Part shown: in pieces, positions 1 through 34,514 of the stretch | Layout: each line of letters starts with the position of its first letter | Numbering within the stretch: the stretch's first letter is position 1 | Source of the DNA: a virus | Length of the DNA: 34,514 nt | Strand: one strand, 5' to 3' | IMG/VR virus record: IMGVR_UViG_3300046330_000173 | Coordinates: 1 to 34,514 of that record | Notes under the pieces: model-generated | Databases searched by the model: none | What the model was told of the DNA's origin: nothing | The model's input: the letters and a program-made list of their open reading frames with translations, nothing else | Position numbers and translations under genes: made by a program

Positions 1-861
1 AGCATCATCATAGTCTTTTTGTGCATTTGATTTTTCGAAAAGTTCATCCTCTTGGTCTTTCATTAGTATTTTTTTTGCTGCTAACGCTTTATTACCACCT
101 AACAATTCTGTTTGTTTTCTTTCACCGGCACCAATCGAACTAGCTATAACATATGCTAAAGCGCCAGCTAATACTCCACCGGCAAGCAAAATACCAGCAG
201 GTGATAACAAAAATGATAAAAACCAATTACCCGCAGTTGATAATAAACTCAATAATGGTTTTAAAATATTCTTCATATTCATCAGGTCAGAAAGTGAATC
301 AAAAATACTTTCAAAGAAACCTTTAGTCTGTTCTTTTTCTTGCACTAATGAAGCAGTACCACCAACCATACCCAAAGCTTTCAATAACTCTTTGTGACGT
401 TTATCGTCCTCAAGTTTTCTTTCTTCCGCAAAGTTATTTTCTTTTTGTCTACGTTTCTTATCTTCTTCAGAAGTTTTTTTCAATAATCCGACAATACTAA
501 TCAGCACACTTTTCATACCAGAACTTTCTTGTTCTGATGGTGGTAAAGCAGATATCTTTTTATTCTTAGGATTTACATATTTTACACGACCCGCAAAGTT
601 TTCAATATCTTGGCGACTACGACCAGTAATTTTACCCAACAGTGCAGGACCAAGACGAGAACCACCAGTAAGAACTTTAGCAATGTTTAGTGGATCAAAT
701 TTTTCTTTGATGCCTTTCATTTTTGCCTGAGTTTTTAATGAAATTGCTTTTTTAATACCAGAAAAAACTCCTGAACCTTGAATAATTTCATCAGACAACA
801 AGGATGATAGTGACTGTTTTCTTATTGATCGTGCTTTTTGGTAGGATAAATTGTTGTCCAT
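1..861 (-). CDS. Tape-measure-like tail protein, partial (3' end outside window)
   Basis: An open frame starts with ATG at 861-859 and runs off the left edge, giving at least 287 residues without a stop. Its start overlaps the stop of the upstream 531-aa gene in a TAATG junction, so the two are probably translationally coupled. Residues about 130-170 form a highly charged helix rich in K, E, D and R. Further on is a hydrophobic stretch of about 45 residues (around 200-245) rich in Leu, Ala, Gly and Ile that could span a membrane. A charged coiled coil plus a hydrophobic segment, just downstream of the gp26 chaperone frames, is what a tape-measure or DNA-injection protein would show. The family is not recognised by sequence. 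The helix aligns without gaps to a 41-residue helix in the upstream protein, suggesting tandem relatives. Function is inferred from position and composition only. Confidence 0.6.
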   Translation of the reverse strand, partial: MDNNLSYQKARSIRKQSLSSLLSDEIIQGSGVFSGIKKAISLKTQAKMKGIKEKFDPLNIAKVLTGGSRLGPALLGKITGRSRQDIENFAGRVKYVNPKNKKISALPPSEQESSGMKSVLISIVGLLKKTSEEDKKRRQKENNFAEERKLEDDKRHKELLKALGMVGGTASLVQEKEQTKGFFESIFDSLSDLMNMKNILKPLLSLLSTAGNWFLSFLLSPAGILLAGGVLAGALAYVIASSIGAGERKQTELLGGNKALAAKKILMKDQEDELFEKSNAQKDYDDA

Positions 862-2456
862 TACTTTGCCCTTTGTGCTCTTATCATAGCATTAGTGTCA
901 TCTTCTTTTTTGACATTCTTTTTTGTTGTATCTGATGAATTATCAATTGCTATATTGTTTGCTGTGTTTTTTTGTTGTTGTGCATTTAATGCTTTTTTGG
1001 CATCAGCAGATAATTTTGAACCCGAATCTATTGTTTGGCCAGAATTGTTGCCGCTTGGTATGCCCTGTGGTGTATTCGAACCAGATTTTAAATTTCTTTC
1101 TCGGTCAATATCAAGAGCTTTGCCAATTTCTTCTGGAGAATTATGTGCCTTGTTGCCACCAATTCCAGAATAAAGTGATTCGCCCCTTTTCAAATTTGTT
1201 TTTGGTAATTTTTTACCAATAGATCCTTGTTTTATATCATATGGCACTCCAATAGATGAGAACTCTTTGGCTAGTTCTAATATAGCAGCATCTCGCGTTA
1301 CATTATTTCGGCCATGCAAATAATCATCCACAAGTTTTCTTTTTCTTTTTATTATACCCTCTGAGAACAAATAGTCTTGAGTCTCTGGTGTCAAGTAAGT
1401 GGTTTTTGGATCTATTTTTAATTTTTTTACCAATTCCAACATAGTTGGTGGAATTATTTGATAACGGCCAATAGTGAACACTGTGGTTGGTCCACCAGGT
1501 TTTAGATTTGGATTACCTTCTGGAAATTGTTTAGTTTTAGCAGCGTGATTCAAATAATCTGATATTGTCCATTTCGAAAAATTAATAGGTTCATTAGCAG
1601 GAATCATTTTATTATTGATGGTTCCCCTATTATACGCATTATATTCATTACCATCAAAAGATTTACCAGCAGAAGATTTACTTTCAAATAAAGCAATTCT
1701 TTCTGCGGTGCTACGACTGGATGCCAATGCTGCGTTGCCAGCAGTAACCAATGCAGCACCCACAGCAACTTTGGCTGCGGTTGCTGCTGCTGATCCAGCA
1801 CCTGGTGCCACTGGTGGAATTACCGGTGCACCAGGAACTGCCGGCGGTGCTGGCGGCGCTGGTGGTTTTGGTGCTGGCGGCGCCGGTGGTTTTGCTGGAG
1901 TACCAGCTGGCGGTTTTGCTGGCGGTTTCGCTGGAGTACCACCAGGTGGTTTCGCTGGAGTGCCACCAGGTGGTTTCGCTGGAGTGCCACCAGGTGGTTT
2001 CGCTGGAGTGCCACCAGGTGGTTTCGCTGGAGTGCCACCAGTACCGCCAGGTTTTGCTGGAGTACCACCAGTACCACCAGGTTTTGCTGGAGTACCACCA
2101 GGTTTTGCTTGTGCTGGTGCTTGTTGTGCAGGTGTTTTTTGACCTGGTTTTGAACCTTTTGTTTTCTTACCAGTCAATGCTTGTATTATTTCTTGATTGC
2201 GATTATCTTTTTCTTTCTGTTCTTCTTTGAAGTAATTCTGTTTTTCTTGTATTTCAAGTTTTTTTGCAACTTCAGACTTGACCATCATTTTGTATATCGT
2301 ACCCAAAATTTCTGGATTACTTGAGTCACTCAAGTCAGTCATTGATGAATCGCCACCAAATAGTTTAGATACAAGTGAACGTGTTTTTTCAACACCACGA
2401 GATAATAGACTACTCGTGGTGCCTTTAGTTTGTTCAGATAATTCTGGTTTTGCCAT
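861..2456 (-). CDS. Tail protein with Pro-rich linker and lysozyme-like domain
   Basis: This 531-aa protein has four parts. Residues 1-100 are polar and helical (KSEVAKKLEIQEKQNYFKEE near 60-80). Residues 102-222 are a Pro/Ala/Lys/Gly linker with PAKPGGTGGT and PAKPPGGT repeats. An Ala-rich segment follows (222-246). Residues about 252-450 look like a lysozyme or transglycosylase fold: a candidate catalytic Glu in FESK (E258), YNAYNRG at 272-278, GRYQIIPPTM at 330-339, TQDYLF at 359-364 and GIGGNKAHN near 431. Such domains cut peptidoglycan, and here one would act from the virion during infection. The start ATG overlaps the stop of the gp26 -1 frame (TAATG) and the end overlaps the next start. 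Being directly after the chaperone frames suggests a tape-measure or hub-associated role. The lysozyme-like assignment is from motifs; exact GH family is uncertain. Confidence 0.75.
   Translation of the reverse strand: MAKPELSEQTKGTTSSLLSRGVEKTRSLVSKLFGGDSSMTDLSDSSNPEILGTIYKMMVKSEVAKKLEIQEKQNYFKEEQKEKDNRNQEIIQALTGKKTKGSKPGQKTPAQQAPAQAKPGGTPAKPGGTGGTPAKPGGTGGTPAKPPGGTPAKPPGGTPAKPPGGTPAKPPGGTPAKPPAKPPAGTPAKPPAPPAPKPPAPPAPPAVPGAPVIPPVAPGAGSAAATAAKVAVGAALVTAGNAALASSRSTAERIALFESKSSAGKSFDGNEYNAYNRGTINNKMIPANEPINFSKWTISDYLNHAAKTKQFPEGNPNLKPGGPTTVFTIGRYQIIPPTMLELVKKLKIDPKTTYLTPETQDYLFSEGIIKRKRKLVDDYLHGRNNVTRDAAILELAKEFSSIGVPYDIKQGSIGKKLPKTNLKRGESLYSGIGGNKAHNSPEEIGKALDIDRERNLKSGSNTPQGIPSGNNSGQTIDSGSKLSADAKKALNAQQQKNTANNIAIDNSSDTTKKNVKKEDDTNAMIRAQRAK
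1921..2100 (-). repeat. 24-bp and 30-bp coding tandem repeats in the Pro-rich linker
   Basis: About five near-identical 24-bp units (1921-2040) encode PAKPPGGT. Two adjoining 30-bp units (2041-2100) encode PAKPGGTGGT. All are in frame in the 531-aa gene. The units are nearly identical at DNA level, so copy number could change by slippage and lengthen or shorten the flexible linker before the lysozyme-like domain. Confidence 0.9.
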
Positions 2457-2644
2457 TAGGTTCTCATTCGTTCTTTGATTTTCTGATTTTCTTCCTCAAT
2501 ATACTGAACTAACATAGCAACATATACATCCCTTTCCCACGGCATCATATTGTCCAATTCAGTCAGACTATACTTGTGGTGTTGCATCATCGAGAAATTC
2601 GTCTTATAATGATTTCTCAGATTGTCGTGGCGAAAGGTTATACG
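2456..2644 (-). CDS. -1 frameshift extension of gp26 (tail-chaperone 'T' part; gp51-like position)
   Basis: Reading from the slippery site at 2650-2644 in the -1 frame gives 62 codons and then TAA at 2458-2456. The stop overlaps the start of the 531-aa gene (TAATG). The peptide starts RITFRHDNLRNHY, includes MMQHHKYSLTELDNMMPWE, and ends with a charged helix (EEENQKIKERMRT). The fusion would be 240 + 62 = 302 residues. There is an internal ATG at 2590, but no clear Shine-Dalgarno precedes it, so frameshifting is the more natural way to make this product. The arrangement matches the G/GT tail-assembly chaperone pairs found just before tape-measure genes. In T4 the small hub-assembly factor gp51 is associated with gp26 in function; equating this frame with gp51 is inference from position and was not supported by sequence recognition. 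Confidence 0.7.
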   Translation of the reverse strand, partial: RITFRHDNLRNHYKTNFSMMQHHKYSLTELDNMMPWERDVYVAMLVQYIEEENQKIKERMRT

Positions 2645-3363
2645 AAAAAACTTTCCAATCCCTCCACGTTAATCGTGTGATGGAATCCACATTTCTTGCA
2701 ATCCATTTCGACTGTTTCTTTTAACTTTGGTAAGTTATTAAAGAATGCTTCAACTTTACTGAATTGTTCTTGGTTCATAGTCTCAACAAAATCGACCATT
2801 TCTTCTACTGGTGTTTCTTTACCGTAGTAGAATTGTTCGCCATCGTAAATGTATTCGATACTCTGTGCAATCATATTAAATGTAATATCTGTAATATCAT
2901 CATACTTGATGGAATCTTTTACGATACCAAATTCTGGGTACTTCATTTTGACCATTAATTTATCAGTCAATTGAATCTCTGGTGAGATTGATTCATCCAT
3001 CTTTACTTTAATCTCTAACAGATTAATTTGTTTTTCCATGATATTACCACACTCAACATCATCAACCTCATTATTACAACGATAACGCGAATCGATTGTT
3101 TCTCCTACCGACTTTGCACGAAGGTTGATGAAGTAATATTCAATATCAATAATAGGTAATGTATCAATGTCCACATTTTCTGTTAGTGTACAGTTGTATA
3201 GAATATCATGAATAGACTGGTGAATGGAACCGGAATCACTTGACTCCATTGCCATTAACAGATTTCTCTGTTCTTTCACCAAGAATGGTCTAAATTTAAT
3301 TTTCTTTTTCGATACTGGTAGTTCTAGTTCATATGTTGGCACATCAATTTTTGGTAAAGCCAT
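2638..3363 (-). CDS. 26: gp26-family baseplate hub/tail assembly protein
   Basis: This 241-aa product looks like the T4 gp26 family (Pfam T4_baseplate). It has the LPKIDVPTYELELP-type start, a mostly helical body and four cysteines in two pairs (C96/C105 and C222/C225, the latter in DCKKCGFHH), which could bind zinc. In T4, gp26 is needed for hub assembly but is not prominent in the finished baseplate, which fits a chaperone role. CAGGAG lies 7 nt before the start at 3363. The gene follows the gp19-family gene and precedes the lysozyme-domain gene. Its last codons carry a perfect -1 slippery heptamer, so a 302-aa extended form is expected at low frequency. Family call is fairly firm; the chaperone role rests on gene order and the frameshift signal. 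Confidence 0.8.
   Translation of the reverse strand: MALPKIDVPTYELELPVSKKKIKFRPFLVKEQRNLLMAMESSDSGSIHQSIHDILYNCTLTENVDIDTLPIIDIEYYFINLRAKSVGETIDSRYRCNNEVDDVECGNIMEKQINLLEIKVKMDESISPEIQLTDKLMVKMKYPEFGIVKDSIKYDDITDITFNMIAQSIEYIYDGEQFYYGKETPVEEMVDFVETMNQEQFSKVEAFFNNLPKLKETVEMDCKKCGFHHTINVEGLESFFV
2644..2650 (-). promoter_or_regulatory. Slippery heptamer T_TTT_TTC for -1 ribosomal frameshifting
   Basis: On the minus strand the frame-0 codons AGT TTT TTC GTA TAA end the gp26 frame. The last T of AGT with TTT TTC makes X_XXY_YYZ (T_TTT_TTC), two codons before the frame-0 stop. Slipping by -1 after the second Phe codon opens the 62-codon frame downstream. Confidence 0.75.
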
Positions 3364-3389
3364 AATAACTCCTGAATTACATTAATTAA

Positions 3390-3908
3390 TCAAAATAACG
3401 GGAACGAAAAGTCTCTTTCCCAACGAGTATAAGCAAATGTTACAGATAATTTATGATAACTGTCGGTACTCCAATCCAAATCCAATTGGTTCATTGACAC
3501 TGGATATGCATCAATTAGTTTAACAGAGTATGCTGGACGGTTTGTTACATCATATTGTGTGATTATTATGTCAGCCACATAATCACTCTTATAACCAAAG
3601 TTGTTAGTATTTGTTGGATTGATACGTTCGAACCATCTATCAAAAAATACCTTTTGAGCCATATCGTCTGTAACCATAAACGTCAGATCAACATCACTGT
3701 ATGTCATCAAGTAAGGAAACTTTTCAATTGGACCATATGTTCTTTGTTCTGTGGTCGCCAATGTTTTACCTGGCAATTGAGCAGATTCGCAACGATACAA
3801 CAAACTATATGATCCACCAAATTTTGGATAAATCTGTACATCAAATCGACTCGGTCTTGATAAGTCGGTTTGGAAACTAGATTTAAAACTTTGTATGCTT
3901 CCTGGCAT
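3390..3908 (-). CDS. Tail tube family protein (gp19/gp54-like)
   Basis: This 172-aa protein resembles the T4 gp19 family of tail tube proteins: PSRFDVQIYPKF near residue 20, a middle GKTLATTEQRTYGPIEKFPY segment, DVDLTFMVTDDM, a FFDRWFERIN motif, and a C-terminal beta-rich YPVSMNQLDLDW region. T4 gp19 is of similar length (163 aa) and forms the hexameric tube; gp54 is a larger relative that starts tube growth on the baseplate. This copy sits with hub-assembly genes and no sheath gene is in view, so it may be a second, baseplate-proximal tube paralogue rather than the main tube protein. Its ATG abuts the upstream stop (TAAATG), with AGGAA a few bases before it. Confidence 0.75.
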   Translation of the reverse strand: MPGSIQSFKSSFQTDLSRPSRFDVQIYPKFGGSYSLLYRCESAQLPGKTLATTEQRTYGPIEKFPYLMTYSDVDLTFMVTDDMAQKVFFDRWFERINPTNTNNFGYKSDYVADIIITQYDVTNRPAYSVKLIDAYPVSMNQLDLDWSTDSYHKLSVTFAYTRWERDFSFPLF

Positions 3909-4532
3909 TTAGGAATTCCTTATTTCTTCTACTGATTCTTGCCATACCTGATTAGGAGTGGCACCTTTGAATTGTTGAACTGGTATATGAATGGCAATAT
4001 CCCATTCTTCAGGTAAAACGGCAAGAATTCTGGATTTCACATGGGGATACAAATAACGTTTGATGCAAGGTCTGAACTCTTTAAATCGTTTTGACGCCTC
4101 TAGGATGTCATAGGTGATGCGGATACGCTTAATTTCATCATCATCATCATTTAAGATTGCAAGTGCCATCAACTTTCGCATGAATGCCACTCTATATTTA
4201 AGTGGCAGATAATGTAGGTTGAGTCCTAGGAAACCATCATCATATCTCTGTAATGGCATAACCAGAGGAAACCTGTCATAATATGGCAAGTCATGTTTAC
4301 CTTTTGGATCATATACAAAGAAGTACAATGCACCAATTAAGAACTTTTGTCGATTAAAAGGACTAGTATATCGACTTTTTTCTTTGGTTAATGGTATTGC
4401 AAGTCTACTTGGATTTCTCAATTCTGCAATCTTTTTGGTTAACCAAAGAATCGATTCTCGACCCATGGTTTTCAAGTTGGCAGCAGATTTCTCGCCAGAT
4501 AGTGATGTTAAGATTGATGGTTTTATAGTCAT
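3909..4532 (-). CDS. Possible gp2-like DNA end protector / head completion protein
   Basis: This 207-aa basic protein has a clear conserved-looking core: FFVYDPKGKHDLPYYDRFPL followed by DGFLGLNLHYLPLKYR at about residues 92-114. In T4 genes 2 and 4 are neighbours; gp2 protects the ends of packaged DNA from host RecBCD. The gp4 gene lies just upstream here, interrupted only by an opposite-strand ORF, so gp2 is the best guess. I recognise the core as one seen in T4-like phages but cannot confirm the gp2 match by residues. No Shine-Dalgarno precedes the ATG at 4532; instead an ACTAAATA late-promoter-like octamer ends 4 nt before it. The end abuts the tube gene. Confidence 0.5.
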   Translation of the reverse strand: MTIKPSILTSLSGEKSAANLKTMGRESILWLTKKIAELRNPSRLAIPLTKEKSRYTSPFNRQKFLIGALYFFVYDPKGKHDLPYYDRFPLVMPLQRYDDGFLGLNLHYLPLKYRVAFMRKLMALAILNDDDDEIKRIRITYDILEASKRFKEFRPCIKRYLYPHVKSRILAVLPEEWDIAIHIPVQQFKGATPNQVWQESVEEIRNS

Positions 4533-4544
4533 GGTGTATTTAGT
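4533..4544 (-). promoter_or_regulatory. Candidate late promoter ACTAAATA next to the start codon
   Basis: On the minus strand ACTAAATA is followed by CACC and then ATG at 4532. It differs from the T4-type late motif TATAAATA by two bases. A T4-spaced start, about 6 nt after the motif, would fall at the start codon. Confidence 0.4.
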
Positions 4545-4557
4545 TATAGACCTAAGT

Positions 4558-4565
4558 GATAAATA
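4558..4565 (+). promoter_or_regulatory. Candidate late promoter GATAAATA before the NUMOD3 ORF
   Basis: GATAAATA overlaps the first in-frame ATG (4565) of the NUMOD3 ORF. If it is used, transcripts would begin near 4571 and translation would need a later start, such as the ATG at about 4595. Confidence 0.4.
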
Positions 4566-5020
4566 TGGGACACAAACAACAATTTCTACAAGATATTATG
4601 TATTCATTCACCATAACAACAAAAGAATTTGAAAGGATGAACAATTGTTTGTCTCTATTTTTAGACATAGACTGTCATAATATTGAATATAAAAACACTA
4701 CTTTTTATACAAAATCGTCAGGTGCGACAAAGGGCACAACAGGATACAAATACACCGAACAACAAAGAAAAAATATAAGCGATAGCCTAAAAGGAAAATC
4801 GAGTTCATGGTTAGGGAAAAAACATTCAGAAGAAACAAAAAATAAAATATCTGAACAAAAAAAAGGCAAAAAACTTTCTGAAGAAACTAAACAAAAAATG
4901 AAACTGGATGGTAGACAAGGACGTAAACACTCAGAAGAAACAAAAGAAAAAATGAAACAATTGGCATTAATACGAGAAGAATCTAAAAGGAATCTAAAAA
5001 ATCAAACTTTAGGTAATTGA
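4565..5020 (+). CDS. NUMOD3-only homing-endonuclease-like ORF (probable remnant)
   Basis: The protein is about 150 aa. From residue 60 it has three NUMOD3-type DNA-binding repeats with the core (W/R)xGKKHSEETKxK: GKKHSEETKNKISEQ, GKKLSEETKQKMK and GRKHSEETKEKMK. Such modules normally follow a GIY-YIG or HNH nuclease domain. The N-terminal 55 residues show neither, so this may be a nuclease-dead remnant or a module with an unrecognised catalytic part. It lies on the plus strand between two minus-strand genes, and its last 19 bp overlap the 3' end of gp4. A GTG at 4556 could also start the frame; no start has a convincing RBS. The NUMOD3 repeats resemble those of the GIY-YIG gene at 20496-21242. 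Low-complexity Lys/Glu codons set it apart from neighbours. Confidence 0.65.
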   Translation: MGHKQQFLQDIMYSFTITTKEFERMNNCLSLFLDIDCHNIEYKNTTFYTKSSGATKGTTGYKYTEQQRKNISDSLKGKSSSWLGKKHSEETKNKISEQKKGKKLSEETKQKMKLDGRQGRKHSEETKEKMKQLALIREESKRNLKNQTLGN

Positions 5021-5451
5021 TCTTCAGTAAAAATAACAAATTCCCATCCTCGATCCAAGCAATATTCTCTTGCGTGCTTCCATTTTGATTGATTTACTCC
5101 CCATGTCGTTACTTCTGTGATATATTGTTTTGTGATTCGTTTCTTCACTTCTGGTTGAACCGTCTGTTTTTTTGGTTTAACTTCTATCATCCAAGTTTTT
5201 AATAAACCATTTTTGTCTTTTACTTTTATGACAAAATCGGGAAAATAACGATGTCTATGTCCATCAACAGGAGATATATATGGTACAATAATTTCTTCAC
5301 TGGACCACTCAACAACCCAACTTTCTGTATCAAATTTATGCATAAATCTAGCTTCCCAACTGGAACGGTAGATGATATTTGTATGGTCACCCATGTATTT
5401 TTGGGGGTTGGATGGTGTAAATACACCTTTATATGCTTTTGAATATGCCAT
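5002..5451 (-). CDS. 4: gp4-like head completion protein, predicted PD-(D/E)xK nuclease
   Basis: The 149-aa product matches T4 gp4 (about 150 aa) in length and motifs: KGVFTPSNPQKYMGD, TNIIYRSSWEARFM (E33), IIVPYISPVDGHRHRYFPDF (D72) and MIEVKPK (E90, K92). D72 with E90xK92 has the spacing of a PD-(D/E)xK nuclease of the TnsA type. In T4, gp4 acts after DNA packaging to complete the head for tail joining. The TNIIYRSSWE and YISPVD blocks make the family call strong. The gene starts the minus block and is divergent from gp48. The CAT complement of its start codon is part of a plus-strand late-promoter motif. No Shine-Dalgarno is visible upstream; a TATACATA element ends 6 nt before its ATG. 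Confidence 0.88.
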   Translation of the reverse strand: MAYSKAYKGVFTPSNPQKYMGDHTNIIYRSSWEARFMHKFDTESWVVEWSSEEIIVPYISPVDGHRHRYFPDFVIKVKDKNGLLKTWMIEVKPKKQTVQPEVKKRITKQYITEVTTWGVNQSKWKHAREYCLDRGWEFVIFTEDQLPKV

Positions 5452-5456
5452 AAATA
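5449..5456 (+). promoter_or_regulatory. Candidate late promoter CATAAATA for the gp48 operon
   Basis: CATAAATA lies in the divergent gp4-gp48 junction, 33 nt before the chosen gp48 start. Its first three bases are the complement of the gp4 start codon. Transcription would begin near 5462 and give a leader of about 28 nt carrying the AAGGA at 5481. Confidence 0.5.
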
Positions 5457-5489
5457 CTATGTATAACTTTTAAAAAAATGAAGGAAAAA

Positions 5490-6509
5490 ATGGCAGAAAT
5501 TACGATTGGTCAAACTTCTGGAGTATCTGGGCCAACTGCGCCACTATTTATTAGTCCATATGATACGAAATACCTACAGTATCCAAGAGATTTGGCTACA
5601 ACACCAAAACTACACTCTGTTAATTTTAGAGCATACGCCATTGAAGCAAAAGCACTATCCGACGCGGTTCAATCATTACGCGAACCATTAACACAACTAT
5701 CCAACATAACTACTGGTGATGCTGTTAATGCCGCTGCTGGTGTTGCTCAAGCAACTGTAAACGGAACAATTGCTGTAGTTAATGGTGGTTCTTCATTGCC
5801 GGATATAACAGTCAATTCAGTAATAAATGGATTACAGAGTGGTGTTGATAGTGCCGCAGAATCAGGAATTAAAATTAATAGTGCTATTAATAGTTTAAAC
5901 AAAATTAGTCGCTCAACAATTGCCAAAGACAGTATAACATTATATATGCCAGAGAATGTACAATTCTCATATGCGGCACAATATGGCAATTTAAGTATTG
6001 CTGAAGCATTAGAGTCTGTTCCATTGGTTAAAGGCGTCGCAAAAGCAATCACATCAACAATCGGCAAAGAAGGAAATGCAGCAGCCAGATTGCTATTAAA
6101 TGCAGCAGGTTATGTTTTTAACCCACAACAACAAGTATTATTTGAGGGTATTGACTTCAGAGAATATAGCATGACCTTCACTTTTACTCCATTTAACAAA
6201 CAAGAATCTGATGAAGTTGCACAGATCATCAAATCATTCAGAAAAAATGCTGCACCAACAATAGTAAAAGCTACTGGCGGTTTCTTTTTTAATCCACCAG
6301 CGGTTTTTGATATAACATATCTGTTCAATAGTGCTCTTAATAATAATATAAGTCAAGTAAAACGTAGTGTGTTGAAGAATGTTGATGTTAATTATGCACC
6401 AAATGGTTGGGCAACACACGAAGATGGTTCACCAGTACAAATAGTTATGTCATTAAACTTCCAAGAAATAGAATTGGTTGATAGTGCAGACATTGAGAAC
6501 GGTTACTAA
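5490..6509 (+). CDS. 48: gp48-like baseplate tail-tube cap protein
   Basis: The product (339 aa from the chosen start) matches T4 gp48 (about 364 aa), the hexameric cap that joins hub and tail tube. Seen are YLQYPRDL near the N-terminus, NFRAYAIEAKA, LYMPENVQFSY, and the strong block VLFEGIDFREYSMTFTFTPF followed by ESDEVAQIIKSFRKNAAP, then a C-terminal DVNYAPNGWATHEDGSPV and MSLNFQEIELV. These last blocks are shared by gp48 and gp54 families. An ATG at 5478 is also in frame, but AAGGA at 5481-5485 fits the ATG at 5490. The next gene starts one base after the stop. Between the two halves is a variable Ala/Val/Ser-rich stretch (about residues 65-150). Confidence 0.85.
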   Translation: MAEITIGQTSGVSGPTAPLFISPYDTKYLQYPRDLATTPKLHSVNFRAYAIEAKALSDAVQSLREPLTQLSNITTGDAVNAAAGVAQATVNGTIAVVNGGSSLPDITVNSVINGLQSGVDSAAESGIKINSAINSLNKISRSTIAKDSITLYMPENVQFSYAAQYGNLSIAEALESVPLVKGVAKAITSTIGKEGNAAARLLLNAAGYVFNPQQQVLFEGIDFREYSMTFTFTPFNKQESDEVAQIIKSFRKNAAPTIVKATGGFFFNPPAVFDITYLFNSALNNNISQVKRSVLKNVDVNYAPNGWATHEDGSPVQIVMSLNFQEIELVDSADIENGY

Positions 6510-6510
6510 T

Positions 6511-7104
6511 ATGAATTACTTTAAATCTTTACCTAAAATTTTAATTATAGATGGCAATACATCAATAGTTGCCACAAATTTAATGGCTCGTGCCAGTATT
6601 ATTGCTGATCTGTTAAAGAATCCGTTGTTGCTTTATTCATATGATATACAAGATACGGATACACCAGAAATTATTGCACACAAATATTATGGTGATGTTG
6701 AACGATATTGGTTGGTCATGTTTGCAAACCAATTATTAGATCCACAATGGGATTGGCCAATGAATGGTCGAGTATTTTCTGACTTTTTGGATAAAAAATA
6801 TACACCAGAAACTTTGGTTGATGCACATCACTATGAAAAGATTATTACACAAACAGATTCTGGTACCAATACAGTAACTACCGAAACAATTATAATAGAT
6901 TCTAACACATATTCAAGTTTAACACCTTCCATCACATCATATACTTTACCAACGGGTATTGTAACCGTTGATGTATCCAAACGCATTGTTGACAACTATA
7001 CATATGAAGTCGAAACAAACGAATCAAAACGTAATATTAAATTATTAAACAAGGTATATGCATCACAGATGGAAGATCAGTTAAACACATTGATGAGAAA
7101 ATAA
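6511..7104 (+). CDS. 53: gp53-like baseplate wedge protein
   Basis: The 197-aa product has the length of T4 gp53 (196 aa), which clamps wedges around the hub. The N-terminal third contains the LysM-like signature YDIQDTDTPEIIAHKYYGD followed by ERYWLVMFANQLLDPQWDWP, which is diagnostic of the family. The central part (about 110-150) is Thr/Ser-rich, and the C-terminal NIKLLNKVYASQMEDQL helix ends the protein. The frame is open further upstream into gp48, but ATG 6511 comes right after the gp48 stop and leads straight into the expected N-terminus. In T4 gene 53 adjoins gene 5; here a gp27-like gene lies between 53 and the gp5 pieces. Confidence 0.87.
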   Translation: MNYFKSLPKILIIDGNTSIVATNLMARASIIADLLKNPLLLYSYDIQDTDTPEIIAHKYYGDVERYWLVMFANQLLDPQWDWPMNGRVFSDFLDKKYTPETLVDAHHYEKIITQTDSGTNTVTTETIIIDSNTYSSLTPSITSYTLPTGIVTVDVSKRIVDNYTYEVETNESKRNIKLLNKVYASQMEDQLNTLMRK

Positions 7105-7105
7105 T

Positions 7106-8479
7106 ATGAGTGACAATGCAAACTCACCAAGTGAAAAATATTTTAATGCACAAGACGCAAGTGTAGATAAATTAAAAATAACCACAGCAAGTGGACAAGT
7201 AATTGATGTAAAATATCTTTTAATTGAATTGTCATATTATGAAGATATTTACAATTTTGTGACTTCAGGATATATGTTATTGAGAGATGCTGTTGGTCTA
7301 ATCGAAAAATACCAATTAACCGGCAGAGAAACTGTTGAATTGAGTTTTGGTAAAGTTTCTGATATCAATAGAAAATCACAAACATTCCGACTTTATTCAA
7401 TACCAACGAAGAATCCAGTTGGTAATCTGACTAGTGAATTTATAAAATTGCATTTTTGTTCTGAAGAATTACTGTTGTCTGAACAAACCAAAGTCACTCA
7501 AGCATTTCGTGGCACCAAAATATCAGACATTATTCGAAGTGTATTGGTAAATAATTTAAAAGTGGACGCAAAAATTAAACCACTCATTATTCAAGACACA
7601 ACAGGTGTGTATGATTTTAATATACCAACAATAAATCCACTAGAAACAATCAGTTGGTTGTCCACATATGCAAGACCAGCGGCAAATGGACTCATTGGTG
7701 CAGATATGTTGTTTTTTGAAACAAAGAATGGTTTCAATTTCAAGTCATTAGGTACGTTGTATTCTGAACCCATCTATAAGACATATAAATATCAGTTGCA
7801 AAATATTGTTGATATTGATGACCCAGCATCTCAGAGTGTTGTATCAATATTAGACTATGAATTTATAAGAACATTTGATAATTTGAATGATATATCATCA
7901 GGTACTTTTTCAAATAGACTAATTTCTATTGATCCACTGACAAGAACAAGAACAGTTACAGATTTTGATTACTCGAAATACAAAGGTGCATCATTAAATG
8001 AGGGTAGTGTTTTAAATACCAATCAAAATAGATTGGGCAAGACACAGAGCCAATCATATGAAGGCACACTAAAATTAGCAGTTGGTAATTCAAATCAAAC
8101 CACAAATAAAAACATAGAATCCGGTACAATAAAACCTGGTTCAGTAGGCAAAGACATTTTTATCGAAACATTTGTACCAAACAGAACATCACAAATATCT
8201 CTAGCAAACCACACACTAGTCAAGATTAAGATACCAGGTGATGCCGGTATTACTGCTGGGCGAACAGTCGATTTTAATTTACAATCAATTGCCAATAGTG
8301 GAACAGGACAATTAGATCAACTATATTCAGGTAAATATTTGGTAACTGCTGTGCGACACATATTGCAATCACAAGGTGTTTTTCAAACCGTGTTAGAATT
8401 AGCAAAAGATAGTACACCAGTACAAGTAGGTTCATTCAAATATAATGATGGAGTACCACAACAAGGAACATTTGCATGA
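7106..8479 (+). CDS. 27: gp27-like baseplate hub protein
   Basis: This 457-aa protein has the plan of hub proteins such as T4 gp27 (391 aa) and VgrG N-domains. There is a beta-rich start (LKITTASGQVIDVKYLLIEL), a barrel segment ending in HFCSEELLLSEQ, a helical GTKISDIIRSVL linker and a DFNIPTINPLETISWLSTYA block, which matches the IPWTSTFENYLSYV region of gp27. The C-terminal barrel has GDAGITAGRTVDFNLQ and SGKYLVTAVRHIL. It would form the trimeric ring that carries the gp5 spike. The TAA T ATG junction with gp53 and the 4-bp ATGA overlap with the gp5 OB gene support one operon. Sequence identity to T4 gp27 is low by eye, so the call rests on layout and context. Confidence 0.72.
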   Translation: MSDNANSPSEKYFNAQDASVDKLKITTASGQVIDVKYLLIELSYYEDIYNFVTSGYMLLRDAVGLIEKYQLTGRETVELSFGKVSDINRKSQTFRLYSIPTKNPVGNLTSEFIKLHFCSEELLLSEQTKVTQAFRGTKISDIIRSVLVNNLKVDAKIKPLIIQDTTGVYDFNIPTINPLETISWLSTYARPAANGLIGADMLFFETKNGFNFKSLGTLYSEPIYKTYKYQLQNIVDIDDPASQSVVSILDYEFIRTFDNLNDISSGTFSNRLISIDPLTRTRTVTDFDYSKYKGASLNEGSVLNTNQNRLGKTQSQSYEGTLKLAVGNSNQTTNKNIESGTIKPGSVGKDIFIETFVPNRTSQISLANHTLVKIKIPGDAGITAGRTVDFNLQSIANSGTGQLDQLYSGKYLVTAVRHILQSQGVFQTVLELAKDSTPVQVGSFKYNDGVPQQGTFA

Positions 8480-8796
8480 TGAATAATTTTTTAGGTAAAG
8501 ATAACTTTATCTGGTGGGTAGGTTCAATTGAAGATAGAATGGATCCATTAGGTCTTGGTCGATGTAAAGTTCGTATATTTGGATGGTATGATGATGGTAA
8601 TCCAGATTCAATATCAAAAATAAAAACAGTTGATCTGCCATGGGCGTTGCCTTTACTTCCATTGAACAATTCGAGATCATTTTCTGCACCAGAAATTGGT
8701 GATTGGGTTATGGGTTTCTTTTTTGACGGTGAAGCAGGTCAATTTCCAGTGATGATGGGTGTTTTACCTGGTTTTACTGCACCAAAGACACAATAA
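8476..8796 (+). CDS. 5: gp5 N-terminal OB-fold domain as a separate gene
   Basis: The 106-aa product matches only the OB-fold domain of T4 gp5. FIWWVGSIEDRMDPLGLGR (residues 11-29) parallels the start of T4 gp5, followed by KVRIFGWY, TVDLPWALPLLPL and a DWVMGFFFDGEAGQFPVMMG block with PxxGVLPG. In T4 this domain is fused to a lysozyme domain and then a beta-helix; here the gene stops after the OB fold. AAGGAA at 8463-8468 fits ATG 8476, which overlaps the gp27-like stop. The OB domain sits on the hub ring and probably connects it to the spike encoded at 9724-10572. The absence of the lysozyme part is clear from the stop and the unrelated next gene. Confidence 0.85.
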   Translation: MMNNFLGKDNFIWWVGSIEDRMDPLGLGRCKVRIFGWYDDGNPDSISKIKTVDLPWALPLLPLNNSRSFSAPEIGDWVMGFFFDGEAGQFPVMMGVLPGFTAPKTQ

Positions 8797-8805
8797 GGAT
8801 TCAAA

Positions 8806-9711
8806 ATGACAAATGAAACATCGGTCAATTTAGGTAGTTTTGGTTCATTAAATTTCACAGTTAAAGAGAATTTACCACCAAATTCACCGTTTGGTACTTT
8901 GTTGAACAAAGTTGGTGTTCAAACAACACCTCCATTAGCACGAGGTTATGTAACAAACTCTGCTATCGATTTACTCAATGGCAATCTGGCACATGTATGT
9001 GACTTTAAATTTATTGTAAATTTTGACATAATGGGTTCATTAGGATTAATTAACCCTATCGATGCATTACAAAAAGCCATTCGTAATGCAAAATTAGCCG
9101 CTGCATCTAGATTGCGTTTGTTATTACAAGATGTAATTGCAGCATTTCGTGCAGCTGCTGATGCCATTACACAAGCAATGTCTTTGGACCCAAGTGGAAC
9201 TCTTTCCTTCTATTGGTCACAAGGCAAAGATATCATATCAAAAATTAATGACGTTATAGAATTTATTGCAGAGAAGGTCGAATTGGTATTAACAGAAGTA
9301 TTTTTTGCAAAAATGATCTTGGAACTGATTGAGTGGATTAAAAGTCTACCTGAAAAAGTTAAGAATTTGTTACTATCTTGTTTAAATAATTTTACCAGTT
9401 CAATAAAACAATTAGCCTCCTCATTAAAATCTATACCAGATCAAATTGTTAACCTAACAACATCACAGATTCAGGCGATTGCAAATGAATTTACTGCAAT
9501 ATCTCAAACTACTGTTGACGATTTAACGAGTAGTCAAGGCACAAATACACCACAAGTGATTAGTGAAATATTTAATTCACCTGGCAGTACGGCAACAAAC
9601 ACACCAAGTATTGTTACTGCTGTGCAAGATTTTATAACTACAAATGTGCCTTCAACTGAAAAGATTGAAGGTCAAAAATTTCCGACAGTCAGTGGAAGCA
9701 ATTCACCTTAA
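8806..9711 (+). CDS. Unknown helical structural protein between the two gp5 pieces
   Basis: I do not recognise the family of this 301-aa protein. Residues 1-75 are mixed, with NLPPNSPFGTLL-like Pro/Gly content and HVCDFKFIVNFDIMG. Residues about 80-215 are strongly helical and amphipathic (LQKAIRNAKLAAASRLRLLL, INDVIEFIAEKVELVLTEV, ELIEWIKSLPEKVKNLLLSC). The C-terminal 80 residues are Ser/Thr/Asn-rich and likely flexible. AAGGA precedes the ATG by a normal distance. It sits exactly where T4 has the lysozyme domain of gp5, so it could be a hub component or a chaperone that pairs the OB and spike proteins. No lysozyme motif is visible. Role is inferred from location only. Confidence 0.7.
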   Translation: MTNETSVNLGSFGSLNFTVKENLPPNSPFGTLLNKVGVQTTPPLARGYVTNSAIDLLNGNLAHVCDFKFIVNFDIMGSLGLINPIDALQKAIRNAKLAAASRLRLLLQDVIAAFRAAADAITQAMSLDPSGTLSFYWSQGKDIISKINDVIEFIAEKVELVLTEVFFAKMILELIEWIKSLPEKVKNLLLSCLNNFTSSIKQLASSLKSIPDQIVNLTTSQIQAIANEFTAISQTTVDDLTSSQGTNTPQVISEIFNSPGSTATNTPSIVTAVQDFITTNVPSTEKIEGQKFPTVSGSNSP

Positions 9712-9723
9712 TAGGATTACATA

Positions 9724-10572
9724 ATGTCATTACCAAAACCAGACTTTGTGACAGCATGGACAGAACCAGTATCTGCTGCAAATACAGATTATCAACCTGT
9801 ATATCCATATAATAATGTCACACAAACTAAAGGTGGTCACTCATTTGAAATGGATGACACACCAACACGAGAACGCATTCGACTGCAACATGGTAAAGGA
9901 ACGTTTCTTGAGATGCATCCTACAGGTGATGAAGTACACAAGATCATCGGCGACGGTTATCACATCACATTGGGTGACCACAATATTGCAATTGGTGTTG
10001 ATGATGGCAATTTGGCAAAAAAATTAAACATTACTGTTTATGGTGACGCATATTTTTGGGTGCAAGGTAATAAAATTGAACAAGTTGATGGTAATGTAGA
10101 ACAACACGTTAAAGGCAATTACACACAAACTGTTGAAGGCATGATTACAACCACATCATTTGGCAATATGAAAATTAATGCCGGCGGTGCATTATTGGGA
10201 AAATTAACAATTAATACAGCAAATGAAGTCAGACTCAATTCTGACCTAAATGTGAGTGGTGCATTACATGCAAAAGGAATTGTATCAGACAATCGAGTTG
10301 ATGCTGGTTTAGGTATGAGTGCAGGTATAGCAGGATTTGTAACACAAACTGGTGGAGTTTCAGTTGGTATTCCTGTTGCAGTACCTGGTCAAATTGTTGC
10401 TGCAGGTTCAATCACTTCATTTACTAGTGTTAATGCTCCTTTAGGTAACTTTGGTATATCATCATCTATATTGGCATTTGACATTGTAAATCAATTGTTG
10501 CGTAGAGTGCATATTCATGTGGCACCAGAAGGACCTACATCTCCACCAGTAACTAATGAAGTATCAGCTTAA
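9724..10572 (+). CDS. 5: gp5-like C-terminal beta-helix spike with HxH tip
   Basis: The 282-aa product is the needle part of T4 gp5. VTAWTEP (residues 9-15), then YPYNNVTQTKGGHSFEMDDT (27-46), PTRERIRLQHGKGTFLEMHP and VHKIIGDGYHITLGD parallel the region after the lysozyme in T4 gp5. Short valine/glycine repeats (VDGNVEQHVKGNYTQTVEGM) build the triple-stranded beta-helix. Near the C-terminus RRVHIHVAPEGPTSPP has an HxH (H263, H265), like the iron-binding apex of P2 gpV-type spikes. That would make a self-tipped spike. AGGA lies 6-9 nt before ATG. With the OB gene at 8476 this completes gp5 as two polypeptides without a lysozyme. Confidence 0.86.
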   Translation: MSLPKPDFVTAWTEPVSAANTDYQPVYPYNNVTQTKGGHSFEMDDTPTRERIRLQHGKGTFLEMHPTGDEVHKIIGDGYHITLGDHNIAIGVDDGNLAKKLNITVYGDAYFWVQGNKIEQVDGNVEQHVKGNYTQTVEGMITTTSFGNMKINAGGALLGKLTINTANEVRLNSDLNVSGALHAKGIVSDNRVDAGLGMSAGIAGFVTQTGGVSVGIPVAVPGQIVAAGSITSFTSVNAPLGNFGISSSILAFDIVNQLLRRVHIHVAPEGPTSPPVTNEVSA

Positions 10573-10580
10573 GGAATATT

Positions 10581-11411
10581 ATGAGTTCGAGTATATACGC
10601 GAGATTAAATTACAGTTTTCCAGATCCATCAGCAAATACAGTAATACAAGCTTTGTCTCCTGAAGTATTGGTGCAGATGAATGCTACACCACAGTTCATG
10701 AACGCATGGCAACAAGAAGATGTTGCTACAGGCAATACATCTGGTTATTATGTTAATCCTATGACCACTGTGATTGCAAATATAAAATTGGCAGCAAATA
10801 ATTTGTTGAGTAGTGGTCAAGCCACAGGCACGACAAATGCAATTACAACACTAATATCATCAGCATACACCGATGCACAAGACATTTTTGAAAATACTGC
10901 TGATGGATTTTTATATCATACAAATAGACTATCAAATGTAATTCCTGCGGATCAAAATATTACAGAGCCACATTTTGAAACAGCAATGGGTATTGGTAAA
11001 ATGATGATGTATTTTACAAATCAATCCGATAATATACAAAATAACTCACCAATATTAGGCAGTTTTACCAGTCTGTTCATCGAAGATACTTTATCTGCCT
11101 ATGCAAATACATCAAACACCCAATCAAATTTGTATGCCAATACTGTGACATTCATACCGATGGCTGGAACATATACATCCAACATCAGTCTGGCCAATGC
11201 ACAGTCTTTGGCAAATGCGTATTACAACCTGAATATCACGATGAAAAACTTCAGAAATCAAGATAATGTGTTTTTTCAAAATTCATCTTTGGTTTTGAAT
11301 GATTTCAACAAAGTTAACCAGTTCTCTACAATGGGTCAAACTGAATCAGATTTGATTCAAAATTACATTGGATCACCTAAATTGTTATCCAGATTAAATG
11401 CAAACACATAA
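10581..11411 (+). CDS. Unknown structural protein in the hub/wedge operon
   Basis: This 276-aa protein is not recognised. It is Asn/Thr/Ala-rich, with helical stretches (ANIKLAANNLL, ETAMGIGKMMMYF, ANAQSLANAYYNLNITMKNF) and no signal peptide, membrane segment or enzymatic motif that I can see. AAGGA precedes the ATG by 6 nt, 8 bp after the spike gene. It is the last gene of the hub group before an 88-bp gap and the gp25 gene. Position suggests a virion or baseplate-assembly protein of T4-like phages of this type; no T4 counterpart is evident. Confidence 0.7.
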   Translation: MSSSIYARLNYSFPDPSANTVIQALSPEVLVQMNATPQFMNAWQQEDVATGNTSGYYVNPMTTVIANIKLAANNLLSSGQATGTTNAITTLISSAYTDAQDIFENTADGFLYHTNRLSNVIPADQNITEPHFETAMGIGKMMMYFTNQSDNIQNNSPILGSFTSLFIEDTLSAYANTSNTQSNLYANTVTFIPMAGTYTSNISLANAQSLANAYYNLNITMKNFRNQDNVFFQNSSLVLNDFNKVNQFSTMGQTESDLIQNYIGSPKLLSRLNANT

Positions 11412-11499
11412 AATTCGAAAATTTACGCTCCGGCCCAAGAATTTTCTCCACGACTTTCAAAAGTCCAAAAAAGCGTTTTACTCCTACGATAAATAAACA
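11412..11499 (+). promoter_or_regulatory. 88-bp intergenic region with late-promoter motif before gp25
   Basis: This is one of the largest gaps in the window. It holds a weak palindrome (GACTTTCAAAAGTC, 11452-11465) without a U-tract and ends with GATAAATA at 11488-11495, 4 nt before the gp25 ATG. No Shine-Dalgarno is seen. T4-type spacing would place the transcript start on the start codon, giving a leaderless mRNA. Confidence 0.5.
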
Positions 11500-11892
11500 A
11501 TGGCAAATGTAACCAAAATATACTCAGACATAGACTTCACCTTCATAAAAAAACCTGTGACGGCGGATGTTGCACTCAGTTATGATGCACAAGCTGTTAT
11601 TCGGTCAATACGAAATCTAATATTGTCAAAACACTATGAGAGACTCTGGAATCCAGATTTAGGTTCAAATGTTGATGCTTTATTATTCGAGTTAATAACA
11701 CCTATGACAGCAAAGAACTTAGAAAGTGAAATTAAAGCAATCATCAATAACTATGAACCTAGAGCAACATTAAAAGAAATAACAGTGTCTCCGATGCCAG
11801 ACAAGAATGCATACAACATATTTTTAAGTTTCTTTTTAGAAAATGCAACATTACCAACAACAGTAACACTTCTTTTAGAGAGAAATAGATAA
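11500..11892 (+). CDS. 25: gp25 baseplate wedge protein
   Basis: The 130-aa product matches T4 gp25 (132 aa), the lysozyme-related sheath-initiator wedge protein found in all contractile systems. The start MANVTKIYSDID nearly equals T4 MANINKLYSDID, so the ATG is certain. Further blocks are VIRSIRNLILSKHYERLWNP, LFELITPMTAKNLE and NNYEPRATLKEI, with the conserved EPR. It anchors the first sheath ring to gp6/gp53. The gene follows the 88-bp gap with a late-promoter-like motif, and the next gene starts one base after its stop. No Shine-Dalgarno precedes it. Confidence 0.93.
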   Translation: MANVTKIYSDIDFTFIKKPVTADVALSYDAQAVIRSIRNLILSKHYERLWNPDLGSNVDALLFELITPMTAKNLESEIKAIINNYEPRATLKEITVSPMPDKNAYNIFLSFFLENATLPTTVTLLLERNR

Positions 11893-11893
11893 A

Positions 11894-13975
11894 ATGGCTG
11901 GTGCTAATTCACAATTACAAATAACTGATCTTGATTTTAATACAATCAAGAAAAATCTAACTGACTTTTTAAAATCTCAAGACACTTTAAAGGATTATAA
12001 CTACGAAGGTTCTGCTTTGTCTGTATTGTTGGATGTTATGGCATACAATACACAATACAACGCCTTCTATTTGAACATGGTTGCTAATGAAATGTTCTTG
12101 GATAGTGCAATTCAAAGAAATTCGGTAGTATCTCAAGCAAAACTACTGAATTATACACCTAAATCCGCACTTGCACCAGAAGCCAAACTCAATTTAATAG
12201 TCAATCAAGTTGTTGATTCTTCATTAACGTTACCCAAATTCACCACATTCATGTCGGAAGCAATTGATGGTGTGAACTATAATTTTGTAACAACAGATGA
12301 GACAACGGTAAATGTTATCAATAATGTTGCAACGTTTAGTGATATCACAATTAAACAAGGAACACCAACATCTATAGCATACACTGTGGATTCTATTTCG
12401 AATCCAAAATTTACATTTAAAATACCAAACACTAATGTCGATACAACTTCTTTGCAAGTTATTGTACAGACATCCACTCCCACTACACACGAAGATGTAT
12501 ATGCACCTGCAACAGATTACCTGACTTTAGATAAAAATTCGTTAGTATATTTCTTACAAGAAGGATTAAACGGATTCTTTGAAATCTTTTTTGGTGATGA
12601 CACTTTAGGTAAAAAATTAACTGATGGTGATGTAGTAAAGATTTCTTATATCTTAACCGAAGGTGTAGCTGCAGCTGGCGCAAACAATTTTGTATTGATG
12701 AACTCTTTAAGTGGTTATTCGAATACTGCAATTTCACCTTTATCGGCTGCAACAGATGGATCAGCAAGAGAATCAATTTCTTCTATCAAATTCCAAGCAC
12801 CTAAATCATATTCAGCACAGAACCGTGCGGTATCTAAAGAAGATTATATTACTGCGATTCAACAAAATAAATTAGGGTATGCATTTGATGCAGTCAGTGT
12901 ATGGGGTGGCCAAGAGAATGATCCTCCTGTATATGGTCAAGTATTTGTTTCATTAAAACCTGCCGGTGCATTTGCGTTAACTGCAACGCAAAAAACTAGA
13001 CTATTGCAAGAAGTTATTCGTCCTATTTCGGTGCTGACTGTTGAACCAACTATTGTTGATCCTGATTACACATATGTACAAATTAATGCAAATGTGTTAT
13101 ATGATCCTAAAAAAACATCATTAACATCAGGACAAATACGAGAACAAGTTAAGGCAGCAATCAATAGTTACGCTTCTACATCATTAAATACATTCAATTC
13201 GACATTTCAATCAACAAGTTTTAGTGAAGCAATCAGTGCAGTAAGTCCTGCAATCATCACAAATGAACTATCGATTCAATTGCAGAAAAAGTTCTTCCCT
13301 AATCTATCAACACCAACAACATACAAGTTCTACTATGGTGCAGAGTTAAAAAAGGGTATGTTTCAAAGTGGCATCAACAGTTCACCTTCTGTTTCATTCA
13401 GAGATCCTACAAACTTAACCAATACAATTGCAGGCATTTTTATTGAAGAAGTTCCATCATCGAGTGGTGGTGTTGAATCTATTTCAATATTAAATCCGGG
13501 TTTTGGTTACCAGTCATCACCAACCGTAACCATCTTGGGTGACGGTACAGGTGCGACAGCACAAGCAACTATAAATGCTAACGGAACAATAAAAGAAATC
13601 ACCATATTGACTCCTGGTACAGGATACACCAGTGCAATTGCAACAATCACACCTGCAACGAATGATACAACTGGACAATTAGGTGCAGTTATTGTCAACC
13701 TAGAAGGTCGTTATGGTACATTAAGAACTTTCTATAACAATACACAGAATGTCAAAACCATATTTAATCCAAACATTGGAACAGTTGATTATAAAACAGG
13801 TTTGGTGACACTGAATTCGTTTGGACCACTTGATGTTGACAATCCATTAGGACAATTAACCTTGTCTGTTAATCCAATAACAACTATTGTTTCATCATCT
13901 TTCAGTAGAATTATTACTGTTGATCCTTTTGACGCAAATGCTGTTGTTGTTAATGTTAGAGCAAAAACCGCATGA
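11894..13975 (+). CDS. 6: gp6 baseplate wedge protein (baseplate J-like) with GxGY insert
   Basis: At 693 aa this is close to T4 gp6 (660 aa), the wedge protein that forms the iris-like ring of the baseplate. The N-terminal ITDLDFNTIKKNLTDFLKSQ, SALSVLLDVMAYNTQYNAFY and NEMFLDSAIQRNSVVSQAKL blocks are typical of the J-like family, as is NRAVSKEDYITAIQQ in the middle. Residues about 527-595 are a beta insert with two GxGY motifs (LNPGFGYQSSPTVTILGDGT and LTPGTGYTSA), a module that also appears in three other proteins here. The stop overlaps the next ATG as ATGA, so translation is likely coupled. Confidence 0.88.
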   Translation: MAGANSQLQITDLDFNTIKKNLTDFLKSQDTLKDYNYEGSALSVLLDVMAYNTQYNAFYLNMVANEMFLDSAIQRNSVVSQAKLLNYTPKSALAPEAKLNLIVNQVVDSSLTLPKFTTFMSEAIDGVNYNFVTTDETTVNVINNVATFSDITIKQGTPTSIAYTVDSISNPKFTFKIPNTNVDTTSLQVIVQTSTPTTHEDVYAPATDYLTLDKNSLVYFLQEGLNGFFEIFFGDDTLGKKLTDGDVVKISYILTEGVAAAGANNFVLMNSLSGYSNTAISPLSAATDGSARESISSIKFQAPKSYSAQNRAVSKEDYITAIQQNKLGYAFDAVSVWGGQENDPPVYGQVFVSLKPAGAFALTATQKTRLLQEVIRPISVLTVEPTIVDPDYTYVQINANVLYDPKKTSLTSGQIREQVKAAINSYASTSLNTFNSTFQSTSFSEAISAVSPAIITNELSIQLQKKFFPNLSTPTTYKFYYGAELKKGMFQSGINSSPSVSFRDPTNLTNTIAGIFIEEVPSSSGGVESISILNPGFGYQSSPTVTILGDGTGATAQATINANGTIKEITILTPGTGYTSAIATITPATNDTTGQLGAVIVNLEGRYGTLRTFYNNTQNVKTIFNPNIGTVDYKTGLVTLNSFGPLDVDNPLGQLTLSVNPITTIVSSSFSRIITVDPFDANAVVVNVRAKTA

Positions 13976-16758
13976 TAGTCAACGACCAATTAACTTCGTT
14001 ATTAGTTCCTACTCAACTACCTGAGTTTATCAGGGACAATCCAGACTATGGTAATTTTGTCTTATTTCTAAAGGCATATTACGAATGGATGGAGAAGAAT
14101 GGTCAGGTAACTGATAGATCAAAAAATCTTGTAAACTATAAAGACATTGATAGAACGACTGATGAATTCATTAGTTATTTTACCAATGACTTTTTACCGA
14201 ACTTTCCAAAAGACATTTTAATTGACGAAAGAGAAGCTGTCAAGTTTGCTAGACAATTATATAAGTCAAAAGGTACACCATCATCTTATAAGTTCCTATT
14301 CAGAATCTTATTTAATTCAGACTTTGATGTATTTTACACTAAAGATGCGGTCTTAAAGGCGTCTGCTGGTACATGGTATATTCCAAGAAGTTTGAAGTTG
14401 GCATCTAGTGATGATAATTTTTTAAACATCACAAATCTTCGTTTGTTTGGTGAAGAAACCAAATCAATTGCAACCGTTGAAACCTCAGTAAAATCAGGTA
14501 CTAAAACTGAAGTATTCATTTCAGACATTGAACGTCTGTTTCAATCTGGAGAATTTGTTCGTGTCGTTGATAATAATAATCAAACAGTGTTGTTTGGTGG
14601 TCAACCACTACGAGCAAAGATTGTAGGTCAGATCAGTCAGATTAAAATTGATACAAACAATAGAGGATTATTATATGAAGTAGGTGATCCTGTTATTGTT
14701 TACAATGGTTTAAACTCAAACACAAGTCCAAGTGCAATTGCAGAAGTTGGTTCGACAACAACAGGTTCAATTCAACGTATTAATGTGGTTGATGGTGCAT
14801 TTGGTTACACACTGAGTTCAACAATCAACATCACTAATGCACCAGGCGCATCAGCTTCTGTTGGAACGTTAAATCCTAATCCAAATTCGACAGCAAATAT
14901 TGCAATACCTACCGACACCATCACACTAAAAAGATTCATTGAAATTGGTAATGGTAACTACAATTTCTCCAATACCGTTGTTGCAAATGCAAATACTACG
15001 CTTGCAGAAGCATTAACATTTGAAATATTCGATACTCATCCAATATCGTCAGTGATCGTCAATAATGGTGGCGGTGGTATTAGACAGATTCCACAAGTAA
15101 TAGCACAATCAAACTTCACTAATGATGCACTTGGTACATCACTGATATCTTCATTGGGTATATTGTCACCTATACAAATTGCCAGTGGTGGCCATGGTTA
15201 TCAGGCAAATGACACCATCATTTTTACTGGCGGTAATGGTGTTGGTGCAAAAGCAAATGTCATAACAGTTGATGGTAATGGTGCAATCACTAATGTTGCA
15301 TATGTATATGGACCAACAGTTCAGTATCCATTAGGTGGTTTGGGATACAAATCAATTAATTTACCAACACTAACCATAAATTCATCAAATGTACAGGCTG
15401 CAAATGCACAATTATATGTACCTGGCATATTAGGTGAAGGTGCAAGTTTCTCTGTTATTGTGGACCGTGCAGGTTCAATCACGACAATTAAGGTGACAAG
15501 TGGTGGTGAGGATTATATTTCTGCACCAAATGTTTCATTGAAAATTCAAGACATTGTTGTTTCGAATGTATCAATATCAAATCTACCACGAAAAGGTGAT
15601 CCGATATATCAAGGTGCAAACATTAATGTACAGACGTATATTGCAACAGTAAATTCAGTTTCGTTGTTGCAAGCAAACGAAGATCCTGCATTATCATTGT
15701 ATAACTTGCGTGTATTTAATTACACTTCTGTTCCAAACACCACATTGCAATTAAACATCGACAGACCACTTGATAATATTCACCTAACAATGGCGAATGT
15801 TGCGTTCTCGAATGTATATAATTCAAATGGTATAAGAACATATGGTGATGGTACCGCAAAGGCAAAGGCAAGTTTCTTAAATGGTTTGGTGATTGGCCAA
15901 GGACAATACTTAACATCACAAGGTCACCCAAGTTCATTTGATGTTCTACAAAATGATGTGTTTAATAATTTTACATACCAAATTACAGTAGAAAAAGAAA
16001 TTGCAAAGTATAGAGAAACATTGTTGAACCTATTGCATCCTACGGGCATGAAAGTGTTGGGTAGATTTGCAATGAAAGCAAATAATAATTTTGTATTTAA
16101 TGGTGTCGAAGGTCTATCTCAAGGTCATCCACTATCATTCTATACAGGTTATCCTGGTTCTTCAATTTCTATGTACTCTGATTTTGTAAATAAGAGTAAC
16201 AACATATTACACTTTGAAGAACTTGCTGGTGCTAATATTGCAGAATTTATTTTTGCAAATAGTACAATTGAAGTTGCACCAGTTAATGGTCCTAAGATTC
16301 GTTCAACAATTATCTCATTAGACTATGTAGCAAACACAGTTGTATTGACAGATAATAGTTGGTTAACTTTTGCAAATGTTGCATATGTACAAGCGAACTC
16401 TGGTTCGAACGTCATAAATATAGTATCAATGACAGATAGTTATGATATCGTCAATAACAAACAATACAGTAACACATCATATCCTTTAATGGACATTGCG
16501 TTTGTTGGTGACAAAGTATTGATTGCAAACAATACAAGCAAAACTATTAAGAGTATAGATTACATTAATGGTGTTATCACATTAACATCCAATCTATCCG
16601 CAAATGCCAACTCGTTAATGGCAGTCAATAGAACAGTATCAGCACAAACATCAGTTACAATTTATGGACCAGTTGGTTTACAATATGTTCCAGAACTAAT
16701 TACAGAAAACGGTTTCACGTTAATAACAGAAGATGGTCAAATCATCCTATTGGGGTAA
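13972..16758 (+). CDS. 7: gp7-position baseplate wedge protein with GxGY modules
   Basis: The 928-aa protein has an N-terminal helical domain (residues 1-135) with LPEFIRDNPDYGNFVLFLKA, EWMEKNG, FLPNFPKDILIDEREAVKFA and YKSKGTPSSYKFLFRILFNS. The rest is beta-rich. At least three GxGY-type repeats occur near 267, 401 and 503 (GAFGYTLSS, GGHGYQAND, GGEDYISAP). The end ITENGFTLITEDGQIILLG is a short repeat of the kind seen at tail-protein ends. T4 gp7 is 1032 aa and lies between gp6 and gp8, as here, so gp7 is the best assignment, but I cannot see residue-level similarity. It could also be a fiber-connecting protein specific to these phages. Confidence 0.6.
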   Translation: MIVNDQLTSLLVPTQLPEFIRDNPDYGNFVLFLKAYYEWMEKNGQVTDRSKNLVNYKDIDRTTDEFISYFTNDFLPNFPKDILIDEREAVKFARQLYKSKGTPSSYKFLFRILFNSDFDVFYTKDAVLKASAGTWYIPRSLKLASSDDNFLNITNLRLFGEETKSIATVETSVKSGTKTEVFISDIERLFQSGEFVRVVDNNNQTVLFGGQPLRAKIVGQISQIKIDTNNRGLLYEVGDPVIVYNGLNSNTSPSAIAEVGSTTTGSIQRINVVDGAFGYTLSSTINITNAPGASASVGTLNPNPNSTANIAIPTDTITLKRFIEIGNGNYNFSNTVVANANTTLAEALTFEIFDTHPISSVIVNNGGGGIRQIPQVIAQSNFTNDALGTSLISSLGILSPIQIASGGHGYQANDTIIFTGGNGVGAKANVITVDGNGAITNVAYVYGPTVQYPLGGLGYKSINLPTLTINSSNVQAANAQLYVPGILGEGASFSVIVDRAGSITTIKVTSGGEDYISAPNVSLKIQDIVVSNVSISNLPRKGDPIYQGANINVQTYIATVNSVSLLQANEDPALSLYNLRVFNYTSVPNTTLQLNIDRPLDNIHLTMANVAFSNVYNSNGIRTYGDGTAKAKASFLNGLVIGQGQYLTSQGHPSSFDVLQNDVFNNFTYQITVEKEIAKYRETLLNLLHPTGMKVLGRFAMKANNNFVFNGVEGLSQGHPLSFYTGYPGSSISMYSDFVNKSNNILHFEELAGANIAEFIFANSTIEVAPVNGPKIRSTIISLDYVANTVVLTDNSWLTFANVAYVQANSGSNVINIVSMTDSYDIVNNKQYSNTSYPLMDIAFVGDKVLIANNTSKTIKSIDYINGVITLTSNLSANANSLMAVNRTVSAQTSVTIYGPVGLQYVPELITENGFTLITEDGQIILLG

Positions 16759-16761
16759 AGA

Positions 16762-19074
16762 ATGAGTACAGTAAAAATTTCCGAGTTAGCATCATTAAAC
16801 AACATAGGGTCTAATACATCAAATACATTAATTGTTGGTGTTGATTTGGCCACAGGTGTTACAGGTAAATTTACTGTAACCAAGTTATCAGAAACGATTT
16901 ATGCAAACAACACATTAAATGTGGGAAATAATGCAATTCTTTTCCCTGGTGTTATTGGACAATTTGCAAGTAATAATGAAAGTTATTTACAATTAAACAT
17001 CCAAAATAAAAATGCCAATGGGTCAAGTGATATTGTTGCAACCGCAGATATTGGCACAGACGTTACACACTATATCGATTTTGGTATAAACGGGTCAGAC
17101 TATAATTTTGGTGACACACAACCTTACAGACCGATGGATGGTTATCTAATCGTACAAGGTGGTGCAACAGGAACTGATCCTGGTGGTAATTTGATGATTG
17201 GTACACTGACAGAGACTAAAGACATTGATTTTGTTCAGGGTGGTTTGGAGGACGGTAATGTAGTCGCATCATTCATCTACGGTTCAGGCCTTAAACTAAG
17301 ACAGAAACCATTAATCTTTGCTGATGGATCAACACAGAACACATCAACTGAAGCTGCAAGCATATATGCAAATTCAGCATTCGATCAAGCAAACTTAGCG
17401 TTATTGATTGCATCAACACCACAAGCAAATGCAAACTCAGCTGCATTGTATGCTAATGGTGCTTTCATTCAGGCAAACTCAGCATTCACTAAAGCAAACA
17501 ACGCATTAGCAAACACAACAGGTACATTTGGTGGCGATTTAACCATTACAGGAAATGTTGTTGCAAAAGGACTATCAACATCAAATGGTTTAGTTTCTAT
17601 CTATAATGCAATATTTCCCGCAGGGAATGCAGCATTAGAAATTGTTGGGTCAAATGGTGGCGCACAACAAACACCAGCAAACGATGGTTACATGTTGCAC
17701 ATCACAGGTAAAGATGCTGTACCAACAAGAGTCATCACTGATTCATTTGGCACAAACAACTATTCAGTATATTCTGGTCGTATGGCTAGAGGTACTGCTG
17801 CATCACCATTAGCGACAGCAAACAATGATGTTATTGCGCGATATTCTTCTAGTTCATATGATGGTGTATCATTTTCAACTCTTGGTGTTGGTAGAGTAGA
17901 CTTTGTTGCTACTGAAAATCATGCACCAACAACTAAAGGTACAGAGATGCAGATTTGGACCATCAATAATGGTTCAAACACATTGGTGAAAACTGCAACA
18001 TTTAATGGTACAGTTGCAACATTTCCAAATGATATTCGCGCAAACAATGTTGTGTTAACTGGATCGTTAACTGCAAATTCATTGGCAGGACAAGTTTTCT
18101 TTGCCAATATTTCAATTGGTTCTTCTACTGCAAACACAGTTCAGTTTTATCCACTTGTTAATGCACCGACACAAATGTCTGGACAAATTTGGTATTCTGC
18201 AAATGCAATATCATTAATTACAGATACTGATATTGCTGGTGATAGACCTCAAGTTGGTAAAGTGTTGTATGAAAGAGTGTTTAATTCTACAGGATCAACG
18301 ATTGTTGCAAACAGATGGGTGAGATTGAACGGTAACACAACACCAAATTCTGTTCCATATATTGCACTTGCTGATGCAACATCAGCTGCAAACTCGGTGG
18401 TGGGAGGTTTTGTTAAAAATGCAATTGCAAATGGTGCATATGGGTTTATATACACAAAAGGGATTGCAGATTTATTGGATATGTCTGCGTTTAACAATGC
18501 CGATTTGTTATTCTTATCCGCAACACCAGGTCTTGCATCGAACGTTGCGCCAGTGGGTACATCACTTGCAACAATTCAAATTGCCAAAGTGTTATCCAAC
18601 AGTTCGACAGTTGGAAAATTGCAAATTGAAATTATACCAAGACCAGAATATGGCAAAGCAAACGGCGCAGTCACCTTTGCAAACAATAATATTTCTGTTA
18701 CAAGTAATACAGTAATCATTAATGAAAATGCAGGAACATTATCTGTTACAAATGGTGTCATTAAAACACAACGCAGTTATGTTGGTGCTCAGACAGCAGT
18801 TACGATTAATTTTACAACAGATACTTTAGTAAGAGCAAATACTTCTGCTGGATTAACAGTAACTCCTGCAAACTTTTTAAGTGGTAAAGAAGTTTTATTA
18901 ATCATCACAAATACTGCTGGTACAAACCAAACGATTGTGCATGGTGTATCTGCATTAAACTCATCAGTTGGTGCAACATCATTTGCATTACAAGCAACCA
19001 AATCTGCATTGTTGAGATATGTTTCTTTTGATGGTGACGTAGGAAATACTTACGTTTTTGCAACCTACGCATAA
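16762..19074 (+). CDS. Tail fiber / receptor-binding protein
   Basis: The 770-aa protein reads as a modular fiber. The N-terminus (KISELASLNN ... TKLSE, 1-45) looks like a virion-attachment domain. Residues about 72-163 (LQLNIQNKN, ADIGTDVTHYIDFGI, DGYLIVQGG, GGNLMIGT) form a beta module also found in the last fiber of the window. Residues about 195-255 hold YANSAFDQANLAL-type helical repeats. Residues about 490-630 resemble a common fiber domain (VFNSTGSTIVANRWVRLNG, GGFVKNAIANGAYGFIYTKG). The C-terminal 110 residues (AVTINFTTDTLV, GKEVLLIITNTAGTNQTIVH, DGDVGNTYVFATYA) look like a tip domain. Its place between the gp7-position gene and gp8 is unlike T4. Receptor role is inferred. Confidence 0.75.
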   Translation: MSTVKISELASLNNIGSNTSNTLIVGVDLATGVTGKFTVTKLSETIYANNTLNVGNNAILFPGVIGQFASNNESYLQLNIQNKNANGSSDIVATADIGTDVTHYIDFGINGSDYNFGDTQPYRPMDGYLIVQGGATGTDPGGNLMIGTLTETKDIDFVQGGLEDGNVVASFIYGSGLKLRQKPLIFADGSTQNTSTEAASIYANSAFDQANLALLIASTPQANANSAALYANGAFIQANSAFTKANNALANTTGTFGGDLTITGNVVAKGLSTSNGLVSIYNAIFPAGNAALEIVGSNGGAQQTPANDGYMLHITGKDAVPTRVITDSFGTNNYSVYSGRMARGTAASPLATANNDVIARYSSSSYDGVSFSTLGVGRVDFVATENHAPTTKGTEMQIWTINNGSNTLVKTATFNGTVATFPNDIRANNVVLTGSLTANSLAGQVFFANISIGSSTANTVQFYPLVNAPTQMSGQIWYSANAISLITDTDIAGDRPQVGKVLYERVFNSTGSTIVANRWVRLNGNTTPNSVPYIALADATSAANSVVGGFVKNAIANGAYGFIYTKGIADLLDMSAFNNADLLFLSATPGLASNVAPVGTSLATIQIAKVLSNSSTVGKLQIEIIPRPEYGKANGAVTFANNNISVTSNTVIINENAGTLSVTNGVIKTQRSYVGAQTAVTINFTTDTLVRANTSAGLTVTPANFLSGKEVLLIITNTAGTNQTIVHGVSALNSSVGATSFALQATKSALLRYVSFDGDVGNTYVFATYA

Positions 19075-19080
19075 TAAATA
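19073..19080 (+). promoter_or_regulatory. Candidate late promoter AATAAATA next to the gp8 start
   Basis: AATAAATA ends 4 nt before the gp8 ATG at 19085, the same spacing as at gp25, and there is no Shine-Dalgarno. The bases around the two start codons are alike (ATAAATAAA...ATGGCAAAT). Confidence 0.5.
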
Positions 19081-19084
19081 AAAC

Positions 19085-20452
19085 ATGGCAAATCAAAATA
19101 TACTTACGAACGGCGCAAAGGTTGCTCAGATAGAGCAGGTGTTCTTCTCACCTGTTGCTGTTGTTCCACCTTTTATTGATACACCAATATCCACAACATA
19201 TTGTTTCTTAGCAAAAGTTGATCCTTGGAGTGATGAGAATGATCCTCCTGAACCGACTCAAGATGTTGCATCAATCAAGAAAATATTTAAGAATATGTTT
19301 GTTGCAAAACAAATACATTCAAATGATATTTCACCGGTCATTGCAAGAGTCGATTGGAATAACGGAACAATTTATGATTTTTATCGTGATGATATTGATT
19401 TACTACTACAAGATGTGAATGGAAACAACGTCTATAATTATTATGTAAAAAATAAATTTGACCAAGTATTCAAATGTTTATGGAATAATAATGGTGGTGC
19501 ATCACTCAACGAACCATTCTTTGAACCAGGTTCTTATGACACTAACAACATTTTTACTGGTCTTGATGGTTATAAGTGGAAATATATTTACACCATTGAC
19601 ACTGGTTCAAAAGTTAAATTCATGGACTCCACTTGGATGCCAGTTCCAGTAGGTTCAAACACTCCAAATCCATTGATAACTTCTGCTGGTGCAGGAAGTC
19701 TCGATGTAATTAATGTATTGGATGGTGGTTTTAATTATGATACATCAAATGCAATCGTCACTGTAACGGTTACTGGTGATGGTACCGGTGCAACTGCTGT
19801 AGCAAATGTATCTGGTGGCCAAATTGCAGATATCATTGTTACATCACCGGGGTCAAATTATACATTTGCAAATGTTGCAATTACTTCCGAATTGGGCACA
19901 GGTGCAGTTGCTATTGCACCAACTTCACCTGTTGGTGGTCATGGTTTTGATCCTATTGGTGAATTGGGTTGTTCACATATTATGTTTACTGCTGAATTTA
20001 ATGGAACAGAAGGTGGTTTAATACCAACAGATATCGACTTTCACCAATTAGGTTTGATAATTAATCCAACCACACGTTCACTGACACCAAATCCAGCAAA
20101 CGGTGCAATATACAGCACAACAACCGACTTTTTGGTAGCACCAGGTTTTGGTGCATATACAAATGATGAAGTGGTATTTCAAGGTGCGACAGTAGAAACC
20201 GCAACATTTACCGGTAAAGTTTTAAGTTTCAATGCAACAACCAATGTAATTAGAGTTCTAAATATAGTCGGAACACCAATACTCAATGCACCGGTTTTTG
20301 GTGACACATCAAGCACTACAAGAACATTGATGACTTTTACTCCACCAAACTTTACTATATTCTCAGGATATTTGTCCTTTGTAGAAAATAGATCAGGTGT
20401 GCAGAGAAGTCCAGATGGCATCGAACAATTTAAGTTTGTATTAGGTTACTAG
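19085..20452 (+). CDS. 8: gp8 baseplate wedge protein with GxGY insert
   Basis: T4 gp8 landmarks are present in order: FLAKVDPWSDENDPPEPTQD (residues 41-60), VIARVDWNNGTIYDFY (85-100), KCLWNNNG, EPGSYDTNNIFTGLDGYKWK with YIYTI near 160, and SFVENRSGVQR near 433. In T4 gp8 (334 aa) is a dimer in each wedge. This copy is 455 aa, about 120 longer. Much of the difference is a beta insert at about 212-280 with two GxGY-type motifs (GGFNYDTSNAIVTVTVTGDG and SPGSNYTFANV). No Shine-Dalgarno precedes the ATG; a late-promoter octamer is 4 nt away. The GIY-YIG endonuclease follows after 40 bp. Confidence 0.85.
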   Translation: MANQNILTNGAKVAQIEQVFFSPVAVVPPFIDTPISTTYCFLAKVDPWSDENDPPEPTQDVASIKKIFKNMFVAKQIHSNDISPVIARVDWNNGTIYDFYRDDIDLLLQDVNGNNVYNYYVKNKFDQVFKCLWNNNGGASLNEPFFEPGSYDTNNIFTGLDGYKWKYIYTIDTGSKVKFMDSTWMPVPVGSNTPNPLITSAGAGSLDVINVLDGGFNYDTSNAIVTVTVTGDGTGATAVANVSGGQIADIIVTSPGSNYTFANVAITSELGTGAVAIAPTSPVGGHGFDPIGELGCSHIMFTAEFNGTEGGLIPTDIDFHQLGLIINPTTRSLTPNPANGAIYSTTTDFLVAPGFGAYTNDEVVFQGATVETATFTGKVLSFNATTNVIRVLNIVGTPILNAPVFGDTSSTTRTLMTFTPPNFTIFSGYLSFVENRSGVQRSPDGIEQFKFVLGY

Positions 20453-20463
20453 TTCATAAGTAT

Positions 20464-20471
20464 TATAAATA
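20464..20471 (+). promoter_or_regulatory. Perfect T4-type late promoter TATAAATA
   Basis: TATAAATA is an exact match to the T4 late promoter and lies 32 nt before the start of the GIY-YIG gene. T4 spacing puts the transcript start near 20477, inside the left arm of the hairpin that follows. Confidence 0.7.
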
Positions 20472-20489
20472 CTCCTATAATAATAGGAG
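20472..20489 (+). promoter_or_regulatory. Hairpin sequestering the endonuclease RBS
   Basis: CTCCTAT (20472-20478) and ATAGGAG (20483-20489) form a perfect 7-bp stem with loop AATA. The right arm contains the AGGAG Shine-Dalgarno of the GIY-YIG gene. Read-through transcripts from gp8 would hide the RBS; transcripts from the late promoter would lack most of the left arm and leave it open. Confidence 0.75.
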
Positions 20490-20495
20490 ATTATG

Positions 20496-21242
20496 ATGGC
20501 ATGTATTTACAAAGTTACAAATAAATTAAATAAAAAAACTTATATTGGTTATAGTAAAAATTTTGCAAAAAGAAAAAGTGTACATAAAGAAAATGCATTA
20601 AAGAGAAATGTTGGTTTTGTTTTCTACCAAGCAATTCGTAAATACGGATGGGACAATTTTGAATGGGAAATAATATATGAAAGTTGGGATGATAAACATT
20701 GTTTAACTGTTATGGAACCATACTTTATCACAGAATATAATTCTTTTGGTGAAAATGGTTACAATATGACAAGAGGTGGTGAACGTGGACCAGACACAAT
20801 AAAAAGAAAACCACTCACTGAAGAACAAAAAAATAATATTAGTGTACAAACAAAAAAAAATGCTTTGCGTGGTGAAAACCATCCCATGTATGGAACCAAA
20901 GCGAATTCAAAATTTCTACAATCAGCAAAAACCTCCATGTTAGGTAAACAACATTCAGAAGAAACTAAAAAACAACAAAGTAATTCCCGAAAAGAATATC
21001 TGAAATTGAATAATGCAGGAATGTTAGGTAAGAAACATTCAACTGAAACCAAACAAAAAATGAAGTCTAAAAGGTTAGAAAAATGGGAATTATATAATGG
21101 TGAAACCAAACAAACCATATTAATAGATGATTTGATGGAATATAGTACAATAAATAATATAAATTACAAAACTGTTTACGCTTGGACATATCAAATAATT
21201 GATGGTAAACAAAGACTAAAAAAGGTAGAAAATGGCTCTTAA
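20496..21242 (+). CDS. Free-standing GIY-YIG homing endonuclease with NUMOD3 repeats
   Basis: Numbered from ATG 20493, the 249-aa protein has the GIY-YIG core: CIYKVTNKLNKKTYIGYS (4-21), a candidate catalytic Arg in FAKRKS (R27), Glu in VMEPYF (E75), and GYNMTRGGERGP (89-100). NUMOD3-type DNA-binding repeats follow: NHPMYGTKAN, MLGKQHSEETKKQ and MLGKKHSTETKQKMK. The C-terminal 45 residues (TILIDDLMEYSTINNINYKT) look like a helix-turn-helix-like NUMOD1 element. Of the start codons at 20493 and 20496, the second is 6 nt from AGGAG and is preferred. The last 11 bp overlap the start of the next gene, for which it supplies the AAAGG. It is not in an intron; it interrupts no gene and probably spreads by cutting the gp8-DUF4815 junction in related phages. 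Confidence 0.92.
   Translation: MACIYKVTNKLNKKTYIGYSKNFAKRKSVHKENALKRNVGFVFYQAIRKYGWDNFEWEIIYESWDDKHCLTVMEPYFITEYNSFGENGYNMTRGGERGPDTIKRKPLTEEQKNNISVQTKKNALRGENHPMYGTKANSKFLQSAKTSMLGKQHSEETKKQQSNSRKEYLKLNNAGMLGKKHSTETKQKMKSKRLEKWELYNGETKQTILIDDLMEYSTINNINYKTVYAWTYQIIDGKQRLKKVENGS
21149..21156 (+). promoter_or_regulatory. Possible late promoter inside the endonuclease gene
   Basis: AATAAATA occurs 76 bp before the start of the 2311-aa gene. It could give the large protein its own late transcript that does not depend on the endonuclease promoter. Such octamers also arise by chance in AT-rich DNA. Confidence 0.3.
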
Positions 21243-24200
21243 TTTTAATGTTGATCCTTATTTTGATGACTTTGATCCGTCAAAGAACTTTCATAGGATT
21301 TTATTCAAGCCGGGCGTGGCAGTTCAAGCGAGAGAATTAACACAATCGCAAACATTATTGCAGAGTCAAATCTCTAAATTTGCTGATAATATTTTCTCTC
21401 AAAATACACCAGTCAATGGCGGCAAGGTTACTACCAACTTAAATTGTCAATATTTAAAATTAAATCCACAATTTAATGGTGTAAACATTGTTGCTGAAGA
21501 TTTTAAAAATAGAATCATTCAAGATGCAACAGGAACAATTCTTGCAAAAGTTATTGCGACTGCTGAAGCCACAGGTACTGATGTTACTGCGGGTGATCCA
21601 CCAACACTAATCGTTACATACTTCACTGGTGGAGAGTTCACAGATGCAATGAACATTTTTCCAACAGACGGTTCAAATTTTGCGGCAACGACTATTGGTA
21701 TTCCAGACGGAACAACATGTACCGGCAAAGCTTCTGTTGCATCCATTTCTGACGGTGTATTCTATGTGAGAAACGGGTTCTTTACCTCATCAACACAAAA
21801 TGATGATGGTACATTCTCCAAGTATTCTATTGGTAACTTTGTATCTGTCCAACCACAAACAACAATTCTAAACAAATACAGTAATGTACCATCATTTAGA
21901 TTGGGTCTGTCTATAACTGAAACCGTTGCAGACTATGTGGATGATCCTTCACTATTAGATCCAGCAGTTGGTGCATCCAACTATCAAGCACCAGGTGCTG
22001 ATAGATATCAAATTACATTGTCATTAATCACGTTGCCATTAGAATTGGGTAACGATGACCAGTTTATCGAATTGGTTCGTATCGAAAATGGTATTATTGT
22101 TAAGCAAGTTGATAGTACCGTATATGCAACTATCGACGATTACTTTGCAAAACGCACATTTGATACTAATGGTGACTTTGTTGTTAATGATTTTAACTTA
22201 ACTCCTGTTGCGAATACATCCAACAGTGCAAAGTATGACCTAAAAATTGGTAAAGGTGTTGCATATGTTCGTGGTTATAAGATTGAAAATCAATCAGATA
22301 CAACATTAATCAATGATCGTGCGCGTACACAACAAACACTAGACAATAATTCTGTGTTTGTGGACTACGGTTCATACTTTTATGTTGATACTGTTAATGG
22401 ACTATTCGATGTAACCACAGCATTCCCTGTTGATTTACATTGTATTCCTGCAGCAAACATTGCAACTGCAAACGCGACAACCTATGCATCAACATTAGTT
22501 GGTACAGGTTATATTCGCAATATGACATATGACCGTAACACAACTGCAGCAAATACTAAGTCATATGTGTTCAAATCATTCATGTACAATATTAGTACAA
22601 ACCAATTAAATGGTAATGTTGCAAGTGCAAACGCAACGACGATTACATTAAGTCCAACATCATCAGGACAATTATCACCATATGCAAATGCATATTATGG
22701 TGTCGTTATTAATATTCCAACAGGTACAGGTTCAGGTTATACAGGACGTATTACTGCATATGATCCAGTAAATAAAACTGCCACTGTAAACCCAACTTTT
22801 ACGATTCCACCAGACAGTTCATCAACCTTTTCATTTAAGTTTGATACATTTGATGTGGATTCACTTGCAAATACTGCAACTGGCACTACAACAATCAACT
22901 CAAGTGCAAACATTAATGCATCAAGTAAGTCGAATGGTGTTGGTACAGGTGATACAATTCTGAACAATCCAAATGTACCAGAACTATTGTACAATATTGG
23001 TTATCCATATGTTGCAACACTAAGTGATAGTTCATACTCATCCACTAAAGTGTGGAGAACTAAAGCATTCAGTGGTACAGGCACAGTTTCATTAGCACTG
23101 ACATTACCAGTTGCACTTCAAGGACAAATGACTTTTGCTGGTGGTGTTGGTGCATTATCACCAGATGCTATTTTACAAAACTACACAGTAATTGTAACAA
23201 GTACCACAGATACTGCAAACAATGGTGTTGTTGGTTCAGTTATGGATTTTACATCATCAGGCAATACAGTTACTATTGCAGCTGGTGCAAATACTGTTAC
23301 GTTCACATCAACAAAATACAAAACACCATTAACTGTAAGTGTAATCTCAAAGGTTAATATTGGTAATGCTGATGCAACTGACCACTTCTTAAAAACAAAA
23401 ACATTGGTTACTGGTAACACAACCAATGTGAGTATTTCTGGACCAGATGGTATCATTGCATCAAATACATATGTTGACTTAACTGCGGGCCATGTCTATA
23501 TTAAAAATGCAGCGTTATTATCAACTGGTCAACCACAATCATTGTATGTCACCGACTTAAAACGTTTAATTAAAGTTATTGACACCAAATCACCTGGTGC
23601 AGCTGCAACCGATGCAATGTTGTCAGATAGTTCATATGATGTAACCAGAAATTTCTCACTGAATAATGGTCAGAAAGATGGTTTATATGACCATGCGTTC
23701 TTAGTATTGAATGCTGGTGCACCAAAACCACGAGGCAACATTCTTGTAATATTTGATTTCTATACTCACTCATTTGCTGATGGTTATTTTAGTGTAGAAT
23801 CGTATGTGAACGAATCATATGCACAGATACCGTCATACACCGCACAGAATGGTAAAACGTATCTGTTGCGTGATGCATTGGACTTTAGACCATCTCGCAA
23901 GAATGGTACAAGCACATTTGACTATGAATACAGTGCAAATCCAAGCACAAATGATACAGGTTTCTATATTCCACAAGACTTGACAAATTGGTTGAGTACA
24001 TATTCATTCTACTATGGCAGAAAAGATAAACTTGTACTAACCAAAGATAAAAACTTCCAGATCATTCAGGGCAATCCATCAACAAATCCAATTCTACCAG
24101 TACAACCTGATGGTTCATTGTTGATTGCAAATTTAACACATGATCCATATACAGCATACCTACCAAGTGAAACACCAAAAGGTGTATTGCCAAACCTATC

Positions 24201-27200
24201 ATTAGAAAAAGTTAAACATAGACGTTGGACAATGGATGACATTTCTGACCTACAGACTCGTGTTAATAATATTGAATACTATACCACACTAAATCTGTTA
24301 GAACAAAATGCACAATCATTACAAGTTCCAGATGCAAATGGTTTAAACAGATTCAAAAATGGTATTCTTGTTGATGACTTCTCGACCTATGCTGTTGGTG
24401 ATACCAGCAACCCAGACTTTTCTGCATCGATTGATCGTATCGGTAAGAAAATGACTGCTGCTCAGTTGGTACAGAACTACCCATTAAGTTCAATCAACAC
24501 ATTGAATGCGATTGGTAAACCTTCAACATCTGCAAACACATTAGGATATCAGTTACATAATATTGGTAAAGGCACAAACATCTTTACTTTACCATACACA
24601 ACAACACCAATCATCAAACAACCACTGGCAAGTCAGACCGTCAACTTAAATCCGTTTACGACTCCAGTATATCAAGGTGTGTGTTATCTGAACCCACCGA
24701 TGGACAACTGGGTTGATAATACACAAGAACCAGACCTATTGATTGTTGATCCTAATTTACAGATTTACCAAGAATCAAATACACTGAATACATTAAGTGT
24801 AACCAACTGGCAAACAATACCAGGCACACAAGTTACCAGTGTTGGCCCAAGAACGGTGAAAAATCGTGTTGCAACACAAACCACTACAATAACATCAACA
24901 CAATCACAAACCACTACACAAGGTTATTGGAGCAACTTAGGTTCATCATACAGTTCAAATAATGGTTATATTACAGACATAAGTATTCAACCATATATTC
25001 GTTCACAATCTTTATTGTTCAAAGCAAAAGGTCTAAAATTAAATACTCCAGTACAAACATTCTTTGATGGTGTTTCTGTTGATGAATTCATTTCAAATCC
25101 TGACGTATTGGAACTGACTGGTGTAACAGGTGAATTTGCAGAAGATGATGTTATTGGTTATAAGGATACAGGATTAAATAAATTTTTACCAATCGCAACT
25201 GTTGTATCAATCTACAAATATCCAAATTCAACAAATGTTCGTTTGTATATTGCAAGTAACTTCCACACAACATTTGGTAACGTTTCTGGTGCAACCACTA
25301 TACAAAATGCATTCTTCGATGAGAATGGAGTTTATGTTAGTAAAACCGCAGAGGGTACATTACCTGTTTCAAGTGTAGTATCTTTTAACAATAATGGTTT
25401 TGTTTCTTCTGTTGGTGGTGCATTTACCGATGCAACATTAACAAGTAAAACTTTATATCGTGCATCACACCCACGTTACAATGCGTTCTCACAAGCACAC
25501 GGTGTTTGGAGTACACAAAAGAAAACAGGAAACGTTGACATATCATTTACAGTTAACTTCCCTAAGACTGCTACATATTACTTCCAAGCAGTGGCCGACG
25601 AAGATGGTAAAGTTTATCTAGATGGTGCAGAAAAAATCGACATGTTAGTTGAAGGTACTGCTTATCTGTACAGTCAATCAGTTACTGCCGGCGACCATGT
25701 TGTTAGAATAACAGCAAATGCAGGTTCACCTTCAGATAACTTCATTGCGGTTGCTATTGCGGATACAGCATGGACAGCAGGTAAACCAACCACAACAGGT
25801 AATATAATATTCACTACTATCAACCCACCAGCAATAGTTCCAACGAATGTGGGTGCAGTATTCCCAATGGCTGGTGGTGGTGCATACTATACCGGTGTAA
25901 CACAGATTGCATTAAGTCCTTCTGCTGCTAATACAGACAACTATTATGTCGGCACCAAAGTTAACATCACATCAACTTTTGTATCACAAACTGTTGCTGG
26001 TTCAGCTGCAAATCGTTCTACACAAACATATAAACCAACAATTACTGCATACAACGGCGACACCAGACTGGCAACATTAAGTAGTCCGGTTAATATTTCT
26101 GTTGGTGTCAATACATTAATTGGTGGTAATATCACATCACCATATTCTCTAAGTGGTTTAAAATCAAACTATGTATTAGCTGTGGCACAAGGCGGACATG
26201 CGACTTTATCCACAAATGAAAATGGAGACTTTGTTGGTATTTTTAATGTACCAGAAGGCACATTCCGAAACGGAGACCGTATCTTCCGTGTGGATAACAG
26301 AACAACACCTAATGATCCAGGTTCTGCAACAACATGGACTGAAGCAACATTTACCGCATCTGGATTATCAACAAGATCACAATCCATAGATTTTGCGCCG
26401 TCGATTTCTGCTGCAAAAAATGTTTTCACCAAGACTGCACAAAAATCTTTAGTGAGTACAACAACAGTATCAAATCCATATGATCCTGTTGCACAAGGAT
26501 TTATTATCGACAATGATACATATCCAAATGGTGCATTTATTAGTTCTGCGAAGTTCTTCTTCCAGAGCAAACCAACCACAACAAGCATACCAGTTACACT
26601 ATCAATTGTTGGTACACTGAATGGTTATCCAAATGGTGTAACATTAGATCACTCTATCGTTACAAAAACACCAGATACCGTAAAGGCATCAAGTGCGCCA
26701 CATTATTTGGATGCAACAACTTATACAGAGTTTACTTTTGCTGCGCCAGTATTCATTCAACCTGGTGTGTTATATGCATTTATATTGCAGTCAGCATCAC
26801 AAGATTATAATGTATATGTTGCTGCACAGAACTCAACTGCGTTGGCATCTTCAGTGAAAAACTTGCCTACTGATGAAACACCAACCAATATTACTAAGAT
26901 TGGTACATCACCATATGTTGCTGCAATGTTTGAATCGCAAAACTCAATTACTTGGACAGCAGATCAAACCAAGGCATTGATGTTCACCGTAAATCGTTGT
27001 GTGTTTGATACAACCAAGTCACCAAAAATCAGAATGGTTACACCTAAATTCTTGCCAACAAGAAAAGGTGTCAATAATGACATTCAGGCATTTTACGACT
27101 CAAATTTAATCAATAACGTAGATGGCGTACACTCTATTGTGGATCAACCAAGTGATGCATATAATATCAGTGTAACAGATTTTGTTCCAACAGATACAAA

Positions 27201-28167
27201 TATTGGTTACACATATCAACCAACACTGTTGTCAACAAATCAGTTGGATTCTGAAGTTGCTGTGATTCCTGGTAAATTTGGTTCACCAACATATGACCAT
27301 ATTTACCTAAATGATAATAAAGGTGAACGATTACTACAAGCAAACAATGCAAACTCATTCTCGTTGTTTGCACAATTGTCATCATCATCAAGTGCATTGA
27401 GTCCAATCATCTCCGATGACGGAACATCATTGTATAATATTCAATGGAACATTAATAACCTAGGTCTATCAAATAGTTCTATTGCATTAATTAATGGTGG
27501 TACTGGTTATTCTAATAACATAAGTGGAAATACAACAGTATCAATTTCTGCACCAGACATTGCAGGCGGCACACAAGCATATGCATCCGCGAATGTAGAT
27601 GGTGGTGTTATTCAGTCTGTTTGGATTACAACACCAGGCAGTGGTTACTTAACAACACCTACAATTACAGTATCTGATGCAAACACCACACCTGGTATTA
27701 ATGCATCTGTGTCAGCAGTATCTGAATATTCACCTTCAGGTGGTAATGCGTTGGCTCGTTATGTGACCAAGAAAACCACACTAAGTGCATCAAATGATTC
27801 ACAAGACTTGCGTGTGTTCTTTACTGCTTATCGACCAGCTGGTACAAACATCTATGTGTTCTATCGTGTACAAAATAGAGATGATTCACAAACATTTGAA
27901 AATGGTACATGGCAACTAGCAACCTATGTGAACAATACAGGTAATGGTTTCTCCACATCAAGAGATGACACATTAGAATTTGAAGTTGCACCAGGAGTTA
28001 ATGGTGTTGCTGACGACCAAATCTCTTATACAAGCACAACAGGCACAACATACACATCATATAACCAATTTGCAATTAAGATTGTATTTGTAACTAGTGA
28101 TAAAACAAATGTTCCATTCTTGACCGACATTCGTGCATTAGCATTACCATCAGGAACAGGCATCTAA
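21232..28167 (+). CDS. Giant DUF4815-type structural protein
   Basis: The 2311-aa protein starts with FNVDPYFDDFDPSKNFHRIL and then FKPGVAVQARELTQSQTLLQ, which I recognise as the start of DUF4815 proteins, large virion proteins of T4-like phages from aquatic bacteria. The body is beta-rich, with a possible PA14-like domain at about 1405-1525 (ATYYFQAVADEDGKVYLDGA, then SVTAGDHVVRITANAG). GxGY motifs occur near 2082-2165 (GGTGYSNN, TPGSGYLTT). It follows gp8 where T4 has genes 9 and 10, so it may form the wedge periphery that carries fibers. Function is inferred from size, position and family. Its ATG lies in the last codons of the endonuclease gene. A GATAAATA-like late motif (AATAAATA, 21149-21156) lies 76 bp upstream. 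Confidence 0.8.
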   Translation: MALNFNVDPYFDDFDPSKNFHRILFKPGVAVQARELTQSQTLLQSQISKFADNIFSQNTPVNGGKVTTNLNCQYLKLNPQFNGVNIVAEDFKNRIIQDATGTILAKVIATAEATGTDVTAGDPPTLIVTYFTGGEFTDAMNIFPTDGSNFAATTIGIPDGTTCTGKASVASISDGVFYVRNGFFTSSTQNDDGTFSKYSIGNFVSVQPQTTILNKYSNVPSFRLGLSITETVADYVDDPSLLDPAVGASNYQAPGADRYQITLSLITLPLELGNDDQFIELVRIENGIIVKQVDSTVYATIDDYFAKRTFDTNGDFVVNDFNLTPVANTSNSAKYDLKIGKGVAYVRGYKIENQSDTTLINDRARTQQTLDNNSVFVDYGSYFYVDTVNGLFDVTTAFPVDLHCIPAANIATANATTYASTLVGTGYIRNMTYDRNTTAANTKSYVFKSFMYNISTNQLNGNVASANATTITLSPTSSGQLSPYANAYYGVVINIPTGTGSGYTGRITAYDPVNKTATVNPTFTIPPDSSSTFSFKFDTFDVDSLANTATGTTTINSSANINASSKSNGVGTGDTILNNPNVPELLYNIGYPYVATLSDSSYSSTKVWRTKAFSGTGTVSLALTLPVALQGQMTFAGGVGALSPDAILQNYTVIVTSTTDTANNGVVGSVMDFTSSGNTVTIAAGANTVTFTSTKYKTPLTVSVISKVNIGNADATDHFLKTKTLVTGNTTNVSISGPDGIIASNTYVDLTAGHVYIKNAALLSTGQPQSLYVTDLKRLIKVIDTKSPGAAATDAMLSDSSYDVTRNFSLNNGQKDGLYDHAFLVLNAGAPKPRGNILVIFDFYTHSFADGYFSVESYVNESYAQIPSYTAQNGKTYLLRDALDFRPSRKNGTSTFDYEYSANPSTNDTGFYIPQDLTNWLSTYSFYYGRKDKLVLTKDKNFQIIQGNPSTNPILPVQPDGSLLIANLTHDPYTAYLPSETPKGVLPNLSLEKVKHRRWTMDDISDLQTRVNNIEYYTTLNLLEQNAQSLQVPDANGLNRFKNGILVDDFSTYAVGDTSNPDFSASIDRIGKKMTAAQLVQNYPLSSINTLNAIGKPSTSANTLGYQLHNIGKGTNIFTLPYTTTPIIKQPLASQTVNLNPFTTPVYQGVCYLNPPMDNWVDNTQEPDLLIVDPNLQIYQESNTLNTLSVTNWQTIPGTQVTSVGPRTVKNRVATQTTTITSTQSQTTTQGYWSNLGSSYSSNNGYITDISIQPYIRSQSLLFKAKGLKLNTPVQTFFDGVSVDEFISNPDVLELTGVTGEFAEDDVIGYKDTGLNKFLPIATVVSIYKYPNSTNVRLYIASNFHTTFGNVSGATTIQNAFFDENGVYVSKTAEGTLPVSSVVSFNNNGFVSSVGGAFTDATLTSKTLYRASHPRYNAFSQAHGVWSTQKKTGNVDISFTVNFPKTATYYFQAVADEDGKVYLDGAEKIDMLVEGTAYLYSQSVTAGDHVVRITANAGSPSDNFIAVAIADTAWTAGKPTTTGNIIFTTINPPAIVPTNVGAVFPMAGGGAYYTGVTQIALSPSAANTDNYYVGTKVNITSTFVSQTVAGSAANRSTQTYKPTITAYNGDTRLATLSSPVNISVGVNTLIGGNITSPYSLSGLKSNYVLAVAQGGHATLSTNENGDFVGIFNVPEGTFRNGDRIFRVDNRTTPNDPGSATTWTEATFTASGLSTRSQSIDFAPSISAAKNVFTKTAQKSLVSTTTVSNPYDPVAQGFIIDNDTYPNGAFISSAKFFFQSKPTTTSIPVTLSIVGTLNGYPNGVTLDHSIVTKTPDTVKASSAPHYLDATTYTEFTFAAPVFIQPGVLYAFILQSASQDYNVYVAAQNSTALASSVKNLPTDETPTNITKIGTSPYVAAMFESQNSITWTADQTKALMFTVNRCVFDTTKSPKIRMVTPKFLPTRKGVNNDIQAFYDSNLINNVDGVHSIVDQPSDAYNISVTDFVPTDTNIGYTYQPTLLSTNQLDSEVAVIPGKFGSPTYDHIYLNDNKGERLLQANNANSFSLFAQLSSSSSALSPIISDDGTSLYNIQWNINNLGLSNSSIALINGGTGYSNNISGNTTVSISAPDIAGGTQAYASANVDGGVIQSVWITTPGSGYLTTPTITVSDANTTPGINASVSAVSEYSPSGGNALARYVTKKTTLSASNDSQDLRVFFTAYRPAGTNIYVFYRVQNRDDSQTFENGTWQLATYVNNTGNGFSTSRDDTLEFEVAPGVNGVADDQISYTSTTGTTYTSYNQFAIKIVFVTSDKTNVPFLTDIRALALPSGTGI

Positions 28168-28168
28168 T

Positions 28169-28390
28169 ATGTCTTTAGTAAAAGTTACTGGTACAAACTT
28201 TATCAGAGACACTTCAAGTATGGCCCTCATCAATAATGATGATGTGGCCAGAAACGAGTATTATTCCAAAGTGCGTATGTTAAAGACACAAAAGGATGAG
28301 ATAAATACAGTAAAGTCTGAAATTGCCGGCATTAAAGAAGATATGGTTGAAATAAAAAAATTAATGCTAAAACTACTGGAAAAAGGTTAA
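28169..28390 (+). CDS. Small coiled-coil protein
   Basis: This 73-aa protein is not assigned to a family. Residues 1-25 are mixed (VTGTNFIRDTSSMALINNDD). From residue 30 it is a charged helix with heptad-like hydrophobic spacing (KDEINTVKSEIAGIKEDMVE, then IKKLMLKLLEKG), so it likely oligomerises as a coiled coil. It lies one base after the 2311-aa gene and one base before the S74 fiber gene, which fits a connector or assembly factor for the fiber. A GATAAATA octamer (28310-28317) lies in its coding sequence. Confidence 0.75.
   Translation: MSLVKVTGTNFIRDTSSMALINNDDVARNEYYSKVRMLKTQKDEINTVKSEIAGIKEDMVEIKKLMLKLLEKG
28310..28317 (+). promoter_or_regulatory. Possible late promoter before the S74 fiber gene
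   Basis: GATAAATAC lies within the small coiled-coil gene, 75 bp before the ATG of the 1043-aa fiber. Spacing suits a late promoter with a leader, but the motif is inside coding sequence and may be chance. Confidence 0.3.
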
Positions 28391-28391
28391 A

Positions 28392-31300
28392 ATGGCCAAC
28401 ACCGTTACAAATATAAGTTATGCTAATACATTTGGTGAATGGGTAGTTGCTACCGATGCATTAATTGCGGAAAACAATGCATTAGCAGCAGCTGATTACA
28501 CAAAATCATCAGGTACTCTATACCTAAATGAAACTACACAGAACTCATTGCAGGCGAACGGAAATATCATTGTTCAAAAACAATTGTTGGTTCAAGGTTC
28601 AGGTTCATCTGCCACAATACAGAACAACTTAGGCGTCGGTGGTCAATTAAATTTGACCAATGCATCCATTGGTCTTGTTGTTACAAGTCAAGCAAACATT
28701 GGTGGTCTATTGAATGTGCAAGGTTCAGGAATTGGACTTTCTGTTGCAAACAATGCATATATTGGGAATAATTTAACTGTACGTTATGATATAATTTCAA
28801 ATACTGTACAGTCAAATACTTCAGTAAATACTGAATCACTTAGTGTTACAGGTACAAGTTATTCGGATGTTGTTAAAGGCAACACATCAATTAATACACC
28901 AACACTCAGTGTTTCTGGTACAAGTTTTGCAGATGTTATTCAAGCAAATACATCAGCTAACACCAGAACATTAAGTGTTACTGGTATTGGTTTTGTTAAT
29001 GTATTACAAGCAAATTCTTCTGTAAATACCCAAACTTCTAGTGTAACACAAACTGGTTTTGTTAATGTATTACAAGCAAATACATCCACAAATACTCAAA
29101 CTTCTAGTGTAACACAAACCAGTTTTGTTAATATATCACAAGCAAATTCTTCTGTAAATACTAGAACATTAAGTGTTACAAATACAGGGTATGTGGATAA
29201 ACTACAAGCCAATACTAGTGTATTGACTGGAACAATACAAGCAAATACATCCACAAATACTCAAACTTCTAGTGTAACACAAACCAGTTTTGTTAAAGTA
29301 TTACAAGCAAATACATCAATTAACACAGAAACACTAAGTGTTACAGGCACAAGTTTTGCAGATAAAATACAAGCTAATACTTCAATTGATGCACCACTAC
29401 TTAGTGTTAGTGGTACAGGATTTGTTAATGTATTACAAGCAAACGTATCCACAAATACACAAACTTCTAGTGTAACACAAACCAGTTTTGTTAAAGTATT
29501 ACAAGCAAATACATCAATTAACACAACAAATATTTTTGCAACAACAAATTCTGTAAGTAATGCTGTTATTGCAAATAATTATATTACCGCACCCGATGCA
29601 TATGTAACAAATGTTGCAGTAACTGGACTGTATGGTAGTGCAACCGCATTAGGTTCTGCTTATGGAATGACTGTTGGTGCAGGTGGTTTAAGTGTTACAG
29701 GCAATTTTACAATCAATGGTACAATTGTTTATAATACAACAACTTTGACATTGAGTGCAACAACACCGAATCAGGTGTCAGCATTCCAGGTATTCAGAAC
29801 AGCAAATGGTTTTCCTAATGGTACTGAAGCAAATGCAGCAATTCGTTGGAATGAATCTAATGGATATTGGGACATTCGTGATGTAAATAACCTTTCCAGT
29901 TACTCAAAAATTTTAACTGCGAACTTAATTAGTGATTCTGTCATATCAACAAGTGCAGACACTGTTGCAAGTTCAAATGCTGTCAACTCGTTATTAGGTT
30001 CGGTGATTGCAGCTAATGCGGCGTTCCTAAAAGCAAACAGTGCATATGAGTCACAGAACACTACTGGTTCTTATGCCAATAATTCATTCCTAAAAGCAAA
30101 CAGTGCTTATGGTTCACAGAATACCACCGGAATCTATGCAAATTCATCATTCTTAAAAGCAAATGCAGCATATACTAGAGCAAATAACTCTATTAATGCA
30201 AACGTTGGTGGTGTAATTACTGCAACTACCGCAGCATTGTCAAATATTACAGGTGCATTAGTCGTATCTGGTGGTGTTGGTATTTCTGGAAATGTGTACA
30301 CAGGCAGTCTTGTTATTACAGGAACAACAAGTAATGGCATCACATTTTCTGATGGTTCAACACAATTAACATCAAGTGCAGGTGCAGGTTTATATGCTAA
30401 TGGTGCTTTTATACAAGCAAACACAGCAACTACCAATGCATCAATAGCAGATTCCAAAGCAGTTACTGCTGGTTCTTATGCCAACTCAGCATACACTCAA
30501 GCAAATACTGCCACAACCAATGCAGCAACAGCAGATTCTAAAGCAGTAACAGCAGGTTCTTATGCAAACTCAGCATACACTCAAGCAAATACTGCCACAA
30601 CCAATGCATCAATATCAGATGGTAAAGCAGTAACAGCAGGGTCTTATGCCAATAGTGCTTTTGGTGTTGCTAACTCAGCAAGTCTATACGCTAACGGCGC
30701 ATTCTTAAAAGCAAATACAGCAACTACCAATGCTGCTGGCGCATCTTTATATGCTAATGGATCATTTATACAAGCAAACGCAGCATATGATCGTGCGAAT
30801 ACATCAGCAAACATATTTGTTGGCACAACAGGATCAGTTTCACAATTAAGTGGTGTAATTTCTTATTCGAGCAATAACGGATTAACAATTGTTGCAACAA
30901 CAGCAAACAATCTTGCAATCAGTACATCTCAAGATTTAAGAACATCTGCATCTCCAACCTTCAGTGCATTAACAATAACTAACTTTGCAACATCAACAAC
31001 TCCAACAACCAATACCAGCAACACACAAATTGCAACAACTGCGTTTGTAAATGCAACAATGAATACTGGTATAACATATGCACATAGTATTTCTGGTACT
31101 GCGGCAATCGCAAATTCGTTGGTAACTTCGACCAATTATCAAGTCAAAACAATTGGTGTTGGTACTGCTCCTGATTCTGCAAATACAGGTTCCATTCGTG
31201 CTACAGGTGATATCACTGCATATTACTCAGATGATAGATTGAAAACTAGATTCAATAACATACCAAATGCAGTACAAAAAGTACAGTCTTTGAATGGATT

Positions 31301-31523
31301 CTATTATCAAGCAAATCAGATCGCAATGGATTTAGGTTATAAATCAATAATGGAAGTTGGTGTATCGGCACAAGAAGTACAAAGAGTATTACCGGAAATT
31401 ATTGCAGCAGCTCCAATCGATAATCAATACCTGACAGTTAAATATGATAAACTTGTGCCGTTACTTATCGAAGCAATTAAAGAATTGAAACAAGAAATAG
31501 ATACTTTAAAAGGAATCAAATAA
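28392..31523 (+). CDS. Repeat-rich tail fiber with S74 autoproteolytic chaperone domain
   Basis: The 1043-aa fiber has clear modules. Residues about 138-380 are roughly eleven 22-residue repeats of the form LQANTSxNTQTSSVTQTSFV, probably a beta-helix or triple-stranded stalk. Residues about 540-600 and 670-760 are Ala-rich YANSAYTQANTATTNA repeats with 28-residue periodicity. The last 98 residues are a Peptidase_S74 intramolecular chaperone: SDDRLK, with Ser946 and Lys951 at the spacing of the endosialidase Ser/Lys dyad, then EVGVSAQEVQRVLPEI and YDKLVPLLIEAIKEL. By analogy it trimerises the fiber and then cuts itself off before Ser946. The stop is followed by a strong terminator. Host-binding role is inferred. 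Confidence 0.85.
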   Translation: MANTVTNISYANTFGEWVVATDALIAENNALAAADYTKSSGTLYLNETTQNSLQANGNIIVQKQLLVQGSGSSATIQNNLGVGGQLNLTNASIGLVVTSQANIGGLLNVQGSGIGLSVANNAYIGNNLTVRYDIISNTVQSNTSVNTESLSVTGTSYSDVVKGNTSINTPTLSVSGTSFADVIQANTSANTRTLSVTGIGFVNVLQANSSVNTQTSSVTQTGFVNVLQANTSTNTQTSSVTQTSFVNISQANSSVNTRTLSVTNTGYVDKLQANTSVLTGTIQANTSTNTQTSSVTQTSFVKVLQANTSINTETLSVTGTSFADKIQANTSIDAPLLSVSGTGFVNVLQANVSTNTQTSSVTQTSFVKVLQANTSINTTNIFATTNSVSNAVIANNYITAPDAYVTNVAVTGLYGSATALGSAYGMTVGAGGLSVTGNFTINGTIVYNTTTLTLSATTPNQVSAFQVFRTANGFPNGTEANAAIRWNESNGYWDIRDVNNLSSYSKILTANLISDSVISTSADTVASSNAVNSLLGSVIAANAAFLKANSAYESQNTTGSYANNSFLKANSAYGSQNTTGIYANSSFLKANAAYTRANNSINANVGGVITATTAALSNITGALVVSGGVGISGNVYTGSLVITGTTSNGITFSDGSTQLTSSAGAGLYANGAFIQANTATTNASIADSKAVTAGSYANSAYTQANTATTNAATADSKAVTAGSYANSAYTQANTATTNASISDGKAVTAGSYANSAFGVANSASLYANGAFLKANTATTNAAGASLYANGSFIQANAAYDRANTSANIFVGTTGSVSQLSGVISYSSNNGLTIVATTANNLAISTSQDLRTSASPTFSALTITNFATSTTPTTNTSNTQIATTAFVNATMNTGITYAHSISGTAAIANSLVTSTNYQVKTIGVGTAPDSANTGSIRATGDITAYYSDDRLKTRFNNIPNAVQKVQSLNGFYYQANQIAMDLGYKSIMEVGVSAQEVQRVLPEIIAAAPIDNQYLTVKYDKLVPLLIEAIKELKQEIDTLKGIK
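28806..29530 (+). repeat. Array of about eleven 66-bp coding repeats
   Basis: These 66-bp units encode 22-residue repeats with the core QANTSxNTxTxSVTxTxFV. Several units are nearly identical as DNA (for example around 29060-29130, 29230-29310 and 29440-29510), so recombination or slippage could change the number of units. Confidence 0.85.
30474..30641 (+). repeat. Two 84-bp coding repeats
   Basis: Two tandem 84-bp units (30474 and 30558), with a third partial unit starting at 30642, encode the 28-residue repeat that begins SYANSAYTQANTATTNA and ends DSKAVTAG. Similar units recur in the last fiber gene. Confidence 0.85.
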
Positions 31524-31553
31524 TGTTATTCTGATTTAATTAGTAAAAATACC

Positions 31554-31592
31554 AAAAACCTTCTCAACTAAATAGACTGAGAAGGTTTTTTT
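31554..31592 (+). terminator. Rho-independent terminator after the S74 fiber gene
   Basis: AAAAACCTTCTCA (31554-31566) pairs perfectly with TGAGAAGGTTTTT (31578-31590), with an 11-nt loop and T-rich 3' side. It lies 30 bp after the fiber stop. It is the strongest terminator seen in the window. The loop contains ACTAAATA (31567-31574), a late-promoter-like octamer. Confidence 0.88.
31567..31574 (+). promoter_or_regulatory. Late-promoter-like ACTAAATA in the terminator loop
   Basis: The same octamer occurs 4 nt before the 207-aa gene on the other strand. A start about 6 nt downstream would lie in the right arm of the terminator, so new transcripts could not form the hairpin and would carry the AGAGGA before ATG 31607. 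Confidence 0.35.
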
Positions 31593-31606
31593 ATATAGAG
31601 GACACC

Positions 31607-31948
31607 ATGGCCGCAGGTTATCAAGAGCTCTTCCTTGAACAAGGAACAGATTTCAATACATCAATCACACTAGATGATGCTGATGGTGTACCTTACGATT
31701 TGACAGACTTTGTTGCAAAAAGTCAGATGCGTAAATCATATTATTCCAATTCAACCACCGCACAGTTTGTCATTTCAATTAATGATCCAAGTAATGGTGT
31801 TATTTTAATGACGTTGCCATCAGCAAATACTGCAAATATTGCGGCCGGTAGATATGTGTATGATGTGGTTATTAAGAATTCTTCAAATAATATTACGAGA
31901 GTATTAGAAGGTATTGTAAACGTTCTACCTCGTGTTACAGTGTTTTAA
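31607..31948 (+). CDS. BppU-like N-terminal-domain baseplate/fiber protein
   Basis: The 113-aa beta-rich protein has LFLEQGTDFNTSITLDDADG, YDLTDFVAKSQMRKS, and GVILMTLPSANTANIAAGRY with VYDVVIKNS. This is the pattern of BppU-N-like Ig-type domains that attach host-binding proteins to baseplates: a linear start, 'xDLTxxxxxxxVR' strand and 'aGxYxYDVxxxxx' hairpin. TAGAGGA precedes the ATG by 5-6 nt. It is the first gene after the terminator and sits 9 bp before the last fiber gene, so it is likely the adaptor for that fiber. The fold call is by pattern and not certain. Confidence 0.65.
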   Translation: MAAGYQELFLEQGTDFNTSITLDDADGVPYDLTDFVAKSQMRKSYYSNSTTAQFVISINDPSNGVILMTLPSANTANIAAGRYVYDVVIKNSSNNITRVLEGIVNVLPRVTVF

Positions 31949-31957
31949 AGGAAAACA

Positions 31958-34514
31958 ATGCCTAATGTAACAGTTACTCCACCATCAAACATAAAAGTAG
32001 AAGTTGGTAATCAAGAAGGTGGTACAGTACAATCATTAAGTTATGGCAACAGAACACTCAAAAGTGCTTCTGATTTAATTATTGGTGACGCGCAAACTGG
32101 TTATGTTATCACCTACGATTCCGCAAATAATAATTTTGCGGTTTTACCCACTGGTGGCGTAGACACATCAAAAATTCAGTCATCATATAACCATGCCAAC
32201 TCTGCATTTGATGGAGCCAATGCGGCATTTATTGTTGCAAATACAGTATCAATTGCATATTCACAAGCAAACAATTCTTTTGCAAAAGCAAATGCAGCAT
32301 TTCGTGCAGCAAACTCAGCTGGTGTTTATGCAAACTCCGCTTTTGATTCTTCAAATACTGCAATCATATTGGCACAAGGTGCATATGATGCAGCAAATAA
32401 TGTTGCACCACAAATAGAACCAGCATTTAATAAAGCAAACTCAGCATATACTCAAGCGAATACTGCCACCAATAATGCTGCTGGTGCATCTTTGTATGCC
32501 AATGGTGCATTTATACAAGCGAATACTGCCACCAATAATGCTGCTGGTGCAAGTCTATATGCTAATGGTGCATTTATACAAGCGAATACTGCCACCAATA
32601 ATGCTGCTGGTGCAAGTCTATATGCTAATGGTGCATTTATACAAGCAAACAGTGCATATTCAGCACAAAACACCACTGGTTCTTATGCTAATTCAGCATA
32701 TACTCAAGCGAACACAGCAATTACTAATGCTGCTGGCGCAAGTCTATATGCTAATGCAGCGTTCTTAGAAGCAAATGCAGCCTATGCTTTAGCAAATAAT
32801 GTTGCACCACAAATAGAACCAGCATTTTTAAAAGCAAACAGTGCATATTCAGCACAAAACACCACTGGTTCTTATGCGAACTCTGCGTATGTACAGGCAA
32901 ACACTGCTATTAATAATGCTGCTAGTGCTTCACTGTATGCTAATGCATCGTTCTTAGAAGCAAACACCGCTATAACCAACGCATCTATTGCTGATGGTAA
33001 AGCAGTTGCAGCAGTATCTTATGCAAACTCAGCAAGTCTATATGCTAATGCAGCGTTCTTAGAAGCAAATAGTGCATATGCAAAAGCAAACTTAGCATTC
33101 AATAATGCTGCTGGTGCAAGTCTATATGCCAATGGTGCTTTCGAAAAAGCAAATACCACACTACCATTAACAGGTGGCACAATAAGTGGTAATGTTATTA
33201 TTCAAGGTAGTTTAGATGTTGCAGGGAATATCAATTTTACTGGAAACGTAAACTCAATTACTGTAACAGGCAACAGTGGACAATTCTTCGGCAACGTACC
33301 TACAGGATTTGGTGCTTTGTATGCAGGCATATCTACAGGATTTACTGCCTTAGATCAAACAGTATTTCAGATATCCAGTGATTACAACGGTTTCTCGCAA
33401 CTTAATATGCAAAATATTAATTCGGGCAACCAATCATCTGCGGATTATATTGTAACTGCTGATAATGGCACACAGAATGACACATATGTGGACTTAGGTA
33501 TTGCAAGTAGCACATATAATTATCCAGGTTTTGGACTAATTCACCGTAATGATGGTTACCTAATATCATATGGCAATACAGACACTGGCGGTGGCAATCT
33601 AATTGTTGCAACGGGTGCAACCAATGATATTATATTTGCTGTTGGTGGTGTGGATCATGTAAATGAAGTGATGCGTGTTAATGCACTTGGTAATAATGTA
33701 TCAATTATTACCAACGTTAATTCCACAAGCAATAATACTGGTTCATTAACAATTAACGGTGGAGTAGGTATTGCAGGTAATGTAGTTGTTGATGCAGTGT
33801 ATAGTAATAATTTTTATTATGCAAATGGTATTTCTATAATTAATGATGCGACATTTAACAAAGCAAACAGTGCATATGAGTCACAGAACACTACTGGTTC
33901 TTATGCTAATTCAGCATTTGGTGTTGCAAACTCATCAAGTCTATATGCGAATGGTGCTTTTATACAAGCGAATGCTGCATATGCTTTAGCAAACACAATT
34001 GCTGGTGGTAGTACGGATATATTTGCACGACAGCACGCTAATGATGCTTACACCCAAGCGAATACTGCAACTACTAATGCATCTGTTGCAGATGGTAAAG
34101 CAGTTACTGCCGGTTCTTATGCAAATTCAGCATTTGGTGTTGCTAACACCGCTGTAACCAATGCTACTGGTGCTTCATTGTATGCGAATGGTGCTTTTAT
34201 ACAAGCGAATGCTGCATTTGCTTTAGCAAACACAATTGCTGGTGGTAGTACGGATATATTTGCACGACAGCACGCTAATGACGCTTTTACACAAGCAAAC
34301 TCAGCATACACCCAAGCGAATACTGCAACTACTAATGCATCTGTTGCAGATGGTAAAGCAGTTACTGCCGGTTCTTATGCAAATTCAGCATACACCCAAG
34401 CAAACACCGCAACTACCAATGCATCTGTTGCTGATTCTAAAGCAGTAACAGCAGGTTCTTATGCTAACTCATCATACACCCAAGCAAACACAGCTACTAC
34501 CAATGCAGCAACAG
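31958..34514 (+). CDS. Repeat-rich tail fiber, partial (3' end outside window)
   Basis: The frame opens with ATG 31958 after AAAGGAAAAC and stays open to the right edge, so at least 852 residues are present. The N-terminus (MPNVTVTPPSNIKVEVGNQ) may attach to the virion. Residues about 70-410 are YANGAFIQANTATNNAAGAS-type Ala/Asn-rich repeats, likely a helical trimeric stalk. A beta module follows at about 473-565 (LNMQNINSG, VDLGIASSTYNYPG, DGYLISYGN, GGNLIVATG), shared with the 770-aa fiber. TSNNTGSLTINGGVGIAGNV comes next, a motif common before S74 tails, then further stalk repeats. The C-terminal tip is not in view. Several stretches are nearly identical to the 1043-aa fiber gene. Confidence 0.82.
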   Translation, partial: MPNVTVTPPSNIKVEVGNQEGGTVQSLSYGNRTLKSASDLIIGDAQTGYVITYDSANNNFAVLPTGGVDTSKIQSSYNHANSAFDGANAAFIVANTVSIAYSQANNSFAKANAAFRAANSAGVYANSAFDSSNTAIILAQGAYDAANNVAPQIEPAFNKANSAYTQANTATNNAAGASLYANGAFIQANTATNNAAGASLYANGAFIQANTATNNAAGASLYANGAFIQANSAYSAQNTTGSYANSAYTQANTAITNAAGASLYANAAFLEANAAYALANNVAPQIEPAFLKANSAYSAQNTTGSYANSAYVQANTAINNAASASLYANASFLEANTAITNASIADGKAVAAVSYANSASLYANAAFLEANSAYAKANLAFNNAAGASLYANGAFEKANTTLPLTGGTISGNVIIQGSLDVAGNINFTGNVNSITVTGNSGQFFGNVPTGFGALYAGISTGFTALDQTVFQISSDYNGFSQLNMQNINSGNQSSADYIVTADNGTQNDTYVDLGIASSTYNYPGFGLIHRNDGYLISYGNTDTGGGNLIVATGATNDIIFAVGGVDHVNEVMRVNALGNNVSIITNVNSTSNNTGSLTINGGVGIAGNVVVDAVYSNNFYYANGISIINDATFNKANSAYESQNTTGSYANSAFGVANSSSLYANGAFIQANAAYALANTIAGGSTDIFARQHANDAYTQANTATTNASVADGKAVTAGSYANSAFGVANTAVTNATGASLYANGAFIQANAAFALANTIAGGSTDIFARQHANDAFTQANSAYTQANTATTNASVADGKAVTAGSYANSAYTQANTATTNASVADSKAVTAGSYANSSYTQANTATTNAAT
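32453..32641 (+). repeat. Three 63-bp tandem coding repeats
   Basis: Units start at 32453, 32516 and 32579, and are nearly identical. Each encodes the 21-residue repeat that begins QANTATNNAAGASLYANG. They lie in the stalk of the last fiber. Confidence 0.93.
33944..34390 (+). repeat. Two copies of a ~190-bp direct repeat
   Basis: 33944-34131 recurs at 34181-34390 with few changes and one in-frame insertion of about 24 bp (near 34281-34306) in the second copy. The repeat encodes YANGAFIQANAA, ALANTIAGGSTDIFARQHAN and the ADGKAVTAGSYANSA unit. It appears to be a recent duplication within the fiber gene. Confidence 0.85.

Follow-up and report, generated by a model that had tools for sequence, protein, structure and literature searches.

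Tail-assembly chaperones of lambda and T4-like phages

One of the closest well-described systems is the G/GT chaperone pair of phage lambda, with which the locus studied here shares a -1 slip site towards the 3′ end of the chaperone gene, an extension that adds a second domain and a position among tail genes (reviewed in PMC5009743); unlike the lambda pair, the pair described here is known from sequence alone, and is without a demonstrated sequence relation to lambda G/T. In the same review, dating from 2016, T4 was still counted among the exceptions to G-T frameshifting (PMC5009743). Vladimirov, Gautam and Davidson (2022, Virology 566:9-15) later identified tail-assembly chaperones in T4-like phages; as summarised in one subsequent paper, some of these phages do not frameshift but carry a short gene together with a fusion gene (PMC10885494), and another credits the work with poly-T slip sequences in T4-like TAC-N genes (PMC12846349). 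As far as these accounts go, our locus resembles the TAC-N/TAC-NC pairs in its short and long chaperone products and its poly-T slip site, and differs in coming from an uncultured relative. The 2022 study reportedly describes frameshifting as apparently kept in several T4-like groups, the T4 group instead encoding the two forms as genes 26 and 51. In GenBank, gp26 and gp51 of Acinetobacter phage Kimel are already called 'tape measure protein assembly chaperone'.

The locus lies in a stretch of 34,514 nucleotides (IMG/VR record IMGVR_UViG_3300046330_000173; hereafter the window). We conclude that one gene of this uncultured T4-like phage very probably encodes both tail-assembly chaperones by -1 programmed frameshifting; the sequences show that the heptamer is kept, that the -1 frame evolves as protein and that T4 gp51 is homologous to and collinear with the predicted fusion, while slipping itself, its efficiency and the chaperone function are what we infer. 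The initial annotation had linked gp26/gp51 to the G/GT chaperones and stated that no report of frameshifting at gp26 was known. The link stands as biology but is not new, being preceded by the Kimel annotation and, as credited in later papers, by the 2022 study; the statement on earlier reports was wrong, given the poly-T slip sites attributed to that study (PMC12846349). On these accounts, chaperone frameshifting in T4-like phages was already published in 2022, and the window represents a new example, not a new phenomenon. To these accounts it adds a clade and, apparently, the observation of a conserved upstream Shine-Dalgarno-like core.

Slip site, open -1 frame and their conservation

The gp26 ORF of the window (Table 1) matched Pfam family PF12322 over residues 9-240 (E 5e-59; 200 bits, gathering cut-off 24.5) and PHROGs family phrog_150 (E 1e-61). 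By direct reading, its 3′ end is AGT TTT TTC GTA TAA, and the coordinates and phase initially given for the heptamer T_TTT_TTC were right. Re-reading also reproduced the 62 open codons of the -1 frame beyond Phe-Phe, the predicted fusion of 240 + 62 = 302 aa, and the overlap (TAATG) between the extension stop and the ATG of the next ORF (2456-2454). Two internal ATGs, at 2590 and 2587 (extension codons 20-21), are without a Shine-Dalgarno sequence (duplex energy +0.1 kcal/mol), as had been noted for the first of them.

Table 1. Positions of the gp26 junction features in the window (minus-strand features are read from the higher to the lower coordinate).
Feature	Position	Strand	Description
gp26 ORF (predicted short chaperone, TAC-N / gpG-like)	2638..3363	-	241 aa; PF12322 T4_baseplate, phrog_150
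Slippery heptamer T_TTT_TTC, in gp26 frame	2644..2650 (read 2650-2644)	-	direct reading
TAA stop of unshifted gp26	2638..2640	-	direct reading
-1 frame extension (putative TAC-C / T-like domain; gp51 family)	2456..2650	-	ends TAA 2458-2456
Shine-Dalgarno-like core GGAGG, candidate frameshift stimulator	2661..2665	-	10 nt upstream of heptamer
Next ORF, 531 aa, Pro-rich	861..2456	-	phrog_37890, function unknown

Taken alone, the window presents a modest argument against an accidental origin, in which heptamer and open frame would have arisen by chance or as by-products of the protein sequence. Under codon shuffling, T6N within the last 12 codons had P = 0.008, and the value rose to 0.08 when any X_XXY_YYZ heptamer was accepted there; 64 open codons had P = 0.005 under a first-order Markov model. 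Chance stands at about 0.005-0.008 per feature. The Phe-Phe pair is itself conserved as part of a protein motif, GL-x-x-FF, which explains part of the T-run but, judging by codon choice in relatives, not the fixed synonymous choices.

Relatives of gene 26 were gathered from IMG/VR by several queries and from annotated phage genomes, and 61 junctions with <85% nucleotide identity were taken as representatives. All 80 of the closest viral relatives (71-100% identity) kept T_TTT_TTC and an intact open -1 frame, contig ends aside, and an in-frame T_TTT_TTN was present in 244 of 245 related junctions (T_TTT_TTC in 228, T_TTT_TTT in 15 and T_TTT_TTG in one); the one junction without it belongs to a T4-type gp51 gene, whose extension needs no shift to be read in frame. 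The alignment of this junction in related phages, proposed initially as a check, thus found both heptamer and open frame kept. Every one of the 61 representatives carries the in-frame T_TTT_TTN. The first Phe codon is TTT in 61/61, compared with 69% of Phe codons in these genes (log10 P -11.9), and the codon before it ends in T in 61/61, whether coding Ser, Asn, Asp, Ala, His or Thr (log10 P -16.0), both values being based on codon usage and treating as independent representatives that are partly related. This conservation, with synonymous choices fixed, reaches phages at about 30% gp26 identity. The heptamer is also found in KVP40-type Vibrio phages, Pootjesviridae (AF3, OLIVR5), Sinorhizobium phage phiN3, Stenotrophomonas phage Moby (Menderavirus), Xanthomonas phage X1 and Methylophilales phage Melnitz. 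Together with the low dN/dS of the -1 frame (about 0.08; see below) and the 244/245 junctions, these observations led us to reject chance, which conservation excludes and to which we give practically no credence.

In Ackermannviridae (Kuja, SH19, Ds16CZ) and Vibrio phage K393, a gp51-like ORF was found in the -1 frame, with no canonical X_XXY_YYZ heptamer; these phages may use another slip site or coupled initiation. Their gp26-like genes (L265, L268, L269 and L270) end in CTT TTT CAA TAA, CTT TTC AAG TAA or ATT TTC ATT TAA, and Ds16CZ presents a TAATG overlap.

The main rival to a fusion is a separate small gp51 gene, expressed by re-initiation or translational coupling after gp26. Cyanophage and rhizobiophage records do annotate a separate gp51 of about 45-58 aa; in some cyanophages, Vibrio and Rhizobium phages, such as P-SSM2, S-PM2, phiN3 and V09, an ATG directly follows the gp26 stop or overlaps it; and the two ATGs of the window could serve as starts. 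However, among 16 representatives of the window's clade, the segment that runs from the gp26 stop to the first Met is under purifying selection equal to that on the rest (dN/dS 0.081 before and 0.087 after the first Met), with values of 1.8 and 0.97 for the other two frames; on these ratios, the -1 frame evolves as a protein even ahead of any possible start codon. Two representatives (L203 and L222) contain no ATG, GTG or TTG within the first 25 codons of the -1 frame and so have no usable start, seven of the 61 have no ATG, and 56 of the 61 have no start with a Shine-Dalgarno sequence. The gp26 stop is mobile: it may follow the heptamer at once or come up to 8 codons behind it, with the -1 frame kept. 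Selection ahead of the starts, missing starts and the mobile stop together argue for a frameshift product and against a separately initiated gene, which would also leave the invariant heptamer and the collinear T4 gp51 fusion unexplained. Independent initiation was rejected for the window's clade on the dN/dS before the first start and the start-less relatives, and a separate gp51 with no fusion is improbable overall. In P-SSM2, S-PM2, phiN3 and V09, the ATG beside the gp26 stop makes an extra short product possible, and independent or coupled initiation could there add to the fusion.

Relation to gp51 and to G/GT-type chaperones

The initial annotation had suggested searching the extension against gp51, and this gave a clear match: the window extension hit phrog_634 ('baseplate hub assembly catalyst', gp51) with E 2e-28 and aligned to the C-terminus of T4-type gp51 (residues 200-251; hhalign E 3.6e-10). 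Judged by these profiles, the extension is a member of the gp51 family. T4 gp26 and T4 gp51 both contain the PF12322 domain (residues 1-201 in gp51), and gp51 adds a C-terminal extension matching phrog_634. In profile comparison, window gp26 aligned to residues 6-201 of T4-type gp51 (E 1.2e-14), ending in Phe-Phe exactly where gp51 goes on, so that the joint coincides with the slip site; direct BLAST of T4 gp51 against window gp26 gave nothing significant, and the homology needed profiles to be seen. Since gp26 and the extension align end to end on it, T4 gp51 corresponds, by homology, to the 302-aa fusion with its two parts already in one frame, and T4 gp26 corresponds to the short form. Unlike this locus, T4 has two divergently transcribed genes, and its gp51 needs no frameshift; short and long forms almost certainly come from two paralogous genes in T4 and from one in this phage. 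Divergent in T4, the genes for the two forms are adjacent in Pectobacterium phage POP12, apparently adjacent in Enterobacter phage EC-F2, and a single gene in the relatives of the window. One T4-type gp51 homologue (L260, 2001-2746) contains 16 stops and is unreadable in one frame, reflecting either sequencing error or a disrupted gene.

Earlier comparative work reported cyanophage gp51 to be without the first ~200 residues (PMC3037559); the proposed frameshift would supply these residues, absent from annotated cyanophage gp51. A total of 609 phage records match the extension; where inspected, it is left unannotated, called a hypothetical protein or given as a gp51 gene of its own. The 'gp26' and 'gp51' of cyanophage-like genomes, usually annotated as two hub genes, would thus be one frameshifted chaperone gene, with T4 carrying the two-gene version of the same chaperone system.

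In the mechanism we propose, most ribosomes would stop at the unshifted TAA and release the 241-aa short form, which would correspond to T4 gp26 and to gpG of lambda. On T_TTT_TTC, with tRNA-Phe in both the P and the A site, a minority would move back by one base; the GGAGG element, which could pair with 16S rRNA, probably favours this step. The ribosomes that slip would read on in the -1 frame to make the 302-aa long form with a gp51-like C-terminal domain, which would correspond to T4 gp51 and to gpGT of lambda. If lambda is a guide, the short form would coat the tape measure protein and the long form would recruit tail tube subunits.

In common with G/GT-type pairs, the locus presents an in-frame slip site and a conserved C-terminal domain that ribosomes would reach only or mainly by frameshifting. 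Conservation, coding constraint and the collinear fusion in T4 gp51 lend strong support to the initial proposal of a G/GT-like pair made through a -1 frameshift where gp26 ends. The next gene was initially placed in tape-measure position; neither this ORF (531 aa) nor the one behind it (486 aa) matched a tape-measure family. The 486-aa ORF was read in a near-identical contig and contains hydrophobic stretches. An AlphaFold model of window gp26 (pLDDT 87.6) had as its top two matches among 350,542 PDB chains the HK97 tail assembly chaperone 2ob9, at weak scores (E 1.0-1.6, probability 0.51, 55-60 columns), and this predicted fold similarity may be taken as a hint of a relation to the HK97 chaperone. 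T4-type gp51, folded as a stand-in for the 302-aa fusion (pLDDT 91.8), gave no match in a fold search of the PDB; in BFVD (E < 0.001), its named matches were gp26/gp51-type baseplate hub proteins and the others were uncharacterised. A profile search of PDB sequences found nothing.

Candidate stimulators and neighbouring features

The GGAGG core upstream of the heptamer has a duplex energy of -9.8 kcal/mol in the window. Duplex energies of <= -6 kcal/mol upstream of the heptamer were found in 56% of the 61 representatives, compared with 8% of control sites in the same genes, and in 50 of the 61, 9-10 nt separate the end of the Shine-Dalgarno-like core from the heptamer. Of 47 Glu codons in the underlying E-G motif, 29 are GAG, compared with 27% elsewhere, suggesting that the nucleotide sequence, besides the protein, is selected; relatedness among the sequences inflates the figures for both the core and GAG.

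These data bear on transcriptional slippage, in which RNA polymerase rather than the ribosome would slip on the T-run. A T-run is found at every site and reaches T8 in two phages. However, 55 of the 61 representatives have exactly six T, the run always keeps the X_XXY_YYZ phase, and the Shine-Dalgarno-like core is a ribosomal signal. Runs of six T are short for polymerase slippage, and we consider this explanation very improbable, slipping by the ribosome remaining the preferred one.

The 10 nt between core and heptamer in the window fall inside the 9-14 nt spacing reported for -1 stimulators (PMC5009743). In this spacing (PMC5009743) and in its homopolymer heptamer, the site resembles E. coli dnaX, which differs in using A_AAA_AAG with a downstream stem-loop; the window is without a stem, while the P-SSM2 clade has one. 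Downstream RNA structure was absent in the window (z -0.5) and moderately enriched over the representatives (mean z -1.20, compared with -0.24 in gene-body controls), and in P-SSM2 an 11-bp stem starts 5 nt after the heptamer (z -3.7). Within the P-SSM2-like cyanophages (L081, L092-L171), we observed an 11-bp stem (AGTATGGCTCA/TGAGTCATACT) ~5 nt past the heptamer, where synonymous codons are unusually fixed. With 93% of cells paired and almost no covariation (2 cells), this P-SSM2-clade stem is only suggestive. It is about as probable as not that T4-like chaperone genes frameshift through a stimulated dnaX-like cassette, in which a conserved Shine-Dalgarno-like element precedes T_TTT_TTN by 9-10 nt and, in some clades such as the P-SSM2-like one, an 11-bp stem follows after 5 nt; some tailed phages, by comparison, are described as seemingly frameshifting without stimulatory signals (PMC5009743). 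If such a cassette exists, the gp26:gp51 ratio would be tuned by different stimulators in each lineage, and the upstream element offers a testable handle on how the chaperone ratio is set.

Elsewhere in the window, an in-frame A_AAA_AAG (21218-21224, + strand) lies near the end of a 249-aa ORF (20493-21242); the 2311-aa gene that overlaps it from 21232 onwards lies in a frame other than -1, and therefore a frameshift probably does not join the two. The ORF that follows the frameshift region contains an imperfect tandem repeat built around PGGTPAKP in a Pro/Ala-rich linker (2110-1880, - strand). An ORF at 4556-5020 (+ strand) presents repeated SEETK/KMK-type motifs (NUMOD3-like, named by eye) and probably represents part of a homing endonuclease gene that has inserted between tail genes; in one relative (L280), a separate GIY-YIG-like ORF, also named by eye, is located at 3230-3838.
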